This document shows, one piece after another, positions 1-64,000 of a stretch of 64,000 nt of DNA (position 1 is its first letter; each line of letters opens with the position of its first letter). Where the stretch lies: the NCBI RefSeq assembly GCF_003049575.1, contig NZ_PYWI01000002.1:1-64000 (forward strand). The letters run 5' to 3'. A program made the translations under genes and the position numbers. Source of the DNA: Lysinibacillus parviboronicapiens. Its GTDB lineage: Bacteria; Bacillota; Bacilli; Bacillales_A; Planococcaceae. The notes below the pieces were generated by a model. It was not told where the DNA came from, ran no database searches, and worked only from the letters and a program-made list of their open reading frames with translations.

Positions 1-50
1 GTGTAGGTCGGGTAACCGGCGCGAGGGTTCAAATCCCTCCTTCTCCGCCA
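1..50 (+). tRNA. tRNA-Ser, 3' part only
   Basis: The window opens inside a class II tRNA. Visible are a long variable arm (GGTCGGGTAACCGGC), the T arm GAGGG-TTCAAAT-CCCTC, the 3' acceptor strand TTCTCC, discriminator G and an encoded CCA. The long variable arm and the acceptor end fit tRNA-Ser. The anticodon lies outside the window, so the isoacceptor cannot be read. Confidence 0.8.
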
Positions 51-52
51 TT

Positions 53-124
53 GGCCCCTTGGTCAAGCGGTTAAGACACCGCCCTTTCACGGCGGTAACA
101 CGGGTTCGAATCCCGTAGGGGTCA
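53..124 (+). tRNA. tRNA-Glu (anticodon TTC)
   Basis: A complete 72-nt cloverleaf: acceptor GGCCCCT pairs with AGGGGTC, the anticodon stem CCGCC/GGCGG holds loop CTTTCAC (anticodon TTC), and the T arm is CGGG-TTCGAAT-CCCG. The discriminator is A and CCA is not encoded, unlike the tRNA-Ser two bases upstream. The two are probably the end of a longer tRNA cluster transcribed together. Confidence 0.95.
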
Positions 125-128
125 TACC

Positions 129-169
129 AAAAAGCAGTAGATGTAAAATACATCTACTGCTTTTTTTTT
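129..169 (+). terminator. Rho-independent terminator of the tRNA cluster
   Basis: Inverted repeat AAAGCAGTAGATGTA / TACATCTACTGCTTT with a 3-nt loop followed by a run of nine T. The GCAGTAGAT stem recurs in the terminator after the SLH gene at 3455-3496. Confidence 0.9.
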
Positions 170-533
170 ATGATGCTTTTTAAATCTAATACAATAGTTG
201 CTCTATAAACGCCTCGTTTGTTGTTCCCAATCCAAGTCATTGTCATATTGAGTGGTAAATTCGGTAAAGCGTTTCAATTTTTCTCCTTAACTTTTCCACC
301 GACTATTATCTATTAGCAAGAGTCGTTATGAGATTTGTTTATTGTGAATGTTAGGTGTAGTTGTACTAAATATTATCCTTAATAAGAAAGCTTTTAACAA
401 TTGTTTAATCAAAAGTTGATTCTTATGATCATCTTCTTTGTCAATCCATCTCAAAATATTTCTATTTGCTAATTGTTTACTATATAATTAGACAAATATT
501 CCATGGTAAAACTCGATAATATTGGTATATCCT
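170..533. other. AT-rich intergenic region, no clear gene
   Basis: About 360 bases between the tRNA terminator and the promoter of the SLH gene. No long ORF. On the minus strand, AAGGAG followed by TTG opens a 24-codon frame (203-277), too short and unlike anything recognised to call a gene; it may be a relic. The rest is very AT-rich. Confidence 0.4.
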
Positions 534-562
534 TTGGAATAAATCCATCTTTCTTTTATAAT
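534..562 (+). promoter_or_regulatory. SigA-type promoter of the SLH protein gene
   Basis: TTGGAA (534-539), 17-bp spacer, TATAAT (557-562). The predicted start of transcription is near 569, about 27 nt before the GTG start. The near-consensus elements fit strong expression of a surface protein. Confidence 0.75.
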
Positions 563-595
563 AGAGATGAATAGAATTAATAGGAGGTTATTAAT

Positions 596-3376
596 GTGAA
601 AAAAAAGCAAAGTAAATGGATTGTGAGTACAGCATCTGCTGCCTTAATTGCGACAGCTGTTGTTCCTACTGCAAGTGCAGCCTCCTTTACAGATATTGCA
701 AAGAGTGACCATAAAGAGGGAATTTTAGCACTAGCAGATGCAAAAATTGTAGGTGGATATACTGACGGTACATTTAGACCCAACGCTACTCTTACACGTG
801 GTAATGTCACTAAATTTTTAGGGAAATGGCTTGTATCAGAACACTATCAAGTGCCAGCAGATTACAATAAAAAAGTACGTTTTACAGACTTGCAGCCTGC
901 ATCTACAAAAGATAAAGAGTTACTACAATATGCAGCACTTATATACGATACTGGTATTTCCAAAGGTACTAATAACAAGTTATCGCCTTCCGAAAATATT
1001 ACACGTGAACAAATGGCTTCTTATTTAGTAAGTGCTATTGAAACAGTTTATGATATCGATTTAATTGCGAAGTATAAAGAAGAAAACTATAAATCTTCTA
1101 TTACAGATTTAAAAAATACCTCAATAGAAAATCGTGAGGCAGTTATTGCACTAGAGTATGCAAAGATTACAAACGTCAAAGCATTTAATCCAGCGAACAC
1201 ATTAACACGTGGCCAATTTGCATCTTTTTTACATCGTACTATGACAAATATCGATGATATGATAAAAGAACATGCTTTACTCATCCAAACGGTTAAAGTT
1301 GTAGATGCCAATACACTACAAGTTACATTAACAGATGGGACAAGCCATAAGGTAACATTAGCAACGCCACTTACTGAAAATGTGGAGACAAAGGTAGATT
1401 TTAAAATTAACGATAAATCCTATTCAGCTGTTGTTACATATGAAGTCAATGAGCTAAAGGTGCAATCGATTGAGGGCATCAACGCCTCTCAAATCAAAGT
1501 TGTTTTCAACCTAGCAATTGACCCGCTCTCTGTAGTAAAAGCAGATGGAAAATTACAGGATAATATTGTGGCTTTCTCTAATGTAGATACTTTAAGAGCA
1601 CTATCAATTGTGAAAACAGAAATTAGTACTGATAGAAAATCAGTCATCTTTACAGTAAATGAGCCATTAAAAGGTACACATCGTTATGTGTTAAATAACA
1701 TCAAGTCTGAAAAAGGCTTACTGCTTACAAAAACTGATGCAAATTTTGTCGTTGCTGGGGATTCACAACCACCTACTATTCTGGGAACAACGCAAGGAAA
1801 CAACTCGTCAATCGTAAAAGTCCAGTTTTCCGAGCCGATGGCAGCATTCCAAAATGAACGCATTCAATTTACATTACCAAATGGAACAAGAGTAATGAAT
1901 GTAACAGGCAGTATTGAACAAAACTCAACTGAAGCAACCTTTGATTTATCAGCTGCAACAGTGAATGGTAGTTATTTAACACCAGGTACAGCTATGCAGA
2001 TTACATTCGTAGCGGCTACAGATTTGTCAGGAAATATAATTTCTCCAAACCCTGCCACTGTAACAGTGAAAAAAGGAGATAAGGATGGTATTCCACCAAC
2101 ATTATCTTCTGTCACACAAACTGGTCCAAATACATTCCAGTTACTATTCTCAGAAGAGATTCAACCACTTTATGGATATGATCTTTTAATTAAAAGCGGA
2201 CAGACTTCTTTATCCGTGAACAAAATAGAGAAAGATCCTAAAAATGGTCGCTTAATCAATGTGACGGTTGATCCAAAAAATATACTTCAAGGAATTACTA
2301 CTATTGGAACAGCAGCTGGTCGTGTCATTACCGACTTATCAGGTGAAGCGGCCACTTTCTCAACAGTGTATAACTTTATAAGAGATGATAAAGCGCCTGT
2401 TTTAATAAGTTCTGAAATTGTTTATGAGGATAATGTTGAATATTTACAATTAACGTTGGATAAACCTGTCCAGTTAGGATCTTACGCAAAAGCTTCATTT
2501 ACGGGAAGCTATATGAATAATCACATTTTGTATGAGGTATCAAGAGGATCTCAAGGTGATATTCATACCGTAAAAGATCAACCTACAAAATTACGTGTTA
2601 AAATTGCAGGTCTGCTAGGCCCTTACGATACAAAGGGAGCTCTTTACGATGGCAAACTAACTTTATTTAATGTTACAAATTTATACGGTGTGCCTATTAA
2701 TGAAGTGCAAAATGTAAAATTCACACGTAATGGTGATTTAAGTGTTAATGGTAATAAACTGGCCTTAACGCAGTACAACCCAATTCAAACATCTGCGACA
2801 GATTATTCTATTAAAGATAATAATATTGTTTATTTAAACTTCAATTATCCTGTTGATCCAGCACTTGCTCAAAACGTGCAAAATTATAGTATTGATAATG
2901 CTCAGGTAGAAAGTGCAGTTGTAGAAGCATCCAATTTAAATCGTATTAAACTCACAGTGAAAAAAGATTCGAATTATTTTAATGGTACACGAAATTTCAC
3001 GATTAAAGGCTTAAGAGCAGCAAACTCTATGGAAGCATTCGATGAGGTGAGAACAACAGTTAATCTTAAAGAAAATATTGCACCAAAGGTTGTGACTGTT
3101 AATGTTAGCAATTCACAAACATTGGAGGTTGTGTTCAGTGAGCCAGTAATAAACGTTAATAATATGGACTTTAATATTAATGTGAATGGTTCTTCGATAG
3201 CAGCAAGTACCTATGCACAAGGCAATGATAGAGTGCTGATTACAATATCTCAGAGTGGATATTTATTTGAAAACGGTAGAAGTGTTACGATACAAGCTTC
3301 ACCAAGTAATGCTATTATGGATTCTAATGGCAATAAGTTAGATTTCACTTTACAAACAATTACAGTACAAAGATAA
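596..3376 (+). CDS. SLH-domain surface protein with Ig-like repeats
   Basis: A 926-aa exported protein, probably anchored to the secondary cell-wall polymer. A GTG start follows AGGAGG at 582-587. Residues 1 to about 29 form a Sec signal (MKKKQSKW..., cleavage near ASAA|SF). Three SLH repeats lie at about 30-75, 93-140 and 150-215, with typical cores GGYTDGTFRPNATLTRG, LSPSENITREQ and FNPANTLTRGQ. The rest resembles the tandem Ig-like modules of Bacillales S-layer proteins (Big_5/SbsA type); domain joints such as DSQPPTI, DGIPPTL, DDKAPVL and ENIAPKV sit near residues 388, 495, 596 and 825. There is no enzymatic domain. It could be an S-layer or S-layer-associated protein; which one cannot be told here. 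It stands alone between two terminators. Confidence 0.9.
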   Translation: MKKKQSKWIVSTASAALIATAVVPTASAASFTDIAKSDHKEGILALADAKIVGGYTDGTFRPNATLTRGNVTKFLGKWLVSEHYQVPADYNKKVRFTDLQPASTKDKELLQYAALIYDTGISKGTNNKLSPSENITREQMASYLVSAIETVYDIDLIAKYKEENYKSSITDLKNTSIENREAVIALEYAKITNVKAFNPANTLTRGQFASFLHRTMTNIDDMIKEHALLIQTVKVVDANTLQVTLTDGTSHKVTLATPLTENVETKVDFKINDKSYSAVVTYEVNELKVQSIEGINASQIKVVFNLAIDPLSVVKADGKLQDNIVAFSNVDTLRALSIVKTEISTDRKSVIFTVNEPLKGTHRYVLNNIKSEKGLLLTKTDANFVVAGDSQPPTILGTTQGNNSSIVKVQFSEPMAAFQNERIQFTLPNGTRVMNVTGSIEQNSTEATFDLSAATVNGSYLTPGTAMQITFVAATDLSGNIISPNPATVTVKKGDKDGIPPTLSSVTQTGPNTFQLLFSEEIQPLYGYDLLIKSGQTSLSVNKIEKDPKNGRLINVTVDPKNILQGITTIGTAAGRVITDLSGEAATFSTVYNFIRDDKAPVLISSEIVYEDNVEYLQLTLDKPVQLGSYAKASFTGSYMNNHILYEVSRGSQGDIHTVKDQPTKLRVKIAGLLGPYDTKGALYDGKLTLFNVTNLYGVPINEVQNVKFTRNGDLSVNGNKLALTQYNPIQTSATDYSIKDNNIVYLNFNYPVDPALAQNVQNYSIDNAQVESAVVEASNLNRIKLTVKKDSNYFNGTRNFTIKGLRAANSMEAFDEVRTTVNLKENIAPKVVTVNVSNSQTLEVVFSEPVINVNNMDFNINVNGSSIAASTYAQGNDRVLITISQSGYLFENGRSVTIQASPSNAIMDSNGNKLDFTLQTITVQR

Positions 3377-3454
3377 ATAATAGGGATTCACAAGGCTTTC
3401 TGAGTGAAAATATTTGTTTTCTCATAAAGTCAATGACCTGGCGTTGGCCATACT

Positions 3455-3496
3455 AAAAATGCAGTAGATATAAATCTTATCTACTGCATTTTTTTA
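3455..3496 (+). terminator. Terminator of the SLH gene
   Basis: AAAATGCAGTAGATA, 7-nt loop, TATCTACTGCATTTT and a T run. The stem shares GCAGTAGAT with the tRNA-cluster terminator on the other side of the gene. Confidence 0.85.
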
Positions 3497-3556
3497 TGTA
3501 TAAATCATAACAGAAAGCCCCGATTTTCGTTTTCTCGATCCATTCATGGGCGATAA

Positions 3557-3721
3557 ACGGCGCTTTATTATACTGAACAGTTGGGGGAACTAAAAATTCC
3601 TTCTGCTGTTATAGAAAATGACGATAACGCCGTTTTCAAAAGCAAAAGGAATTTAGGGAAATTAATAATCTTATCGAGTGCTGCAAACAACTGGGAAAAG
3701 AAATTTGAAACGTTTGTGTAA
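3557..3721 (+). pseudogene. Open frame without start, possible gene remnant
   Basis: Between the SLH terminator and the siderophore ATPase, a 54-codon frame is open from just after a TAA (3554) to TAA (3719-3721). Its translation contains TEQLGELKIPSAVIENDD and ends KKFETFV, which has protein-like composition, but it has no ATG and no ribosome site. It may be the tail of a decayed gene. I do not recognise the family, and it could be chance. Confidence 0.3.
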
Positions 3722-3744
3722 CTTACTTGCTACTGTGTGTTAAT

Positions 3745-4542
3745 TTAATAGATTTTACGTCCCTTACCAAAAGGAATGCATAATGGGGTACCAAAAATCG
3801 GGTCTTCGGTCATTTGACATTCAAGATCAAAAACATGCTTCACCAACGAGGTAGTCATGATCTCCTCAGGCTTTCCTTGTTTAAACACCGCACGATCACG
3901 AACGGTAATGATGTGATCAGCATAGCGACATGCCAGATTAATATCATGAAGGACCATAATGATTGTCCGATTTTGTTGCTGATTTAAAACGTATAGCAAA
4001 TCTAACACTTCTATTTGATGTGTTAAATCCAAGTAAGTTGTTGGTTCATCTAATAAAATTATATCTGTATCTTGTGCAAGTGTCATTGCAATCCATGCAC
4101 GTTGACGTTGACCACCTGACAGCTCATCTACGGGTTTATCTTGAAGATGTTCAACACCCGTTGCTTTTAATGCATTTAACACTATTTCTTCATCTTGTTG
4201 TGTCCATTGCTTGCGCCAACTCTGATGAGGATAGCGGCCTTGTTTAACAAGTTGGAGAACCGTTAAACCTTCTGGTGCTACAGGTGACTGAGGAAGAATG
4301 GAAAGTTTCTTTGCCACTTGCTTGGTAGATAATGAGAAAATATCCAATCCGTCTAATAGCACAGCTCCATTTTTAGGCTTTAATAATCGAGCTATTGAAC
4401 GTAACAGTGTGGATTTACCACAACCATTTGCTCCAATTAACACCGTAATCTCATTCATTGGAATAGCCAAATCTAGATTTTCAATGATGTTGGTATCTCC
4501 ATAACTAAGTGTAAGTGATTTGGTTTCTATAGATTCAGTCAT
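3745..4542 (-). CDS. Iron-siderophore ABC transporter ATPase (YusV/FecE-like)
   Basis: A 265-aa cytoplasmic ATP-binding subunit that powers uptake of ferric siderophore. It has Walker [10 protein letters not shown] (about residue 37), Q-loop LPQSP, signature LSGGQRQR, Walker B IILLDEPT with D-loop, and switch His in VLHD. Length and motifs match the FecE/FhuC/YusV family. It is the last gene of a three-gene operon, 14 nt after the permease gene. In B. subtilis the related YusV is encoded apart and shared by several permeases; here it sits with its permeases. The siderophore cannot be named from sequence. Confidence 0.93.
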
Positions 4543-4556
4543 GCAATCTGACTCCT

Positions 4557-5612
4557 TTATTTTCTAGGGTTTCTAAATAATAAATAGATGAAATAGGGAG
4601 CACCAATGGCAGCAGTAAATACACCAGCTGGTACTTCTAACGGGCTAAATGCTGTACGCCCAATAATATCTGCAACCATAACGAGTAATGCGCCAATTGC
4701 TGCGGATGTTGGCAATAAAACGCCAAATGATGGACCTACAATACGTCGAGCAATATGTGGTGCCATTAAGCCTACAAAGCCTATAGCACCCGCGAAAGAA
4801 ATGGCGCTAGCTACTAGACTTGCGCTTAATAATATTAACAAGAGACGTGTTTTTTGGACGGCTTGTCCTAAACTAGCAGCCGTATCATCTCCTAATTCTT
4901 GAACATTTAATTGTCGTGTAATAAAGAAAGTGATAAGAAGGAGCCCTCCAATCAATGGAACAATTATTTGTACCTGTTCCCAGTCTGCACTTTTAACGCT
5001 TCCTGTTATCCACTTATTTGCCTCACTTGCTTGATAAATAGGACCAATAATCATCAACATGGTGGTAATGGCTTGCATAAAAGCTGAAACACCAATACCT
5101 ATCAAAACCAGGCGGTTTGGTGTGACACCATCTTTCCAAGCGAATAAATAAACGATAATGCCAACAAATGTTGCTCCGATAAATCCTGCGAGTGGTAGCC
5201 ATTCAATACTGACTGTTAAGGAATGATTGGCATCACTAAATAAGGCTAAAAAGCCAACTACTGCAGCTCCACCACCTGCTGAAATCCCAATTATATCTGG
5301 AGAGGCTAGTGGGTTTTTAATAATCCCCTGTAAAATAGCACCTGCTACCGCTAAAGCCATACCTGCAAAAGCAGCAATGAAAATTCTAGGCAATCGGAAA
5401 TCAACAATAATTAATTGATCGAACTCGGAACCCTGACCGATAAAGGCTTGGAATACCTTAACTGGATTAATGAAAGAATCACCCAATGAGGCACTAAAGA
5501 AGAAAATAATTACGGCTATAAGGTTTATCACCGTGATTTTCTTAGAGGCTTTCACATCAAGCAAAAAGGAAATTTTATTTTGTAATAATCGAATGGTTTT
5601 TAAGTGCTTCAT
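4557..5612 (-). CDS. Siderophore ABC permease, FecCD family (YfhA-like)
   Basis: A 351-aa polytopic membrane protein of the BtuC/FecCD family, one half of the permease channel. The ATG at 5612 ([10 protein letters not shown]) is chosen because it overlaps the TAA of the upstream permease (TAATG, one shared base), follows AAGGGGAG, and gives a normal family length; an upstream extension of about 54 residues reads out-of-frame upstream sequence and is not credible. Family motifs include [30 protein letters not shown] and [12 protein letters not shown] (contact with the ATPase). Translational coupling suggests equal amounts of the two permease subunits. Confidence 0.93.
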
Positions 5613-6613
5613 TATTTTTTCTCCCCTTTTCGCGCTAGGTAAATAAAGAAGGGTGTGCCGATTATTGCTGTCATGACGCCTACAGGTACTTCTTGTGGCA
5701 TAATGATATAACGCGCTGCTACATCGGCTAATAATAGAAGTATTCCGCCTAATAGAGCGGCCATTGGGATAAGCCAACGATGGTCTGTTCCAACAAATTT
5801 TCGTGCAAAATGAGGAACGACAATCCCGATAAAACCTATAGGCCCAGCAATTGCAACTGAACCACCGGCTAATAAAATAACAATAACACCCACAGCCATT
5901 TTCATGAAGCCTAATGGTAAACCTAATCCTCTCGCTACATCATCTCCAAGGGCAAGGACGTTCATTTTGGAAGATATCAGTAAAGCACCAATCCAACCAA
6001 TGACCAAATAGGGTAGTACCGATAGCAGAATTTCTAATTTTCTACCTTGTACAGAACCAGCTAACCAAAATAATACTTGATCGAGCTCTGCTTCGTTAGT
6101 TGCAAGCAGGCCCTGGGTAAAAGAAGCAAATAATGCACTGACAGCTGCTCCAGCTAAGGTTATTTTGACTGGTGTTACGGCGTCTCTACCAGAAGAGCTA
6201 ATACCGTAAACAGACAGTGCCGCAATTGTGGCGCCTAAAAAAGCAATCCATGCAAAGGATTGCAAATGAGATATATGGAAAAAAATCATCGCAAACACGA
6301 CTGCAAAGCCGGCTCCTGCATTAATTCCCAGGATCCCAGGTGAGGCTAAAGGATTCTTGGTCAAAGTCTGCATCAGTACACCTGTAATAGCTAAGGAAGC
6401 TCCCACGCAAGTAGCTATGAGAGCTCTGGGAATACGAACATTTTGAATAATAATATGTTCGTTAGAATGATTAAAATGAGTAAAAGATTGATAAGTAGTT
6501 TGAATGGAGGTATTTGCATAGCCATATACAATACTTATACCCATACAAAGCAGTAACAATAGTGTTCCTACTATTAATGCAATAGTTTTTGAAAAATTAG
6601 TTTTTAAAATCAT
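5612..6613 (-). CDS. Siderophore ABC permease, FecCD family (YfiZ-like)
   Basis: A 333-aa membrane protein and first gene of the permease-permease-ATPase operon. Motifs RIPRALIATCVGASLA, NPLASPGILGINAGAG and GFIGIVVPHFAR are typical of FecCD permeases, with about nine or ten hydrophobic segments. The order and pairing resemble B. subtilis yfiZ-yfhA, whose products take up hydroxamate/citrate-type siderophores such as schizokinen; extending that substrate to this operon is inference. A possible promoter on this strand (TTGTAT, 17 bp, TAAATA) overlaps the divergent promoter, so both sides may be controlled from the same Fur site. Confidence 0.93.
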   Translation of the reverse strand: MILKTNFSKTIALIVGTLLLLLCMGISIVYGYANTSIQTTYQSFTHFNHSNEHIIIQNVRIPRALIATCVGASLAITGVLMQTLTKNPLASPGILGINAGAGFAVVFAMIFFHISHLQSFAWIAFLGATIAALSVYGISSSGRDAVTPVKITLAGAAVSALFASFTQGLLATNEAELDQVLFWLAGSVQGRKLEILLSVLPYLVIGWIGALLISSKMNVLALGDDVARGLGLPLGFMKMAVGVIVILLAGGSVAIAGPIGFIGIVVPHFARKFVGTDHRWLIPMAALLGGILLLLADVAARYIIMPQEVPVGVMTAIIGTPFFIYLARKGEKK

Positions 6614-6676
6614 ATGAAGTCAAACTCTTTCCTGAATAGATTGTCATTACATATAAACAAAATTATTAAATATTTA

Positions 6677-6705
6677 TTGACAGTAAAAGATTCATACAAT
6701 ATTAT
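6677..6705 (+). promoter_or_regulatory. Promoter of the siderophore-binding lipoprotein
   Basis: TTGACA (6677-6682), 17-bp spacer, TATTAT (6700-6705). Transcription would start near 6712, just before the Fur-like site at 6726-6745. Confidence 0.7.
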
Positions 6706-6725
6706 TAATATCGTTCTCAAGTAGG

Positions 6726-6745
6726 TGAAATTGATTCTCATTATC
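6726..6745. promoter_or_regulatory. Fur box
   Basis: Positions 6727-6745 match the 19-bp Fur consensus (GATAATGATTATCATTATC) at 16 of 19 bases; the 7-1-7 core at 6726-6740 matches at 11 of 14. It lies in the divergent region between permease and binding-protein genes, just after the predicted start of the rightward transcript, as expected for iron repression. Confidence 0.75.
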
Positions 6746-6791
6746 GTTGAATCTGCTTAAACATTCTATCATATACATTGGGGGAAGAAAA

Positions 6792-7772
6792 GTGCAAAAA
6801 GCATTTCAAAAGTTACTAGTATTGCTTGCAGTGATGGCACTATTTGTTTTAGCTGCATGTGGCAATTCTAAGGAAAACACTAAAGAAGAGAGCACAAATG
6901 ACAGTAAAACATATAGTGTTGAACATTCAATGGGCACAACTGAAATAAAAGACACACCAAAACGTGTTGTTGTATTAACAAACGAAGGAACAGAAGCTAT
7001 TTTAGCGTTAGGTATGAAGCCTGTGGGTGCAGTACAATCATGGACAGGTGACCCTTGGTATGATCATATTAAGGATCAAATGGATGGTGTTGAAGTAGTC
7101 GGCATTGAACATGAAATTAATATTGAAAAAATCGCTTCATTAAAACCTGATTTAATCATCGGTAATAAATTAAGACAAGAAAAGGATTATGCAAAACTAA
7201 GCAAAATTGCGCCAACTGTTTTCTCAGAAACATTACGTGGAGATTGGAAAGAAAACTTTAAGCTTTATGCAAAAGCAGTAAATCAAGAAACTAAAGGTGA
7301 AGAAGTTTTAAAAGCATACGATGACAAACTTCAAGCTGTTAAAGAGAAGTTAGGCGACAAAACAAATCAAGAAGTATCATTCGTTCGCTTTATGACTGAT
7401 AAATCTCGAATTTATTATACTGATTCATTCTCAGGTGTTGTGTTTGATGCTCTAGGCTTTAAACGGGTTCCAGCACAAGAAGAATTATTTAAAAACAATG
7501 CTAAATTAGGTAATTTAGCGATTGAAGTAGGAAAAGAAGTAATACCAAAAATGGATGGCGATGTAATTTTCTATTTCACTTATACACCAACGGGAGACGA
7601 TTCAGCATTAGCGACTGAAACAGAATGGACACAAGATCCTCTTTGGAAAAACTTATCTGCTGTACAAAAAGGAAATGCCTACAAAGTTGACGATGTCATA
7701 TGGAATACAGCTGGTGGTATTCTTGCAGCGAATATAATGCTGGACCAAGTTGAAGAAATTTTTGTCAAATAA
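6792..7772 (+). CDS. Iron-siderophore-binding lipoprotein (YfiY-like)
   Basis: A 326-aa extracellular substrate-binding lipoprotein of the FepB/FhuD class that delivers ferric siderophore to the divergent permeases. The GTG at 6792 follows GGGGGAAG and gives an N-terminus with a lipoprotein signal and lipobox LAAC; the longer frame from 6747 would put 15 extra residues before the signal and has no ribosome site. Family patterns: PKRVVVLTNEGTEAILALG near residue 50 and SLKPDLIIG near 115. The ORF ends before a strong terminator. Divergent placement with its permeases matches B. subtilis yfiY versus yfiZ-yfhA. Confidence 0.92.
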   Translation: MQKAFQKLLVLLAVMALFVLAACGNSKENTKEESTNDSKTYSVEHSMGTTEIKDTPKRVVVLTNEGTEAILALGMKPVGAVQSWTGDPWYDHIKDQMDGVEVVGIEHEINIEKIASLKPDLIIGNKLRQEKDYAKLSKIAPTVFSETLRGDWKENFKLYAKAVNQETKGEEVLKAYDDKLQAVKEKLGDKTNQEVSFVRFMTDKSRIYYTDSFSGVVFDALGFKRVPAQEELFKNNAKLGNLAIEVGKEVIPKMDGDVIFYFTYTPTGDDSALATETEWTQDPLWKNLSAVQKGNAYKVDDVIWNTAGGILAANIMLDQVEEIFVK

Positions 7773-7803
7773 CATTGACAAAATAACTTACTAAAATTGA
7801 AAT

Positions 7804-7846
7804 GCTATACCTCATCTATTGTCGATGTAGGTATAGCGTTTTTTAT
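7804..7846 (+). terminator. Terminator after the binding-protein gene
   Basis: GCTATACCTCATC / GATGTAGGTATAGC hairpin followed by GTTTTTTATT. Confidence 0.85.
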
Positions 7847-7955
7847 TTAAAAGTATTAGAAAAGTTTAATTACCTATTATATGGTTTTATGGTATTTTGA
7901 GTTTGATATCTATTTAAGCTAAGATGATGATAGAACAAATATTAGGAGGATCTAG

Positions 7956-9170
7956 ATGGATGACAAAATAATGTGGGTTGCAAATCAACAATATCATTTA
8001 CAGGAGAACCTAGAACAAGTAGGACATCTGCTGCATAATTTTACGATGGAACAGGTGAATCGCGTCGGGAGATTTCATCGTTCCTATGAGAAGTTTGAAA
8101 TGACTCCATTACATAACTTAGATACGTTAGCTTCATTTGTAGGAGTCCGTAATATTTTTGTGAAGGATGAGTCTTATAGATTTGGCTTAAATGCCTTTAA
8201 AGTGTTAGGTGGTATTTATGCGATTGGGCAGTACGTTGCCAAATTATTAGGCAAAAATATTGATGAGCTGTCGTTTGAGGAGTTGAAATCATCTGAGGTA
8301 AAGGACCAGTTAGGAGATTTAACGTTTATCTCCACGACAGATGGTAATCATGGACGTGGGGTTGCTTGGGCTGCTAGAGAGCTTGGCTTTAAAGCACGAA
8401 TTTATATGCCTGAGGGTAGTGCAGCAGAACGCTTACAAAATATTAAGAATGAAGGTGCTTATGCAGAAATTACGACTATGAACTATGATGATACGGTACG
8501 TTATACCGCGAAACTTGCGAAAAATAATGGCTGGGTTATCTTACAGGATACAATGTGGGAAGGTTATGAGGAAATACCACTATGGATTATGCAAGGCTAT
8601 ACAACACTTGTAAAAGAAGCGGTGGATCAGCTGGAAAAGCCTCCTACACATGTATTTTTACAAGCGGGAGTAGGGTCTTTTGCAGGTGCGGTTGTGGCTT
8701 ATTTAACGCAATGTTATGCACAAGAAATTACATTTGTTTTAGTAGAGCCTTATGCGGCAAATTGCTTCTATGAAAGCTTTAAACAAGGAGCACCCCATTA
8801 TGTAACAGTTGGAGGGGACATGCAAACTATTATGGCCGGGCTTGCTTGTGGAGAACCGAATCCAGTGGCCTGGGAAATTTTAAAAACCTATACGAAGATT
8901 GGAATTTGCTGTCATGAAACTGTTGCTGCCACTGGTATGAGAGTGTTAGGTAATGCCATTGGCACAGATCCTCGTATTATTGCAGGGGAATCAGGTGCAG
9001 CACCTTTTGGATGTTTTTACGAATTGATGACAAATGAGCATTATACAGAACTAAGAGATGGTGCTTTAAAAATAGACGAGCATTCCCGTGTATTGTTTTT
9101 CAATACAGAAGGTGATACAGATGCAGAAAACTATCGTAATATTATGTGGCATGGTAAATATGCAAAATAG
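7956..9170 (+). CDS. dpaL: Diaminopropionate ammonia-lyase
   Basis: A 404-aa PLP-dependent fold-type II enzyme expected to convert 2,3-diaminopropionate to pyruvate and two ammonia. It shows the PLP lysine context GLNAFKVLGG (about residue 87), the substrate loop STTDGNHGRG, the phosphate-binding glycine-rich stretch near QAGVGSFAGAV, and the C-terminal EGDTD typical of YgeX/DpaL. Full family length. ATG follows AGGAGG at 7944. It is monocistronic, between two terminators. Diaminopropionate is a building block of some siderophores and antibiotics, but linking it to the neighbouring siderophore genes is only suggestive. A related threonine dehydratase-like specificity cannot be fully excluded. 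Confidence 0.9.
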   Translation: MDDKIMWVANQQYHLQENLEQVGHLLHNFTMEQVNRVGRFHRSYEKFEMTPLHNLDTLASFVGVRNIFVKDESYRFGLNAFKVLGGIYAIGQYVAKLLGKNIDELSFEELKSSEVKDQLGDLTFISTTDGNHGRGVAWAARELGFKARIYMPEGSAAERLQNIKNEGAYAEITTMNYDDTVRYTAKLAKNNGWVILQDTMWEGYEEIPLWIMQGYTTLVKEAVDQLEKPPTHVFLQAGVGSFAGAVVAYLTQCYAQEITFVLVEPYAANCFYESFKQGAPHYVTVGGDMQTIMAGLACGEPNPVAWEILKTYTKIGICCHETVAATGMRVLGNAIGTDPRIIAGESGAAPFGCFYELMTNEHYTELRDGALKIDEHSRVLFFNTEGDTDAENYRNIMWHGKYAK

Positions 9171-9178
9171 TAAAAGAA

Positions 9179-9211
9179 GGCATCTCAAAGATAAATTGAG
9201 ATGCCCTTTTT
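9179..9211 (+). terminator. Terminator of dpaL
   Basis: GGCATCTCAA / TTGAGATGCC hairpin with a 7-nt loop and a TTTTT tail, nine bases after the stop codon. Confidence 0.88.
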
Positions 9212-9287
9212 GTCACCAAGTAATCTTGTAGTAAAATCGCGTATTTGGATATGTCTAAAAAACGACTGAAAATGTTCATTTATTCCC

Positions 9288-9318
9288 TTGACATTGACGT
9301 TGCGTAAAGGTTTAGAGT
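9288..9318 (+). promoter_or_regulatory. MerR-type promoter with 19-bp spacer
   Basis: TTGACA (9288-9293) and TAGAGT (9313-9318) are separated by 19 bp instead of 17. Long spacers are the hallmark of promoters twisted into an active form by MerR-family activators. The spacer carries TTGACGTTGCGTAAAGGTT, the usual place for the regulator site. The following gene is itself MerR-family, so autoregulation is likely. Confidence 0.7.
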
Positions 9319-9337
9319 ATGGGTAGTGGAGGTGGAA

Positions 9338-10102
9338 ATGGTGGAATATGCGATACAGGAACTAGCCAATTTGTCTGGTGTCAGTACAAGAACGTTACGC
9401 TATTATGATGAGATTGATTTGTTAAAGCCGGCAAGAACAAACGAAGCTGGATATCGATTTTATGGACAAAAAGAGGTGGATTTACTTCAGCAAATTTTAT
9501 TTTATAGAGCTTTAGATATGAAGTTGGCAACAATTCAGCAAATTTTACGGGCACCTGATTTTCAGCATAAGGAGGCATTAGAAAGTCATCGTATTGCCCT
9601 GCTTCAACGAAAAGAGCAACTTGAAAAATTATTGCAGACAGTAGAAAAAACAATTCAATCATTCGAGGAGGAATATCCAATGACAAACGAAGAGAAATTT
9701 AAAGGCTTTAAAGAAAAGCTAATCGAGGACAATGAAAAGCAATATGGGGAAGAAATTCGTGCGAAATATGGCAATGACACGGTAGAGGCATCGAATGCTA
9801 AAATGAAAAATATGACGGAGGAGCAATTTACTGCTATGCAACAGCTAGAACAGCAATTATTTGAACGTTTAAAAGAGGCAATGAAGATCGGCGAAACAAA
9901 AAATGATGTAGCTATGGAGGTAGCAGAGCTTCATAAGCGTTGGCTAAGTTTTTCATGGCCACAATATTCAAAGGAAGCACATGCTGGTTTAGTGCAAATG
10001 TATGTCGATGATGAGCGTTTTACAGCCTACTATGATGAGCGTGTAACAGCGGGTGCAACGCAATTTTTACACGATGTAATAATGATCTATTCGAAAAATT
10101 AA
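9338..10102 (+). CDS. MerR-family regulator with TipAS-like domain
   Basis: A 254-aa transcription regulator. Residues 1 to about 70 form a winged helix-turn-helix (QELANLSGVSTRTLRYYDEIDLLKP is the MerR recognition segment), followed by a coiled linker to about 110 (HRIALLQRKEQLEKLLQTVEKT) and a TipAS-type antibiotic-binding domain (EEKFKGFKEKLIEDNEKQYGEEIR ... WPQYSKEAHAGLVQMYVDDERFTAYYD). TipA/Mta-type proteins sense drugs and activate their own promoter. The start at ATG 9338 is preceded by GGAGG; GTG at 9341 is equally possible. No exporter lies next door, so the target beyond itself is unknown. Confidence 0.88.
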   Translation: MVEYAIQELANLSGVSTRTLRYYDEIDLLKPARTNEAGYRFYGQKEVDLLQQILFYRALDMKLATIQQILRAPDFQHKEALESHRIALLQRKEQLEKLLQTVEKTIQSFEEEYPMTNEEKFKGFKEKLIEDNEKQYGEEIRAKYGNDTVEASNAKMKNMTEEQFTAMQQLEQQLFERLKEAMKIGETKNDVAMEVAELHKRWLSFSWPQYSKEAHAGLVQMYVDDERFTAYYDERVTAGATQFLHDVIMIYSKN

Positions 10103-10176
10103 GCAATTCCTTGTCATGCTTTATGTTTTAGAACCATTATTTTAGGAAAAAATGAAAGCATGAGGAGGAGATTTTT

Positions 10177-10626
10177 TTGAACCAACAATTTATGGAAAAG
10201 TTAAAACAGCAATTAGAGCAAGAATTGCAGGAAATAGAACAACAGCTTGAGGAATCAGAGCGCCCAGAAGCGACAGAATTATCTAATTATGATAATCATC
10301 CAGCAGACAATGCGAGTGATTTAACAGATCAGCTAACTGAAATGGCTATCGATGAGCACCGTGGTGATAATGCTGAGGAAATTAAACGTGCACTTCAAGC
10401 GATGCAAGACGGAACATACGGCAAATGTGCTGTCTGTGGGGAGGAAATTCCGCAGGGGCGCTTAGAAGCTATGCCAAAAGCAATGACGTGTGTAGAGCAC
10501 GCGGAGCAAAAAGAAGAAGAGCTAAGACCAGTAGAAGAAGAAGTATTATCAGCATCACCAAAATCGGATGATTTCGTAGAGGTTGAAGAATTTGGCTCAT
10601 CAGATACACCTTCTGATAAAAATTAA
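10177..10626 (+). CDS. DksA/TraR-type zinc finger protein (YteA family)
   Basis: A 149-aa acidic protein from a TTG start, seven bases after GAGGAGGAG. An N-terminal coiled coil (residues 5-35, rich in Gln/Glu/Leu) is followed by NHPADNASD and IDEHRGDNAEEIKRAL, both typical of YteA/YocK proteins. The zinc finger is CAVCGE ... MTCVEH, so the fourth ligand would be His instead of Cys. The C-terminal tail is disordered and acidic. Bacillus relatives are poorly characterised and often called sporulation-associated; a role in binding RNA polymerase, as for DksA, is possible but unproven. Confidence 0.82.
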   Translation: MNQQFMEKLKQQLEQELQEIEQQLEESERPEATELSNYDNHPADNASDLTDQLTEMAIDEHRGDNAEEIKRALQAMQDGTYGKCAVCGEEIPQGRLEAMPKAMTCVEHAEQKEEELRPVEEEVLSASPKSDDFVEVEEFGSSDTPSDKN

Positions 10627-10676
10627 TTACAAGTATTCTCTCCATGAGCAGTATAATAGCTGTAAGAGGTGAGGAT

Positions 10677-11603
10677 ATGGAAATTATAGATTTACATTGT
10701 GATGTATTGATGAAATTAACGGAGTTAGAATTTGCAAAATTTACTAATGATGATCGTTTACATGCAAACAAAGAAAGACTGCAATTAGGGCAAGTCAAAG
10801 CACAGGTGTTTGCTATTTTTATTAAACCGGATATCCCACAGAGCTTGAAATTTTTAGAAGTCATGCGTCAAATTGAAGCTTTCCATACGCATGTTTTACA
10901 AACCGAAGGCATGGTCCATATAACAGATTGGTCACAATTAGAGACATTAGCTCCATATGAAATAGGCGCTATTTTAAGCTTAGAGGGTTGTAGTTCTATC
11001 GGTGAAGACTTAGCAAAGCTATCGGCCATTTTAGATGCCGGCGTGAAGCTTGTTGGACTCACATGGAATGAGGAAAATGCCGTGGCCTTTGGCGCAGATC
11101 AAGATGCCAAATTGGGCTTAAAACCATTTGGAAAAGAAGTAGTAAATGTACTAAATGAGCGAGATATTATCGTAGATGTATCTCATTTAAATGAGCAAGG
11201 TTTCTGGGATGTCTTGCCACTAGCAAAACATATTATCGCCAGTCACAGTAATGCACGTGCACTTTGTGACCATCCACGTAATTTAACAGATGAGCAGGCC
11301 AAGGCACTTGTAGCGCATGGTGGTCATATCCATGTTGTGTACTTTCCTGAATTTATAGGTGTCAATGCGACATTAGAAGATTTAGTGACACATGTGAAGC
11401 ATCTAGCGAATTTAGTAGGGGTTGAGCATATCGGGCTAGGTTCAGACTATGACGGGATTAATAAGACAGTTCAGGGATTGGCACATGCTGGGGAAGCACA
11501 AAATTTACTGGAAGCTTTACGTGAACATTTTTCAGACGAAGAGGTACGCGGTATTGCAAGTAATAATATTCGACAATATGTAAAAAAAGCAGCAACCCGC
11601 TAA
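10677..11603 (+). CDS. Membrane dipeptidase, renal type (M19)
   Basis: A 308-aa zinc peptidase of family M19, which cleaves dipeptides including D-residue forms. The metal site is visible: HCDVLMKL near residue 7 (HxD), Glu in LSLEGCSS, His in SHSNARALC and the C-terminal GLGSDYDG. The ATG at 10677 is chosen because it follows AGAGGTGAGG; the longer frame from 10644 lacks a ribosome site. No signal peptide, so cytoplasmic, as in other bacilli. Its last codons overlap the terminator that serves the convergent menA gene. Confidence 0.88.
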   Translation: MEIIDLHCDVLMKLTELEFAKFTNDDRLHANKERLQLGQVKAQVFAIFIKPDIPQSLKFLEVMRQIEAFHTHVLQTEGMVHITDWSQLETLAPYEIGAILSLEGCSSIGEDLAKLSAILDAGVKLVGLTWNEENAVAFGADQDAKLGLKPFGKEVVNVLNERDIIVDVSHLNEQGFWDVLPLAKHIIASHSNARALCDHPRNLTDEQAKALVAHGGHIHVVYFPEFIGVNATLEDLVTHVKHLANLVGVEHIGLGSDYDGINKTVQGLAHAGEAQNLLEALREHFSDEEVRGIASNNIRQYVKKAATR

Positions 11604-11610
11604 GGTTGCC
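11582..11610 (-). terminator. Terminator of menA, overlapping the dipeptidase stop
   Basis: On the minus strand GCAACC / GGTTGC forms a short GC-rich stem followed by TGCTTTTTTT (T run at 11582-11588). It covers the last codons of the dipeptidase gene, so the convergent genes share only 16 bases of non-coding DNA. Confidence 0.65.
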
Positions 11611-11619
11611 GCACATTTA

Positions 11620-12540
11620 TTAGTAGAAAAAGTAATTTATCAGTAGACCTACTCCTAATAGGAAGCCGAAAATTGTATTTGTTTGCGCTGTATACTTCAT
11701 CGCAGGCATTACTTCTTTGGCTTCTTTTTTGTCGCGGAAAATTTGGATGGCACGAAGCGGTTTCGGTACGCTTAGGAAAATAATAAGTGCCCAAAAGGTA
11801 ATACCGTCAATTGCTACTAGTGCAAGTACCCATAAGTACGACACGATGAAAAAGCCAGATAATACAGAAATAGCACGGTCACGACCTACTAAAATAGCAA
11901 GTGTTTTACGACCACCTTCTGTATCGCCAACGATGTCACGAATATTATTTGACAGCATGATGCCACCAACTAAAATCATACTTGGTACTGACAGTAAAAT
12001 CGCATCAAGTGTTACTGTAAGCGTTTGAATGTAAAAGGCGATTAAGACAATACCCATTCCCATAACAGCACCAGAAACTATTTCTCCAAACGGTGAATAG
12101 GCAATTGGATAAGGCCCACCAGTATATAAAAAACCAATAAGCATGCAAACGAGTCCTACGGCGGCAAGCCACCAAGAAGTTGAGGCACAAATATAAATGC
12201 CAAGAAGCATCGCTATAGCATAAAAGCTTAAGGCAATCATCATAATCGTTTTTGGCCGGACACCATGACGAACGATCGTGCCGCCAATACCAACAGAGTG
12301 TTCATTATCAAGTCCTAGTTTGTAATCATAGTATTCGTTGAACATATTAGTTGCTGCTTGGATGAGCATACTTGCAATCAGCATAGCAAAAAATAGTCCG
12401 AAATTAATTGTTTCTTTATCAATTGCGAGTGCAATCGCAGTTCCTAAAAATACTGGAACGAATGAAGCGGTTAAAGTATGTGGTCGTGTTAAATGCCACC
12501 AAACTTTAAAACCCCTATCAGCTTCAATGACTTTGGTCAT
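11620..12540 (-). CDS. menA: 1,4-dihydroxy-2-naphthoate polyprenyltransferase
   Basis: A 306-aa integral membrane prenyltransferase of the UbiA family that attaches the isoprenoid tail to dihydroxynaphthoate in menaquinone synthesis. The first Asp-rich motif is NMFNEYYDYKLGLD (about residue 66-79) and the second is NNIRDIVGDTEGGRKT (about 198-213). About eight hydrophobic segments. The start MTKVIEADRGFKVWWHLTRPHTLTA is the usual MenA N-terminus and follows GGAGAAAGACCTT. It is divergent from menF and the other men genes, an arrangement known in Bacillales. Confidence 0.95.
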   Translation of the reverse strand: MTKVIEADRGFKVWWHLTRPHTLTASFVPVFLGTAIALAIDKETINFGLFFAMLIASMLIQAATNMFNEYYDYKLGLDNEHSVGIGGTIVRHGVRPKTIMMIALSFYAIAMLLGIYICASTSWWLAAVGLVCMLIGFLYTGGPYPIAYSPFGEIVSGAVMGMGIVLIAFYIQTLTVTLDAILLSVPSMILVGGIMLSNNIRDIVGDTEGGRKTLAILVGRDRAISVLSGFFIVSYLWVLALVAIDGITFWALIIFLSVPKPLRAIQIFRDKKEAKEVMPAMKYTAQTNTIFGFLLGVGLLINYFFY

Positions 12541-12645
12541 AAGGTCTTTCTCTCCTTCAACTATTGTAGACTCTTCTTATTTTATACGAAGAAAGAGAAA
12601 ATGGATAGGTTCACAGCTTATTACATACTGTTCAGTTGAAAAAAA

Positions 12646-12654
12646 TGATACAAT
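12646..12654 (+). promoter_or_regulatory. Possible extended -10 promoter toward the men operon
   Basis: TG-A-TACAAT is an extended -10 element. No good -35 is seen 17 bp upstream. If used, it would give a leader of about 340 nt before menF, crossing the short remnant at 12766-12867. Confidence 0.35.
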
Positions 12655-12765
12655 AGAACATGCATTTATGAACTGGAAATATAAGAATACGAGCGTCAAA
12701 TAGTGAAAGACGACTATTTTAGCGTATTAAACATGATTCAATGGATGTCTAAATGCCAATGACTC

Positions 12766-12867
12766 ATGTTAAAGTCCGGTATCGTTCCAGACAATTTGTA
12801 TGTTTTTTGCGATAGCTACTATGGTAACATCGTTAAATCGCTAGGTGCTGTGTCTCTATCGAAATGA
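12766..12867 (+). pseudogene. Short transposase-like remnant in the menA-menF gap
   Basis: The 459-base gap between menA and menF contains a 33-codon frame with VPDNLYVFCDSYYGNIVKSLG. The pattern D-S-x-Y-G is reminiscent of the second catalytic block of DDE transposases (such as IS4-type ADSxYG). No ribosome site and no flanking transposase sequence are evident, so at most this is a scar. Apart from this and the possible promoter at 12646, I see nothing in the gap. Confidence 0.25.
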
Positions 12868-12999
12868 CCAACATCTTGCTAACCAAAGAACAATTCAAAT
12901 CTGGACGTATTATTTATCTGTAATGAATAAAAAAAAGGTAGATACTATTACACCGAGGCTATATTAATTATTTACATTGCAACAACGGAGGTAATTTTC

Positions 13000-14385
13000 A
13001 TGCAACAAAAGTGGTACCAAACCACAGAAATAGAAGTGGACTCTTTGGGCCAAAACCTTCATTTTTATATGGAAACAATCGAAGTAAGTCGCTTATCGGC
13101 GCTAGCATTCTATGCGGCGGGCGAGGAGCGTTATAAAGGTGAACGATTTTATTGGCAAAATAGAGAAAAAACAATGACATTAGTGGGGTTAGGACATGCC
13201 CATACGATTCAAAACAACGCCAAAAATGAACGCTTTGACGAAGTGGAGGCGGAGTGGAAGCATTTAACGAAAAATTGTGTGAAGGGGCAAGCGGAGCTAC
13301 AGCCTATTTTATTTGGCGGCTTTACATTTGATCCACGAAATAATGTGGCTGGGGAGTGGACGGGTTTTCCTGAAGCGTATTTTGCACTGGCAACATATCA
13401 GCTTGTTTTGCGTGATGACAAAGCATATGTGAGCATACATCTTATCACAAAAGAAAAGCAGGCAGAAGGCCAATTCGAAGCACTACGTAAAGAGCGTGAT
13501 CACTTAATTCACGCCGCGCAGGTAAAAGAAGTGAAAACGTATTCAAAACCAGAAATGACAAGTTATTTCGAGCCTTATAAGGAGCCATATCTAGCATCAA
13601 TTGATCAAGTGACAGCACTGATAAAGGCAAAGCAGGCCGATAAAGTCGTTATTGCACGGTCACTTGCACTACAGTTTAAAGAGCAGGTAGCATCTCCACA
13701 AATACTATCGCAAATTATTCATGAACAGCCGGAAAGTTATTTATTTGGATTAGAGCGCGACGAATTATTGTTTTTTGGTGCGTCACCTGAACGACTTGTA
13801 AAGGTTGAAAATGGTCATGCGTATTCATCTTGTGTGGCGGGCTCTATTAAACGTGGTAAAACAGCAGATGAAGATGATAACTATGGACAAAGCTTATTAA
13901 ATGATCCGAAAAATGGTGGCGAACATCAATATGTTGTAGATATGATTGCAGATATTTTCCGTAACAATTGTATCAATGTCAAAATACCAGATGGTCCACG
14001 CTTACTAAAAATTAGAGATATTCAACATTTATATACACCAGTTGAAGGTCAGCTAAATAAGGGAGCAACTATTTTGCAATTGACAAAGTACTTGCATCCA
14101 ACACCAGCTTTAGGTGGTGTGCCGAGACAAGAAGCTATGGCAGCAATTCGTAAATATGAGCCGATGAATCGTGGACTCTATGCTGCACCAATCGGTTGGA
14201 TGGATGCTGAGGGAAACGGCGAATTCGCAGTGGCTATTCGTTCGGCAGCATTAATAAAGGATAAAGCCTATTTATATGCAGGTGGCGGTATTGTAGCAGA
14301 TTCAGAACCACAATCAGAATATGACGAAACGTTAGTGAAATTCCGTCCGATGCTTCGTGCGTTAGGAGGACAATTACATGAGTGA
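13000..14385 (+). CDS. menF: Isochorismate synthase (menaquinone pathway)
   Basis: A 461-aa chorismate-using enzyme that makes isochorismate, the entry to menaquinone. The C-terminal half is the chorismate-binding domain: CVAGSIKRGKT, VDMIADIFRNNC, HLYTPVEGQL, HPTPALGGVPRQEA, FAVAIRSAAL and AGGGIVADSEPQSEYDET. ATG follows ACGGAGG. It overlaps menD by 8 bases, so the genes are translationally coupled. Its place before menD and the absence of an isochorismatase nearby favour the menaquinone role over siderophore (DhbC/EntC) synthesis. Confidence 0.95.
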   Translation: MQQKWYQTTEIEVDSLGQNLHFYMETIEVSRLSALAFYAAGEERYKGERFYWQNREKTMTLVGLGHAHTIQNNAKNERFDEVEAEWKHLTKNCVKGQAELQPILFGGFTFDPRNNVAGEWTGFPEAYFALATYQLVLRDDKAYVSIHLITKEKQAEGQFEALRKERDHLIHAAQVKEVKTYSKPEMTSYFEPYKEPYLASIDQVTALIKAKQADKVVIARSLALQFKEQVASPQILSQIIHEQPESYLFGLERDELLFFGASPERLVKVENGHAYSSCVAGSIKRGKTADEDDNYGQSLLNDPKNGGEHQYVVDMIADIFRNNCINVKIPDGPRLLKIRDIQHLYTPVEGQLNKGATILQLTKYLHPTPALGGVPRQEAMAAIRKYEPMNRGLYAAPIGWMDAEGNGEFAVAIRSAALIKDKAYLYAGGGIVADSEPQSEYDETLVKFRPMLRALGGQLHE

Positions 14386-16102
14386 ACGGAAGATACTAAC
14401 TGATTATGTTTATAAAATAGTCGCATCATTAGTACAAGCAGGTGTACAAAATGTTGTAGTAAGTCCAGGGTCGCGTTCGACACCACTTGCTTATGCAGTT
14501 GCATCAACAAAGCAACTTACTATGTATCGCCAAGTAGATGAACGATCGGCAGCTTTTTTCGCCCTAGGTATTGCTAAAGCTACAGCACAACCTGTTGTCC
14601 TATTATGTACATCAGGTACAGCGGCAGCAAATTACTACCCAGCAATCGTTGAGGCAAGTTATGCACGTGTACCATTAATCGTTTTGACAGCAGATCGACC
14701 TCATGAATTACGAGAGGTAGGAGCGCCACAAGCAATCGATCAACCCAATTTATATGGTACACATGTCAAGTGGAGTGTTGATTTTCCACTTCCAGATGAC
14801 GCCGCGCCAACATTGCCATTTATTGAGCGTCACCTTGCTCGTGCAGTTGCCATAGCGACGAGCGCACCATGTGGACCAGTGCACATTAATGTACCGTTCC
14901 GCGAGCCCTTGCTTATTGATTTTTGTGAGATGTTGCCGGCAGCATCCTTTAAGCAAAGTAGCATTGCTGAGTTAACACCTTCTCTGGCAACACAGCAGGA
15001 GCTGGCGTCCATCTTACGAGCGACGAAAAGAGGCTTTGTAGTTGTAGGTGAGCTTGCTCTAGGTACAGATTTAACTATGTTGTGGGCCTTTATCCGTCAA
15101 TTGAAGTGGCCGGTAATTGTAGAGAGCTTATCCAATATGCGGACTTCGGTGCCGGAAGATTGTCTACCATATATCATTTCAACCTATGATGCGATCCTAA
15201 AAAGTGAAGAATTTAAAGCGCTTGTTGAACCAGAAACAGTGTTGCGTTTAGGTTCACAGCCTGTTTCGAAGTTTATGATGCAATTTATTGCGAAGTCACA
15301 GCCACATGCTTATATAGTTGTGGATGAAGATCCGATGTTCCGAGATTCTACAGGTGTATCGACACATTTTATTCATGCAAGTATTGGTGATTGGCTTGTT
15401 CGTTTAGATGTTCCTGAAACAGCACTAGAAGCGGAATATTTAGCAGAATGGCAAGATGCCAATGATATTGCACTTGAGTATATCGAACATTATACAGCAG
15501 GAGCAATTGATGAGGGAGCGATGGTGAGTCGTTTATTGGACTTCATCCCAAGTGGTAGTGATATTTTTGTTAGCAGTAGTATGCCAATTCGTGATATTGA
15601 TACATTTTTAATGAAAACAACGAAGGATTTGCGTATTTTTGCAAATCGTGGGGCAAATGGCATTGATGGTGTTGTATCTACAGCACTGGGCTTTAGTCAG
15701 GTGAATAATCGTGAAACTTATCTTCTCATTGGTGATTTAGCCTTTCTACATGATGTCAATGGGCTCATTGCATCTCGCTATCAAGAATGTAACATGACGA
15801 TTATTGTCATGAATAATGATGGCGGTGGGATTTTCTCTTATCTTCCTCAATCGACAGTGGAAGCACATTATGAGGATTTATTTGCTACGCCAACGGCACT
15901 TGAATTCCGTGATATTGCACATATGTATGGTATGGAATATATCCGTGTAGAGGACATATCTGAGCTATTATCGAAATTTAGCATAGTGAAAAAACGCCCT
16001 TTACGCTTACTTGAAATCTTTACAGATAGAGAAGAAAATGTCTATGCCCATCGTGCGCTTTGGAATCTTATTAACGCAGGGTTAAAAGCATGGCAAAGCT
16101 AA
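14378..16102 (+). CDS. menD: SEPHCHC synthase
   Basis: A 574-aa thiamine diphosphate-dependent enzyme joining 2-oxoglutarate and isochorismate to give 2-succinyl-5-enolpyruvyl-6-hydroxy-3-cyclohexene-1-carboxylate. Visible blocks: VVSPGSRSTPLAYA (residue 26 on), the pyrimidine-domain DERSAAFFALGIAKA with the catalytic-type Glu, CTSGTAAANYYPAIVEA, and the diphosphate site RGANGIDGVVSTALG ... LIGDLAFLHDVNG ... NNDGGGIF. Full family length. Overlaps menF by 8 and menH by 13 bases. Confidence 0.97.
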   Translation: MSERKILTDYVYKIVASLVQAGVQNVVVSPGSRSTPLAYAVASTKQLTMYRQVDERSAAFFALGIAKATAQPVVLLCTSGTAAANYYPAIVEASYARVPLIVLTADRPHELREVGAPQAIDQPNLYGTHVKWSVDFPLPDDAAPTLPFIERHLARAVAIATSAPCGPVHINVPFREPLLIDFCEMLPAASFKQSSIAELTPSLATQQELASILRATKRGFVVVGELALGTDLTMLWAFIRQLKWPVIVESLSNMRTSVPEDCLPYIISTYDAILKSEEFKALVEPETVLRLGSQPVSKFMMQFIAKSQPHAYIVVDEDPMFRDSTGVSTHFIHASIGDWLVRLDVPETALEAEYLAEWQDANDIALEYIEHYTAGAIDEGAMVSRLLDFIPSGSDIFVSSSMPIRDIDTFLMKTTKDLRIFANRGANGIDGVVSTALGFSQVNNRETYLLIGDLAFLHDVNGLIASRYQECNMTIIVMNNDGGGIFSYLPQSTVEAHYEDLFATPTALEFRDIAHMYGMEYIRVEDISELLSKFSIVKKRPLRLLEIFTDREENVYAHRALWNLINAGLKAWQS

Positions 16103-16899
16103 ACGTTCGAGGCATTGACACACATGTAGAAATATGGAATGAAGAAGCATCGCAAACGCTTGTTGCTTTGCATGGTTTTACAGGAAGTACGGAGACGTGG
16201 CGAAATTTAGCGAGTGCTTTGCCTCAAGTACGCATTGTGGCAATTGATTTAATTGGTCATGGTCAAACGGCTGTACCTGAGCACTTTAGCCGTTTCTCCA
16301 TGCAAGAACAACTGAGTGATTTAGAGGAAGTCTTTCATCAACTACAGCTAGAAAAATTTACACTGTTGGGCTATTCAATGGGTGGGCGTATCGCATTATC
16401 ATATGCCATTTCCTATCCAACACGGGTAGAGAAGCTCATATTAGAGAGTGCTTCGCCAGGTTTACGAACATCTGAAGAACGTATGGAACGTTGCGAGCGA
16501 GATCATGCGCTTGCTGAAAAAATAGCAGCAAATGGTGTGGAATCCTTTGTAAATGCATGGGAAAAAATTGCGTTGTTCGACTCGCAGAAACGTTTACCTA
16601 CAAGCATACGTCAAGCTATTCGCAAAGAGCGACTCACTCAAAGTGAACACGGTTTAGTAGGAAGCTTACAAGGCATCGGGACTGGCAAGCAACCTTCGAA
16701 TTGGTCGTATTTAACACAAATGGATTTGTCTGTAGTGCTTATTACTGGTGCGCTTGATGGGAAATTTTGTCGAATCGCAATAGAAATGAAAGCGTTGTTA
16801 AAAAATGCGCACCATGTGACAGTAAATGACGCTGGACACGCAATTCATGTGGAAAATCCCGCTGAGTTTGCTACAATAGTAATGGAGAATTTAACGTAA
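16090..16899 (+). CDS. menH: SHCHC synthase, alpha/beta hydrolase fold
   Basis: A 269-aa alpha/beta hydrolase-fold enzyme that removes pyruvate from the MenD product. The oxyanion region is HGFTGSTETW, the nucleophile elbow GYSMGGRIALSYA (Ser about residue 97), and the catalytic His lies in GHAIHVENP near the C-terminus. Starts inside the end of menD (ATG at 16090). B. subtilis YtxM is the counterpart in the same position. It is followed by 63 bases and then menB. Confidence 0.93.
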   Translation: MAKLNVRGIDTHVEIWNEEASQTLVALHGFTGSTETWRNLASALPQVRIVAIDLIGHGQTAVPEHFSRFSMQEQLSDLEEVFHQLQLEKFTLLGYSMGGRIALSYAISYPTRVEKLILESASPGLRTSEERMERCERDHALAEKIAANGVESFVNAWEKIALFDSQKRLPTSIRQAIRKERLTQSEHGLVGSLQGIGTGKQPSNWSYLTQMDLSVVLITGALDGKFCRIAIEMKALLKNAHHVTVNDAGHAIHVENPAEFATIVMENLT

Positions 16900-16962
16900 T
16901 GTTTTATTACGTTCGCGTCTCGATGTGTACGAGGCGAATTTGATAAATTAGGAGGTAATACA

Positions 16963-17781
16963 ATGACACGTCAATGGACTACATTACATACTTACGAAGA
17001 TATTAAGTATGAGTTCTATAACGGGATCGCTAAAGTAACGATTAACCGTCCCGAAGTTCGCAACGCATTCCGTCCTAAAACGGTTATGGAAATGATCGAT
17101 GCATTTTCACGCGCGCGTGATGACAAAAATGTGGGTGTAATCATTTTAACAGGAGAAGGAGAACATGCCTTTTGCTCAGGTGGTGACCAAAAAGTACGCG
17201 GTCATGGCGGCTATGTAGGGGACGATGAAATCCCACGATTAAATGTACTTGATTTACAACGTTTAATCCGCGTTATTCCAAAGCCAGTAGTAGCAATGGT
17301 TGCAGGCTATGCTATCGGTGGAGGCCATGTACTACACGTTGTATGTGACCTGACAATCGCGGCTGATAATGCTCGTTTCGGACAAACTGGACCAAAAGTT
17401 GGTTCATTCGATGCGGGTTACGGTTCAGGCTATCTTGCACGTATCATTGGTCATAAAAAGGCACGTGAAATTTGGTACCTTTGCCGTCAATACGATGCAC
17501 AGCAAGCACTTGATATGGGATTAGTTAACACAGTTGTTCCTTATGAACAATTGGAAGATGAAACAGTTCAATGGTGTGAAGAAATGTTGCAAATGTCTCC
17601 AACTGCACTACGTTTCTTAAAGGCAGCGATGAATGCAGATACAGACGGCTTAGCAGGTCTTCAACAAATGGCTGGTGACGCAACACTTCTTTACTACACT
17701 ACAGATGAAGCAAAAGAAGGTCGTGACGCATTCAAAGAAAAACGTCAACCAGACTTTGGTCAATTCCCAAGATTTCCTTGA
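16963..17781 (+). CDS. menB: 1,4-dihydroxy-2-naphthoyl-CoA synthase
   Basis: A 272-aa crotonase-family enzyme that closes the second ring of the naphthoquinone. Diagnostic blocks: [63 protein letters not shown] and the C-terminal [15 protein letters not shown], the near-invariant MenB tail. A strong TAGGAGG precedes the ATG. GC content and codon use are somewhat higher than its neighbours, as expected of a highly expressed gene. A terminator follows 20 bases after the stop. Confidence 0.97.
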
Positions 17782-17800
17782 TTATTTAGATCGATTATCG

Positions 17801-17833
17801 GCTCGTATCTCTTAGTAGATGCGAGCTTTTTTA
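17801..17833 (+). terminator. Terminator between menB and menE
   Basis: GCTCGTATCT / AGATGCGAGC with a 6-nt loop, followed by TTTTTT. menE is therefore at least partly transcribed on its own or by read-through. Confidence 0.85.
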
Positions 17834-17957
17834 TGTCTTTGTAAGATTGAGGCGGATATTATCATTAAAATGACGGATAAGGATGCAAAACAGACGGATA
17901 GACGGATTGTGTCAAAAAGCGGTAAGATTAATAGAGTGAATGAGTGGAGGAACAAAA

Positions 17958-19403
17958 ATGTATCCAAATTGGATTTTACAGCGCGCGTATTTAACACCAT
18001 TACGTAGTGCGCTCACATATGAAGGACAAACATGGACGTTCCAAGAATTAAATGAGCTTTCCATGAAACGTGCACGTCAATTAACAGCGCTTGGCATTAA
18101 ACAAAAAGATCGAATTGCTATCATGGGGCCAAGCACACCCGGACTTGTTGTAATGATATATGCCTGTATGCATTTGCAATGTGAAATGGTGATGCTAAAT
18201 CGTAGATTATCGCGTTCAGAAATTGCTTATCAACTAGAAGATTCGGAGGCTGTAACAGTACTAGTAGCAGATGAGGATGCTGAAAAAATACCGACAAACA
18301 CTTTGTCATACCATTTGTTTTCTACTGTTGAGAATAGTTTTGAACAAGTCGTTGATATTGCGAAAGAGTGGACATCAACACAAACTACATCAATTATGTA
18401 TACATCTGGTACAACAGGTTTCCCAAAGGGTGTTCGGCAAACGGTTGGGAATCATCAGGCAAGTGCAACGGCCTCAGTTCTTAATTTAGGTTTACAAGCA
18501 GATGATACATGGCTATGTGCTGTGCCACTATTTCATATTAGCGGTTTTTCTATTTTAGTGCGGTCGTTATTGTACGGCAATAAAGTGCAGTTATACGAGA
18601 ATTTTGATGCAGACGCTATCGCTCAAAATATTATTGAAGGTGCTGCGACTTATATGTCGGTGGTCGCAGTGACTTTAGAACGAATTTTACATGCCCTTGA
18701 GCAGAGAAATGCACTAGCTTCACCACAATTTAAAATGCTACTGGCAGGGGGTGGCCCCGTTCCAAAGGATTATTTGACACGGGCAAGTGCTCTAAATCTT
18801 GCTGTTGCACAAACATATGGTATGACGGAAACCTCTTCGCAAACAGCTACATTAGCGAGCGAAGATGCTATGCAAAAAATTGGTTCAGCAGGGAAGCCAT
18901 TATTTTTCAATCAAATTAAAATCTCAGAGCCAAATGCACAAGGGGAAGGGGAAATTTGTATTCGTGGTCCACATGTAACACCAGGTTATATTGGTCGTTT
19001 TGCACAAAAGAGTTCGACCATAGAGGGGTGGCTTCATACAGGAGACATAGGTTATATGGATGAAGACGGCTATTTGTTTGTTGTCGACCGTCGTGCAGAT
19101 TTAATTATTTCTGGTGGAGAAAATATTTACCCTGCCGAAATTGAAAATGTACTATTGGCACACTCTGCTGTACAAGAAGCTGGGGTATGTGGAATGGACC
19201 ATCCTCAATGGGGCCAAGTACCAATAGCTTTTGTCGTTTTGAAAGAACAAATATCCATTGAGCTATTACATGCGTTTTGTCAACTTAAGCTAGCTAAATA
19301 TAAAGTACCGAAAGAAATCATCGTTATCGATGAACTCCCACGCAATGGTGCAAATAAGTTATTGCGAAGAAAATTGGTGGAATTACTTCCATCTGACATT
19401 TAA
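17958..19403 (+). CDS. menE: o-succinylbenzoate--CoA ligase
   Basis: A 481-aa adenylate-forming ligase that activates o-succinylbenzoate with CoA. Motifs: SIMYTSGTTGFPKGVRQT (ATP P-loop, about residue 150), TYGMTETSS, GWLHTGDIGYMDEDGYLFVVDRRADLI, SGGENIYPAEIE, and the catalytic Lys region NGANKLLRRK. The ATG at 17958 (MYPNWILQRAYL) follows GGAGG with good spacing; the frame also opens at 17940 but has no ribosome site there. menC, which normally follows menE in Bacillus, is absent here. Confidence 0.94.
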   Translation: MYPNWILQRAYLTPLRSALTYEGQTWTFQELNELSMKRARQLTALGIKQKDRIAIMGPSTPGLVVMIYACMHLQCEMVMLNRRLSRSEIAYQLEDSEAVTVLVADEDAEKIPTNTLSYHLFSTVENSFEQVVDIAKEWTSTQTTSIMYTSGTTGFPKGVRQTVGNHQASATASVLNLGLQADDTWLCAVPLFHISGFSILVRSLLYGNKVQLYENFDADAIAQNIIEGAATYMSVVAVTLERILHALEQRNALASPQFKMLLAGGGPVPKDYLTRASALNLAVAQTYGMTETSSQTATLASEDAMQKIGSAGKPLFFNQIKISEPNAQGEGEICIRGPHVTPGYIGRFAQKSSTIEGWLHTGDIGYMDEDGYLFVVDRRADLIISGGENIYPAEIENVLLAHSAVQEAGVCGMDHPQWGQVPIAFVVLKEQISIELLHAFCQLKLAKYKVPKEIIVIDELPRNGANKLLRRKLVELLPSDI

Positions 19404-19425
19404 AATGAAGGCTTCAGATTGAAGA

Positions 19426-19473
19426 CAAAAGGTTTTGGGAATGCGGTTTATTTCCGGAACCTTTTGATGTTTT
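19426..19473 (+). terminator. Possible terminator of menE
   Basis: CAAAAGGTT / AACCTTTTG arms with a 23-nt inner region and a weak tail (ATGTTTTC). The only stem close to the menE stop. Confidence 0.35.
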
Positions 19474-19528
19474 CAGTGATTTTCATTAATGCGTGTTCAT
19501 ATGTAAAATCATTGTTCCTTTCGAGACA

Positions 19529-19699
19529 CTACCTATCGCCATATCCACATAGCAAGCGAGTTTCTTCTAATTCATGGCAGCAAAAGTAAGTATCGTCTGC
19601 ATGAACAATTTTTGAGACCTCTTACGGTTGTCCAACGCATAGTTTATGTACTAAGTGTTCTTGTGGGATCACTTGAGTAATTGTTATTTTAGTGGTCAT
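19529..19699 (-). pseudogene. Decayed gene fragment, possibly IS1182-like transposase
   Basis: On the minus strand, ATG at 19699 opens MTTKITITQVIPQEHLVHKL, stops at TAA (19622-19624), then the same frame continues with IVHADDTYFCCHELEE to a second stop at 19529. The IPQEHLVHKL stretch resembles the N-terminal IPxxHLVRKLD block of IS1182-family transposases. No inverted ends or catalytic residues are present. It sits in the 614-base gap between menE and the transglutaminase gene; the rest of that gap holds the repeat at 19750-19832. Confidence 0.3.
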
Positions 19700-19749
19700 T
19701 CTGTAAGTTTTTTGACATCATCGCCCAATACTCCCTGATACCATATAGA

Positions 19750-19832
19750 GAGGAGAAAGCTGCGAGACTCCTGTGGAACGAGGAGGTTAGCTGATTCGTC
19801 CGCGGAAAGCGAGTGGCTTTTTCCGGACCAAA
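19750..19832. repeat. Bacillaceae-type intergenic repeat, degenerate copy
   Basis: The blocks GCGAGACTCCTGTGG, CGTCCGCGGAAAGCGAGTGG and CTTTTTCCGGACC match a GC-rich intergenic repeat common in Bacillaceae genomes (typical text: GCGAGACTCCTGCGGGA ... CCGCGGAAAGCGAG). Its base composition stands out from the AT-rich surroundings. A second, differently decayed copy lies at 60053-60172. Confidence 0.6.
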
Positions 19833-20017
19833 TTTATTTTTATGATCTACAGTAAATGCCTTCATTAAGAAACTCCTTTTTTGTTTATGCCCAGGTTATC
19901 ATACCCTTCAGATAGCACTTTTGTTTATTAAAGCTCTTATTTTAGGGTAATTTAATAATAAATTAACATAATATCTAATGGCCGGCATAAACTATTTAGT
20001 AAAGGAGAATGACTCAA

Positions 20018-21199
20018 ATGAGGAAATATATATATAATGTCATCATTATATTATTTGTTCTACAAATGAGTCATGTGCAAGTATTTGCAAATTACCAACA
20101 AAAAAATATTGCAACAGTCAATACACTAGAGACACTACAATATCAAATTCAACAGGAAGTAATGCAGTTAGCTACTGAGTTTGATATACGATACACAGGT
20201 GATACATCGGCATTGAAAGATGAACTAACAGAGCTTATAAAACATGCGATAAAGGACCCTTATTTTTACGCCAATATTTCTAGTTTTAAATGGAAGTATG
20301 ATGGCTATGCCAATAATATTGTCATCGAATTTCAATTTACTTATCATATTTCTCAGGATGAGGAGGATTTTGTAGAGCGGACACTGACAGATATTATTGC
20401 ACCTATGCATGGATTAAGCGATTTGGAAAAATTACAAGCTGCACATGATTTTATTGTCTTAACTTCGGAATACTCGAATGAAACGAAAGGAAGTCAATAC
20501 TCTCCCTACACATTACTAACGGAAAACAAGGGAGTTTGTCAGGCATATGCTTTAGTGCTTTTTCGGATGTTGGAGATGCTAGGCTTCGAGGTGCAATATG
20601 TAACGGGAGAAGTAGGGGATCAACTCCATGCCTGGGTATTAGTGAAGTTAGAGAAGGCATGGTATCATATTGACGTTACGTGGGATGATCCATTACCTGA
20701 TCGTCAAGGTGAAGTACGTTACAACTATTTTCTACTGTCAGATAGACAGTTAGCACAGGATCATACTTGGGATTATGCAAGCTACCCAGCAGCAACTAGT
20801 GAAGATTATTCAGCTTTACAGCAGGACAGTAAGGTTGAAGTAATGACGGCCCCTGTTGTTTTTAGTAGCTTAAATAACGATTATGGACTGTCTATTTTTG
20901 GGCAAAATAAGCTTTACACGATGCAATTAGAAGCACAGCCTAGTCATTTAGATAAAAGTTATGTAAAGAATGACAGGTCAATACAGATGGTCCCTTACGA
21001 TATGAATAAGCAAATTGTAGTTGCAAAGACTATTGCTTATGGTACTGAATTGCCAACATTCGAAGAGGTAGAGGTTGCACAGCAAATGTTAGCAAGTGTT
21101 CACAGAATGGAAAAAAGAATGCCTCAAGTGAAATTAGTCATAATAAAGGAGGTGTCCCATCTTGCTTTCGGGGCACCTCCTTTCTCACGTGAATGTTAA
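20018..21199 (+). CDS. Exported transglutaminase-core domain protein
   Basis: A 393-aa protein with an N-terminal signal peptide (MRKYIYNVIIILFVLQMSHVQVFA). The transglutaminase-like triad is complete: Cys in NKGVCQAYALVLFRMLE, His in QLHAWVLVKLE and Asp in WYHIDVTWDDP (about residues 170-225). Such proteins act as cysteine proteases or peptide-processing enzymes at the cell surface; the substrate is unknown. ATG 20018 is chosen because AAAGGAG lies 10 bases upstream; ATG 20009 is too close to it. The C-terminal 17 or so residues are encoded by a terminator hairpin, so the original stop may have been lost by a frameshift. Confidence 0.8.
   Translation: MRKYIYNVIIILFVLQMSHVQVFANYQQKNIATVNTLETLQYQIQQEVMQLATEFDIRYTGDTSALKDELTELIKHAIKDPYFYANISSFKWKYDGYANNIVIEFQFTYHISQDEEDFVERTLTDIIAPMHGLSDLEKLQAAHDFIVLTSEYSNETKGSQYSPYTLLTENKGVCQAYALVLFRMLEMLGFEVQYVTGEVGDQLHAWVLVKLEKAWYHIDVTWDDPLPDRQGEVRYNYFLLSDRQLAQDHTWDYASYPAATSEDYSALQQDSKVEVMTAPVVFSSLNNDYGLSIFGQNKLYTMQLEAQPSHLDKSYVKNDRSIQMVPYDMNKQIVVAKTIAYGTELPTFEEVEVAQQMLASVHRMEKRMPQVKLVIIKEVSHLAFGAPPFSREC
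21145..21183. terminator. Shared terminator between convergent genes
   Basis: AAAGGAGGTGTCCC / GGGGCACCTCCTTT hairpin lies inside the last codons of the transglutaminase gene and just before the znuA-like stop. T-rich sequence follows on both strands (TTTATTAT on the minus strand), so it may act in both directions. Confidence 0.6.
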
Positions 21200-22224
21200 T
21201 GCGCGTTTAATGCTGTATTTAAAGTTTTCATATTGTTTTGCATTAGGGTGAAGTATGTCTCTTTATTTTTGACATCATCCGTTGTCAAAACGCTTAAGTT
21301 ATGCAGAACAAGTGATTCCGCACCAACTTCTTTTTGAATTACTTCTGCTAATTTAGATGATACATTTTGCTCAAATAAAATATAGTGAATGTGCAAGTCT
21401 TTTGCTTTATCTACAATGGCAGTTAATTCCTTTTGAGATGGCTCATTTTGAGAATTTAAACCTGCAATCGAAACTTGTGTTAAGCCATATTCACCTGCAA
21501 TATAGCCGAATGCTGCATGTGAGACGAAGAATGTTTTTTCTCCGGCTTTTTCAGCCATCGTTTTAAATTCATTATCTAAATCTTGTAACTCTTTTACTAA
21601 TGCTTCGTAATTAGCGGTGAATGTAGCTTCTTGTGCTGGCATTTGTTCAACTAATGCGTTTTTAATGGAAAGTGCTAAATCTTGGCTAATCACAGGAGAC
21701 AGCCACACATGGGGATCGACATCACCATGATCGTGATCCTCATGATTGTGACCTTCTTCAGCATGAACGTGCTCTTCTTCAGTAGCGTCATGATCATGTG
21801 CATTAGCTGTTTCGCCCTCATCGTCATGCGTGTGACCCGTGCTAACAGCTAATTTCTCATCGGATACTTGGTCTGCGGTAGCAACCATTGTAACATCTTC
21901 TTTGGCTAATGTTTTTTTCGCATTTTCTACGAAACCTTCAAGACCTAGACCAATATAAAAAAATAAATCAGCATCTGCTAAGTGCATCATATCTTTTTGA
22001 GTAGGTTCGAATGTATGCTCATTAGCACCAGGAGGATAAATTGATGATACCTCTACAAAATCGCCACCGATTCGCTCAGTAAAGTAACTTAATGGATAAA
22101 CAGTCGTGTAAATGGACAACTTATCTTTAGCGTCAGACTGTTTGGGCGTTGAGGACTTATCGCCACAGGCAGCTGTAAAAATAGCTAGAACAGTAACTAG
22201 GAAAAATAACAATAATTTTTTCAT
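21196..22224 (-). CDS. znuA: Zinc ABC transporter substrate-binding lipoprotein (ZnuA-like)
   Basis: A 342-aa surface lipoprotein of the cluster 9 metal-binding family. Lipobox FTAAC at about residue 20. Metal site: His in NEHTFEPTQKD, the family loop rich in His and acidic residues (HTHDDEG ... HVHAEEGHNHEDHDHGD, about 125-165) that marks zinc rather than manganese proteins, His in DVDPHVWLSP, His in FFVSHAAFGYIA, and C-terminal Asp in LTTDD. No ATPase or permease gene is adjacent, so it must use transporter parts encoded elsewhere. A near-perfect Zur box lies 20 bases upstream of the ATG. It overlaps the convergent transglutaminase gene by 4 bases. Confidence 0.92.
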   Translation of the reverse strand: MKKLLLFFLVTVLAIFTAACGDKSSTPKQSDAKDKLSIYTTVYPLSYFTERIGGDFVEVSSIYPPGANEHTFEPTQKDMMHLADADLFFYIGLGLEGFVENAKKTLAKEDVTMVATADQVSDEKLAVSTGHTHDDEGETANAHDHDATEEEHVHAEEGHNHEDHDHGDVDPHVWLSPVISQDLALSIKNALVEQMPAQEATFTANYEALVKELQDLDNEFKTMAEKAGEKTFFVSHAAFGYIAGEYGLTQVSIAGLNSQNEPSQKELTAIVDKAKDLHIHYILFEQNVSSKLAEVIQKEVGAESLVLHNLSVLTTDDVKNKETYFTLMQNNMKTLNTALNAH

Positions 22225-22244
22225 ATAATTAGTATACCTCTCTT

Positions 22245-22265
22245 AAATAGTAATCATTACGATTT
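22245..22265. promoter_or_regulatory. Zur box upstream of the zinc lipoprotein gene
   Basis: The site AAATAGTAAT-C-ATTACGATTT matches the Bacillus Zur operator (AAATCGTAAT-N-ATTACGATTT) at 19 of the 20 defined positions. Its location, 20 bases before the start codon, fits zinc-dependent repression. Confidence 0.9.
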
Positions 22266-22312
22266 ATTTTTTGAACAGTTCCTATAATAACGCACATCAG
22301 AAAAAAGTACAA

Positions 22313-22359
22313 GAAAAAAATGACCTTCGAAAATTATTTCTTTTTCGAAGGCCATTTTT
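22313..22359 (-). terminator. Terminator after yidD
   Basis: On the minus strand GGCCTTCGAAAA / TTTTCGAAGGTC then ATTTTTTT. The yidD stop codon lies in the loop. Confidence 0.8.
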
Positions 22360-22567
22360 CAGGCACAGGATCAAAGCCACCTGGATGAAATGGTTGGCAT
22401 TTTGAAATACGTATAACGGTTAATAGTAATCCTTTAATGGCACCGTGTTTTTGAAGAGCTTCTAAACCATAAGACGAGCATGTTGGATGGAAGCGACACG
22501 ATGGTGGCGTCATCGGTGAGATGAATTTTCTGTACAACTGAATGAGCCATATAAAGGGATATTTCAT
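22334..22567 (-). CDS. yidD: Membrane protein insertion efficiency factor YidD
   Basis: A 77-aa amphipathic protein of the YidD family, thought to assist YidC-dependent membrane insertion. The family core is unmistakable: [32 protein letters not shown] and [16 protein letters not shown], with its conserved cysteines. The B. subtilis counterpart is YtjA, in the same neighbourhood. Its ATG overlaps the TGA of the small upstream gene (ATGA). Confidence 0.95.
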
Positions 22568-22725
22568 ACTTGTTGGTCCTTATGTTGTGCAGTGCTTTCC
22601 TCAGGCTTCGCATCGATGGTTTGTATGAACGAGTTTCCTTTTTTCTTCATGATAACGATGACAGAAACTCCGAACATTAGCATCATCATGGCGATCATAA
22701 TAATAATTGGTAATGGCACACCCAT
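22564..22725 (-). CDS. Small membrane protein coupled to yidD
   Basis: A 53-aa frame: [19 protein letters not shown] then [14 protein letters not shown] and a polar tail ending KDQQV. It has one transmembrane segment (residues 5-27), a positive KKK stop-transfer stretch and a cytoplasmic tail. GGAGTG lies nine bases before the ATG, and its TGA overlaps the yidD ATG, so it is almost certainly translated. I do not recognise a family. The coupling suggests a link with membrane protein insertion, but that is inference. Confidence 0.7.
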
Positions 22726-22795
22726 TGTTTTCACTCCAAATTCTAATTGATATTGTTATTATAAGAGAAAGGCTTTTGAAAATATACTAATTGAA

Positions 22796-22942
22796 CTAGT
22801 CATCATGATGCTGAAAGTTCTGCTTAGGTTTTTCGTCAACTGTATGTTTATAGGCATAAGCACGATTGACACTTAAAATGGTAGCAACTGTTATTAGAAT
22901 AACAATAACTATCGCTACGATAATGAGAGTAGTTAAATTCAT
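22796..22942 (-). CDS. Small membrane protein, YtzI-like
   Basis: A 48-aa protein: MNLTTLIIVAIVIVILITV at the N-terminus is a single transmembrane helix, followed by LSVNRAYAYKHTVDEKP and the tail NFQHHDD. The RxYAYKHTVD motif after one helix resembles the uncharacterised YtzI protein of Bacillus. GGAGTG precedes the ATG with good spacing. It may be in one transcription unit with the 53-aa gene and yidD 70 bases downstream. Confidence 0.65.
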   Translation of the reverse strand: MNLTTLIIVAIVIVILITVATILSVNRAYAYKHTVDEKPKQNFQHHDD

Positions 22943-23079
22943 GGCATTCACTCCGTTCCTTGTTCATCATTACTATTATAAAAGATGTACTATAGTTAGT
23001 TGTGAAGGAAGTTTGACATTCCAACGAATAAAATCACTCTTTTACCATCATACTATGGAAAAAGGAGTGTTTCGGTGCT

Positions 23080-23397
23080 ATGGATCGTCAACGCGTATAC
23101 TTTTCACTTGCCAATAAAACGTATTATACTAATCCATATGAAGGTCAATGGAATTTTGAGCTCAATGTAGATCGACAAGCATTAGACGTTTTTGAAAAAA
23201 TCTTTCAGCAAATGCAGCTACTAGAAATTTCGAATGCATGGCGTGCACAATTACCTTATGTACCTTATCATTTAGATCAAGAAAATGATGCCATTGATTT
23301 ACGTTTAAAAAAAATTTATGCCTTAGTGCATGAATATGGAGACGCAGATACAAAAGCTTTCGTGGAACAATTACCATATTTCAATAGACGTGTCTAA
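23080..23397 (+). CDS. Uncharacterised 105-aa protein
   Basis: MDRQRVYFSLANKTYYTNPYEGQWNFELNV begins a small soluble protein with no signal peptide or membrane segment and two likely helices (ALDVFEKIFQQMQLLEISN, LRLKKIYALVHEYG). AAAGGAGTG lies 12 bases before the ATG, a little far. It resembles short conserved Bacillales proteins of unknown function; I cannot assign it. It is monocistronic before a strong shared terminator. Confidence 0.65.
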   Translation: MDRQRVYFSLANKTYYTNPYEGQWNFELNVDRQALDVFEKIFQQMQLLEISNAWRAQLPYVPYHLDQENDAIDLRLKKIYALVHEYGDADTKAFVEQLPYFNRRV

Positions 23398-23477
23398 CTA
23401 CTTAGTGAAGTACTTGATTTCATGAGACTTCATGGCCATTTGCTGTGGATAGTTATTCGATGCAGTCCACCAAAATT

Positions 23478-23518
23478 AAAAACGCAAGAATGTTGTGTCG
23501 CAACATTCTTGCGTTTTT
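23478..23518. terminator. Bidirectional terminator
   Basis: AAAACGCAAGAATGTTG / CAACATTCTTGCGTTTT with a 4-nt loop, T runs on both strands. It separates the uncharacterised gene from the end of the leftward catabolic operon. Confidence 0.92.
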
Positions 23519-23526
23519 AATTTTTA

Positions 23527-24195
23527 TTAGTTAATGGTCGTCAAAATAGAAAATACAGCTTCCCTGGGTACCATAATAGGAATAGAAAGTTCCTTTTTTA
23601 TCGCATTTTTCATTGTAGTCGAATAGCCCATACAATCAAGGATAAGTATGTCAGCTCCTTGTTGTTGTAACTTTTTTGCTTTGCCCAATAGATGTTGTTC
23701 ATTATAATGATACGGTGAGCTTGCAGCATACGTGAAATCAAATTTTGCCTTGTGCCATTTATCCGCGATACTTACCAGTTGTTCGGGTTCTGGCCCAATC
23801 AATCCAAGCTTTAAATCAGCATGGATACCATAGACTAAATGGGTAAGCAATCGATCAGGGAGTAATAGGTTTTTACCAACGAGTGCATTTGTAAAATCGC
23901 CCGTACACATAAATAAAATCCAAGTATGTTCTGTCACATCATTGATTCGCTTTTGAATAAAGGGCAGGAGCTTTTTTTTACTTAGTTTCACCTGTTTACC
24001 ATTGGCAAGTAATGTTACTAAAACATCTAAATCCTGAATGCTAGGTGCAAGTGTAGCAATTTCAGAAGAAGAAAGTAAATCGAGTACACCAAACTCTGTA
24101 ACATGTAAGCCAGCCTTTTTTAATTGTAGAATATCATCAGCCATATCTTTACGGGGGGCTTGTCCTATTGTGACAATCGCAATATTAGAATTCAT
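23527..24195 (-). CDS. AroM family protein
   Basis: A 222-aa cytoplasmic protein of the AroM family (PF07302-type). Recognisable blocks: IAIVTIGQAPRKDMADD at the N-terminus, TEFGVLDLLS, the MCTGDF stretch, LGLIGPEPEQ and LDCMGYSTTMK near the C-terminus. The latter two resemble the cysteine blocks of the aspartate/glutamate/hydantoin racemase superfamily (CTGDF and LDCMGY), suggesting an isomerase or racemase-like fold. The function of AroM is not established. Seven bases separate its start from the upstream amidohydrolase, so it is the last gene of the leftward operon. Confidence 0.85.
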   Translation of the reverse strand: MNSNIAIVTIGQAPRKDMADDILQLKKAGLHVTEFGVLDLLSSSEIATLAPSIQDLDVLVTLLANGKQVKLSKKKLLPFIQKRINDVTEHTWILFMCTGDFTNALVGKNLLLPDRLLTHLVYGIHADLKLGLIGPEPEQLVSIADKWHKAKFDFTYAASSPYHYNEQHLLGKAKKLQQQGADILILDCMGYSTTMKNAIKKELSIPIMVPREAVFSILTTIN

Positions 24196-24202
24196 TATTT
24201 AC

Positions 24203-25345
24203 TCACTCCGCTTCGTAGTATTTTCTACCATTAACAAATGTTTGTAGCACTTTTGCTTCAGTCGTAAAAATAGGGTGAGACCATACGACGAAATCAGCAT
24301 GTTTACCTTCTTCTAGTGAGCCTATAAGATGGTCGAGTTGTACAAGTTTGGCAGCATTATGCGTAATACTTTTTAATGCAGTATCTTCATCTAATCCGTA
24401 ACGCATAGCCTCTGATGCACAGTACTTTAAATACTGTACAGGTACAAAAGGATGGTCTGTCATAATAGCAAAAGGGATGTCATACTCTTTAAAGATTTTA
24501 GCGATTGCTGGTGTAGAGTTACGTGTCTCGTATTTTGATGGCGTAAGCATATAGGGTCCAACTGTTGCATGAAAGCCACTTGCTTTCACAGCATCCACAA
24601 TCATATGCCCCTCTGTACAATGTTCTAAATGGAGTTTAATATTAAATTCTTTGGCAATTCGGATGGCAGTCATAATATCATCTGCACGATGACAATGAAG
24701 ACGCAGTGGCATTTCACCACGTAGTACTTCAATAAATGGACGTAACTCTAAGTTGCGTGAAATTTGTTCATTCATTTCATCATCTGACAGGTGAGTGGCA
24801 CGCTGAAAGCCATCTCGTAAAATTTGGGCTATTGCCATACGTGTCATAGGTTTTCGTTTATACTGATTGCCAAAAACATTTTTTGGATTTTCCCCTAAGG
24901 CACCTTTCAAACCGCTTCGTTCCACTAATATGCGCGAAGCAAGAGTGGGACCTGCTGTTTTTATAATACTCCATATCCCGCCAATTACATTGGCACTACC
25001 AGGACCTGTTTGAACGGTAGTAATGCCACCTTCAATCGCATGTTGAAATGAGAAATGATGAATATCTACACTATCTAAAGCATGCATCAGTGGAGTAAAG
25101 GGTTCACTGTATTCATTCGCATCATTAATATCTTCTGTTACTTCTGCCCAAGTACCAACATGTGCATGGATGTCGATTAAACCAGGCGTGACAAAAGCTC
25201 CTTGTAAATCAATATGTTCGGCATGGCAAGGGAATTCTTTAGCAGGGCCAGCATAAGTAATGGTTTCATTTTCTACCCAGAGTTGTTCAAAAGTATCGTT
25301 GTGATCATTTGCTGATATAAAATGTGCATTATGATAAATAATCAT
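24203..25345 (-). CDS. Metal-dependent amidohydrolase
   Basis: A 380-aa TIM-barrel amidohydrolase (imidazolonepropionase/dihydroorotase-like). Metal ligands seen in order: HxH in GLIDIHAHVGTW (about residue 60), His in LRLHCHRADD, His in LHLEHCTEGH and Asp in IMTDHPF. The barrel is capped by the usual beta-sandwich with HADFVVWSHPIF near the C-terminus. Cytoplasmic. It overlaps the upstream paralogue by 4 bases and probably hydrolyses a cyclic or linear amide delivered by the ABC importer. The exact substrate is unknown. Confidence 0.87.
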   Translation of the reverse strand: MIIYHNAHFISANDHNDTFEQLWVENETITYAGPAKEFPCHAEHIDLQGAFVTPGLIDIHAHVGTWAEVTEDINDANEYSEPFTPLMHALDSVDIHHFSFQHAIEGGITTVQTGPGSANVIGGIWSIIKTAGPTLASRILVERSGLKGALGENPKNVFGNQYKRKPMTRMAIAQILRDGFQRATHLSDDEMNEQISRNLELRPFIEVLRGEMPLRLHCHRADDIMTAIRIAKEFNIKLHLEHCTEGHMIVDAVKASGFHATVGPYMLTPSKYETRNSTPAIAKIFKEYDIPFAIMTDHPFVPVQYLKYCASEAMRYGLDEDTALKSITHNAAKLVQLDHLIGSLEEGKHADFVVWSHPIFTTEAKVLQTFVNGRKYYEAE

Positions 25346-26406
25346 TTGTCATCCCTCACCCCTGAAAATACTTTTTGGCCCTTTATAATAGTCGCGACAA
25401 CCTTTGCATCTAAATCCAAAGGATGTTTATTCCATACGACAAAGTCTGCTAGTAATCCATCACGGATAGTACCTGTTACATGTTCGATACCGAGAAACTT
25501 TGCCGCCCCTGTTGTTAATGCGTACAGTACATCCTGACGTGTTAAACCTTCACGGACGGCGAAACAGGCTTCAAGTGCTAAATGGGTCGAGCTACTCACA
25601 GGATGATCTGTACAGAAAACAAAGGGAATATCGCGATTGTTAAGTTGTTGATAGAGTTTTGGTGAGAGTGCAATCATTTCGTTATGTTCGATATAACGGA
25701 ATGTTGGACCTGCGATCACGGTATTGAATGTTGTATCTTCTACAGATGGAATTTCAGTCCCATGGATAATATGGAACTCGAAGTCGAACTGTTGTTGTAA
25801 ACGAGCAATGAACTCAATATCGACTGCCTTATGTGCTCGCACGATTATTTTACGGATTAGTGGCTCTTGCTCTTTAATAGATTGAAGCGTTTCTCGTAGT
25901 ATTTTAGCTATACCCATACGAGTGAGCGGTTTTTTCTTGGAAGTAAAAAATGTACTTTTGGCATTTTGACCAATCGAAAAAGAGTAAGCAAAATCTTGTT
26001 TAATTACCATTTCATCAACGGTTATATGCGCGTGATGAATAATCGCTGTTTTTGCCCCAATCAAACTTTTCGCGGAAGGTACGATATGGGAGGCTGTTAT
26101 CCCATGGGAAAGCGCTTTTTTAAATGCTGCGTCGAATGGATAAATGCCATCAAGTACTGAATATTGCAGATTTGAGTCAAACTCAAAGCTATCATCCCCC
26201 TCCCAACGAATACCTATTTCAGTTAAACCAATTTGGGAGCAACTATCGATAAAGCCGGGTGTTACATAATATCCATCTAAATCTATTTCTGTTTCTATAA
26301 CCGCATTGCTTTGTTTGAAATATTGTTTTTGTACATCAAAATTTTTCTTTTCAAAATTTCGAGTTTCGGCATTAAAAACAAGTCCATTTGTATAACGTGT
26401 TGTCAA
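25342..26406 (-). CDS. Amidohydrolase paralogue lacking the HxH motif
   Basis: A 354-aa protein with the same fold as its downstream neighbour: KPLTRMGIAKILRETLQS matches KPMTRMAIAQILRDGFQR, and LLADFVVWNKHP matches HADFVVWSHP. The metal motif HxH is replaced: GFIDSCSQIG against GLIDIHAHVG. The remaining ligands persist (RAHKA, IIHGTE, CTDHP). This suggests a mononuclear or non-catalytic partner of the active copy. The start is TTG at 26406, eight bases after GGAGG; an earlier frame opening is upstream of that ribosome site. Start and stop overlaps couple it to the next gene. Confidence 0.82.
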   Translation of the reverse strand: MTTRYTNGLVFNAETRNFEKKNFDVQKQYFKQSNAVIETEIDLDGYYVTPGFIDSCSQIGLTEIGIRWEGDDSFEFDSNLQYSVLDGIYPFDAAFKKALSHGITASHIVPSAKSLIGAKTAIIHHAHITVDEMVIKQDFAYSFSIGQNAKSTFFTSKKKPLTRMGIAKILRETLQSIKEQEPLIRKIIVRAHKAVDIEFIARLQQQFDFEFHIIHGTEIPSVEDTTFNTVIAGPTFRYIEHNEMIALSPKLYQQLNNRDIPFVFCTDHPVSSSTHLALEACFAVREGLTRQDVLYALTTGAAKFLGIEHVTGTIRDGLLADFVVWNKHPLDLDAKVVATIIKGQKVFSGVRDDK

Positions 26407-26425
26407 ATAAAATCCTCCAATCAAT

Positions 26426-26457
26426 AGAAAAGCGAAGAATTACATCTCCGCTTTTCT
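26426..26457 (-). promoter_or_regulatory. Hairpin between binding-protein and amidohydrolase genes
   Basis: AGAAAAGCG / CGCTTTTCT arms lie just before the ribosome site of the amidohydrolase gene. On the minus strand the 3' arm runs into a T-rich stretch. It may attenuate read-through or protect the abundant binding-protein transcript. The other bases from 26458 to 26592 show nothing clear. Confidence 0.4.
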
Positions 26458-26592
26458 AATTATCAAATTTTCCCACAAACTTCTAGACAACTGTGGATGT
26501 TCGAGAGTATTACACGTGTCATTAAATGCTTACAAAGCTTTTGAATAGTACATCTGTAGTCGATGTCGTATGAATTCCTCGGGGTTCTATCA

Positions 26593-28200
26593 TTATTTTG
26601 AAATTGACACGTTTGTCCCGTTCGGGTGTACGATTTGAACAGAATTATCTGCAGAAACATTAAAGCCTTGTACTTTTTTATTAACTCCTGCCACTGTTTG
26701 TGTTGCTTCTAATTCAATACGTGGAACATCAGCTAAAATGAGTTTTAGTGCCTCTTGATATAAAGCCGCACGCTCTTCTTGTACAACTGTTTCAGAAACA
26801 GCGCGATCTAACAATGCATCGACCTCTGGATTGCTATAGCCTTTACCATTACCTAAGGCGCCTACTTGTTTGGTGTGGTAAAGCTGATATAAGAAGAAGT
26901 ATGGGTCAGGGTACCACGTCCAGCCACCGATATTCATCGGAGCTTTTCCTTTAGCTACTGTGTCACTATAAGTACCCCATTCTAAAACTTTGATTTCTAC
27001 ATCGATATTCAAGTTTTCTTTTAATTGACTTTGGAAAATTGTTGCATAAGGTACACGTGCTTCCGATACGTAAATTTCCGTTTGAAAGCCATCTGGATAA
27101 CCAGCTTCAGCCAGTAATTTTTTCGCAGCGGCAGGATCATACGTTGGTACTAAGCCAATTAAAGATTTATCATACCCCCATGAACCTGGAGGTAAAGGTA
27201 GATAAGAAACATCACCGCCACCCCATTGATTTACACCAGAGATAATTTCCTCGACGTTTGTTGCTTTATAAATGGCCTCTCGCACGCGCACGTCAGCTGT
27301 TGGCCCTACTTTATTGTTTAAATCTAGATAGACGATGGATAGCCCTGCATTTGTTAAAAGTTCTAGATTATTATCTTGTTTAATGATTTCACGATTTTGT
27401 CCTTTCACATCCATCGCGATATCAATATCACCAGAGCGTAACGCATTCGTCATCATATTTTGATCTGAAATAAACTTCATTGTTAATTTATCTATATTGG
27501 GTGTTTCACCCCAGTAATTTTCATGACGAACAAATTGTACTTCTTGGTCTTTTTTCCATTCCTTTAATTGGAAGGGACCTGTGCCTATAAAGTGGTCAGA
27601 GAAATTATCTCCCCAGCCCTCAACCTCTTCTTTAGGAATAATAATGTTACCTGCATCCGTTAGCATAGCTAGTAATGCTGCGTTTGGTGTAGCTAAATGA
27701 ATCTCTAGTTCATAATCAGATAAAACTTTTACCTCTGTTACACCGCTTAAACGGTTCATTGCAGATTCTTTTGCAGAACGTTCTAGTGAATACTTAACGT
27801 CTTCAGCAGTCATTTCGCGACCATCTTGGTATTTACCAGGTTGGAATTTGACACCTTCACGTAATTTGAATGTATAAACTAACATATCATCTGACACTTT
27901 CCATTCTGTTGCTAAAGAAGGGATTATCTCAGAAAGGTCTTTATTATAAACAACTAAAGTGTCGGCTATTTGGCGCATTACCTGTGATTCATAGACACCT
28001 GTGTACTTAATAGGATCAAATGTTTTAGCATTTGCAGAAAGACCGACCTTTAAAGTGCCGCCCATTGCTACTTCTCCATTTTTCTGTTCTCCAGTTGAAC
28101 TCCCTTTATTCGAGTTATCGCCTCCACAAGCAGCTACAAGGCCAATGACTAATGTTAAAACTACTATCAAAAAAGATTTTTTTAAGTTATTTTTCTTCAT
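26593..28200 (-). CDS. Dpp/Opp-type ABC substrate-binding lipoprotein
   Basis: A 535-aa extracellular lipoprotein of the SBP_bac_5 family. The start MKKNNLKKSFLIVV at 28200 follows AAGGAGGCATG and gives a signal with lipobox VAAC; ten further residues in the open frame lack a ribosome site. Family blocks: GGTLKVGLSANAKTFDP, YTFKLREGVKFQPGKYQDGREMTAEDVKYSLER, GTGPFQLKEWKKDQEVQFVRHENYWG and VREAIYKATN. It binds peptides, nickel, glutathione or related small molecules in this family; the ligand is not readable. First gene of the leftward half of the island, divergent from its permeases. Confidence 0.92.
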   Translation of the reverse strand: MKKNNLKKSFLIVVLTLVIGLVAACGGDNSNKGSSTGEQKNGEVAMGGTLKVGLSANAKTFDPIKYTGVYESQVMRQIADTLVVYNKDLSEIIPSLATEWKVSDDMLVYTFKLREGVKFQPGKYQDGREMTAEDVKYSLERSAKESAMNRLSGVTEVKVLSDYELEIHLATPNAALLAMLTDAGNIIIPKEEVEGWGDNFSDHFIGTGPFQLKEWKKDQEVQFVRHENYWGETPNIDKLTMKFISDQNMMTNALRSGDIDIAMDVKGQNREIIKQDNNLELLTNAGLSIVYLDLNNKVGPTADVRVREAIYKATNVEEIISGVNQWGGGDVSYLPLPPGSWGYDKSLIGLVPTYDPAAAKKLLAEAGYPDGFQTEIYVSEARVPYATIFQSQLKENLNIDVEIKVLEWGTYSDTVAKGKAPMNIGGWTWYPDPYFFLYQLYHTKQVGALGNGKGYSNPEVDALLDRAVSETVVQEERAALYQEALKLILADVPRIELEATQTVAGVNKKVQGFNVSADNSVQIVHPNGTNVSISK

Positions 28201-28224
28201 ACATGCATGCCTCCTTGTTTTTTG

Positions 28225-28247
28225 TTTCACAATATGAACCGTTGTTT
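28225..28247. promoter_or_regulatory. Candidate regulator site, copy 1
   Basis: A 23-bp sequence beginning TTCACAATATGAACC and ending TGTTTC. It differs from the copy at 28368 in only 2 of 23 bases. The inner part GAACC-GTT-GTTTC is a partial dyad of the kind bound by IclR-family proteins. It lies in the leader of the binding-protein gene. Confidence 0.6.
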
Positions 28248-28330
28248 CGAAAATGGTAGGTTCGACATTAAAAATAGCATAGTTGTTAATAGAAAGTAAA
28301 TATAAAATTAAAATAATTCTGAAAAATATG

Positions 28331-28360
28331 TTTACAAATGAAGATGTGTGCGTGTAGTAT
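28331..28360 (+). promoter_or_regulatory. Candidate promoter of the permease operon
   Basis: TTTACA (28331-28336), 18-bp spacer, TAGTAT (28355-28360). The second copy of the repeated site begins eight bases after the -10 box, in position to block transcription. Confidence 0.5.
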
Positions 28361-28367
28361 TTAGTTA

Positions 28368-28390
28368 TTCACAATATGAACCAGTGTTTC
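28368..28390. promoter_or_regulatory. Candidate regulator site, copy 2
   Basis: A direct repeat of the site at 28225 (21 of 23 bases identical), 143 bases away and placed at the predicted start of the rightward transcript. The IclR-type regulator encoded at 34844-35605 in the same operon is the obvious candidate binder. Confidence 0.6.
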
Positions 28391-28418
28391 TGATAATGAA
28401 AAAAGGAGGTCTTTTGAT

Positions 28419-29381
28419 ATGGGCTCTTATATTTTAAAAAGGTTAATCAATCTAATACCAACGCTTTTGGTAGTGGCCATTATTGTTTTTGTTATTACAA
28501 GGTTAATACCTGGTGATCCAGCAGCAGTGATGCTAGGACCACAAGCGAGTGTTGAAGATGTAGCAAATTTAAGAGACGAATTAGGGTTAAATGAATCGGT
28601 ACCTGCACAATTTATTTCATATGTAGCAGACTTAGCGCAGCTTAATTTGGGTCATTCATATTCTTATAGTGAATCTGTCATTGGGCTCATTTTAGAAAGG
28701 TTTCCGAATACAGTAATTTTAGCTCTCGCAGCATTAGTAATTGCAGTAGTAATTGGGATTCCAGCGGGAATTCTAGCAGCTAGAAAACAAAACAAAATGA
28801 TAGATTATGCTGTCATGTTAGTATCCTTAGTTGGTGTTTCTATGCCAATCTTTTGGTTAGGAATTATGTTAGTTCTATTGTTTAGTGTCAACTTAGGCTG
28901 GTTGCCAGCTACAGGGATGGGGAGTTTAGAGGATGGTGTATGGACATATATTAAACATCTAATATTACCTGCGTTCGCATTAGCTACAATTCCGATGGCC
29001 ACGTTTGCACGTATTACACGTTCTAGTATGTTAGAAGTAATTTCCCAAGATTATATTAAAACGGCACGATCTAAAGGGATTAAAGAATATTTGGTTATTG
29101 GGAAACATGCATTCAAAAATGCATTAACGCCGATTTTAACAGTATTAGGGATGCAAATTTCCAATTTACTAGGCGGTGCAGTATTAACAGAAACAATATT
29201 TAGTTGGCCAGGGATGGGACGACTCATTGTAGATGCGATTGATAAACGCGATTTTGTTGTGGTACAAGGAACCGTTATTTTCATCGCATTGATTTTCGTA
29301 TTAATTAACTTAGCAGTTGATATTTTATATAAAGTTGTGAATCCAAAAGTAAATTTAGAATCGGATGGGGGGAAAAAATAA
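28419..29381 (+). CDS. ABC transporter permease, DppB type
   Basis: A 320-aa membrane protein with the OppB/DppB N-terminal pattern (YILKRLINLIPTLLVV, VITRLIPGDPAAVMLGPQAS) and the permease-ATPase contact EYLVIGKHAFKNALTPILTVLG. About six transmembrane segments. AAAGGAGG precedes the ATG. First gene of the rightward half of the island; two bases separate it from the second permease. Confidence 0.94.
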   Translation: MGSYILKRLINLIPTLLVVAIIVFVITRLIPGDPAAVMLGPQASVEDVANLRDELGLNESVPAQFISYVADLAQLNLGHSYSYSESVIGLILERFPNTVILALAALVIAVVIGIPAGILAARKQNKMIDYAVMLVSLVGVSMPIFWLGIMLVLLFSVNLGWLPATGMGSLEDGVWTYIKHLILPAFALATIPMATFARITRSSMLEVISQDYIKTARSKGIKEYLVIGKHAFKNALTPILTVLGMQISNLLGGAVLTETIFSWPGMGRLIVDAIDKRDFVVVQGTVIFIALIFVLINLAVDILYKVVNPKVNLESDGGKK

Positions 29382-29383
29382 CG

Positions 29384-30250
29384 ATGGCTCAAGCAATAGT
29401 GAATGACAACAAGAAAAAAAATACGTTGCTTAGAAAGTTGTTAAAAAATAAATTAGCATCAATCGGCTTAGTTATTGTTGCAATAATGACGATTATAGCT
29501 ATATTTGCACCGTTGATTGCAACACATCCACCGAATGAAATGAGTATTGGGAAATCGTTTTTACCAGTAAATACAGAAGGTCACTTACTTGGTACAGATA
29601 ACTATGGTCGTGATTTATTTAGTCGCTTAATATATGGTACACGCATCTCAATGATTGTAGGAATTGCGGCAGTTCTATTTGGCGCAATATTTGGGACATT
29701 ACTTGGTTTATTAGCAGGATATTTTGGTGGTCGTTTAGATTCAATGATTATGCGTACTATGGATGGTCTTTTTGCATTCCCATTTATTTTACTAGCTATT
29801 ACGTTAATGACTGTACTTGGTCAAGGTTTAGTAAATGTTATCGTTGCAATTGGCATTGCGAATATACCAGGGTTTGCCCGTCTTGTGCGTGGACAAGTAT
29901 TAAGCGTAAAAGAGGAAGAATTTATTGAAGTGACACATTCATTAGGCGCGACACATAAGCGTATTATTTTTAGTCATATTTTACCGAATTGCATGGCGCC
30001 TTTAATTGTATATGGCACGATGAGTACAGCGGGGGCTATTATTTCTGAAGCAGCACTTAGTTTTCTAGGATTAGGTATTCAACCACCGACTGCTTCTTGG
30101 GGAAGTATATTGAAAGATGGTAAGGATTTTTTAGTATTAAATCCTCAAATGGCGACATACTCAGGAATTTGTATTTTGTTAACAGTACTAGGTATTAATC
30201 TTTTAGGTGATGGACTACGAGATGCTCTTGATCCGAAAATGAAAGTTTAA
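29384..30250 (+). CDS. ABC transporter permease, DppC type
   Basis: A 288-aa membrane protein of the OppC/DppC family: HLLGTDNYGRDLFSRLIYGTRISM, LSVKEEEFIEVTHSLGATHKRIIFSHILPN (EAA loop) and SEAALSFLGLGIQPPTASWG. It pairs with the DppB-type permease to form the channel. A GGGGGGAAAAAA stretch serves as ribosome site just after the previous stop. Confidence 0.94.
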   Translation: MAQAIVNDNKKKNTLLRKLLKNKLASIGLVIVAIMTIIAIFAPLIATHPPNEMSIGKSFLPVNTEGHLLGTDNYGRDLFSRLIYGTRISMIVGIAAVLFGAIFGTLLGLLAGYFGGRLDSMIMRTMDGLFAFPFILLAITLMTVLGQGLVNVIVAIGIANIPGFARLVRGQVLSVKEEEFIEVTHSLGATHKRIIFSHILPNCMAPLIVYGTMSTAGAIISEAALSFLGLGIQPPTASWGSILKDGKDFLVLNPQMATYSGICILLTVLGINLLGDGLRDALDPKMKV

Positions 30251-30269
30251 CATGAAAGTGGGTGAAGTT

Positions 30270-31289
30270 ATGGCTGAGCGTTTACTTGATGTTGAAAATT
30301 TGACAGTTGAATTTATAAGTGGCGGCTCTACGATGAAAGCAGTAAATGGTGTTAATTTACAATTAGATAAGAAGGAAACACTTGGCATAGTCGGAGAATC
30401 AGGTTCTGGGAAAAGTGTTACAGCTACAGCTTTAATGCGTTTAATCCCATCTCCGCCAGGTAAAATAACGAATGGGAAAATTCATTTTAATGGTCGAGAT
30501 TTAGTAGGAATTTCCGAAAAAGAGATGCGGAATGTACGAGGCAATGAAATGTCTATGATTTTCCAAGATCCCATTACAAGTTTGAATCCGGTATTAACGG
30601 TAGGAAATCAAATCATTGAGGTCATACGTGCACACGAGAAAATGACGAAGAAAGAGGCAAGTACTAAGGCTGTTGAAATGCTCAAAATGGTTGGTATTCC
30701 AGAGCCTGAAAAGCGTTTGAAAATGTACCCCCATGAATTTTCAGGTGGGATGCGTCAACGTGTAATGATAGCCATCGCATTAGCATGCAATCCAAAGTTA
30801 TTAATTGCCGATGAGCCGACAACCGCCCTTGATGTAACAGTGCAGGCACAGATTTTAGATTTGATGAAAAACTTACAGCAAAATCATGGCACTGCAATTA
30901 TTATTATAACTCATGATTTGGGGGTAGTATGGGAACTTTGTGACAAGGTGAATGTAATGTATGCGGGACGTACAGTCGAGTCTACAACAACAAAGCAACT
31001 ATATGACAATCCACTGCACCCCTATACATGGGGCTTACTTGAATCCCAAATTACAGTGGGGATACAAGAACAAGAACGGTTACCTGCAATACCGGGGAGT
31101 CCACCAGATTTAAGCAAGTCACTTAGTGGCTGTCATTTTTCGGCTCGCTGTCCTATGGCTACGGATATTTGCCGTAGTAACGTGCCTGAACTAATGGAAG
31201 TACAAGATAATCATTTTGTTGCTTGCCATTTGCAATCAAGAGAACAAATTGTAGCGCGTAAGGAGGGGATTTTTAATGCAACAACGTAA
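30270..31289 (+). CDS. ABC transporter ATPase, DppD type
   Basis: A 339-aa ATPase: Walker [12 protein letters not shown]-loop [10 protein letters not shown], signature [12 protein letters not shown], Walker [14 protein letters not shown], switch His THDLG, and the oligopeptide-transporter C-terminal domain with a Cys cluster ([14 protein letters not shown] ... ACH) that may bind an iron-sulfur cluster. ATG 30270 ([11 protein letters not shown]) is preferred over 30252 because GGGTGA precedes it. Overlaps the next ATPase gene by 14 bases. Confidence 0.93.
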
Positions 31290-32283
31290 AGGGCTTGTAC
31301 TAAAAGTAAATAATTTAAGAAAGTATTTCCCTATTAAAAATTCAATTCCTTTTAAGAAGACGACACAATTTGTAAAAGCAGTGGATGGTGTAAGCTTTGA
31401 ACTATATAAGGGGGAGACACTAGGGATTGTAGGTGAATCAGGTTGTGGTAAATCTACAGTAGCACGCTTAATTAATCAATTAATTACGCCAACAGAAGGA
31501 ACGGTAGAATTTAATGGAATAGATTTAGCAAGTTTAAGCACGAAAGAAATCCGTTCAGCACGTAAATCAATTCAAATGGTATTTCAAAATCCATATGCAT
31601 CCCTTGATCCACGTAAAACAATTGAATATCTGATTGCAGAACCATTAGCGATTCATGGGATTGGTGACGAAGCATCACGCAAACAAAGAGTTGTTGATTT
31701 ACTCGAAACTGTAGGTTTAAGTGCATACCATGCCAAGCGTCATCCACATGAATTTTCTGGTGGACAAAGACAGCGCATTAATATTGCCCGTGCACTAGCA
31801 CTAAACCCAGATATTGTTGTCTGTGATGAACCGGTTTCAGCACTAGATGTATCTGTACAGGCACAGGTTATTAATTTACTAAAAGATTTGCAGCATGAAT
31901 TTGGCTTAACCTATATATTCATCTCACATGATTTAAATGTTGTGAACTATATGTGTGACCGCATTGCAGTCATGTATTTAGGGAAAATCGTAGAAATCGG
32001 TTCATATGAAGAGATATACGATAACCCCCAACATCCATATACACAAGCACTATTATCAGCTATTCCAAAAGAAAATCCTTTTGATACGAAGGACCGCATT
32101 ATTTTGACAGGAGATGTACCAAGTCCAGTAAATCCTCCGAGTGGCTGTGCATTCCATAAGCGCTGCCGCTTCGCAACGGAAAAATGCTCACAAATGGAAC
32201 CTGTTCTTGATACGGTTTCTACGACACATCAAGTTTCCTGTCATCTATTTAAATCTCTTCAGCAGAAACCACTTCCTTCTTAA
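31276..32283 (+). CDS. ABC transporter ATPase, DppF type
   Basis: A 335-aa ATPase paired with the previous one: Walker A GESGCGKST, Q-loop FQNPYASLDPRKT, signature FSGGQRQRINIARAL, Walker B VVCDEPVSALDVSVQ, switch His SHDLN, and a C-terminal Cys cluster (CAFHKRCRFATEKC). AAGGAGG precedes the ATG. The full importer of the island is therefore one binding protein, two permeases and two ATPases. Confidence 0.93.
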   Translation: MQQRKGLVLKVNNLRKYFPIKNSIPFKKTTQFVKAVDGVSFELYKGETLGIVGESGCGKSTVARLINQLITPTEGTVEFNGIDLASLSTKEIRSARKSIQMVFQNPYASLDPRKTIEYLIAEPLAIHGIGDEASRKQRVVDLLETVGLSAYHAKRHPHEFSGGQRQRINIARALALNPDIVVCDEPVSALDVSVQAQVINLLKDLQHEFGLTYIFISHDLNVVNYMCDRIAVMYLGKIVEIGSYEEIYDNPQHPYTQALLSAIPKENPFDTKDRIILTGDVPSPVNPPSGCAFHKRCRFATEKCSQMEPVLDTVSTTHQVSCHLFKSLQQKPLPS

Positions 32284-32576
32284 AGCAAGGAAATGAATAC
32301 CAAGAATTTTTTGTTTTTTCAAAGGGGTCGAGAAATCTCTGTCGACTTATGAAAATTGGACAAGACCGCTACTTTTTAGGGTACTTAATGTCCAGTATTG
32401 CCCTAAGCCACCAGCGGAAGTCTTCGAGGGATAAAAGAGAGTTGCATCTAAAGTTGTTGTGGGCAGTTCAAGCAACTACAGCTAACTGACCTGCTTCGTA
32501 CTAGCCTAAATATAACCTTAGAGGCGGACACCCCGTACACGAAGTACAATTGATGAGAAAAAGGAGCGTAATTATT
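32284..32576. other. Unexplained 293-base gap inside the catabolic operon
   Basis: No ORF of note. The sequence is less AT-rich than nearby gaps and contains several short complementary stretches, for example AGTTGC (32440s) with GCAACT (32470s), and TGGACA with TGTCCA around 32360-32395. This could be a structured leader, a decayed repeat or nothing functional. The ribosome site AAAAAGGAG of the next gene is at its end. Confidence 0.35.
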
Positions 32577-33530
32577 ATGTCATTAAAACATGTTATTGAA
32601 TTATACGAGGTAATGGATAGTAAGCATGTTAATGGAAAAGTCGTCAAAGAATACTTACACAATGTCAATCCATCAGCGGATGTAATGGTAAAAACAATTA
32701 CAGTTGACAATGCTTCGACTGATTTTATAAAGGTTGTAGTTAAAGGCAAGAATGGTAAATCTTCTGGTGGCAGCGCACCAACTTTAGGTGTTATTGGACG
32801 GTTAGGTGGGATTGGAGCCCGACCAGAAATGACGGGTTTTGTTTCCGACGGTGATGGTGCACTAGCATGTATGGCAGGTGCAGCAAAAACATTAGATATG
32901 GCATTAAAGGGTGATCAATTAGAAGGGGACATTATTTTCGCTACCCATATTTGTCCAGCCGCTCCAATTTTACCACATGAGCCAGTGCCATTCATGAACT
33001 CACCAGTTGATATGAGTGTGATGAATGAACATGAAGTAGACCCAGAGATGGATGCAATTTTATCGATTGACACAACCAAAGGTAATTCAGTTTGTAACCA
33101 CAAAGGATTTGCTATCACACCTACGGTAAAAGAAGGTTATATTCTAAAAATTAGTGACGATTTATTACATGTTTACACACAAACAGCAGGTATTTCACCA
33201 GTTATACTACCTATCACAACACAGGATATTACGCCTTATGGAAATGGACTATTCCATATAAATAGTATTTTACAACCAGCTGTTGCCACTACTAGTCCAG
33301 TTGTTGGTGTCGCAATTACAACAGAATCAACTGTTGCTGGTTGTGCTACTGGTGCTACACATGTAACTGATGTAGAAAATGTTGTTCGCTTCTCCTTAGA
33401 GGTAGCAAAAATTTATGGGGCAAATAGATGTTCATTTTATGATGAAGAGCAGTTCGCACGAATTGAACAACTGTATGGTAGTATGAATCATTTACAAACA
33501 AAAGGAAATGAGATGAATATACATGGATGA
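32577..33530 (+). CDS. DUF1177 domain protein
   Basis: A 317-aa cytoplasmic protein matching the uncharacterised DUF1177 family: LKHVIELYEVMDSKHVNGK at the N-terminus, GRLGGIGARPEMTGFVSDGDGA, ATHICPAAPILPHEPVPFMNSPVDM and SIDTTKGNSVCNHKGFAITPTVKEGYIL. Several conserved Asp, His and Cys residues suggest a metal-binding or hydrolytic role, but none is proven. ATG 32577 follows AAAGGAG; the longer frame opens without a ribosome site. It overlaps the M20 peptidase gene by 8 bases, pointing to joint function. Confidence 0.87.
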   Translation: MSLKHVIELYEVMDSKHVNGKVVKEYLHNVNPSADVMVKTITVDNASTDFIKVVVKGKNGKSSGGSAPTLGVIGRLGGIGARPEMTGFVSDGDGALACMAGAAKTLDMALKGDQLEGDIIFATHICPAAPILPHEPVPFMNSPVDMSVMNEHEVDPEMDAILSIDTTKGNSVCNHKGFAITPTVKEGYILKISDDLLHVYTQTAGISPVILPITTQDITPYGNGLFHINSILQPAVATTSPVVGVAITTESTVAGCATGATHVTDVENVVRFSLEVAKIYGANRCSFYDEEQFARIEQLYGSMNHLQTKGNEMNIHG

Positions 33531-34791
33531 ATTAAAAAATCTAAAACTACAGTTAATCGAAGAAGTTGAAAATAACAAGGATGAATTAATTGATTTTTGT
33601 GCAAAATTAATTCAAATTCCGAGTGTAAACCCACCCGGGGATACTACTGAAATTACGACGTTTATAGAGGATTATTTAAATGAAGTAAATATTCCATACG
33701 ACAAATATGAGTCTGCTGAAAAAATGTTTAACTTAGTTGCTTCTATTGGTAATGGTAAAGGAAAAGAATTAGTTTATTGTGGCCATACGGATGTTGTACC
33801 AGTAGGCGATCTTTCGAAATGGGAATTCAATCCATTTTCTGGAGAGGTGAAGGATGGCTGGATGCTGGGCCGTGGAGCAAGTGATATGAAAGCAGGCTTA
33901 GCTGGTATTATTTTTGCAACAAAGATGTTAAAAAAACTAAATATCGAACTACCAGGGAAATTAACACTAGCTATTGTACCAGATGAAGAAACAGGGGGCG
34001 AATTTGGTGTGCCTTGGTTATTAGAGCGTGGATACGTAAGTGGTGATGGTTGTTTGATTGCAGAGCCTTCATCGCCTTTAAACCCGACTATTGGGCAGAA
34101 AGGTTCTTACTGGTTTGAATTAGAAGTACGAGGAGAACCTGGTCATGGTAGTTTGTCACCTTTAGCAGGTAGAAATGCCATTGTCGATGCTATTCGTGCT
34201 ATAAATGAAATTCGTACTTTATGGGATATTGAAATTGATATACCTGTGGATGTACAGCCTCTCATTGAAGTATCACAAAAATACATGCGTGAAGTTGAAA
34301 AAGATCGCTTGAAATATCAAGAAGTATTAGAGAAAATTACTGTAAATATTGGTACAATTGAGGGAGGTACGAAGTCCAATGTAATTCCAGATTATTGTAA
34401 AGTACACATAGATTGCCGTTTACCATTTGGTATTACCCAAGAAAAAGTGACTGAAATTTTGGAAAATAAATTGGATGCTTTGCATATTGATTATACGATT
34501 AATCGCTTTGGATTTAAAAGTGTGGCAAATTATACAACAGCAGAAGACCCCGTTTGCAAATCGATTGTTGATAATATTTCATTTGTTACGGGCAAAGAAG
34601 CGTACGGTGTTATGCAATGGGCAAGTAGCGATGCACGCCATTTTAGACAACATGATATTCCTGTGCTGCAATACGGCCCAGCTTACTTACCAAGTATCCA
34701 TGGTTATAACGAAAAAGTACGTGTGGAGGACATCGTACGTTGTGCAAAAGTATATATAACAGCTGCAATTGACTTTCTATATCAAAAGTAA
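33523..34791 (+). CDS. M20 family metallopeptidase (ArgE/DapE type)
   Basis: A 422-aa zinc deacylase/peptidase. Metal-site blocks are complete: CGHTDVVPVGD (His, Asp), RGASDMKAGLAG (bridging Asp), PDEETGGEFG (catalytic and metal Glu), AEPSSPLNP (metal ligand) and SIHGYNEKV near the C-terminus (metal His). The dimerisation insert begins near GQKGSYWFELEVRGEPGHGSL. It hydrolyses an N-acyl or peptide amide bond; with the amidohydrolase it could carry out successive cleavages of the imported compound. Confidence 0.92.
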   Translation: MDELKNLKLQLIEEVENNKDELIDFCAKLIQIPSVNPPGDTTEITTFIEDYLNEVNIPYDKYESAEKMFNLVASIGNGKGKELVYCGHTDVVPVGDLSKWEFNPFSGEVKDGWMLGRGASDMKAGLAGIIFATKMLKKLNIELPGKLTLAIVPDEETGGEFGVPWLLERGYVSGDGCLIAEPSSPLNPTIGQKGSYWFELEVRGEPGHGSLSPLAGRNAIVDAIRAINEIRTLWDIEIDIPVDVQPLIEVSQKYMREVEKDRLKYQEVLEKITVNIGTIEGGTKSNVIPDYCKVHIDCRLPFGITQEKVTEILENKLDALHIDYTINRFGFKSVANYTTAEDPVCKSIVDNISFVTGKEAYGVMQWASSDARHFRQHDIPVLQYGPAYLPSIHGYNEKVRVEDIVRCAKVYITAAIDFLYQK

Positions 34792-34843
34792 GAGACTCTT
34801 TTACTCTCTTGCTTTTGATAAATAGTTCAGAAGGATGAGAGAA

Positions 34844-35605
34844 ATGCTAAAAACTTTAAATTTATCTATTGCTGTTTTAAAGATGTTTACAAAAGAAAAG
34901 CCAACATGGGGCGGCCGCGAATTGGCTATGGAAATGAATATTAATCATACGAATCTATATCGAATTCTTGAAACATTTGAAAATAATGGATTTATTACAA
35001 AAGATCCTATTACAAAAAAATACTCTTTAGGAATTGCTTTATGGGAAATTGGCATGAATATGTATGATTCATTAAATATTGACCAACTTTGTTTGCCAAC
35101 TCTGGAAAAATTAAAAGATACTACGGGCGAAACAGCTATTTTCACAGTTTTACATGGGCTAGAAGCGCTCACTTTACTGAAAGCAGAGCCTTTAAATAAG
35201 GTGAAGTTTTCCGTGTCAAAGGGTAGTAGAACACCACTTTATGTAGGTGCTTCCTATCGCTCGATGCTCGCATACTTGAGTGATGAACAAATTTCTCAAG
35301 TTATTGATGTTCCTTTAGTGGCCTATACAACTAATACATTAACAGATGCGACAAAAATTCGTGCTGAGCTTGCAGCAATCCGAGAGTGCGGCTTTGCAAC
35401 CAGTAATAGCGAATATACAGCAGATGTACTAGCGCTTGCCATGCCAGTTTTTAATAGCGAAGAACAGGTTGTAGGATCAATTACTGTATCTGGCCCAACT
35501 TATCGTTTTACGGAACAACGCATGCCAGAAGTTTTGCAACCATTAACGGCAGCAAAACATGAAATTGAAGGTATCATACGTAAATATCATCTGAATTTTA
35601 ATTAA
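34844..35605 (+). CDS. IclR-family transcription regulator
   Basis: A 253-aa regulator with an N-terminal winged helix (LKTLNLSIAVLKMFTKEKPTWGGRELAMEM, NHTNLYRILETFENNGFI) and a C-terminal effector domain (ETAIFTVLHGLEALTLLK, GASYRSMLAYL, IRECGFATSNSEYTADVLALAMPVF). The ATG at 34844 has AAGGATGAG at the right spacing; 34835 is too close to it. Being inside the island, it most likely senses the imported compound and binds the repeated sites at 28225 and 28368. Confidence 0.92.
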   Translation: MLKTLNLSIAVLKMFTKEKPTWGGRELAMEMNINHTNLYRILETFENNGFITKDPITKKYSLGIALWEIGMNMYDSLNIDQLCLPTLEKLKDTTGETAIFTVLHGLEALTLLKAEPLNKVKFSVSKGSRTPLYVGASYRSMLAYLSDEQISQVIDVPLVAYTTNTLTDATKIRAELAAIRECGFATSNSEYTADVLALAMPVFNSEEQVVGSITVSGPTYRFTEQRMPEVLQPLTAAKHEIEGIIRKYHLNFN

Positions 35606-35616
35606 GGAGTACAACG

Positions 35617-36540
35617 ATGCAACATTTACAAGATATTGCACGAAATATTTTAGCAGGAAATTTGAATGTTCAATCTTCGGAAACACTTGTTATTTTAACG
35701 GATATTCATCAACAAGAAATAGCACAAATTTTTTATGAAGCAGGACTAACAATTACAGAAAATACGATGTTGGTAGTTATGCCGCTTTTGCAAAAATCAG
35801 GACAAGAGCCAATTACAGCTATATCATCGTTGATGGCAAATGTAGATGTTACATTGTGTATTACTTCACACTCATTAACACATACAGTGGCACGTAAAAA
35901 GGCGTGTGAAAACGGTGGGCGAGTAGCGACGATGCCTGGAGTTACAATCACGATGCTAGAACAAGGTGCCCTACATGCAGATGCTCATGAAATTGAAGAA
36001 CTTGTGGAAATATATGTGAATCTACTGAATGTTGCAAAAGATGTAGTCATTATAAAAGATGACCATGAGTTAACTTTTAGTGTAGCAAACCGAAGTGGTA
36101 TCCGTTCGACGGGTATTGTGCGCCATGCAGGCGACTATGGCAATATCCCTTCTGGAGAATCATATATTGCACCTGTTGAAACATCCGCGAATGGTGATAT
36201 TTTAATTGATGGTTCTATTGCAAATATTGGTGTATTAACGGAGCCTTTATTATTAAAAATTCGTAATGGTCGTCTGGAAGATGCAATTGGCCTAGATGGC
36301 GAAAGATTACTGGCTTTGTTAGGACAGGGGAATGGTCGTATCATAGCTGAATTTGGTATTGGCGTAAATAAAAGTGCTATTTTGTGTGGGAATGTGCTGG
36401 AAGATGAAAAAGTATATGGCACCATTCATATTGCATTTGGCAGTAATGTGCCTTTTGGTGGCACGAATGCAGCAGATGTCCATATCGATTGTGTGGTAAA
36501 AAACCCGACAGTATATTTTGATGGTAAACAAGTAATCTAG
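35617..36540 (+). CDS. M29/NicX-like metal-dependent hydrolase
   Basis: A 307-aa protein related to thermophilic aminopeptidases (M29) and to the NicX dioxygenase fold. Likely metal ligands: Glu residues in IPSGESYIAPVE, Glu in AEFGIGVN, His in GTIHIAFGSN and His/Asp in VHIDCVV. It is short for a full M29 aminopeptidase (about 370-410 aa), as is common for this subgroup. The natural reaction, peptide cleavage or ring opening, cannot be decided. Last gene of the rightward operon, followed by a strong terminator. Confidence 0.8.
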   Translation: MQHLQDIARNILAGNLNVQSSETLVILTDIHQQEIAQIFYEAGLTITENTMLVVMPLLQKSGQEPITAISSLMANVDVTLCITSHSLTHTVARKKACENGGRVATMPGVTITMLEQGALHADAHEIEELVEIYVNLLNVAKDVVIIKDDHELTFSVANRSGIRSTGIVRHAGDYGNIPSGESYIAPVETSANGDILIDGSIANIGVLTEPLLLKIRNGRLEDAIGLDGERLLALLGQGNGRIIAEFGIGVNKSAILCGNVLEDEKVYGTIHIAFGSNVPFGGTNAADVHIDCVVKNPTVYFDGKQVI

Positions 36541-36550
36541 ATAATAATTG

Positions 36551-36585
36551 AGCGTGACTTCAAGTATTTTGAAGCACGCTTTTTT
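36551..36585 (+). terminator. Terminator closing the catabolic operon
   Basis: AGCGTGACTTCAA / TTGAAGCACGCT hairpin with a TTTTTT tail, ten bases after the stop. Confidence 0.88.
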
Positions 36586-36924
36586 CAATTGAATGGGCCG
36601 AGGGACGTGGCAAAATCTTATCGGTTGATTGTTGTTACATCATTACACTATAGTAAAATAAATGTATCTCTAATCAATATAAATTGCATAGGCTACGAAA
36701 TGGATAGCACATTTCTCATAGAGCAAAAAACATGTTTCCATAGTATCTCAAATGGGAGGGAGATTCCCCTTCTTTTTTGAAGCAGAAACAGAACATCGAT
36801 TTTATACCATCACGAATGAAGAAGTCACTACTTTTTATTAATAATTTCGACACAGTGTAGGAATTTTAAATGCATTGAAGAGAGTGATGCTTGTGCGACA
36901 TTAAAAGTTTAGGAGTTGACAACA
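36586..36924. other. Intergenic region with no convincing gene
   Basis: A 29-codon frame (36752-36841, FPFFFEAETEHRFYTITNEE) follows GGGAGGG-like sequence only internally and matches nothing I know. The bases before the Nudix gene hold its TAGGAG ribosome site. Nothing else is evident. Confidence 0.35.
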
Positions 36925-37392
36925 GTGTTTTCATTTATAGATTTGAATGGCTACAAAGTAGATTTAAGTTTTACAAGAGGCGAGTTTAAGGTGGAACCTA
37001 AACATGTGCTGGTCTTTTTAAAGCATGAAAATAAGTGGTTATGTACGATTCATAAACGTCGTGGGGTGGAAGTTCCCGGTGGAAAGTTAGAACGTGGCGA
37101 AACATTAGAAGAAGCAGCCGTACGAGAAGTATTTGAGGAAACAGGTGTACACGTGAAAAATCTTAAATGGTTTGCAGAATATGCAGTTCATGATGACATA
37201 TTATTTTGTAAAACAGTCTTCACTGCACAATTTGCAGGTCAAGAGGAAATTGACTTTGATTTAGAAACATCAGGTATGATGTGGTTAACCGATGAAGAGT
37301 TTGCGAATCATCCAAATTTAAGCTTTCATATGAAGGACGAGGGCATGCAGAAAATGCTAGAGGAAGTGAAGCGTAATGACGACAAATGGTGA
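36925..37392 (+). CDS. Nudix hydrolase (YtkD-like nucleoside triphosphatase)
   Basis: A 155-aa Nudix enzyme. The Nudix box is intact: GGKLERGETLEEAAVREVFEETGV (about residues 55-80), with PKHVLVFLKHENKWLC before it, as in B. subtilis YtkD, an oxidised-nucleotide triphosphatase. GTG 36925 follows TAGGAG by nine bases; TTG at 36916 would sit directly on the ribosome site. It overlaps the next hydrolase gene by 17 bases. The exact substrate is inferred from similarity only. Confidence 0.88.
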   Translation: MFSFIDLNGYKVDLSFTRGEFKVEPKHVLVFLKHENKWLCTIHKRRGVEVPGGKLERGETLEEAAVREVFEETGVHVKNLKWFAEYAVHDDILFCKTVFTAQFAGQEEIDFDLETSGMMWLTDEEFANHPNLSFHMKDEGMQKMLEEVKRNDDKW

Positions 37393-38152
37393 AATAGTAG
37401 AAAAGCGTGCGTATCCTTCACCAAACCCTACTATTCGTTTAACGGAAATTACGTATATGTCACAGGGATTACGAGTGAAGGGCTTATTAGCTGAACCAAA
37501 AGCAAGTGGTACATATGATGGCTTTTTATATTTACGAGGTGGCATGCAAAATATTGGCATGGTCAGACCAGCACGAGTGGCCCAGTTTGCTGCACAAGGA
37601 TTCATTGTCTTTGCGCCCTATTATCGTGGTAATAGAGGTGGTGAAGGTAGAGATGAATTTGCTGGTCGGGACCGCTTCGATGCCATATATGGTGTGGATG
37701 TTTTAAAACAATTTTGTAATGATAATATTCATGTTTTTGGCTTTTCACGTGGAGGGATTATGGCACTTTGGACGGCCATTTTACGAAAGGATATTACTTC
37801 TGTGGTCACATGGGCAGGTGTTTCCGATGCAACTGCAACATATTGGGAGCGTACAGATATGCGACGAATGATGAAGCGTGTTATCGGAGGCACACCTAAT
37901 CGTGTACCTGAAGCGTACGATGCAAGGACCCCATTATTTGAAGTTGAACATATTACTGCACCAGTGCTCATTATTCATGGACTACGCGATGAAAATGTTG
38001 ATATTGAACATGCAAGACAACTAGAATTTTATTTAAAGGATGCTCAAAAAAATTATGAGACTTGGTACTACGAAAAGCTAACACATTTTTTCCCTTCGGA
38101 GGTAAATCGATTAGTAGTACGAATGCTGTGCAATTGGATGAAGACACAATAA
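37376..38152 (+). CDS. Prolyl oligopeptidase-family alpha/beta hydrolase (YtmA-like)
   Basis: A 258-aa serine hydrolase. Nucleophile elbow VFGFSRGGIMALW (Ser about residue 124), Asp in HGLRDENVD and His in KLTHFFP complete the triad. The N-terminal RGGMQNIG and PYYRGNRGGEG stretches are typical of the S9 peptidase-like YtmA group in Bacillus, encoded in the same region there. No signal peptide. Coupled to the Nudix gene by overlap. Confidence 0.88.
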   Translation: MTTNGEIVEKRAYPSPNPTIRLTEITYMSQGLRVKGLLAEPKASGTYDGFLYLRGGMQNIGMVRPARVAQFAAQGFIVFAPYYRGNRGGEGRDEFAGRDRFDAIYGVDVLKQFCNDNIHVFGFSRGGIMALWTAILRKDITSVVTWAGVSDATATYWERTDMRRMMKRVIGGTPNRVPEAYDARTPLFEVEHITAPVLIIHGLRDENVDIEHARQLEFYLKDAQKNYETWYYEKLTHFFPSEVNRLVVRMLCNWMKTQ

Positions 38153-38159
38153 ATAGTAT

Positions 38160-38420
38160 GGGGGCTGTCCAAAAAGTAAAAATCGTCGTAGACTTCTTTG
38201 GAAAAGATAGAGCACGAGACCTAACAGGAAGATTATGAGGAACGAAGGCTAAAATTGTCATGTCCTCCTTGACAATTTATCTTGCTGACGCTTCGCTTTC
38301 GTACAAAAAAACATCTTGTTGCTCGGATGTGGCTCGTGCCTTGCCCGCGGAATGCGAAGCGGGTTTTTACCATATAGGAAACGATTGTTATTATTTGAAG
38401 GACTTTTGGGACAGTTCCCT
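38160..38420. repeat. MITE-like element with terminal inverted repeats
   Basis: The left end GGGGGCTGTCCAAAAAGT (38160-38177) and the right end, which reads AGGGAACTGTCCCAAAAGT on the other strand (38402-38420), form imperfect terminal inverted repeats. Inside are a hairpin AAATTGTC/GACAATTT and a CCCGC/GCGGG hairpin. No coding capacity. This form (CTGTCCcAAAAGT ends) is seen as a dispersed repeat in Bacillaceae. It fills the whole 357-base gap. Confidence 0.65.
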
Positions 38421-38509
38421 CTTTTGTAGAAAACTAATGTGTATTTTCAAATTTATAGGAATGATATATAATTCAATTGTAATATATTTACTATTGGAGG
38501 TGTTGTGAA

Positions 38510-39175
38510 ATGAGTTCCATTAATTTGAAAAAGAAAACTGCTAAGCTCGTTTTAGAGAAAAAGAATTTAAAGGGAGTTGTAGCACGTGTTGGAATAGTAC
38601 TAGACATTTCAGGTTCTATGCGTAAGCTTTATCGTCAGGGAGTCGTTCAAGAAGCTGTAGAACGAGTACTTGCAGTCGCGAGTCAGTTTGATGATGACGG
38701 GGCATTGGATGTCTGGGTATATGATAATGAATTTTCAAGATTACCAGCAGTAACAGAAAAAGATTTTGTTGGATATGTTGAGCGTGAAATTCTAAATAAT
38801 GTAGGTGTACATAAATTTGGGCGAAATGATGAGCCACTTGTTATGGAAGATGTTATAAAAAAATATGTGAATGAAGAGCCAAGTCAAGATCCTGTATTTA
38901 TTGTTTTTATTAATGATGGTGGATGTAAGAATGGGATAAAACGCTTCATTGTAGAATCATCTACTAAACCGCTATTTTGGCAGTTTGTAGGTATAGGGGA
39001 TTCGAACTTTGATGTTTTACGTAAACTAGATTCGATGGAGGGGCGCTTCATTGATAACGCCAATTTTTTTCATCTAGATAGTATGGAAACGATAACTGAT
39101 GAACACTTATATGAGCAATTACTTGATGAGTTTCCAATGTGGTTGAAAGGTGCGAAAGAAAAAAGAATTATATAA
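38510..39175 (+). CDS. von Willebrand A domain protein (TerF-like)
   Basis: A 221-aa cytoplasmic vWA protein. The MIDAS motif is DISGSMRKLYRQG (about residue 33) with a later Asp in VFINDGGCKNG; the fold extends to FWQFVGIGDSNFDVLRKLD. The N-terminal INLKKKTAKLVLEKKNL is like the vWA part of tellurium-resistance TerF proteins. No other ter genes are nearby, so the role is unknown. TGGAGGTG precedes the ATG. Its position directly after the MITE-like element suggests a mobile neighbourhood. Confidence 0.85.
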   Translation: MSSINLKKKTAKLVLEKKNLKGVVARVGIVLDISGSMRKLYRQGVVQEAVERVLAVASQFDDDGALDVWVYDNEFSRLPAVTEKDFVGYVEREILNNVGVHKFGRNDEPLVMEDVIKKYVNEEPSQDPVFIVFINDGGCKNGIKRFIVESSTKPLFWQFVGIGDSNFDVLRKLDSMEGRFIDNANFFHLDSMETITDEHLYEQLLDEFPMWLKGAKEKRII

Positions 39176-39341
39176 CCAAGATAAGGTAGCCGTTGAAGCG
39201 AAGAATATCGTCTTTTGAGGCTGCCTTCTATTATGTTCAGTGATAGTAAAAGAAAGATTTTTTACTTCTGCTTTTTATTTAGCTTTCTCTCGTGCTATCA
39301 TTAATTTGTTAGAATTTTCTATTATTAGAAGGGGTGAAGGA

Positions 39342-40172
39342 ATGGAGCAATTACTTGTGGATGTTGGTGGAAGAGATTTGGCCGTTACACTTGATGGGCA
39401 AGGAGACGATACCATTGTATTTTTACACGGCTTAACTGGACATCAGCATAATTTTTATCATTTAGTTCAGTTGTTAAAAGCAGACTTTAAAACGGTATCT
39501 GTGGATTTGGCAGGGCGAGGGGAAAGTGACCCATCAGAAACGAGTTCTGTATTACAACATGCTAAAGATGTATCCATATTACTAGAAAAGCTAGCAATCA
39601 ACGAACCGATAATTATCGGACATTCAATGGGTGCATTTATCACATCGATTATTGCTAGTGAGCATCCACATGTGAAAGGAGTAATTTACTTAGACGGGGC
39701 ATGTAAAATTGACCCTGCACTTAGTGCAATACTACAGCCCTCACTTGGTAGACTGCACAAAACGTATTTGTCTAAGGACCAGTACTTACAAGAAATGCAG
39801 CAATTATATACAATGTTAGGTATCACATGGTCTGAAGAGATTGAGCAAGCGGTGTTGTACGAGGTTGTCGAGATAGATGGTATTTGGAAGAGTAGAATGC
39901 ATGTCCAAAATATAAATGAAGATTTGCAAGGTTTTGCAGATTATGATCCGAAGGCAATAGCAGAAAAAGTTGCGAGTCCTGTGCTTTTAGTGATGGCGAC
40001 CGGTGCAATTGGCCCATTACCTGCATTGTTTGCAGAACCGCTATTTCAAGATACAGTGAACTATACACAAAATATTCAAACGTTTGTAACATCGAGCAAT
40101 CATTATTCCATGGTAGGCGATAAACAGCCAGATATGAATCAGGCTATTTATGATTTTGTGAGATCGTTATAA
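39342..40172 (+). CDS. Alpha/beta hydrolase
   Basis: A 276-aa hydrolase: oxyanion HGLTGHQHN, RGESDPSE, nucleophile elbow GHSMGAFITS (Ser about 93), Asp near ATGAIGPLPALF and His in SSNHYSMVGD. ATG 39342 follows GGGGTGAAGG with good spacing; the longer upstream frame has no ribosome site. Substrate unknown; the sequence resembles esterase/MhpC-like enzymes. It converges with pckA. Confidence 0.85.
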   Translation: MEQLLVDVGGRDLAVTLDGQGDDTIVFLHGLTGHQHNFYHLVQLLKADFKTVSVDLAGRGESDPSETSSVLQHAKDVSILLEKLAINEPIIIGHSMGAFITSIIASEHPHVKGVIYLDGACKIDPALSAILQPSLGRLHKTYLSKDQYLQEMQQLYTMLGITWSEEIEQAVLYEVVEIDGIWKSRMHVQNINEDLQGFADYDPKAIAEKVASPVLLVMATGAIGPLPALFAEPLFQDTVNYTQNIQTFVTSSNHYSMVGDKQPDMNQAIYDFVRSL

Positions 40173-40174
40173 GG

Positions 40175-40207
40175 AAAAAGAGGAGACGAATATATTCGTC
40201 TCCTCTT
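40175..40207 (-). terminator. Terminator of pckA
   Basis: AAGAGGAGACGAA / TTCGTCTCCTCTT with a 4-nt loop; on the minus strand TTTTT follows. A few bases after the stop of the convergent hydrolase gene, which may share it. Confidence 0.9.
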
Positions 40208-40217
40208 GGCGTCTAAC

Positions 40218-41804
40218 TTATTTTAATGGACCACCAAGTTTAGTGATGGCTTCAGATACGTTCGAAAATTTCTTGAAGTTGTCGTTGAATAGGCCAGCAA
40301 GTTCAGCTGCTTTTTTATCATAAGCCGCTTTATCAGCCCATGCTTCGCGTGGGTTAAGCACTTCTGTTGGAACACCTTCAACAGTTGTTGGGATGTGTAA
40401 ACCAAATACAGCATCTTGAATTGTTTCTACGTTGTTTAACTTCCCATCGATTGCAGCGCGTACCATTGTACGAGTGTACGAAAGTTTCATACGACTACCA
40501 GTGCCATATTCGCCACCAGTCCAACCAGTGTTTACAAGGAATACTTGTGCACCGTGCTCATCTATTTTTTGACCTAACATTTCAGCATACACAGTTGCTG
40601 GAAGTGGAAGGAATGGAGAACCGAAGCATGTAGAGAATACTGGTTCTGGTTCTGTTACACCACGTTCTGTACCAGCAAGCTTTGAAGTGAAACCACTTAA
40701 GAAGTGATACATTGCTTGTTCTTTTGTTAATTTACTGATTGGAGGTAATACGCCAAATGCATCAGCTGTTAAGAAGACGATTGTTTTTGGATGACCTGCA
40801 ACAGAAGGGTCAACAATATTTTCGATGTATTGGATCGGATAAGCAACACGAGTATTTTCTGTTAAAGAACCGTCATCATAGTCACATACGCGAGTCTCTG
40901 GATCAACTGCTACGTTTTCTAACACAGAGCCAAAGCGAATAGCACTGTAGATTTCTGGTTCGTTTTCAGCAGAAAGGTTGATTGTTTTTGCATAGCAACC
41001 GCCTTCGATGTTGAATACGCCATTATCAGACCAACCATGTTCATCGTCACCGATTAATTTGCGGTCAGCGTCAGCTGATAATGTTGTTTTACCAGTGCCA
41101 GATAATCCGAAGAATAATGCTACATCGCCAGCTTCACCAACGTTTGCTGAACAATGCATTGACAGGATATTTTGTTCTGGTAATAAGTAGTTCATAATAC
41201 CAAAAATAGATTTTTTCATTTCACCAGCATACTCAGTACCACCGATAAGGATGATTTTCTTTTCAAGAGACACGATGATGAATGTTTCAGAAGATGTGCC
41301 ATCAACTGCAGGATCTGCTTTGAAGTTTGGCGCAGAAATGACTGTGAAGTCAGCAACATGCGAAGCTAATTCTTCTTTTGTTGGACGGATAAATAATTGA
41401 TGAGCGAAAAGGTTGTGCCAAGCGTACTCATTAATTACTTGGATGCTTAGTTGTGAGTCTTTGTCAGCACCCGCATATCCTTTGAATACGAATAATTCGT
41501 CACGTTCTTTTAAATACTTCACAACTTTTACATATAAGTTGTCAAAGACTTCTGACGAAATTGGTTGATTTACTTTACCCCAGTCAATTTTATCTTTTGT
41601 ATCTGCTTCTTCTACCATATATTTATCTTTAGGTGAACGACCAGTGTATTTACCAGTTTCTGCACGCACTGCGCCATCTACTGTTAACATTGCTTCACCA
41701 CGAGATGTAGCTTTTTCAACTAATTGTGGTACTGAAAGTTGAACGTTAATGTTCCCGCCGCTTAATAATTCCTTCAGTTCGTTTGCAATTTCTACTGAAT
41801 TCAT
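40218..41804 (-). CDS. pckA: Phosphoenolpyruvate carboxykinase (ATP)
   Basis: A 528-aa gluconeogenic enzyme converting oxaloacetate and ATP to PEP. The kinase-1a motif [13 protein letters not shown] (about residue 230), [10 protein letters not shown] with the metal Asp, [25 protein letters not shown] for oxaloacetate binding and [14 protein letters not shown] are all present. Full length. The gene faces away from the S-box of metK, as in B. subtilis. Its leader (41805-41860) has a short CTCCC/GGGAG hairpin of unknown meaning. Confidence 0.98.
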
Positions 41805-41960
41805 CGATTAAATACCATCCTTTTTTATAGTATTCCCTTGTGTTCGAGGGAGTATTTCTTAATTTCAAAAATAGTATAACACAATTGCTTAAATAATCTA
41901 TACTAATTCAGAAATTATTTTTGCGATTTTATTACTTTTCAATAAAACGACATAAAACGA

Positions 41961-41989
41961 TTGACAACGTTCGACCTTTTACGTAAGAT
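41961..41989 (+). promoter_or_regulatory. Promoter of the S-box-metK transcript
   Basis: TTGACA (41961-41966), 17-bp spacer, TAAGAT (41984-41989). Transcription should start about ten bases before the riboswitch. Confidence 0.8.
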
Positions 41990-42005
41990 GAGAAATTGAA
42001 CGGAT

Positions 42006-42126
42006 ACTCTTATCCCGAGCTGGTGGAGGGTCAGGCCCTGTGAAACCCGGCAACCTGCATGCATTATTTCACGACATGCGTTGGTGCCAACCTGATGCAA
42101 GGGGACAACCCTTGAACGATAAGAGT
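42006..42126 (+). ncRNA. SAM-I riboswitch (S-box)
   Basis: The conserved S-box core is clear: P1 ACTCTTATC pairs with GATAAGAGT, then GAGCTGGTGGAGGG, TCAGGCCCTGTGAAACCCGGCAACC, GGTGCCAACCTGATGCAAGG. With SAM bound, the downstream terminator forms and metK expression falls. Confidence 0.97.
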
Positions 42127-42145
42127 GAAAGGTTACGAAGTCATT

Positions 42146-42189
42146 ATTCCTTTCCTCATGTAAAGTACACGTGAGAAAAGGATTTTTTT
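42146..42189 (+). terminator. S-box-controlled terminator
   Basis: TCCTTTCCTCATG / CGTGAGAAAAGGA stem followed by TTTTTTT. It is the expression platform of the SAM riboswitch. From here to the metK start no gene is seen. Confidence 0.88.
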
Positions 42190-42381
42190 ATTTGTAAAAA
42201 TGAATGTAAAGGTAAGTATATGCACTTCTTTCCTTATTATAATGACGGATCTTTCTAAATCCTCGTGTTAAAAGCAGCAACGGCTTGAAGTTCAATCCTT
42301 TAGGAGCGAACTTGACATGGGTAATGAGTACCGTATTAATTTCGCAAATACTATTTGTAAGAGTAATAGGAGGAAAACCAA

Positions 42382-43578
42382 ATGACAAACCGTCGACTGT
42401 TTACATCAGAGAGTGTAACAGAAGGACATCCAGATAAAATTTGTGATCAGATTTCGGATGCCATTTTAGATGCAATTTTAGCAGAAGATCCAAATGCACG
42501 TGTAGCGTGTGAAACAACTGTAACAACAGGGTTAGTATTAGTAGCAGGAGAGATTACTACTTCTACTTATGTAGATATTAAAGGCATTGTCCGCGATACA
42601 GTCGCTGAAATCGGCTATACACGTGGAAAATATGGTTTTGATGCTGAAAACTTAGCAGTACTAGTGGCGATTGGTGAGCAGTCACCAGATATTGCACTAG
42701 GTGTTGACCAAGCATTAGAAGCACGTGAAGGCTCTATGACAGATGCAGACATCGAAGCGATTGGAGCGGGTGACCAAGGCTTAATGTTCGGGTATGCTTG
42801 TAACGAAACGCCGGAACTGATGCCATTACCAATTAGTTTAGCGCATAAATTGTCTCGCCGTTTAACAGAAGTACGCAAATCAGGTGAATTAGCATATTTA
42901 CGTCCCGATGGTAAAACACAAGTGACGATTGAATATGATGAAAATAATGTGCCAGTTCGTGTGGATACAATTGTTATTTCAACACAGCATGATGAAGAAG
43001 CAACACTTGAACAAATTCAAGCAGATTTAAAAGAATTAGTAATTGCCCCAGTAGTTCCGAGTGAATTACTTGATGGAAATACGAAATATTTCATCAACCC
43101 AACAGGCCGTTTCGTAATCGGCGGACCAAAAGGTGATGCAGGTCTTACTGGCCGTAAAATCATCGTTGATACATACGGTGGTTATGCTCGTCATGGTGGT
43201 GGCGCATTTTCTGGTAAGGATGCAACAAAAGTCGATCGTTCAGCAGCATATGCAGCACGTTACGTAGCGAAAAACATTGTTGCAGCCGGCTTAGCAGATC
43301 GTGTTGAAGTACAGCTGGCCTATGCTATTGGTGTAGCACAGCCGGTATCTATTGCAGTGGACACGTTTGGTACAGGGAAAGTAAAAGAAGACGAAATCGT
43401 TAAATGGGTGCGTGAACTATTCGATTTACGTCCAGCAGGTATTATTAAAATGCTTGATTTACGTCGCCCAATCTACAAACAAACTGCTGCTTATGGTCAC
43501 TTTGGACGTACAGATTTAAACGTGCCTTGGGAAAATACAGACAAGGCTGATGCATTAAGAGAGAAAGCTAGTCTATAA
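42382..43578 (+). CDS. metK: S-adenosylmethionine synthetase
   Basis: A 398-aa enzyme making SAM from methionine and ATP. Signature blocks: [49 protein letters not shown] and [34 protein letters not shown] precedes the ATG. Feedback control through the upstream S-box is as in other Bacillales. Confidence 0.99.
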
Positions 43579-43634
43579 GTCGCTTTTCAAAAAAGCATTG
43601 TTATGTTTTCATAAAGATATACTTTCTATTAAAC

Positions 43635-43674
43635 GAAAGGGGACTAAGAATATTTCTTAGACCCCTTCTTTTTC
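43635..43674 (+). terminator. Terminator of metK
   Basis: GAAAGGGGACTAAGAA / TTCTTAGACCCCTTC hairpin with a CTTCTTTTTC tail; it may serve both strands. Confidence 0.88.
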
Positions 43675-43682
43675 ATTAGCAA

Positions 43683-44195
43683 TCATTTTTGCAAGGATTT
43701 GTAATATTGCCCTTTTTCTGCGTATTCGCGAACGATGCGTTCCATATCTTTTATATCTTCGGCATTTAATTCACGGACAACTTTTGCCGGACGTCCTAAT
43801 GCTAAGCTATTAGGAGGAATGACTTTACCTGGAGGTACAAGACTGCCTGCACCAATGAATGCACCCTCTCCGATTTCTGCTCCATCTAAAATAATTGAGC
43901 CCATTCCTATCAAGGCATTTTTTCGAATCGTACAACTATGTAAAGTGACTTGGTGCCCAACTGTTACTTCATCTTCAATAATCAATGGATATTTTGGACT
44001 TTGGTGTAAGCAACAAAGATCTTGTATACTTACACGTTTACCAATAATTGTAGGAGATACATCGCCTCGAATTACAGTATTAAACCATATTGTCGTTTCA
44101 GCACCTATCGTAACGTCGCCAGTAACGGTCGCATAGTCGGCAATAAAAACAGATGGATCGATTGTTGGTGTTTTATCTTTAAAAGGATAGATCAT
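43683..44195 (-). CDS. Gamma-carbonic anhydrase-like protein (YtoA)
   Basis: A 170-aa left-handed beta-helix protein built of hexapeptide repeats (VTGDVTIGAETTIWFNTVIRGD, LIIEDEVTVGHQVTLHSCTIRKNALIGMGSIILDGAEIG). Possible zinc histidines are LHQS, VGHQ and LHSC. It matches B. subtilis YtoA in place and pattern. Carbonic anhydrase activity is proven only for some members; others are acyltransferase-like. Confidence 0.9.
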   Translation of the reverse strand: MIYPFKDKTPTIDPSVFIADYATVTGDVTIGAETTIWFNTVIRGDVSPTIIGKRVSIQDLCCLHQSPKYPLIIEDEVTVGHQVTLHSCTIRKNALIGMGSIILDGAEIGEGAFIGAGSLVPPGKVIPPNSLALGRPAKVVRELNAEDIKDMERIVREYAEKGQYYKSLQK

Positions 44196-44329
44196 AGAAA
44201 TCGCCTCTTTTCTTTCTTTGATGTAGTATTATCGTATCAAATACGCAACTTATTGGAAATATAAAATTAAAATGTGCAAGATATTTAGTTATAATTAATA
44301 TGTAACTATTTTTTAGGAGGACTATGTGA

Positions 44330-45136
44330 ATGTGGAAATGGGAAGCTGATGGACATGCGAAAGCTGTAATAGCTATACTTCATGGTGCTTATGAAAATCA
44401 CCGTTGGTACGCATGGCTTATAGAAAAACTTAGAATGGAAGGCTTCCACGTAGTCATGGGGGATTTACCAAATCATGGCGCCAAGGCAAAACTTTCGCGT
44501 GTCCATGATGAAGACTTTAAAGAATATAATAAATATACAAGGAATCTAATTGAAAATGCCTTTTCATATGATTTGCCCGTATTTTTAATAGGACATGGCT
44601 TAGGTGCAACATTAGTATTACATACGGTGCACAAAAGAAAATATGAATGTGCAGGCATTGTTTTAACATCACCTTGGCTGCACTTAAAATTATTGCCTGG
44701 TAAAATGTCAAATGCTTTAACAAGCCTAAGTGCTTTAACGGCTAATGTCAAAATGACACATGATATTACATTTGAAAAATTGACACGTAATGTGGAAGGT
44801 AGAAATGAAATGAAGGATGAATTTCCGTTCAAATCAGTCGTATCAGTAAAATGGTATCGTGAATTACAATATATGATGCGTAATTTAGTCATTATGACCA
44901 AGGCGGAATTTCCCAATATGCCGATGCTTGTTATGACTGGAGAAAAGGACAGCATTACGGAAACGAGACAGACGCGTAATTGGCTACATCAACAGGAATT
45001 CACCGAATTTCAATTTAAAGAATGGGCGAAATGCTATCATAATCTATTTCATGAGGTAGAGCGTGAAGAGATATTTGTGTATATACGTGATTTCATTAAT
45101 AATGCTCTCCGCCGGATTGGTTATATAATTGAATAG
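44330..45136 (+). CDS. YtpA-like lysophospholipase homologue without nucleophile Ser
   Basis: A 268-aa alpha/beta hydrolase-fold protein similar to B. subtilis YtpA: ILHGAYENHRWYAWL, HVVMGDLPNHG, SPWLHLKLLPG and FKEWAKCYHNLFHEVEREEI. The nucleophile elbow, GHSMGG in YtpA as I recall it, reads LIGHGLGA here, so residue 90 is Gly (codon GGC, 44597-44599). Asp (MTGEKDSI) and His (CYHNLFHE) of the triad remain. It is therefore probably inactive as a serine hydrolase or uses another mechanism. AGGAGG precedes the start. Divergent from the carbonic anhydrase-like gene. Confidence 0.85.
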   Translation: MWKWEADGHAKAVIAILHGAYENHRWYAWLIEKLRMEGFHVVMGDLPNHGAKAKLSRVHDEDFKEYNKYTRNLIENAFSYDLPVFLIGHGLGATLVLHTVHKRKYECAGIVLTSPWLHLKLLPGKMSNALTSLSALTANVKMTHDITFEKLTRNVEGRNEMKDEFPFKSVVSVKWYRELQYMMRNLVIMTKAEFPNMPMLVMTGEKDSITETRQTRNWLHQQEFTEFQFKEWAKCYHNLFHEVEREEIFVYIRDFINNALRRIGYIIE

Positions 45137-45263
45137 ATGATTGCCCTCCATAGAAGTAATGTTTCTTTAGACTGTAGTTACATGAAAATAATGTTGTAAT
45201 TTTCTGAAAAGTGTAATACTATAATGTCTAAATGAAAGGACATTCAAAAATTGGGGGGATATA

Positions 45264-46772
45264 ATGGAAGCTATTGTTGGAAAACTGAATGATATTCTAT
45301 GGGGACCTTGGTTTATTTATGGTATTTTATTAATCGGACTATTTTTCTCAATTATAACGCGGTTCCTACAAGTTCGACACATTAAAGACATGTTTGTCTT
45401 AATGTTTAAAGGTGAAAAGTCTGATAAAGGGATATCATCTTTCCAGGCAATGTCAATTGCATTATCAGGTCGTGTAGGTACAGGTAATATTGCTGGTACT
45501 GCTACAGCAATCGGGATGGGGGGACCTGGAGCAGTATTTTGGATGTGGGCGATTGCTTTCATCGGTGCTGCCACTGCATATGTTGAGTCGACATTGGCAC
45601 AGATTTATAAAGAAGAGAAAGAAACGGAATATCGTGGAGGGCCGGCCTTTTATATTGAAAAAGGAATGGGTCAAAAATGGTTTGCCATTATTTTTGCGAT
45701 TGCTGCATTAATCGCAATGTTAATATTAATGCCAGGTGTGCAATCAAATGCGATTGCAGGTGCTGTTGAAAATGCATTTGGCATAGAAACGTGGATTACT
45801 GGACTTATTATTGTTGTGTTGTTAGGTGCAATTATTATCGGTGGGGTTAAATCGATTGCAAATGCTGCACAAGTAATTGTACCATTTATGGCGTTAGCTT
45901 ATATTATTATGGCAATCATTATTATTGCTATGAATATCTCGGAAGTGCCTACTGTATTTGCATTAATTTTCTCAAGTGCTTTTGGTGCTCAGGAAGTCTT
46001 TGGTGGTATTATTGGCTCAGCTATTGCTTGGGGCGTTAAGCGCGGTATTTATTCAAATGAAGCTGGTCAGGGAACTGGAGCGCATCCAGCTGCTGCCGCA
46101 GAAGTTTCACATCCTGCTAAACAAGGTATTGTGCAAGCAGCTTCAGTGTACATTGATACATTACTAATTTGTTCAGCTACAGCATTTATGATTTTATTTA
46201 CTGGTATGTATAATGTGCAAGATGAAAAGGTTGCTGAAGGTACTGATCCGTATATTCATATTGGTGAATTCAATCAAAATGGTTTATCTGGGGAAGAACA
46301 GATGACATTTGCGAAAAGTATAAAAGAAGGTGCTGCGTATACACAATACGCGGTTGAATCCTCACTACCAGGTTTTGGAGCACCGTTCGTAGCGATTGCT
46401 TTATTCTTCTTTGCATTTACAACAATTATGGCCTATTACTATATTGCAGAAACAAATGTGGCCTATTTATTCAAAGGTCAAACGGAAAAGATTTTTATTT
46501 GGTTAGCTAAGATTGCGATTTTAATAGCAGCCTTCTATGGTACCGTTCGAACATCCGATCTTGCATGGGCTATGGGGGATGTAGGTTTAGGTTTAATGGT
46601 ATGGGTTAACGTTATTGCCATCTTAATCATTATGAAACCTGCTATTGTCGCATTAAAAGATTATGAGAAACAGAAAAAAGAAGGGAAAGACCCTGTCTTT
46701 GATCCTCGTAAACTAGGTATAAAAGGTGCAGATTTTTGGATAGACTACAACGAAAAACGTAAAAATAAATAA
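45264..46772 (+). CDS. Sodium:alanine/glutamine symporter (AgcS family, AlsT-like)
   Basis: A 502-aa membrane transporter with about eleven hydrophobic segments. AgcS signatures: ISSFQAMSIALSGRVGTGNIAGTATAIGMGGPGAVFWMW, GGPAFYIEKGMG and GIYSNEAGQGTGAHPAAAAEVSHPAKQG. It imports small neutral amino acids or glutamine with sodium; which one is not readable. GGGGGG precedes the ATG. Followed by a bidirectional terminator. Confidence 0.94.
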   Translation: MEAIVGKLNDILWGPWFIYGILLIGLFFSIITRFLQVRHIKDMFVLMFKGEKSDKGISSFQAMSIALSGRVGTGNIAGTATAIGMGGPGAVFWMWAIAFIGAATAYVESTLAQIYKEEKETEYRGGPAFYIEKGMGQKWFAIIFAIAALIAMLILMPGVQSNAIAGAVENAFGIETWITGLIIVVLLGAIIIGGVKSIANAAQVIVPFMALAYIIMAIIIIAMNISEVPTVFALIFSSAFGAQEVFGGIIGSAIAWGVKRGIYSNEAGQGTGAHPAAAAEVSHPAKQGIVQAASVYIDTLLICSATAFMILFTGMYNVQDEKVAEGTDPYIHIGEFNQNGLSGEEQMTFAKSIKEGAAYTQYAVESSLPGFGAPFVAIALFFFAFTTIMAYYYIAETNVAYLFKGQTEKIFIWLAKIAILIAAFYGTVRTSDLAWAMGDVGLGLMVWVNVIAILIIMKPAIVALKDYEKQKKEGKDPVFDPRKLGIKGADFWIDYNEKRKNK

Positions 46773-46816
46773 AAAAAAACGAGACTATGAAACTTTCATC
46801 ATAGTCTCATTTTTTT
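46772..46816. terminator. Bidirectional terminator
   Basis: GAGACTATGA / TCATAGTCTC stem with an A run before and a T run after. It serves the symporter gene (+) and mnmM (-), whose stop codon lies in the stem. Confidence 0.92.
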
Positions 46817-47392
46817 ATCGGTAGGTAGCTCTTTCATTTTTTCTAATGCAATGATAAAGGGTGGATCATTTTGTTGGTTTAGAAATTCATATTTTAACAC
46901 ATGGACATTTTTTTGTGGTAAATGACTGACGTAGTCAATAACTGCATCGCGTTCTTCTTTGCCACCAGGATGACCATGGTAAATGACTAGGATAATAAGT
47001 CCGCCAATTTTTAGTAGTTGTAGTAAGTCTGTGATTGCTAAGATGGTCGTATTGGGTTTCGTAATGATATTGTGATCACTACCAGGTAAATAACCAAGAT
47101 TAAAAATAGCCGCGGCTACTGGCTTCTGTACATGTTTTGCCACATGCTCGTGACCTGTATGTAAAACAAGAGCACGATGTTCTAATGCATTGTCTAGAAG
47201 TCGATGGAGTGTTGCATCGACAGCGCTTTTTTGCACATCAAAGGCAAATACTTGTCCGTTATCACCAACGAGCTGTGCTAAAAATAAAGTATCATGTCCA
47301 TTGCCAGCAGTTGCGTCCACGACTGTATCCCCATCTTCAATCGCTTCTGTTAATAGTTGCTGGGCATATTGTAAAACACGTTGTAGCTTCAT
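46799..47392 (-). CDS. mnmM: tRNA U34 methyltransferase MnmM (YtqB)
   Basis: A 197-aa class I SAM methyltransferase: SAM loop VVDATAGNGHDTLFLA (residues 24-39), NLGYLPGSDH in the substrate region and IYHGHPGGKEERDAV. It matches B. subtilis YtqB, which methylates nm5(s2)U34 of tRNAs to the mnm5 form. The start overlaps the stop of the radical SAM gene by 4 bases. Assignment by remembered sequence and synteny. Confidence 0.88.
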   Translation of the reverse strand: MKLQRVLQYAQQLLTEAIEDGDTVVDATAGNGHDTLFLAQLVGDNGQVFAFDVQKSAVDATLHRLLDNALEHRALVLHTGHEHVAKHVQKPVAAAIFNLGYLPGSDHNIITKPNTTILAITDLLQLLKIGGLIILVIYHGHPGGKEERDAVIDYVSHLPQKNVHVLKYEFLNQQNDPPFIIALEKMKELPTDKKMRL

Positions 47393-48345
47393 TTTACGAC
47401 CTCAGTCTGAAAAAGCTTACCTTGCCAGCTTCCACGTCGTTCTAATTCCGCATCAATGCCGTTCAATACTTCCCATTTATTAACACTCCACATAGGCCCA
47501 ATCATTAAATCGATTGGTCCATCACCTGTTATGCGATGTATGACCATATTTGGTGGCAATATTTCTAATTGATCTGCTACTAGCTTCGTATAAACATCCT
47601 GATCTAAAAATTTTAGCATTCCTTTTTCATATTGCTTTACCATTGGCGTCCCTTTTAATAGATGAAGTAAATGAATTTTAATACCTTGGACATCGAGCTT
47701 TGCCACTTCACGAGCAGTTTCCATCATCATGTCATAGTCTTCCAGGGGAAGTCCGTTAATGATATGAGAGCAGACACGTATACCATGTTTGCGAAGCTTT
47801 TCTATGCCTTCTACATACGTTGCATAATCATGGGCGCGGTTAATAAGATTTGCCGTTTTTTCATGCACTGTTTGAAGACCGAGTTCAATCCATAAATACG
47901 TACGTTCGTTTAGCTCTGCTAAATATGCGACAACATCATCTGGTAGGCAGTCTGGACGAGTAGCAATTGATAGCCCAACTACACCTTCTTGTGCCAATGC
48001 AGCTTCAAATTTCTCTTTTAAAACTGCAAGGGGAGCATGGGTATTTGTGTAAGCTTGGAAGTAAGCCATGTATTTGCCATTCTTCCATTTTTGATGCATT
48101 TTGTCACGAATTTCAGCGAATTGCACATCGATTGCATCAACTTTGTTTCCTGCAAAATCACCAGAACCTGCTGCACTACAAAATGTACAGCCACCAAATG
48201 CGACTGTGCCATCACGATTCGGGCAGTCAAAACCTGCATCAAGCGCTACTTTAAATACTTTATGCCCAAATTGATCGCGTAAATAGCGATTCCATGTATA
48301 GTATCTTTTCCCTTCAGAAGGAAAAGGAAAGTTTGTTTCTGACAT
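47389..48345 (-). CDS. mnmL: Radical SAM protein YtqA/MnmL (TIGR01212 type)
   Basis: A 318-aa radical SAM enzyme. The cluster cysteines are in DAGFDCPNRDGTVAFGGCTFCSAAGSG (C-x11-C-x2-C), the pattern of the YtqA group, followed by GLSIATRPDCLPDDV and WIELGLQTVHEKTANLINRAH. B. subtilis YtqA has been tied to the cmnm5U to nm5U step before MnmM; the gene pair here supports that. ATG 48345 (MSETNFPFP) follows AGAGGAGTG; the extra upstream residues lack a ribosome site. Confidence 0.87.
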   Translation of the reverse strand: MSETNFPFPSEGKRYYTWNRYLRDQFGHKVFKVALDAGFDCPNRDGTVAFGGCTFCSAAGSGDFAGNKVDAIDVQFAEIRDKMHQKWKNGKYMAYFQAYTNTHAPLAVLKEKFEAALAQEGVVGLSIATRPDCLPDDVVAYLAELNERTYLWIELGLQTVHEKTANLINRAHDYATYVEGIEKLRKHGIRVCSHIINGLPLEDYDMMMETAREVAKLDVQGIKIHLLHLLKGTPMVKQYEKGMLKFLDQDVYTKLVADQLEILPPNMVIHRITGDGPIDLMIGPMWSVNKWEVLNGIDAELERRGSWQGKLFQTEVVK

Positions 48346-48699
48346 GTATTTCACTCCTCTAACACTATATATTATCACGTGCTTGCGCTTCCGTCATGAA
48401 GTAATGATTTTATTCTGCACAAGCAGTTGCTAACCGTCCACTTTAAAACAAAAATAGAGTAGGACAATTAGCCGATGTTTTAGTAATCGTAAGTAAGTAA
48501 ATGAAAGAACAATAATAAGTTCCCTGATGCCTGAGATTACTTATAAGTGAACCGTATCGGTCAGTAATCTGTGAAGTGAAAATCCTATTACCAAGTAAGT
48601 TCACATATATGAAGGAAAGGTAAATTTATTTTCCTTGTACATTTTCATATTTCAGCATAAACTAACTATTTAGAGTAGCGAAATAACGGAGGACATGAT
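48346..48699. other. Intergenic region with possible promoter and hairpins
   Basis: No gene. A possible promoter toward the MFS gene is TTGTAC (48635), 17 bp, TAAACT (48658). Upstream, AGATTAC/GTAATCT and AAGGAAA/TTTCCTT can pair but lack T runs. Their meaning is unclear. Confidence 0.35.
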
Positions 48700-49878
48700 A
48701 TGCCAAAAAGTGTTTGGTTTCTAATTATCGGTATGCTTGTGAACACAACGGGCAACTCTTTTTTATGGCCCTTAAATGCCATATATATGCATGACTATTT
48801 AGGTAAGTCACTTGCAATGGCTGGCTTTGTATTGATGCTGAATTCAGCTGCGGGTGTGTTAGGCAATCTACTAGGTGGTTATTTATTTGATAGAATAGGT
48901 GGCTATAAGTCAATTATGTTAGGTATTTTATTGACGATTGTTTCCTTAATCGGACTAACCATTTGGCATGGATGGCCACATTATGTGTGGTTCTTAACGA
49001 TTCTTGGTTTTAGTGGCGGTATTGTCTTCCCTGGGATGTTTGCATTAGCCGGAGCGGCTTGGCCTGAGGGAGGTCGCAAGGCGTTTAACTCGATTTACTT
49101 AGCACAAAATTTAGGTGTCGCAGTAGGTCCTGCCCTTGCAGGCATTGTCGCAGATTATAGATTTGACTACGTATTTATGGTAAATTTAGGGATGTATATC
49201 CTGTTTTTCTTTATTGCATTATTGACTTTTAAAGGGTTAGATGCGAGAAGCATTGCGCCTAAAAATGTAGTGAGTGAAAGTAAACGCATCATAAATAAAG
49301 CGCCATTCTATGCATTGTTAATACTTAGTTCATCATCTGTATTATGTTGGCTTGCTTATTCACAATGGAGTGCGACTATTTCTTCCTATACGCAGGATTT
49401 AGGTCTTGGCTTAAAGCAATATAGTTTACTCTGGACGATTAATGGCTTACTTATTGTTTTAGCCCAACCATTAATCGCGCCATTGGTGAAGCGTTGGGAA
49501 GATAAATTAAAAACTCAATTAGTATTTGGAGTAATTCTGATTGCGATATCATTTGGGATTATTGCATTTGCGAGCGACTTTAAAATGTTTGCGGCTGCAA
49601 TGGTTGTTTTAACATTCGGCGAAATATTCTATACGCCTGCCTTACCGACTATTGCCAATCTGCTTGCCCCAAAAGGGCGTCAAGGCTTCTATCAGGGCAT
49701 TATTAATAGCGCAGCGACTGGCGGTCGTATGATTGGTCCTTTATTCGGTGGCATAATGGTTGATCAGTTCGGTATGATTGTGCTTGTATCGATTTTAGTC
49801 GTTATTGTGTTAATGGCCATTATCCCATGCCTACTGTATGATCGTCCGTTAAAAAGAGATCATATAATTACAGATTAA
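48700..49878 (+). CDS. MFS transporter (YttB-like)
   Basis: A 392-aa major facilitator with twelve hydrophobic segments. Motif A is GNLLGGYLFDRIGGYKSIMLG after helix 2; the second half has GGRMIGPLFGGIMVDQFG. The start, MPKSVWFLIIGMLVNTTGNSFLWPLNAIYMHDYLG, resembles YttB of B. subtilis, encoded near leuS there too. A multidrug exporter role is likely but unproven. ACGGAGG precedes the ATG. Confidence 0.9.
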   Translation: MPKSVWFLIIGMLVNTTGNSFLWPLNAIYMHDYLGKSLAMAGFVLMLNSAAGVLGNLLGGYLFDRIGGYKSIMLGILLTIVSLIGLTIWHGWPHYVWFLTILGFSGGIVFPGMFALAGAAWPEGGRKAFNSIYLAQNLGVAVGPALAGIVADYRFDYVFMVNLGMYILFFFIALLTFKGLDARSIAPKNVVSESKRIINKAPFYALLILSSSSVLCWLAYSQWSATISSYTQDLGLGLKQYSLLWTINGLLIVLAQPLIAPLVKRWEDKLKTQLVFGVILIAISFGIIAFASDFKMFAAAMVVLTFGEIFYTPALPTIANLLAPKGRQGFYQGIINSAATGGRMIGPLFGGIMVDQFGMIVLVSILVVIVLMAIIPCLLYDRPLKRDHIITD

Positions 49879-49900
49879 TAAATATGAGAATCAGATATTA

Positions 49901-49948
49901 AGTGTGTGAAAAGTGTGCTAAAGCAGATTTTTCATACGCTTTTTTTAT
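49901..49948 (+). terminator. Terminator of the MFS gene
   Basis: GTGTGAAAA ... TTTTTCATACGC imperfect stem followed by TTTTTTTATTTT. Confidence 0.7.
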
Positions 49949-49955
49949 TTTGTAG

Positions 49956-49984
49956 TTGAAATCAATTGGGTTAAAGATTACAAT
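49956..49984 (+). promoter_or_regulatory. Promoter of the ArsR-SulP genes
   Basis: TTGAAA (49956-49961), 17-bp spacer, TACAAT (49979-49984). The predicted start of transcription (about 49991) falls inside the palindrome at 49987-50012. Confidence 0.7.
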
Positions 49985-49986
49985 CA

Positions 49987-50012
49987 TACATATTCAAATA
50001 TTTGAATATGTA
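49987..50012. promoter_or_regulatory. 26-bp perfect palindrome, ArsR-family operator
   Basis: The half-site TACATATTCAAAT is followed at once by its exact inverse. The core is ATTC-N8-GAAT, like operators of ArsR-family regulators of the BigR/SqrR type. It covers the predicted transcription start, so bound protein would block the promoter. Confidence 0.8.
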
Positions 50013-50060
50013 AACATGATAAGCCTAGTCACAAAGTACAGTCATAGTGGAGGGATCTAC

Positions 50061-50402
50061 GTGGAAGAGGGTTTACAACAATTTAAAGCTGATTTTTTTA
50101 AAGCTTTAGCACATCCATTACGTATAAGGATTCTTGAATTATTGGTTGATGGTAAGAAAAGTGTGAATGAAATTCAAAGCTGTCTTGAGAAAGAAGGTTC
50201 AGCCGTTTCCCAACAGCTGAGTGTCTTGCGGACGAAGAATATTGTATATGGGACGAAAGAGGGTAAAAAAGTTTACTATTCTTTGAGTGATCCGATGATT
50301 ATAGAATTACTAGACGTTGCAAAGAAAATTTTTAACAATCATTTAGTCAATACCATTTCAAGATTAGAAGAAATGACTGTCAGTGAAAATACGATGACAT
50401 GA
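50061..50402 (+). CDS. ArsR-family repressor
   Basis: A 113-aa winged helix-turn-helix protein: FFKALAHPLRIRILELLVDGKKSVNEIQ, then recognition helix EGSAVSQQLSVLRTKNIVYGTKEGKKVYYSL. The GTG at 50061 follows GGAGGG; the frame is open about 35 codons further up, but that part covers the promoter and operator. It has one cysteine (Cys in IQSCLEKEG), so neither the classic CxC metal site nor the two-cysteine redox switch of BigR/SqrR is present. It probably represses itself and the following SulP gene. Confidence 0.9.
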   Translation: MEEGLQQFKADFFKALAHPLRIRILELLVDGKKSVNEIQSCLEKEGSAVSQQLSVLRTKNIVYGTKEGKKVYYSLSDPMIIELLDVAKKIFNNHLVNTISRLEEMTVSENTMT

Positions 50403-50505
50403 TATAAGAGCTTATCTTTTATCTTCTTGGAAAGTATCCTGAATTCTAATGAAAGGTAATCTTGCTAACTTGATTCGATGAATTAATTCGAAGGGAAGAT
50501 TTACT

Positions 50506-52254
50506 ATGAAGTCACAGTTTACAGGGCGGCTTGAAGGATATTCTGTTGGTCTTTTTAAAAAAGATTTACTGTCAGGCATTATTGTCGGTATTGTTGCTAT
50601 CCCATTAGCAATGTCCTTCGCGATTGCGTCAGGTGTTAAACCTGAGTATGGAATTTATACCGCATGTATCGCAGGGATACTTATCTCGGTATTTGGAGGT
50701 TCGAAATATCAAATAGGGGGACCTACAGGCGCATTTGTCCCAATTCTGTTAGGTATCGTGCTCACTTATGGTTATGAAAATTTATTGATTGCCGGTTTGA
50801 TGGCTGGCATTATGTTATGTTTAATGGGGATTTTTAAGTTAGGCACGCTCATAAAATTTATCCCACGGCCTGTAACTATCGGATTCACAGCTGGTATTGC
50901 AGTAATTATTTTTACAGGTCAAATTGCTAATTTTCTAGGTCTAACAGGTATTAAACGACACGAGTATTTTATTGCGAATATAAAAGAACTTGTCATGCAT
51001 GTAGGCACGACAAATTATTATAGTATTTTAATAGCCATCATTAGTCTTGTAATAATTCTTGCAACACCAAAAATATTGCCAAAAGTACCAGGAGCTCTAG
51101 CTGGAATTGTTATTTCTACACTTATCGCAACATTGTTCTTCTCAGGACAAGTAGCGACAATTGCAACAGCCTATGGTGAAATTCCTAATACCTTACCAAA
51201 ATTTTCGATTCCTGAAATTACGTTCGAGCGTATTCAATTATTAATAGGACCTGCATTTGTCATTGCTATGCTTGGAGGGATTGAATCCCTATTATCGGCA
51301 GTCGTAGCGGATGGTATGACAAATAGTAAACATAATAGCAATCGGGAGCTTGTTGGACAAGGGATTGCTAATATTGTAACGCCTTTATTTGGAGGGATTC
51401 CTGCAACGGGTGCCATTGCTCGTACCGCTACCAATATTAAGACGGGTGCAGCTTCGCCGGTGTCAGGCATTATTCATGGGGTATTTGTGTTAGTGACACT
51501 ATTGTTATTAGCCCCTTATGCTTCTCATATTCCATTGGCAAGTATGGCGCCTGTTTTAATGGTCGTTGCTTGGAATATGAGTGAACAGCGGCATTTTGCA
51601 CATATTGTAAAATTGAAATCGGGAGATTCACTTGTTCTGCTTATTACATTTTTACTTACGGTTTTCACGAGTTTAACATTGGCTGTTGAAGTTGGTCTTG
51701 TTTTAGCGGTTGTATTATTTGCGAAGCGCATGAGTGAGAAGCTTGTAGTCTCGAAGGTTTTACCAGATCATTCTAAATCGAGTGGCAAGGTGCAACCGAA
51801 TGTGGTCAATCAAAAACATGATTGTCCGCAAGTTAGTATTTACACAATTGAAGGGCCATTATTTTTCGGTGCAGCACAAACTTTTGAGCAAACGATTTTA
51901 AATTCACTTCATTATCATCCAAAAGTTTTAATTTTACGAATGAGTAAAGTGCCCTTCATGGATTCTACAGGTGAATCTTATTTTAGCAATATAGTGGAAA
52001 GTTTCACAAATCGAGGTGGCACAGTGTTAATCACAGGTGTGCAAGCGGAATTAAAAGAGGCACTTCGGCGAAATGGCTTATATGAGAAAATTGGTGAAGA
52101 AAACTTCTATCCGCACACAGGAGATGCTATCAATAAAGCTCTAAGTTATTTGGATGAAACGCAATGTGTAGGGTGCAAGCATTTTGCGTTCCGTGAATGC
52201 ACAGAACTATCGAAACCAGGGAAACCGGGGTGCCTGGCACACGAAAAATTCTGA
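50506..52254 (+). CDS. SulP-family anion transporter with STAS domain
   Basis: A 582-aa membrane transporter for sulfate, bicarbonate or another anion. The N-terminal half has the SulP signature (DLLSGIIVGIVAIPLAMSFAIASGVKPEYGIYTACIAGILISVFGGS, GPTGAFVPIL) and about eleven hydrophobic segments. A STAS domain follows (SIYTIEGPLFFGAAQTFEQ, LRMSKVPFMDSTGE). The tail has CVGCKHFAFREC and then KPGCLAHEKF, the last part being encoded by the palindromic end of the adjacent RAYT element. It is 103 bases after the ArsR gene and likely co-regulated. Confidence 0.9.
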   Translation: MKSQFTGRLEGYSVGLFKKDLLSGIIVGIVAIPLAMSFAIASGVKPEYGIYTACIAGILISVFGGSKYQIGGPTGAFVPILLGIVLTYGYENLLIAGLMAGIMLCLMGIFKLGTLIKFIPRPVTIGFTAGIAVIIFTGQIANFLGLTGIKRHEYFIANIKELVMHVGTTNYYSILIAIISLVIILATPKILPKVPGALAGIVISTLIATLFFSGQVATIATAYGEIPNTLPKFSIPEITFERIQLLIGPAFVIAMLGGIESLLSAVVADGMTNSKHNSNRELVGQGIANIVTPLFGGIPATGAIARTATNIKTGAASPVSGIIHGVFVLVTLLLLAPYASHIPLASMAPVLMVVAWNMSEQRHFAHIVKLKSGDSLVLLITFLLTVFTSLTLAVEVGLVLAVVLFAKRMSEKLVVSKVLPDHSKSSGKVQPNVVNQKHDCPQVSIYTIEGPLFFGAAQTFEQTILNSLHYHPKVLILRMSKVPFMDSTGESYFSNIVESFTNRGGTVLITGVQAELKEALRRNGLYEKIGEENFYPHTGDAINKALSYLDETQCVGCKHFAFRECTELSKPGKPGCLAHEKF

Positions 52255-52259
52255 CAATT
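52229..52259 (+). repeat. Left inverted end of the RAYT element
   Basis: GGTGCCTGGCAC, then six bases, AATTCT, then ACAATT. The core GTGCC-T-GGCAC is palindromic. It matches the reverse complement of 53042-53075 in order and spacing, and supplies the last codons and stop of the SulP gene. Confidence 0.7.
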
Positions 52260-52268
52260 TACTACAAT

Positions 52269-52312
52269 TAAAAAAAGCTCCGTATGAGGAAAATCTCATC
52301 CGGAGTTTTTTG
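52269..52312. terminator. Bidirectional terminator between SulP and RAYT genes
   Basis: AAAAAAGCTCCGTATGAG / CTCATCCGGAGTTTTTT stem, T runs on both strands. It ends the SulP transcript and the converging transposase transcript. Confidence 0.85.
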
Positions 52313-52315
52313 TGT

Positions 52316-52879
52316 TCAGTGCATCAATTGCTCGTTTTGTTCTTCCTCACAATAATGGCAATAGGCCTGTGAGTTTTGGGGTAAAAAGGTTTTTAGTAAA
52401 GTTGTATCAAGAAAAGAGTGGTGCGAGGGAATATTGTACTTGTAGTGCTGAAAGGAACTGTATGGATAGTGTTCCATTTTTTCAACTATCGGCGTGTTTG
52501 TTGAGATGGGGTTGCGGTGAATGTAGCGACTTACGGTGAGCATGCCTATGGGGGAGGGAACAAGCTCTGCGAAATATCGACGCTCGTAAAGCTGACCAGT
52601 ATATTGATATTTCTGTTTGAAGTATTCACTGTAACGGCGGTTAATAATAGCCATAACTTTCCCTAACGGCACTTCAGGGGAACGTATAAGCAGATGATAG
52701 TGATTAGACATAATGCAATAAGCGACGATACTAAATGTATATTTTTGATGGGCATATTGCAGGACACGAAAAAAAGCTTGGTAATCAGCAGAGTTACTAA
52801 AAATAATTTGGCGATTATTACCACGCATCACGACATGATTGTAATGATATGGGGACCACTGACGCTTTTTTCTAGCCAT
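52316..52879 (-). CDS. REP-associated tyrosine transposase (RAYT, Y1_Tnp)
   Basis: A 187-aa single-domain protein of the IS200-like Y1 transposase superfamily. It shows the N-terminal YHVVMRGNN-type motif (YNHVVMRGNNRQIIF), the HUH metal site in AYCIMSNHYHLLI (His-Tyr-His) and the RAYT-type stretch KVMAIINRRYSEYFKQKY ... GQLYERRYFAELV ... YIHRNP. Catalytic Tyr is likely in the INRRYSEYF helix. Complete, with GGAGGG before the ATG. Such enzymes nick single-stranded DNA at hairpin ends. Confidence 0.88.
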   Translation of the reverse strand: MARKKRQWSPYHYNHVVMRGNNRQIIFSNSADYQAFFRVLQYAHQKYTFSIVAYCIMSNHYHLLIRSPEVPLGKVMAIINRRYSEYFKQKYQYTGQLYERRYFAELVPSPIGMLTVSRYIHRNPISTNTPIVEKMEHYPYSSFQHYKYNIPSHHSFLDTTLLKTFLPQNSQAYCHYCEEEQNEQLMH

Positions 52880-53041
52880 AAGACTTTCCCTCCTAAGTAG
52901 TTTTCTTTAGCATAAAAATGATGACCAGTCTCGTCAAATACACACATGCCTTAAAAATAACTAATATTTTCTTTTTGATGACAGAAAAACACTGATAATT
53001 TTGAAATCCCTATAAAAATAACCATGAAAAAATTTTTTTGC

Positions 53042-53075
53042 TAATTGTTTGAGAATTGTGTGGGTGCCAGGCACC
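53042..53075 (-). repeat. Right inverted end of the RAYT element
   Basis: On the minus strand: GGTGCCTGGCACC, five more bases, AATTCT, then ACAATT. The 13-bp palindrome GGTGCC-A-GGCACC is perfect. It mirrors the left end at 52229-52259. Confidence 0.7.
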
Positions 53076-53083
53076 AAAAAAGG

Positions 53084-53102
53084 AAAGCACTTGTGCTTTT
53101 TT
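53084..53102 (+). terminator. Short hairpin before the leuS leader
   Basis: AAAGCAC-TT-GTGCTTT followed by TTT. It could terminate stray transcripts leaving the RAYT element. The leuS promoter is not clear; TTGAAC (53101) with TGCAAT (53123) is the best candidate. Confidence 0.45.
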
Positions 53103-53136
53103 GAACTTTCCATTAGAATAAATGCAATACATGTAA

Positions 53137-53372
53137 AGACAGTGATGAGGAATAGTAGATTTGTCGTTCTTTTTAGAGAGCTAGCGGGTGGTGGAAGCTA
53201 GCAAGAAAGCAAATTGAACTCGCCTGCTGAGTCTGCTCGCGTGATATCCACGTGCGCCGTTCCTTCCGCGTTAAGGAAGCTTGAGCCGAGTGTGATCACT
53301 AATTTGGGTGGTACCGCGGGAGAAACGAACTCTCTCGTCCCTTTCTAACAAAGGAAGGGGCGAGTTTTTTTA
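53137..53372 (+). ncRNA. T-box leader, tRNA-Leu sensing
   Basis: A full T-box riboswitch: Stem I from AGTGATGAGGAATAGTAG with specifier context TTGAACTCGCC (codon CTC, Leu), the T-box sequence GGGTGGTACCGCGGG at 53326-53340, and the terminator ACTCTCTCGTCCCTTTC / AAGGAAGGGGCGAGTTTTTTT. Uncharged tRNA-Leu stabilises the antiterminator and allows leuS expression. Confidence 0.95.
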
Positions 53373-53437
53373 TTTTTTAAATATTTTGTCAATTCTAACA
53401 GTAAGTAAATAATGCACATATATAAGGAGGAATTTAC

Positions 53438-55855
53438 GTGACTTTTATTCATCAACAAGTCGAAAAAAAATGGCAGCAATATTGGGCTGACAACAAAACG
53501 TTTAAAACAGAAAATGAAACGGACAAACCGAAATTTTATGCATTAGACATGTTCCCATATCCATCTGGCGCAGGTCTTCATGTAGGGCATCCAGAAGGTT
53601 ATACAGCAACAGATATCCTATCACGATTCAAGCGTATGCAAGGCTATAATGTTCTACACCCTATGGGTTGGGATGCATTTGGATTACCAGCAGAACAATA
53701 TGCACTAGATACAGGAAATGACCCAGCTGAATTTACTGCAAAAAATATTGCTACATTTAAGCGTCAAATCCAAGAATTAGGCTTTAGCTATGACTGGGAT
53801 CGAGAAATTAACACAACGGATCCTGAATACTACAAATGGACACAATGGATTTTCATTCAACTTTACAAAAAAGGTTTAGCGTATATAGATGAAGTGGCTG
53901 TAAACTGGTGCCCAGCATTAGGAACAGTACTTGCGAACGAAGAAGTCATTGATGGGAAATCAGAGCGCGGTGGTCACCCCGTAGAACGTCGTCCAATGAA
54001 GCAATGGATGCTAAAAATTACTGCTTATGCAGACCGCTTAATCGATGACTTAGAGGACGTAGACTGGCCAGAATCAATTAAAGATATGCAACGCAACTGG
54101 ATTGGTCGTTCAGAAGGGGCAGAAGTAACATTTGACATCGATGGGACAGACAAAAACTTTACAGTCTTCACAACTCGTCCAGACACATTATTCGGTGCCA
54201 CTTACGCAGTACTTGCACCAGAACATAAATTAGTAGCACAAATTACAACTGCTGACCAAAAAGAAGCGGTTGAAGTATATCTAGATAAAGTAAAATTAAA
54301 ATCTGACCTTGAACGTACAGATTTAGCGAAAGAAAAAACAGGTGTTTTCACTGGCGCTTATGCTGTAAACCCAGTAAACGGTCATAAAATGCCAATTTGG
54401 ATTGCGGACTATGTACTTGCTACTTATGGAACAGGTGCAATTATGGCGGTTCCTGCACATGATGAGCGTGACTATGAATTTGCCAAAGAATTTGGTTTAG
54501 ACATCAAAGCAGTGCTTGAAGGTGGAGACGTCGAAAATGAAGCATTCACTGGCGACGGTAAGCATATTAATTCTGGTTTCCTAGATGGTCTTGATAAAGT
54601 TGAGGCCATCGCCAAAGCAATCGAATGGTTAGAGAAAAAAGGTGTGGGTGAGAAGAAAATTTCTTATCGTCTGCGTGACTGGTTATTCTCTCGTCAGCGT
54701 TATTGGGGTGAGCCAATTCCAATGATTCATTGGGAAGATGGTACAACGACGCCAGTACCAGAATCAGAATTACCATTAATGCTACCGAAAACAGATAATA
54801 TTCGTCCTTCTGGTACAGGTGAATCACCACTGGCTAATATTACAGATTGGGTCAATGTTGTAGATCCTGAAACAGGCAAGAAGGGACGTCGCGAAACGAA
54901 TACAATGCCACAATGGGCAGGTTCAAGTTGGTACTTCCTGCGCTATATCGATCCGAACAATACGGAAGCAATTGCAGATCCAGAGTTACTAAAACGCTGG
55001 TTACCGGTTGATATATATATCGGTGGAGCGGAACATGCGGTACTGCATTTACTTTACGCACGCTTCTGGCATAAAGTTCTATACGATTTAGGCGTAGTAC
55101 ACACGAAAGAACCATTCCAAAAGCTATTCAACCAAGGGATGATTCTTGGAGAAGGTAACGAAAAAATGTCTAAATCAAAAGGCAATGTTGTGAACCCAGA
55201 TGAAATCATTGCCTCTCATGGTGCAGATACATTGCGTCTCTATGAAATGTTCATGGGTCCTCTTGAGGCTTCTGTTGCATGGTCGACGAATGGCTTAGAC
55301 GGTGCTCGTCGTTTCTTAGATCGCATTTGGCGTCTATTTGTCAATGAAGAAGAAGGTACGTTATCAGAGAAAATTCAAGTGTCAGAAGATAAGTCCCTTG
55401 AAAAATCATTCCACCAAACAGTGAAAAAAGTGACAGAAGACTATGAAGGTATTCGCTTTAATACGGCTATTTCACAAATGATGGTATTCATTAATGATTG
55501 CTATAAAGCTGATGTAGTGCCAACAGCTTACGCACAAGGCTTTGTGAAGATGCTTGCACCAATCGTGCCTCACGTTGCAGAAGAATTATGGCAATTGCTT
55601 GGACACGAAGGGTCAATTTCGTACGAAGAATGGCCAGCATATGATGAATCCAAATTAGTGGATGACGAAGTAGAAGTGGCTGTCCAAGTAGCAGGTAAAG
55701 TACGTGCGAAAATTATTGTCGCAAAAGATGCTTCCAAAGAAGATATTGAAAAGGTAGCATTAGCAGACGACAAAGTACAGGAATATATGGCGGGCAAAAC
55801 TTTAGTAAAAGTAATTGTGATTCCAGGTAAGCTTGTGAACATCGTTGTAAAATAA
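53438..55855 (+). CDS. leuS: Leucyl-tRNA synthetase
   Basis: An 805-aa class Ia synthetase. HIGH motif in [22 protein letters not shown] (about residue 41), editing domain around [20 protein letters not shown], and KMSKS in [21 protein letters not shown] start after AAGGAGG. Full length for Bacillales. Controlled by the T-box upstream. Confidence 0.99.
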
Positions 55856-55865
55856 ATATTTGTGG

Positions 55866-55915
55866 AGAACCGAGTAATATGCTTATGATAAGCACATTAC
55901 TCGGTTCTTTTTTTC
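55866..55915 (+). terminator. Terminator of leuS
   Basis: AGAACCGAGTAATATGCTTA / AAGCACATTACTCGGTTCT stem followed by TTTTTTTTC. Confidence 0.93.
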
Positions 55916-56096
55916 TTTACTTACGTAATTTATAGGAAAGATTACATATGTTGTTATAGTAAAGAAATGTTTCTTTTTAATAAGGGAATTCACAGATATC
56001 CCGCAGATCGTTTTAACTAGAGAATGTTAGCCGCTAGAAGGACCTAGTCATTAGTCATTACATCACTCAAATAGGAGAATGCTTATCGATATTTAG
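55916..56096 (+). other. Gap between two terminators, possible small transcript
   Basis: No ORF with a ribosome site. The stretch is framed by the leuS terminator and a second good terminator at 56097, so a short RNA could be made from it, or it is the site of a lost gene. Confidence 0.3.
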
Positions 56097-56127
56097 AAAA
56101 AGTGTCCAGTATTTGGGCACTTTTTTC
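56097..56127 (+). terminator. Orphan terminator before the sigma factor gene
   Basis: AAAAAGTGTCC / GGGCACTTTTTT stem with a 7-nt loop and T run, ending eight bases before the ECF-type promoter. No gene is seen that it would serve. Confidence 0.8.
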
Positions 56128-56134
56128 TCTATAC

Positions 56135-56161
56135 TGAAACCAAGTGAAGATTCCTGACGAC
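56135..56161 (+). promoter_or_regulatory. ECF sigma-type promoter
   Basis: TGAAAC (56135-56140), 17 bp, CGAC (56158-56161). This fits the Bacillus ECF class (SigX: TGTAAC-N17-CGAC; SigW/SigM: TGAAAC-N16-CGTA/C). ECF genes usually drive their own transcription, and the next gene encodes such a factor. Confidence 0.7.
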
Positions 56162-56192
56162 TATAGAGAGAACGGGAAAAGGAGGTGTTTGT

Positions 56193-56715
56193 TTGAGTGA
56201 GCAATTGGCAGCCATTATGGATGAACACGGTGAATATTGTCTCCGAGTCGCTTATTTGTACGTAAAAGACTGGCCGATTGCAGAAGAAATTTGTACAGGA
56301 TGTGTTTCTCGCCTATTATCGTCAACAGCATTGCTTTGAACAAAGAGCTTCGCTAAAAACATATTTAGTAAAAATTACTGTACATAAAAGTCATGATCAT
56401 TTACGCAGTTGGAAAAATAAACGATATCTGTTATTTGAAAAGATCCATATTAGGGCAAGTAAACGTACGCCAGAAACGGATTTAATTGAAGCTGATGAGC
56501 GAATAACTTTAAAAACAGCTCTGTTTGAGCTACCGATTGTTTATAGAGAAGTGCTAATTCTTTATTATTACCAGGAACTAAAAGTGGGTGACATAGCAGA
56601 TGTGCTTGCTTGTAGTGAAAATACAGTAAAAACAAGGTTACGCCGTGCAAGACACAGACTACAAGGAAAACTCGAACAAAGCGATTGGGAGGTGCTAGAA
56701 GATGACATCTTTTAA
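56193..56715 (+). pseudogene. ECF sigma factor gene with a one-base frameshift
   Basis: AAAGGAGGTG and TTG at 56193 start MSEQLAAIMDEHGEYCLRVAYLYVKDWPIAEEI, the sigma-70 region 2 N-terminus. At 56290-56292 (ATTTG) the frame must move by +1 to continue with VQDVFLAYYRQ ... ASLKTYLVKITVHKSHDHLRSW and region 4 (ALFELPIVYREVLILYYYQELKVGDIADVLACSENTVKTRLRRARHRL). Without the shift the product stops 16 codons later. The parts join without gap to a normal ECF length of about 174 aa. A real mutation, a sequencing error or slippage could explain it. It overlaps the next gene by 14 bases. Confidence 0.8.
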
Positions 56716-57634
56716 GGACAAATTAAATCGTGAACTTGGTGAAGATGCTCTTTTTTCACAGCAGTTAAAAGAGAGCATATTACAACAAACGAAGAAACCA
56801 TTTAGAAAAAAGGTGCATTGGCAGTATTCTGTTGTGCTATTTGCAACGTTATCTATTTTAGTTCTCTCCATACTCGCTGGACCTTGGACAAAAACCGATG
56901 AACGACAGACAATTGCCCAACTAGACGAAGTGATGAAGGAACAGCCCTCAATTAAGAAATTTACAGTCACCAATAATAACGATCGCTGGACGTTCGCGGC
57001 ACAGAAGTATGCATGGAATGTCCTACAAGATAACTTTGAAGCTAAACGAGATAAACAGCTACTGCAAGAACTGTTAGATCATGCTCGTTTAGGGGTAGGG
57101 GAGATGAGCAGTCAAGGTAGTTACCAGGATATTTATATAGAATTCAAGGATGGTCAGATACTACAGCTAAAATTAAAAGCCTATGAAACGGGGCTTGGCT
57201 TTATCGATATGCAGACAAATATATTTTATGTTGTAGAGGGTGAAGCGGCCAAAAATATCCTAGCATTGATAGCAAGTGATTTAGGTATCAAGCCAAAGGT
57301 GAGAGTACTAGTTATTTTCATGCTATCGCTTGCCACAGTAGAGTATGTAACGCGGAGAAAGTTAGGGAGTAAAAGGAAAGATCGTTATGCAAGTCAGATG
57401 CATAAAATAGTGGAACGAATTTTTTCTGTAGTGGTGTTTTTCGTAATCTATCTGCTGATGGTGTCGGAGTGGTTACTATATAAGCCAGTTATTTTAGTAA
57501 TGCTAACCTTCACCATGATGATGAGTATATCCATTAATCATCTATTTGGCTATCGCTTAACAGAGCATCTGCTGTCTATAGTTGTTTGGCTTATCAGTAT
57601 CTTATTTTTAATTATTATAATGATAATAATTTAG
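56702..57634 (+). CDS. Membrane protein, putative anti-sigma factor
   Basis: A 310-aa protein starting inside the sigma factor gene, the standard place for an anti-sigma factor. An N-terminal cytoplasmic part of about 43 residues (MTSFKDKLNRELGEDALFSQQLKESILQQTKK) precedes a first membrane helix (VVLFATLSILVLSILAG), an external domain of about 135 residues (DERQTIAQLDEVMKEQPSIKKF ... VVEGEAAKNILALIASDLG), then about four helices at the C-terminus. No zinc-type HxxxCxxC motif. I do not recognise a family; the role rests on position and layout. Confidence 0.75.
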   Translation: MTSFKDKLNRELGEDALFSQQLKESILQQTKKPFRKKVHWQYSVVLFATLSILVLSILAGPWTKTDERQTIAQLDEVMKEQPSIKKFTVTNNNDRWTFAAQKYAWNVLQDNFEAKRDKQLLQELLDHARLGVGEMSSQGSYQDIYIEFKDGQILQLKLKAYETGLGFIDMQTNIFYVVEGEAAKNILALIASDLGIKPKVRVLVIFMLSLATVEYVTRRKLGSKRKDRYASQMHKIVERIFSVVVFFVIYLLMVSEWLLYKPVILVMLTFTMMMSISINHLFGYRLTEHLLSIVVWLISILFLIIIMIII

Positions 57635-57746
57635 CACTTGTACAGTAGTAGCTGTAAGTTAAATCATTACATCGCGTGCTCTTTCCATAATCGCTAAGAC
57701 TGGTATGTATTTATTCTTTTAGTTCATCTAAAGTTCATTTTCCTCT

Positions 57747-57766
57747 TTTACAATTGCAAATGTAAA
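57747..57766. promoter_or_regulatory. Inverted repeat before the MMPL gene
   Basis: TTTACA-N8-TGTAAA dyad about 20 bases before the MMPL start codon. It may be an operator for a TetR- or MarR-like regulator; none is encoded next to it. Confidence 0.4.
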
Positions 57767-57787
57767 GAATATAGAGGAGTGAACAAG

Positions 57788-59899
57788 ATGAAAAAATTTG
57801 CAGAGAAAAAACGTTGGTTGGCTATTTTATTTACATGGTTACTTGTGATGATTGTGTTGTCAGCTGTTGCACCAGGGGCAAAAGAAGTGACTTCACCTAG
57901 TAAAAATGCAGGCTTGCCAGACGATGCTTTATCCATTCAAGCCCAACAAATGGTAAAGAATTATTATCCTGCATCACAAGGTTTACCATTATTTGTTGTG
58001 TTGCATGATGAGCAGGGCTTTGACAATGCTACTATTAAGGAGTATATGACAAAGGTAGAAGCAGTGATGGCTACATCCAATTACGATTTAGCGGTCGTGC
58101 CATTATCACAAATGCCAGAGCAAGCATGGACATCATTTGTTGCTGAAGATAAAACAACATTCTTTATGCCAATTGTTTTCCCAGAAGGAAATGAAACGAA
58201 GGCAGTCAAAAAAGAATTAGATATCTTAAAAGAAAAAACTGCCGAAGCAATTCCTACTGTGGATGCATTCTTTACAGGGCCAACTGGTATTGTAGCAGAT
58301 ACGTATGAGATGTTCTCTAAAGCGGATATTGTTCTTATTTTAGGAACGGTAGCTGTCATTTTGGTATTGCTCATTGTAATTTATCGTTCGCCATTACTTT
58401 CATTAATTCCATTAATCGGAGCAGGTATTACGTATGTGATTGTAGATAAAGTACTCGGATTGATGGGGAAAGCCGAGGTATTTCCGATTGATAGTCAGGC
58501 ACTTTCAATCATGATGATTTTACTGTTTGCTGTAATTACTGATTATTCGTTACTGATTTTCGCTCGCTTCCGTGAAGAATTAGAAAAAGGCTTAACTACG
58601 AATGAAGCAATGAAAAATGCGGTGAAATTTGTAACAGAGCCGATAGTATTTAGTGGTAGTACAGTGATGCTGGGAATGCTGACACTATTCTTTGCAGTGT
58701 ATGAATCCTATCGAATTTTTGCACCCGTATTTGCAGTTCCGGTGCTTATTATTTTAGTGGCTGGCTTAACGTTAGTCCCTGCATTATTTGCTATAGCTGG
58801 AGACAAGGCCTTTTGGCCATTCAATCCCCGCAAACGTAAAGTAAATGTAGAAAAAGAGGGCTTTTGGCATCGGGTAGCACGTGTTGTTACTAATAAGCCG
58901 CTTCTCGCCATGGTACCCGTGCTAGTGATATTACTTATTTTTACCTATCAAGTGAAGCATATTACGTATACATTTAATTTACTCAATTCATTCCCAAGCG
59001 AAATGTCATCAGTACAGGGATTTAAGCAACTAGAAAAAGCTTTTTCTCCAGGGGAAATTGCGCCCACAACGGCAATTATTGACGCTAAAGCAGATTTAAC
59101 AGAGGCACAAATTACAGATATTATGAGCGCTTTAGAAAAGCAAGAAGGTATTGAAAAAGTAACGGCGCAAGGTCATGTGATTGCCGAAAAGGATGCCAGC
59201 ATTGTAAAACTAAACGTTATACTAGATGAAAATCCATATTCGGAATCGGCCTACGATCATATAGAGCAAATCCGTGCCCATGCAGATACCATTTTAGCTC
59301 ATGCAAAAATTGAGGGTGATTTGCATGTAGCAGGTGAAACAGCGCAGCAAGCTGATATTCGTGCAGTCAGTCAAGGAGATGAGTGGCGTGTAGCTGTTAT
59401 CATGACGATCTTAATTACAGTGATGCTTGGTATCCAAACGCGGTCACTACTTGCACCGCTTTATATGATGGCGACCATTTTATTATCATTCGGTGCTGCA
59501 CTAGGAATTATGGTGTTCTTTTTCCAGGACTTACTTGGTTACACAGGCGTGAGCTATCGTATTCCACTCTATACATTTGTCTTTATCGTCGCTCTTGGTG
59601 TGGATTATTCCATCATGCTTATGTCTCGTATTCGTGAGGAAAAACGTCACTTGCCAATCAAGGAAGCTGTTCTAGAAGGTGTGGGGAAAACTGGTAGTGT
59701 TATTTCGTCCGCTGGTTTGCTATTAGCTGCAACATTCGCGGTTTTAATGACACAACCAGTAATGGAATTACGAGCATTTGGTTTTGCAGTATTTGTAGGG
59801 GTATTAGTTGATACATTCCTTGTTCGTCCAATCATTATTCCAGCCATTATTGTGTTATTAGGAAAGTGGAGTTTCTGGCCAAAAAAATTGAACGAGTAA
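57788..59899 (+). CDS. MMPL-family RND exporter (YdfJ-like)
   Basis: A 703-aa membrane protein in two similar halves, each with a long external loop and about six membrane segments. Family traits: AQQMVKNYYPASQGLPLFVVL in loop 1, the helix-4 motif LFAVITDYSLLIFARFREEL in the first half and ALGVDYSIMLMSRIREEKRHL in the second. The paired D-Y-S motifs are proton-relay sites of MMPL pumps. Probably exports lipids or drugs. ATG 57788 is used because GGAG sits ten bases upstream; GTG 57779 touches it. Confidence 0.93.
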   Translation: MKKFAEKKRWLAILFTWLLVMIVLSAVAPGAKEVTSPSKNAGLPDDALSIQAQQMVKNYYPASQGLPLFVVLHDEQGFDNATIKEYMTKVEAVMATSNYDLAVVPLSQMPEQAWTSFVAEDKTTFFMPIVFPEGNETKAVKKELDILKEKTAEAIPTVDAFFTGPTGIVADTYEMFSKADIVLILGTVAVILVLLIVIYRSPLLSLIPLIGAGITYVIVDKVLGLMGKAEVFPIDSQALSIMMILLFAVITDYSLLIFARFREELEKGLTTNEAMKNAVKFVTEPIVFSGSTVMLGMLTLFFAVYESYRIFAPVFAVPVLIILVAGLTLVPALFAIAGDKAFWPFNPRKRKVNVEKEGFWHRVARVVTNKPLLAMVPVLVILLIFTYQVKHITYTFNLLNSFPSEMSSVQGFKQLEKAFSPGEIAPTTAIIDAKADLTEAQITDIMSALEKQEGIEKVTAQGHVIAEKDASIVKLNVILDENPYSESAYDHIEQIRAHADTILAHAKIEGDLHVAGETAQQADIRAVSQGDEWRVAVIMTILITVMLGIQTRSLLAPLYMMATILLSFGAALGIMVFFFQDLLGYTGVSYRIPLYTFVFIVALGVDYSIMLMSRIREEKRHLPIKEAVLEGVGKTGSVISSAGLLLAATFAVLMTQPVMELRAFGFAVFVGVLVDTFLVRPIIIPAIIVLLGKWSFWPKKLNE

Positions 59900-60052
59900 A
59901 GTGTTGAATAAATGATCATTAGGCATACAGATGCAATCGTTAATAAATGCTAACATGCCTCACTGAAAGAAAGAAGTTGTCTCAAAACATGTTTGATTCA
60001 TTGATTTTTCGTCCCAGATTCAGAGCACAATAGAATCAGTAGGCGGTACAAG

Positions 60053-60172
60053 TTGATTGGTGTGGAAGGCGTGACACTCCCGCAACAGACACAGCACGTG
60101 CGGAAAATTCAGTTTTGCGGAGACCCGTCGCAAATAATTAGTTGGGGCGGTGCCTGGAACGGATTTCAACGG
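60053..60172. repeat. Bacillaceae-type intergenic repeat, second copy
   Basis: GATTGGTGTGGAAGGCG ... CACTCCCGCAACAG ... GGAGACCCGTCGCA ... GTGCCTGGAACGGATTTCAACGG follows the pattern of the GC-rich Bacillaceae intergenic repeat (typical ends GATTGGAGCGGAAGGCG and GCCTGGAACGGAAATCAAC). The rest of the 399-base gap 59900-60298 holds only terminators. Confidence 0.6.
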
Positions 60173-60188
60173 TTTCTTACTAGTATTC

Positions 60189-60239
60189 TAAAAGAAAAAG
60201 ACTGTAGACAAACTTTAAAGAAATTTGAGTTTGTCTACA
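60189..60239 (-). terminator. Terminator of the leftward MFS/TRAP transcript
   Basis: TGTAGACAAACT / AGTTTGTCTACA stem with a 13-nt loop; on the minus strand GTCTTTTTCTTTT follows. Confidence 0.75.
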
Positions 60240-60258
60240 ATCTAAAGATACCTCTTTT

Positions 60259-60278
60259 AAGAGAACATCTCTTTTTTT
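60259..60278 (+). terminator. Small rightward terminator
   Basis: AAGAGA-ACA-TCTCTT followed by TTTTT. Short and AT-rich; it could end read-through from the MMPL gene. Confidence 0.45.
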
Positions 60279-60298
60279 GTTTCGCTCCATTCTTCTTA

Positions 60299-61504
60299 CT
60301 AATAGCATTCACTTTTTCTTCTATTATGTGTGATAGTTAAAAAAAGTATATAAAGAATAGGGAGAATTATTGTCATGATTACGATGCCTTGCCATTGATA
60401 AAATCCCCATATTGGACTAAGTAACGAACTTCCACAAGTGACACCAATATAATAAGAAACGAGATATAAGCTAGAAGCACTTCCCTTTTGATGGGTTGCA
60501 CTACGGCTAACAGTTGCTGACGTTAATGCATGGGCTGTAAAGAAACCCAAACAAGCAAGGCATAAACCAACAATAATGATGAAAAGTGAATGGCTTAGTG
60601 TTAGCGCAATACCACTAACTAGTAGGAGCACACCAATAGTTCGTATGCTGTTAATTCCTATTTTTTCTGCGATAGCACTAGCGATTGGCGAACCGACAAT
60701 GCCTAAACTATAGGCTAAAAAAATGAAAGAAATCGTTTTTAATGAAAGAGAGAAGGGTGGTTCTGTTAAATGAAACGGAATAAATGTCCACATTCCTGTA
60801 AATGATATTTGTAAAATAATCCCTAATCCAAATAATATCAGCAGATTTGGGTTTTTTAGATGAATCCAAAATCCGTGTACATCTGTTTTTATGGATCGAC
60901 AATGTTGTACAAAATGCTTAGATTTGGGAAGTGCTAGCCAAACGATTATAAAGATGATGAAACCAAGAAGGGCAAGTGAAAGAAACGCTGTTTCCCAAGA
61001 ATAACGCTCTGTCACTGAGCCCATGACTAAGCGACCGATTGTTCCACCAAGTGCGTTACTTGAAATATAAAGGGATGTGGCTAGCCCCATCGATTGACTA
61101 TCAATCTCTTCACTAATATAAGCGAGTGCCGCTGCTGGTACACCAGCAATGGCAAAGCCCTGTATAAATCGCCAAACAACAATATGAAAGAAAGAGTCGC
61201 TAAATGCCATAAAAAGAAAAGGAATCACTGTGAGAATGAGCGCAACCTTAATGAACAGTAAACGCCCGTGTCGATCAGATAAAAAGCCGAATACCAATAA
61301 GCCTATAATGACAGACAATGTTGTCATCGACATCGCCAAACTTGCATAAGAAGCAGATAGATTAAATTGTACAGTAAAGAAGGGGAGCAAAGGCTGAACC
61401 GAATACATCGAAGCAAAGACGAATACGGATGCAAGACCTAAGCTCATGACGATAACCCAAAATTGCCTATCCTTAATTGAATAACCCTTTTTGAATGTGT
61501 TCAT
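60299..61504 (-). CDS. MFS transporter
   Basis: A 401-aa twelve-helix major facilitator. Motif A is VFGFLSDRHGRLLFIKVALI; the helix-4 stretch WRFIQGFAIAGVPAAALAYISEEI and helix-5 SNALGGTIGRLVMGSVTERYSW resemble the YnfM/AraJ-type exporters. Only ten bases separate its start from the stop of the TRAP permease gene, and AAGGATG for its start lies in that gene's tail, so it is probably expressed with the TRAP genes. Its substrate is unknown. Confidence 0.9.
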   Translation of the reverse strand: MNTFKKGYSIKDRQFWVIVMSLGLASVFVFASMYSVQPLLPFFTVQFNLSASYASLAMSMTTLSVIIGLLVFGFLSDRHGRLLFIKVALILTVIPFLFMAFSDSFFHIVVWRFIQGFAIAGVPAAALAYISEEIDSQSMGLATSLYISSNALGGTIGRLVMGSVTERYSWETAFLSLALLGFIIFIIVWLALPKSKHFVQHCRSIKTDVHGFWIHLKNPNLLILFGLGIILQISFTGMWTFIPFHLTEPPFSLSLKTISFIFLAYSLGIVGSPIASAIAEKIGINSIRTIGVLLLVSGIALTLSHSLFIIIVGLCLACLGFFTAHALTSATVSRSATHQKGSASSLYLVSYYIGVTCGSSLLSPIWGFYQWQGIVIMTIILPILYILFLTITHNRRKSECY

Positions 61505-61514
61505 CAGAACATCC

Positions 61515-62783
61515 TTATTTCATTTGCTCTGGTAACCACAGTGATAGTTGTGGCAGCAAGACAACAATAGCTAAGAACACAATCATTAAGACGATAAACG
61601 GAATGACCCCTTTGACAACTTCACCAAGCTTTTCTTTGGTAATCCCACTAACAACGAAGAGATTCAGACCAACTGGTGGTGTAATCATCCCAAGCTCCAT
61701 GTTAATCGTCATAATAATAGCAAAGTGAATAAGGTTGATATCGAAATGTACAAGGATTGGTAATAAGATTGGTAATGTTATTAAAATAATTGAAACTGCT
61801 TCTAAGAACATCCCCATAACAAAGAATAAAATATTAACAATAATCATGAAAATCCATTTGTTCATATCACTTTCTGCAATCCAAGCACCAACTTGCTGTG
61901 GAACTTGGGCATTTGTTAAATACAAACCGAATAAGGAAGCGGCACCGATTATTAAGAAAATCATGGCTGTGATATTAATAGATTCTACTAGTACTTCTCG
62001 GAAGTCTTTTAGTTTCATTTCGCGATAGATGAAAAGTGAAACAATTAAACCATAAAATACGGCGATGACTGCGGATTCAGTTGGTGTTACAACACCAGAA
62101 TAAATAGTACCTAAAATAAGGAAAGGTAAGAAGCCACCCCAAATGGCTTTTAGGGACTTCCGCCAACGCACCTCCCAAGTTGCAGGCTCATCTCCCTTAA
62201 AGCCATTTCTTTTTGCGTAGAAGATGGCTGCAATGATTAAGATGCCAGTTAATGCAAGACCAGGAATAACGCCAGCCATGAATAATTCACCGATGGATTG
62301 TTCAGATGTAATACCATAGATGATTAAAGGGACACTTGGTGGAATTAAAATACCTAGCGTACCACCAGCAGCAACAAGACCCATCGAGTAACGTTTTTTA
62401 TAACCTGCTGAAATCATTGCAGGAATCATTATAGAGCCGATGGCTGCAGCTGTCGCCGGGGAAGAACCCGAAATGGCAGCAAAGATTGCACAGGCAACGA
62501 TAGTTACTACTGCAAGCCCTCCAGGAAGGTGACCAATCCAAGCACGTAATGCTTCGATTAAATATTTTGAAATACCACCACGCGCCATTAGCACCCCAGC
62601 AAGAACAAACCCTGGAATCGCCATCATCGGGAATGAATCAAGTGCAGTGAAAATTCGTTGTGGAATCATGTTCATATTAAAATCAATTTGGAAGAATACA
62701 AGAATAGTTGATAGTGCTAAACTGACTGCTACAGGTACACGTAAGAAAAGTAAAATAAAGAAACTAAGTAAGAGGATTAGCAT
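61515..62783 (-). CDS. dctM: TRAP transporter large permease DctM
   Basis: A 422-aa membrane protein with about twelve hydrophobic segments, the ion-coupled channel of a TRAP importer. Blocks: LFLRVPVAVSLALS, FPMMAIPGFVLAGVLMARGGIS, ISGSSPATAAAIGSIMIPAMISAGY, GTLGILIPPSVPLIIYG and ELGMITPPVGLNLFV. ATG 62783 is preferred because GGAAAGG is nine bases before; ATG 62792 touches it. Overlaps dctQ by 20 bases. Confidence 0.94.
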   Translation of the reverse strand: MLILLLSFFILLFLRVPVAVSLALSTILVFFQIDFNMNMIPQRIFTALDSFPMMAIPGFVLAGVLMARGGISKYLIEALRAWIGHLPGGLAVVTIVACAIFAAISGSSPATAAAIGSIMIPAMISAGYKKRYSMGLVAAGGTLGILIPPSVPLIIYGITSEQSIGELFMAGVIPGLALTGILIIAAIFYAKRNGFKGDEPATWEVRWRKSLKAIWGGFLPFLILGTIYSGVVTPTESAVIAVFYGLIVSLFIYREMKLKDFREVLVESINITAMIFLIIGAASLFGLYLTNAQVPQQVGAWIAESDMNKWIFMIIVNILFFVMGMFLEAVSIILITLPILLPILVHFDINLIHFAIIMTINMELGMITPPVGLNLFVVSGITKEKLGEVVKGVIPFIVLMIVFLAIVVLLPQLSLWLPEQMK

Positions 62784-63261
62784 ATTCTTCATCCTTTCCA
62801 CGTAGAATATTGACTAATCTTTCTACGAATCTTAGTAAGAATAAAATACCTGAAATAGGTAGTACTAAGTAGACAACCCACATTGGAATGCCAATATCAA
62901 GTGACACCATGCCAGATGTATAACGGTTCTCTACTAGAACAAAGCCATAATACGTATAGATTAAACAGAACAGGATGCTTAAGCCTGTTGCGACTATGTC
63001 TAGAATTCGTTTCATCGAAGGTTTTAGCTGATCGTATAAAATGTCTACTTGAATATGTTGATTGTGGCGCAGTGCTAGGCCAAACCCTAGAAAAGTGCCC
63101 CAAATGATTGTATATCGAGCGAGTTCTTCTACCCAAGCTTGAGGTTCGTTGAACAAGTAACGCATGATTACGCCATAAAAAATGAGTACTATACCAGTGA
63201 CAAAAAAGAAACCAGCAAGAATCTCTTCTAAATAACCCCATGCTTTATGTAAAGCTTTCAT
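62764..63261 (-). CDS. dctQ: TRAP transporter small permease DctQ
   Basis: A 165-aa membrane protein with four helices. Diagnostic: FYGVIMRYLFNEPQAWVEELARYTIIWGTFLGFGLALRHNQHIQVDIL. AAGGAGG precedes the ATG. It pairs with DctM. Confidence 0.94.
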   Translation of the reverse strand: MKALHKAWGYLEEILAGFFFVTGIVLIFYGVIMRYLFNEPQAWVEELARYTIIWGTFLGFGLALRHNQHIQVDILYDQLKPSMKRILDIVATGLSILFCLIYTYYGFVLVENRYTSGMVSLDIGIPMWVVYLVLPISGILFLLRFVERLVNILRGKDEEYANPLT

Positions 63262-63460
63262 TCTAATGCCTCCTTAAGATTGTCCATTTGATTTTTATCA
63301 TTCAATAACAAAAGTACAAAACTGCAGTTAATATCGACATTTGTACTTACGGGCCGGTAACTTCCTTACTTCCTACAGATGTTGCTCCGATTAACACAAT
63401 GTTTTAGCTGGAAATTTTATCACCCGCTAGTATGGAGTAAGTGTAAGCGATTTACCTATT

Positions 63461-63497
63461 AGAAAAAGAGTGAGTGTCGATACCATATCGACACTCA
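63461..63497 (-). terminator. Terminator between dctP and dctQ
   Basis: GAGTGTCGATA-CCA-TATCGACACTC perfect stem; on the minus strand ACTCTTTTTC follows. It begins 12 bases after the dctP stop. It would cut most transcripts after the binding-protein gene and leave less for the permeases. From here to the dctQ start (63262-63460) nothing else is seen. Confidence 0.8.
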
Positions 63498-63508
63498 AAT
63501 TTGAAGAA

Positions 63509-64000
63509 CTATTTTAAATCACGAATACCGTTGATTAATTCTTCCGTAATAACTTCACCGAATTCTTTATAAACTGGCTCAAGTTCAGCCTTGATTTTCT
63601 CTTTTTGTTCCGGTGTTAACTCAATAACTTCAATGCCAGAGTTTTTAATGTTTTCATATGATTTTGCGTTTTCTTCAGAAGCTAAATCCCAAGCTAAAGT
63701 TGTTGCTTCCGTTAAAGAATCTTCAACTGCCGTTAGTAAGTCAGTAGGAATTTTATCCCAAAATGACTTATTTACAAAAATCGCATAGTCAAGACGACCA
63801 TGTTCAGATACTGAGAAGTATTTTTGTACTTCTTGATATTTTTGTGTATCGAAGTTGTTAAATGTATTTTCTTGTCCATCTACAGTTCCTTGTTGTAACG
63901 CAGCATACGTTTCACCGAATGCGATTGTTGCTGAGCCGGCATGTAAAGCCTTGAATTGTGCCTCTAGCACTTTACCAGCCTGAGCACGGAATTTTAGCCC
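63509..64000 (-). CDS. dctP: TRAP transporter substrate-binding protein DctP, C-terminal part
   Basis: 164 residues of the C-terminal half; the gene runs off the window at 64000 with the frame open. The sequence GLKFRAQAGKVLEAQFKALHAGSATIAFGETYAALQQGTVDGQENTFNNFDTQKYQEVQKYFSVSEHG is typical DctP, including the substrate-contacting Arg in KFRAQ. It captures an organic acid for DctQM. The substrate is not identifiable from this half. Confidence 0.93.
   Translation of the reverse strand, partial: GLKFRAQAGKVLEAQFKALHAGSATIAFGETYAALQQGTVDGQENTFNNFDTQKYQEVQKYFSVSEHGRLDYAIFVNKSFWDKIPTDLLTAVEDSLTEATTLAWDLASEENAKSYENIKNSGIEVIELTPEQKEKIKAELEPVYKEFGEVITEELINGIRDLK

Follow-up and report, generated by a model that had tools for sequence, protein, structure and literature searches.

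REPINs are said to be the subject of Bertels and Rainey 2011, and Bertels 2017 is reportedly the main classification of RAYTs. In the REPtrons of E. coli, Stenotrophomonas and Marinomonas, which belong to groups 2 and 3, a single Y1 gene, encoding TnpAREP, lies beside inverted REP sequences, and the dispersed copies tied to this gene have an asymmetric 5' tag on a hairpin and form inward-facing pairs, according to the available part of Corneloup 2021 (PMC8266576). RAYTs, in the available text of Park 2021 (PMC8049555), are present as one copy, descend vertically and are accompanied by REPINs, in which two inverted REPs, with spacers described as highly diverse, are dispersed as one unit forming a long hairpin. 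The REP superfamilies named after their GTAG or CGTC tags consist of short palindromes tagged at one end. GTAG repeats are recorded in Proteobacteria, Cyanobacteria, Chloroflexi and the PVC group and CGTC repeats in five other phyla, and Firmicutes are not named among these hosts in the available part of Di Nocera 2013 (PMC3733652). The same part of that source describes TIRYT, a Y1 gene between inverted repeats, which falls mostly in subclass 2.1 in the accessible text of Quentin 2018 (PMC6006769); there, canonical REPs are given for subclasses 2.2, 2.4, 2.5, 2.7 and 2.8 and atypical ones for subclass 2.6 and class 3. In the accessible sections of RepRanger 2025 (PMC12306157), three Bacillota are tabulated and the word RAYT is unused. 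Two Geobacillus genome papers, in their accessible text, tabulate RayT gene numbers and nothing more. Searches of the openly accessible literature on RAYT and REP in Lysinibacillus, Bacillus and Firmicutes, and on the palindrome itself, brought up no account of the present repeats. In the literature as far as it was accessible, bench work on REP systems is found solely for Gram-negative bacteria, with GTAG as the hallmark.

Lysinibacillus parviboronicapiens is a soil bacterium and a relative of Bacillus. Here, we analysed a window of 64,000 nucleotides from its DNA, in which a RAYT-type gene is framed by inverted palindromes. We consider it highly probable that this unit is a REPtron, that is, one domesticated RAYT/TnpAREP transposase together with its cognate REP sequences. 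It represents a Bacillota variant of this known kind; its tag is unusual, and its stem switches form a natural series. It shares with the TnpAREP REPtrons the single Y1 gene beside inverted REPs, the gene-tied dispersed copies, the asymmetric 5' tag and the inward pairs. It differs from them in its Bacillota host, in a stem of 5 bp around a single central base, and in a tag whose letters are AATTGTKTGN and not GTAG; by a mapping counted by hand, the residues linked to GTAG in E. coli are not kept. The repeats resemble those of the GTAG and CGTC superfamilies in being short and tagged at one end, but carry neither tag. The paired units are REPIN-like in their arrangement, but measure 45 bp and have a near-perfect palindromic spacer.

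The locus and its transposase

The RAYT gene is located between sulP and the T-box leader of leuS. The ORF on its left is one that we take to encode a SulP-type transporter, following the sequence-only reading. The inverted repeat arms, at 52229-52252 and 53052-53075, are 24 nt long and 83% complementary, with 799 nt between them. The left flank reads GGTGCCTGGCAC-ACGAAA-AATTCT-G-ACAATT on the + strand and the right flank reads GGTGCCTGGCAC-CCACAC-AATTCT-CAA-ACAATT on the - strand. The sequence-only reading had given these letters, and they stand on both sides as written; its choice of AATTCT as the recurring part does not, and it is ACAATT that recurs. A repeat of the form GGTGCCTGGCAC-N6-AATTCT was consequently rejected, as AATTCT is not a fixed part. 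The left REP of the window has a degenerate tag, and the right REP is canonical, with its tag present twice in tandem. With at most one mismatch, GTGCCWGGCAC is matched three times in the window, two of the matches being exact, and at least three matches occurred in 0 of 100 shuffles.

Table 1 Features of the sulP-leuS region in window coordinates.
Feature	Position	Strand	Basis and remarks
SulP-type transporter gene (sulP), name assumed	50506..52254	+	Last codons and stop inside the left REP
Left REP hairpin core GTGCCWGGCAC	52230..52240	-	3' end of sulP; tag-first reading on the - strand
Left REP tag side, degenerate	52241..52269	-	+ strand letters ACGAAAAATTCTGACAATTTACTACAATT; direct reading; 7/9 tag positions match
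A/T-flanked hairpin, likely two-way terminator	52270..52311	.	Between sulP and the RAYT gene; direct reading
RAYT/TnpAREP-type Y1 transposase gene	52316..52879	-	ORF list, Pfam, NCBIfam, alignment, 4er8 profile match, dN/dS
Right REP 5' tag, two tandem copies AATTGTTTGA-G-AATTGTGTGG	53043..53063	+	Direct reading and consensus
Right REP hairpin core GTGCCAGGCAC	53064..53074	+	Inside the 13-nt palindrome 53063-53075
T-box leader of leuS	53133..53345	+	Rfam RF00230, 109.4 bits
leuS gene	53438-55855	+	ORF list

The RAYT ORF is intact, starts with ATG and has 187 amino acids, in agreement with the earlier description of a complete HUH/Y1 protein of the RAYT type. Its sole Pfam domain is Y1_Tnp (58.6 bits, cut-off 23). 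The NCBIfam model NF047646, for REP-associated tyrosine transposases, covers it over model positions 4-146 of 146, with a score of 59.9 bits that lies under the curated cut-off of 80. The protein has both the HuH motif, as H60-Y61-H62, and the Y-xxx-NP signature of class 2 Y1 proteins (Quentin 2018, PMC6006769, available text), as Y119-xxx-N123-P124; these residues are invariant or nearly so in an alignment of 36 rows. A further likeness to E. coli TnpAREP is the profile alignment to its solved structure 4er8 (E 1.1e-4). The gene evolves under constraint, with dN/dS values of 0.09-0.17 in eight pairs. When read from the DNA, the frames of G009, G020 and G026 are open for 189, 187 and 187 amino acids, respectively, the one stop flagged by the search in each of these matches being taken as the natural end. 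Two other identities were rejected. The unit is similar to TIRYT in having a Y1 gene between inverted repeats, but its 187-residue protein has Y1_Tnp alone, with no C-terminal helix-turn-helix domain, and GGGG[AT][CG]A[CG] repeats are absent from its flanks. A defence-system gene was also considered, and the locus had no PADLOC match.

The repeat, its copies and the REPINs

The repeat is composed of the tag AATTGTKTGN directly 5' of the hairpin GTGCCWGGCAC, and the tag is one-sided. On the other strand, ACAATT begins 4 nt past the palindrome. The unit had been expected to define the REP used by this RAYT, and it does so with the motif corrected to AATTGTKTGN-GTGCCWGGCAC; a REP consensus is thereby supplied for Lysinibacillus and its relatives. 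The 4.75 Mb genome of the strain has 18 exact sites for GTGCCWGGCAC and none for the reversed pattern, and 54 against 10 when one mismatch is allowed. This count and its reversed-pattern control, together with the window shuffles, bear out the earlier claim that the palindrome match is not due to chance, and a chance palindrome was rejected. There is one RAYT gene in this genome, and the REPs that flank it recur elsewhere. Seventeen of the 18 copies were sorted by hand according to location: 8 lie outside any ORF of at least 80 amino acids, 4 are at the end of an ORF, in its last 26 nt, 3 are no further than 42 nt from a possible start, one is inside an ORF of 85 amino acids that is perhaps spurious and one inside an ORF of 217 amino acids. 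The dispersed copies looked for on the strength of the earlier reading were thus found, most of them between genes or at their ends, with 18 in this genome and 18-148 in congeners with RAYT.

Such positions could also be those of host binding or regulatory sites or of terminators, between two of which a transposase gene merely landed; the four gene-end copies and the left copy, which supplies the end of sulP, speak for this explanation. The distribution of the copies, described below, bears on it. In the own genome, AATTGT lies no more than 16 nt away on one side in 13 of 17 copies; the rate at random window positions is 1.3%. For the genus, 68 distinct copies were compared, and the tag is on exactly one side in 56 and missing in 12, a proportion biased by the fact that part of the set was fetched with a tag-demanding pattern; the own-genome figure is free of that bias. 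The position of the tag is fixed relative to the hairpin, with T at -3 in 56 of 56 copies and G at -2 in 98%, while the sole bias 3' of the hairpin is a preference for a pyrimidine at the first base. Several own-genome copies have a tandem double tag. The sequence GT[AG]G, which is found directly 5' of the hairpin in the GTAG superfamily, is not part of the consensus; position -1 is free, and single copies, such as the right REP of the window, have GTGG as the last four letters of the tag. In L043, L047 and L049, which have no RAYT, palindromes stand alone with the tag absent, and they look like chance occurrences.

The 5-bp stem encloses one central base in the sequence and a 3-nt loop in the predicted fold. 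Single hairpins have no folding advantage over shuffled sequence (z -0.3 to -0.9, five strands), and their folding is of no use as evidence. REPs also occur in pairs, 34 bp from start to start with the tags facing each other, which makes a 45-bp unit. As single-stranded DNA this unit has a predicted fold of -26 kcal/mol (z -10.6), the only fold that stands out from shuffles. The two inverted REPs are dispersed as one unit, as in REPINs. In the RAYT unit, hairpin-tag and tag-hairpin are arranged in this same way around the gene, and because the layouts match, REPINs look like the two ends of the RAYT unit joined together.

At one orthologous site, the 45-bp REPIN is present in 8 of 8 loci from RAYT-carrying genomes and in 0 of 22 loci from the others, among the 30 loci read; two further matching genomes are outside this count. 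In 10 of the 22 loci this place holds 5-7 bp, and in the other 12 it is occupied by an unrelated insertion. No target duplication was seen at the REPIN insertion. The site is an old one, common to all 8 carriers, and one hairpin has a changed base in 5 of the 8.

We infer that the REPs are moved by the RAYT. On the model of TnpAREP, the hairpin would form on single-stranded DNA, where the RAYT would bind the stem together with the tag, the 5' tag taking over the guide role of GTAG. Tyr119 would make the cut, and REPINs would be copied or joined into new, mostly intergenic sites without target duplication. A different view is that the system is dead, with a RAYT that no longer moves REPs and copies that are fossils kept by descent. 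The shared REPIN site with its changed hairpin base in 5 of 8 carriers fits this view, as does the number of just 18 copies in the own genome. The dN/dS values of 0.09-0.17 speak against it, and so do G020 and G026, with 76 and 148 exact cores, of which 64 and 135 fit the core followed by ACAATT. On balance, we regard a dead system as unlikely, though by no means far-fetched.

Gene and repeat in the genus and the family

The link between gene and repeat is strong. The RAYT gene is present in 8 of 32 congeneric genomes, G000, G009, G013, G020, G026, G027, G028 and G029, which have 18, 18, 44, 76, 148, 42, 20 and 37 copies, respectively. Among the 24 congeners that lack the gene, 23 have 0-1 copies, as the sequence-only reading had anticipated; the exception is G005, with 7. 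At least 15 copies are thus found in 8 of 8 genomes with RAYT and in 0 of 24 without it, a threshold that was set, like that of 9 used below, after the counts were seen. Copy abundance tied to the gene is a feature of REPtrons, and so are a single gene copy and vertical descent, which are likewise found in the genus: each of the 8 carriers has one RAYT match, beside sulP in all of them. The single-copy rule is looser in the wider family, where some genomes have up to four RAYT matches.

The empty site proposed earlier also exists, as sulP and leuS adjoin without the RAYT gene in 16 of 22 loci; in the other 6, leuS lies beyond the 1.5 kb read. Flanks without the gene, the case that would have counted against the original idea, occur once in the genus, in G005 (86% complete), which has a solo palindrome at the sulP-leuS junction. 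In the SulP tree, G005 and the 8 carriers form one clade (support 99), so the case fits loss of the RAYT gene. The simplest reading is a single ancestral unit that was lost once, after which its copies began to fade. Vertical inheritance in this clade, with occasional loss of the gene, would leave REPs that fade. A classical insertion sequence related to IS200/IS605, with inverted ends, would belong to the same enzyme superfamily and would leave empty sites such as those seen. Elements of that type are multi-copy and carry their own transposase, and here one copy was found in the own genome, one gene per genome stands beside sulP in all 8 carriers, the protein has the class 2 Y-xxx-NP motif, and the inverted ends are dispersed as short units. 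We consider this explanation extremely improbable.

The Lysinibacillus unit does not stand alone: it belongs to a set of such units that extends across the family and has several stem types. Homologs of the RAYT (E <=1e-5) were found in 132 of 261 family genomes and 13 of 19 genera, with a maximum of four in one genome. Sporosarcina, Ureibacillus and Planococcus are among the relatives. Perfect one-frame palindromes, with types assigned by eye, are present in the flanks of 47 of 90 RAYT loci, and are mostly GTGCC, GTGAC and GTACC and rarely GCACC or GTGTC; the 43 loci without a perfect type have imperfect stems or no typable stem. Not every palindrome has the tag: of 48 GTGCC palindromes next to RAYT genes, 12 agree with the 9-nt tag at no more than 4 positions. 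These are from genus g13, in which a longer palindrome takes the place of the tag, and from G047, and the genomes concerned still have 28-128 copies.

When GTGCC, GTGAC and GTACC were counted, 51 of 261 genomes had at least 9 copies of one stem type, and 48 of these have a RAYT match; it is absent in G174, G235 and G255. The stem that flanks the gene is the commonest of the three types in its genome for 39 of 41 typed RAYT genes (L165, L179, L181, L182, L185 and L198 excluded), against a mean of 21 and at most 31 in 20000 label shuffles, which overstate the significance because the rows are related and the flank copies are inside the counts. The exceptions are G216, which has GTGCC flanks with 25 GTGCC and 34 GTGAC copies, and the second gene of G139. 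G245, within a GTACC clade (whole-clade branch 99), has GTGCC at the gene, and 55 GTGCC copies against 1 GTACC in the genome. That the genome stem follows the stem of the gene flank, G245 included, and that copies are nearly absent in congeners without RAYT, both argue against palindromes that are host sites, and we find that explanation very unlikely.

The REPtron reading is preferred because of the 18 copies against 0 in the own genome, the difference between genomes with and without RAYT, the one-sided tag, the shared REPIN and its fold, the solo palindrome of G005, the cognate stems in 39 of 41 cases, the compensatory stem changes and the constraint on the gene. Counted against it were the NF047646 score under the cut-off, the tag that is not universal, the high-copy genomes G174, G235 and G255, the exceptions G216 and G139, single hairpins that fold no better than shuffles, and the age and sharing of the REPIN examined.

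Stem changes and residue 77

Across the family, the stem changes by compensatory pairs, between GTGCC, GTGAC and GTACC. In 29 lineage representatives, picked by hand, both sides changed in 3 of 5 stem pairs, with 14 cells against a shuffle expectation of 3.6. The stems were 97.9% paired and slid controls at most 53%, the former value being inflated because only stems in a GTNNC-like frame with 4 or all 5 of the 5 pairs had passed the source search. Three further pair types were not above shuffles, 491 of 500 of which were at least as high. Independent support for stem covariation comes from the genome-wide counts. Parsimony on the tree puts the number of changes at 4 for stem position 3 and at 5 for position 4; the trees comprise 87 of 90 proteins, without L184 (124 amino acids) and L176 and L190 (internal stop).

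In a residue scan of 50 rows (L182 excluded; L121, L127, L140 and L196, with imperfect stems, added), residue 77 was the best-associated column for stem position 3 and the second best for position 4. Stem position 3 is A in 8 of 8 rows with R77 and in 1 of the 42 remaining rows (p 1.7e-8, without correction for the columns and residues scanned). The supported branches of the tree gave just three independent pairs, of which 2 agree, 0 oppose and 1 is equal (p 0.5). With so few independent events in the sign test, residue 77 was not accepted as a proven specificity residue, and the residue code is a lead.

In a residue mapping counted by hand on the weak alignment to 4er8, residue 77, which is alanine in this RAYT, corresponds to R78 of E. 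coli TnpAREP, four residues before K82. In the available part of Corneloup 2021 (PMC8266576), K82 is on the DNA-binding alpha-3 helix and contacts the bulged base. In the same mapping, Y98, E99, A104, E105 and P108 correspond to W94, Q95, E100, H101 and R104 of E. coli TnpAREP, which are discussed in connection with the GTAG guide in the accessible text of Quentin 2018 (PMC6006769). None of the five is kept, which fits a different tag. It is possible, although we would not favour it at present, that Lysinibacillus and its family have a REPtron branch with a code of its own. AATTGTKTGN would replace the GTAG guide, and residue 77, whose helix aligns with alpha-3 of E. coli TnpAREP, would read hairpin pairs 3 and 4, with Arg for A-T at pair 3 and Ala, Gly or Ser in most others. 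Specificity would have switched several times, and lineages with mismatched stems (5' arm GTGAC, 3' arm GGCAC) may be intermediates. If this is true, the mismatched and switched stems are an existing series on which a single-strand transposase could be decoded. The Gram-positive, family-wide set, with its different tag, very short hairpins and stems that changed repeatedly with compensation, consists of natural enzyme-substrate pairs, which could be used to test the residues that choose the hairpin and the role of the tag as guide. In the association with residue 77, L165 is an exception, having a GCACC stem with M77, and L187 has R77 with a REP that is not typable.

Repeated REPs and stem types near RAYT genes

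In the RAYT-bearing congener G026, some REPs recur at steps of about 204 bp between positions 1715596 and 1716648. In G237, another genome of the family, seven GTACCAGGTAC palindromes, all in one orientation, lie upstream of and beside the RAYT gene (locus L130) with a step of exactly 34 bp. The RAYT clade formed by loci L121, L127 and L140 (G232, G187 and G182, respectively) has a mismatch stem in the REPs that flank the gene. Read tag-first, this stem has a GTGAC 5' arm and a GGCAC 3' arm and falls between the GTGCC and GTGAC types.

Large palindromes beside REPs

A large imperfect palindrome containing CTCCTGCGGGA was observed at most 111 bp from the REP in 10 of 30 REP loci (L060-L089) of G026 (7/15) and G020 (3/15), the latter also a RAYT-bearing congener. 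It was found in none of six further loci from these two genomes. At times, the palindrome is bordered on each end by REPs of identical orientation.

Positions of two of the large palindromes and of the non-REPIN insertion
Feature	Position	Loci
Large imperfect palindrome	1500-1660	L067
Large imperfect palindrome	1510-1690	L071
Non-REPIN insertion	site orthologous to G000:C10:121969	12 loci of genomes lacking RAYT

Variation at REPIN sites and a REP in a coding frame

Twelve genomes that lack the RAYT gene (L239-L246, L251, L258-L260) carry a different insertion at the exact REPIN point of the RAYT-bearing genomes. This insertion, which mostly starts with ATATCAATTATGCC and contains its own AATTATGCCTTGGCATAATT-like palindrome, may be another repeat family. 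Orthologous copies of the 45-bp REPIN (L231-L238) display flips between A and T at the central bases of both hairpins and of the spacer, as though the palindromes, or their halves, had been inverted in place. At L029 (G000:C32:270911), a tagged REP (1501-1511) is located inside an ORF of 217 amino acids, which presumably resembles thiamine pyrophosphokinase, and the frame stays open.
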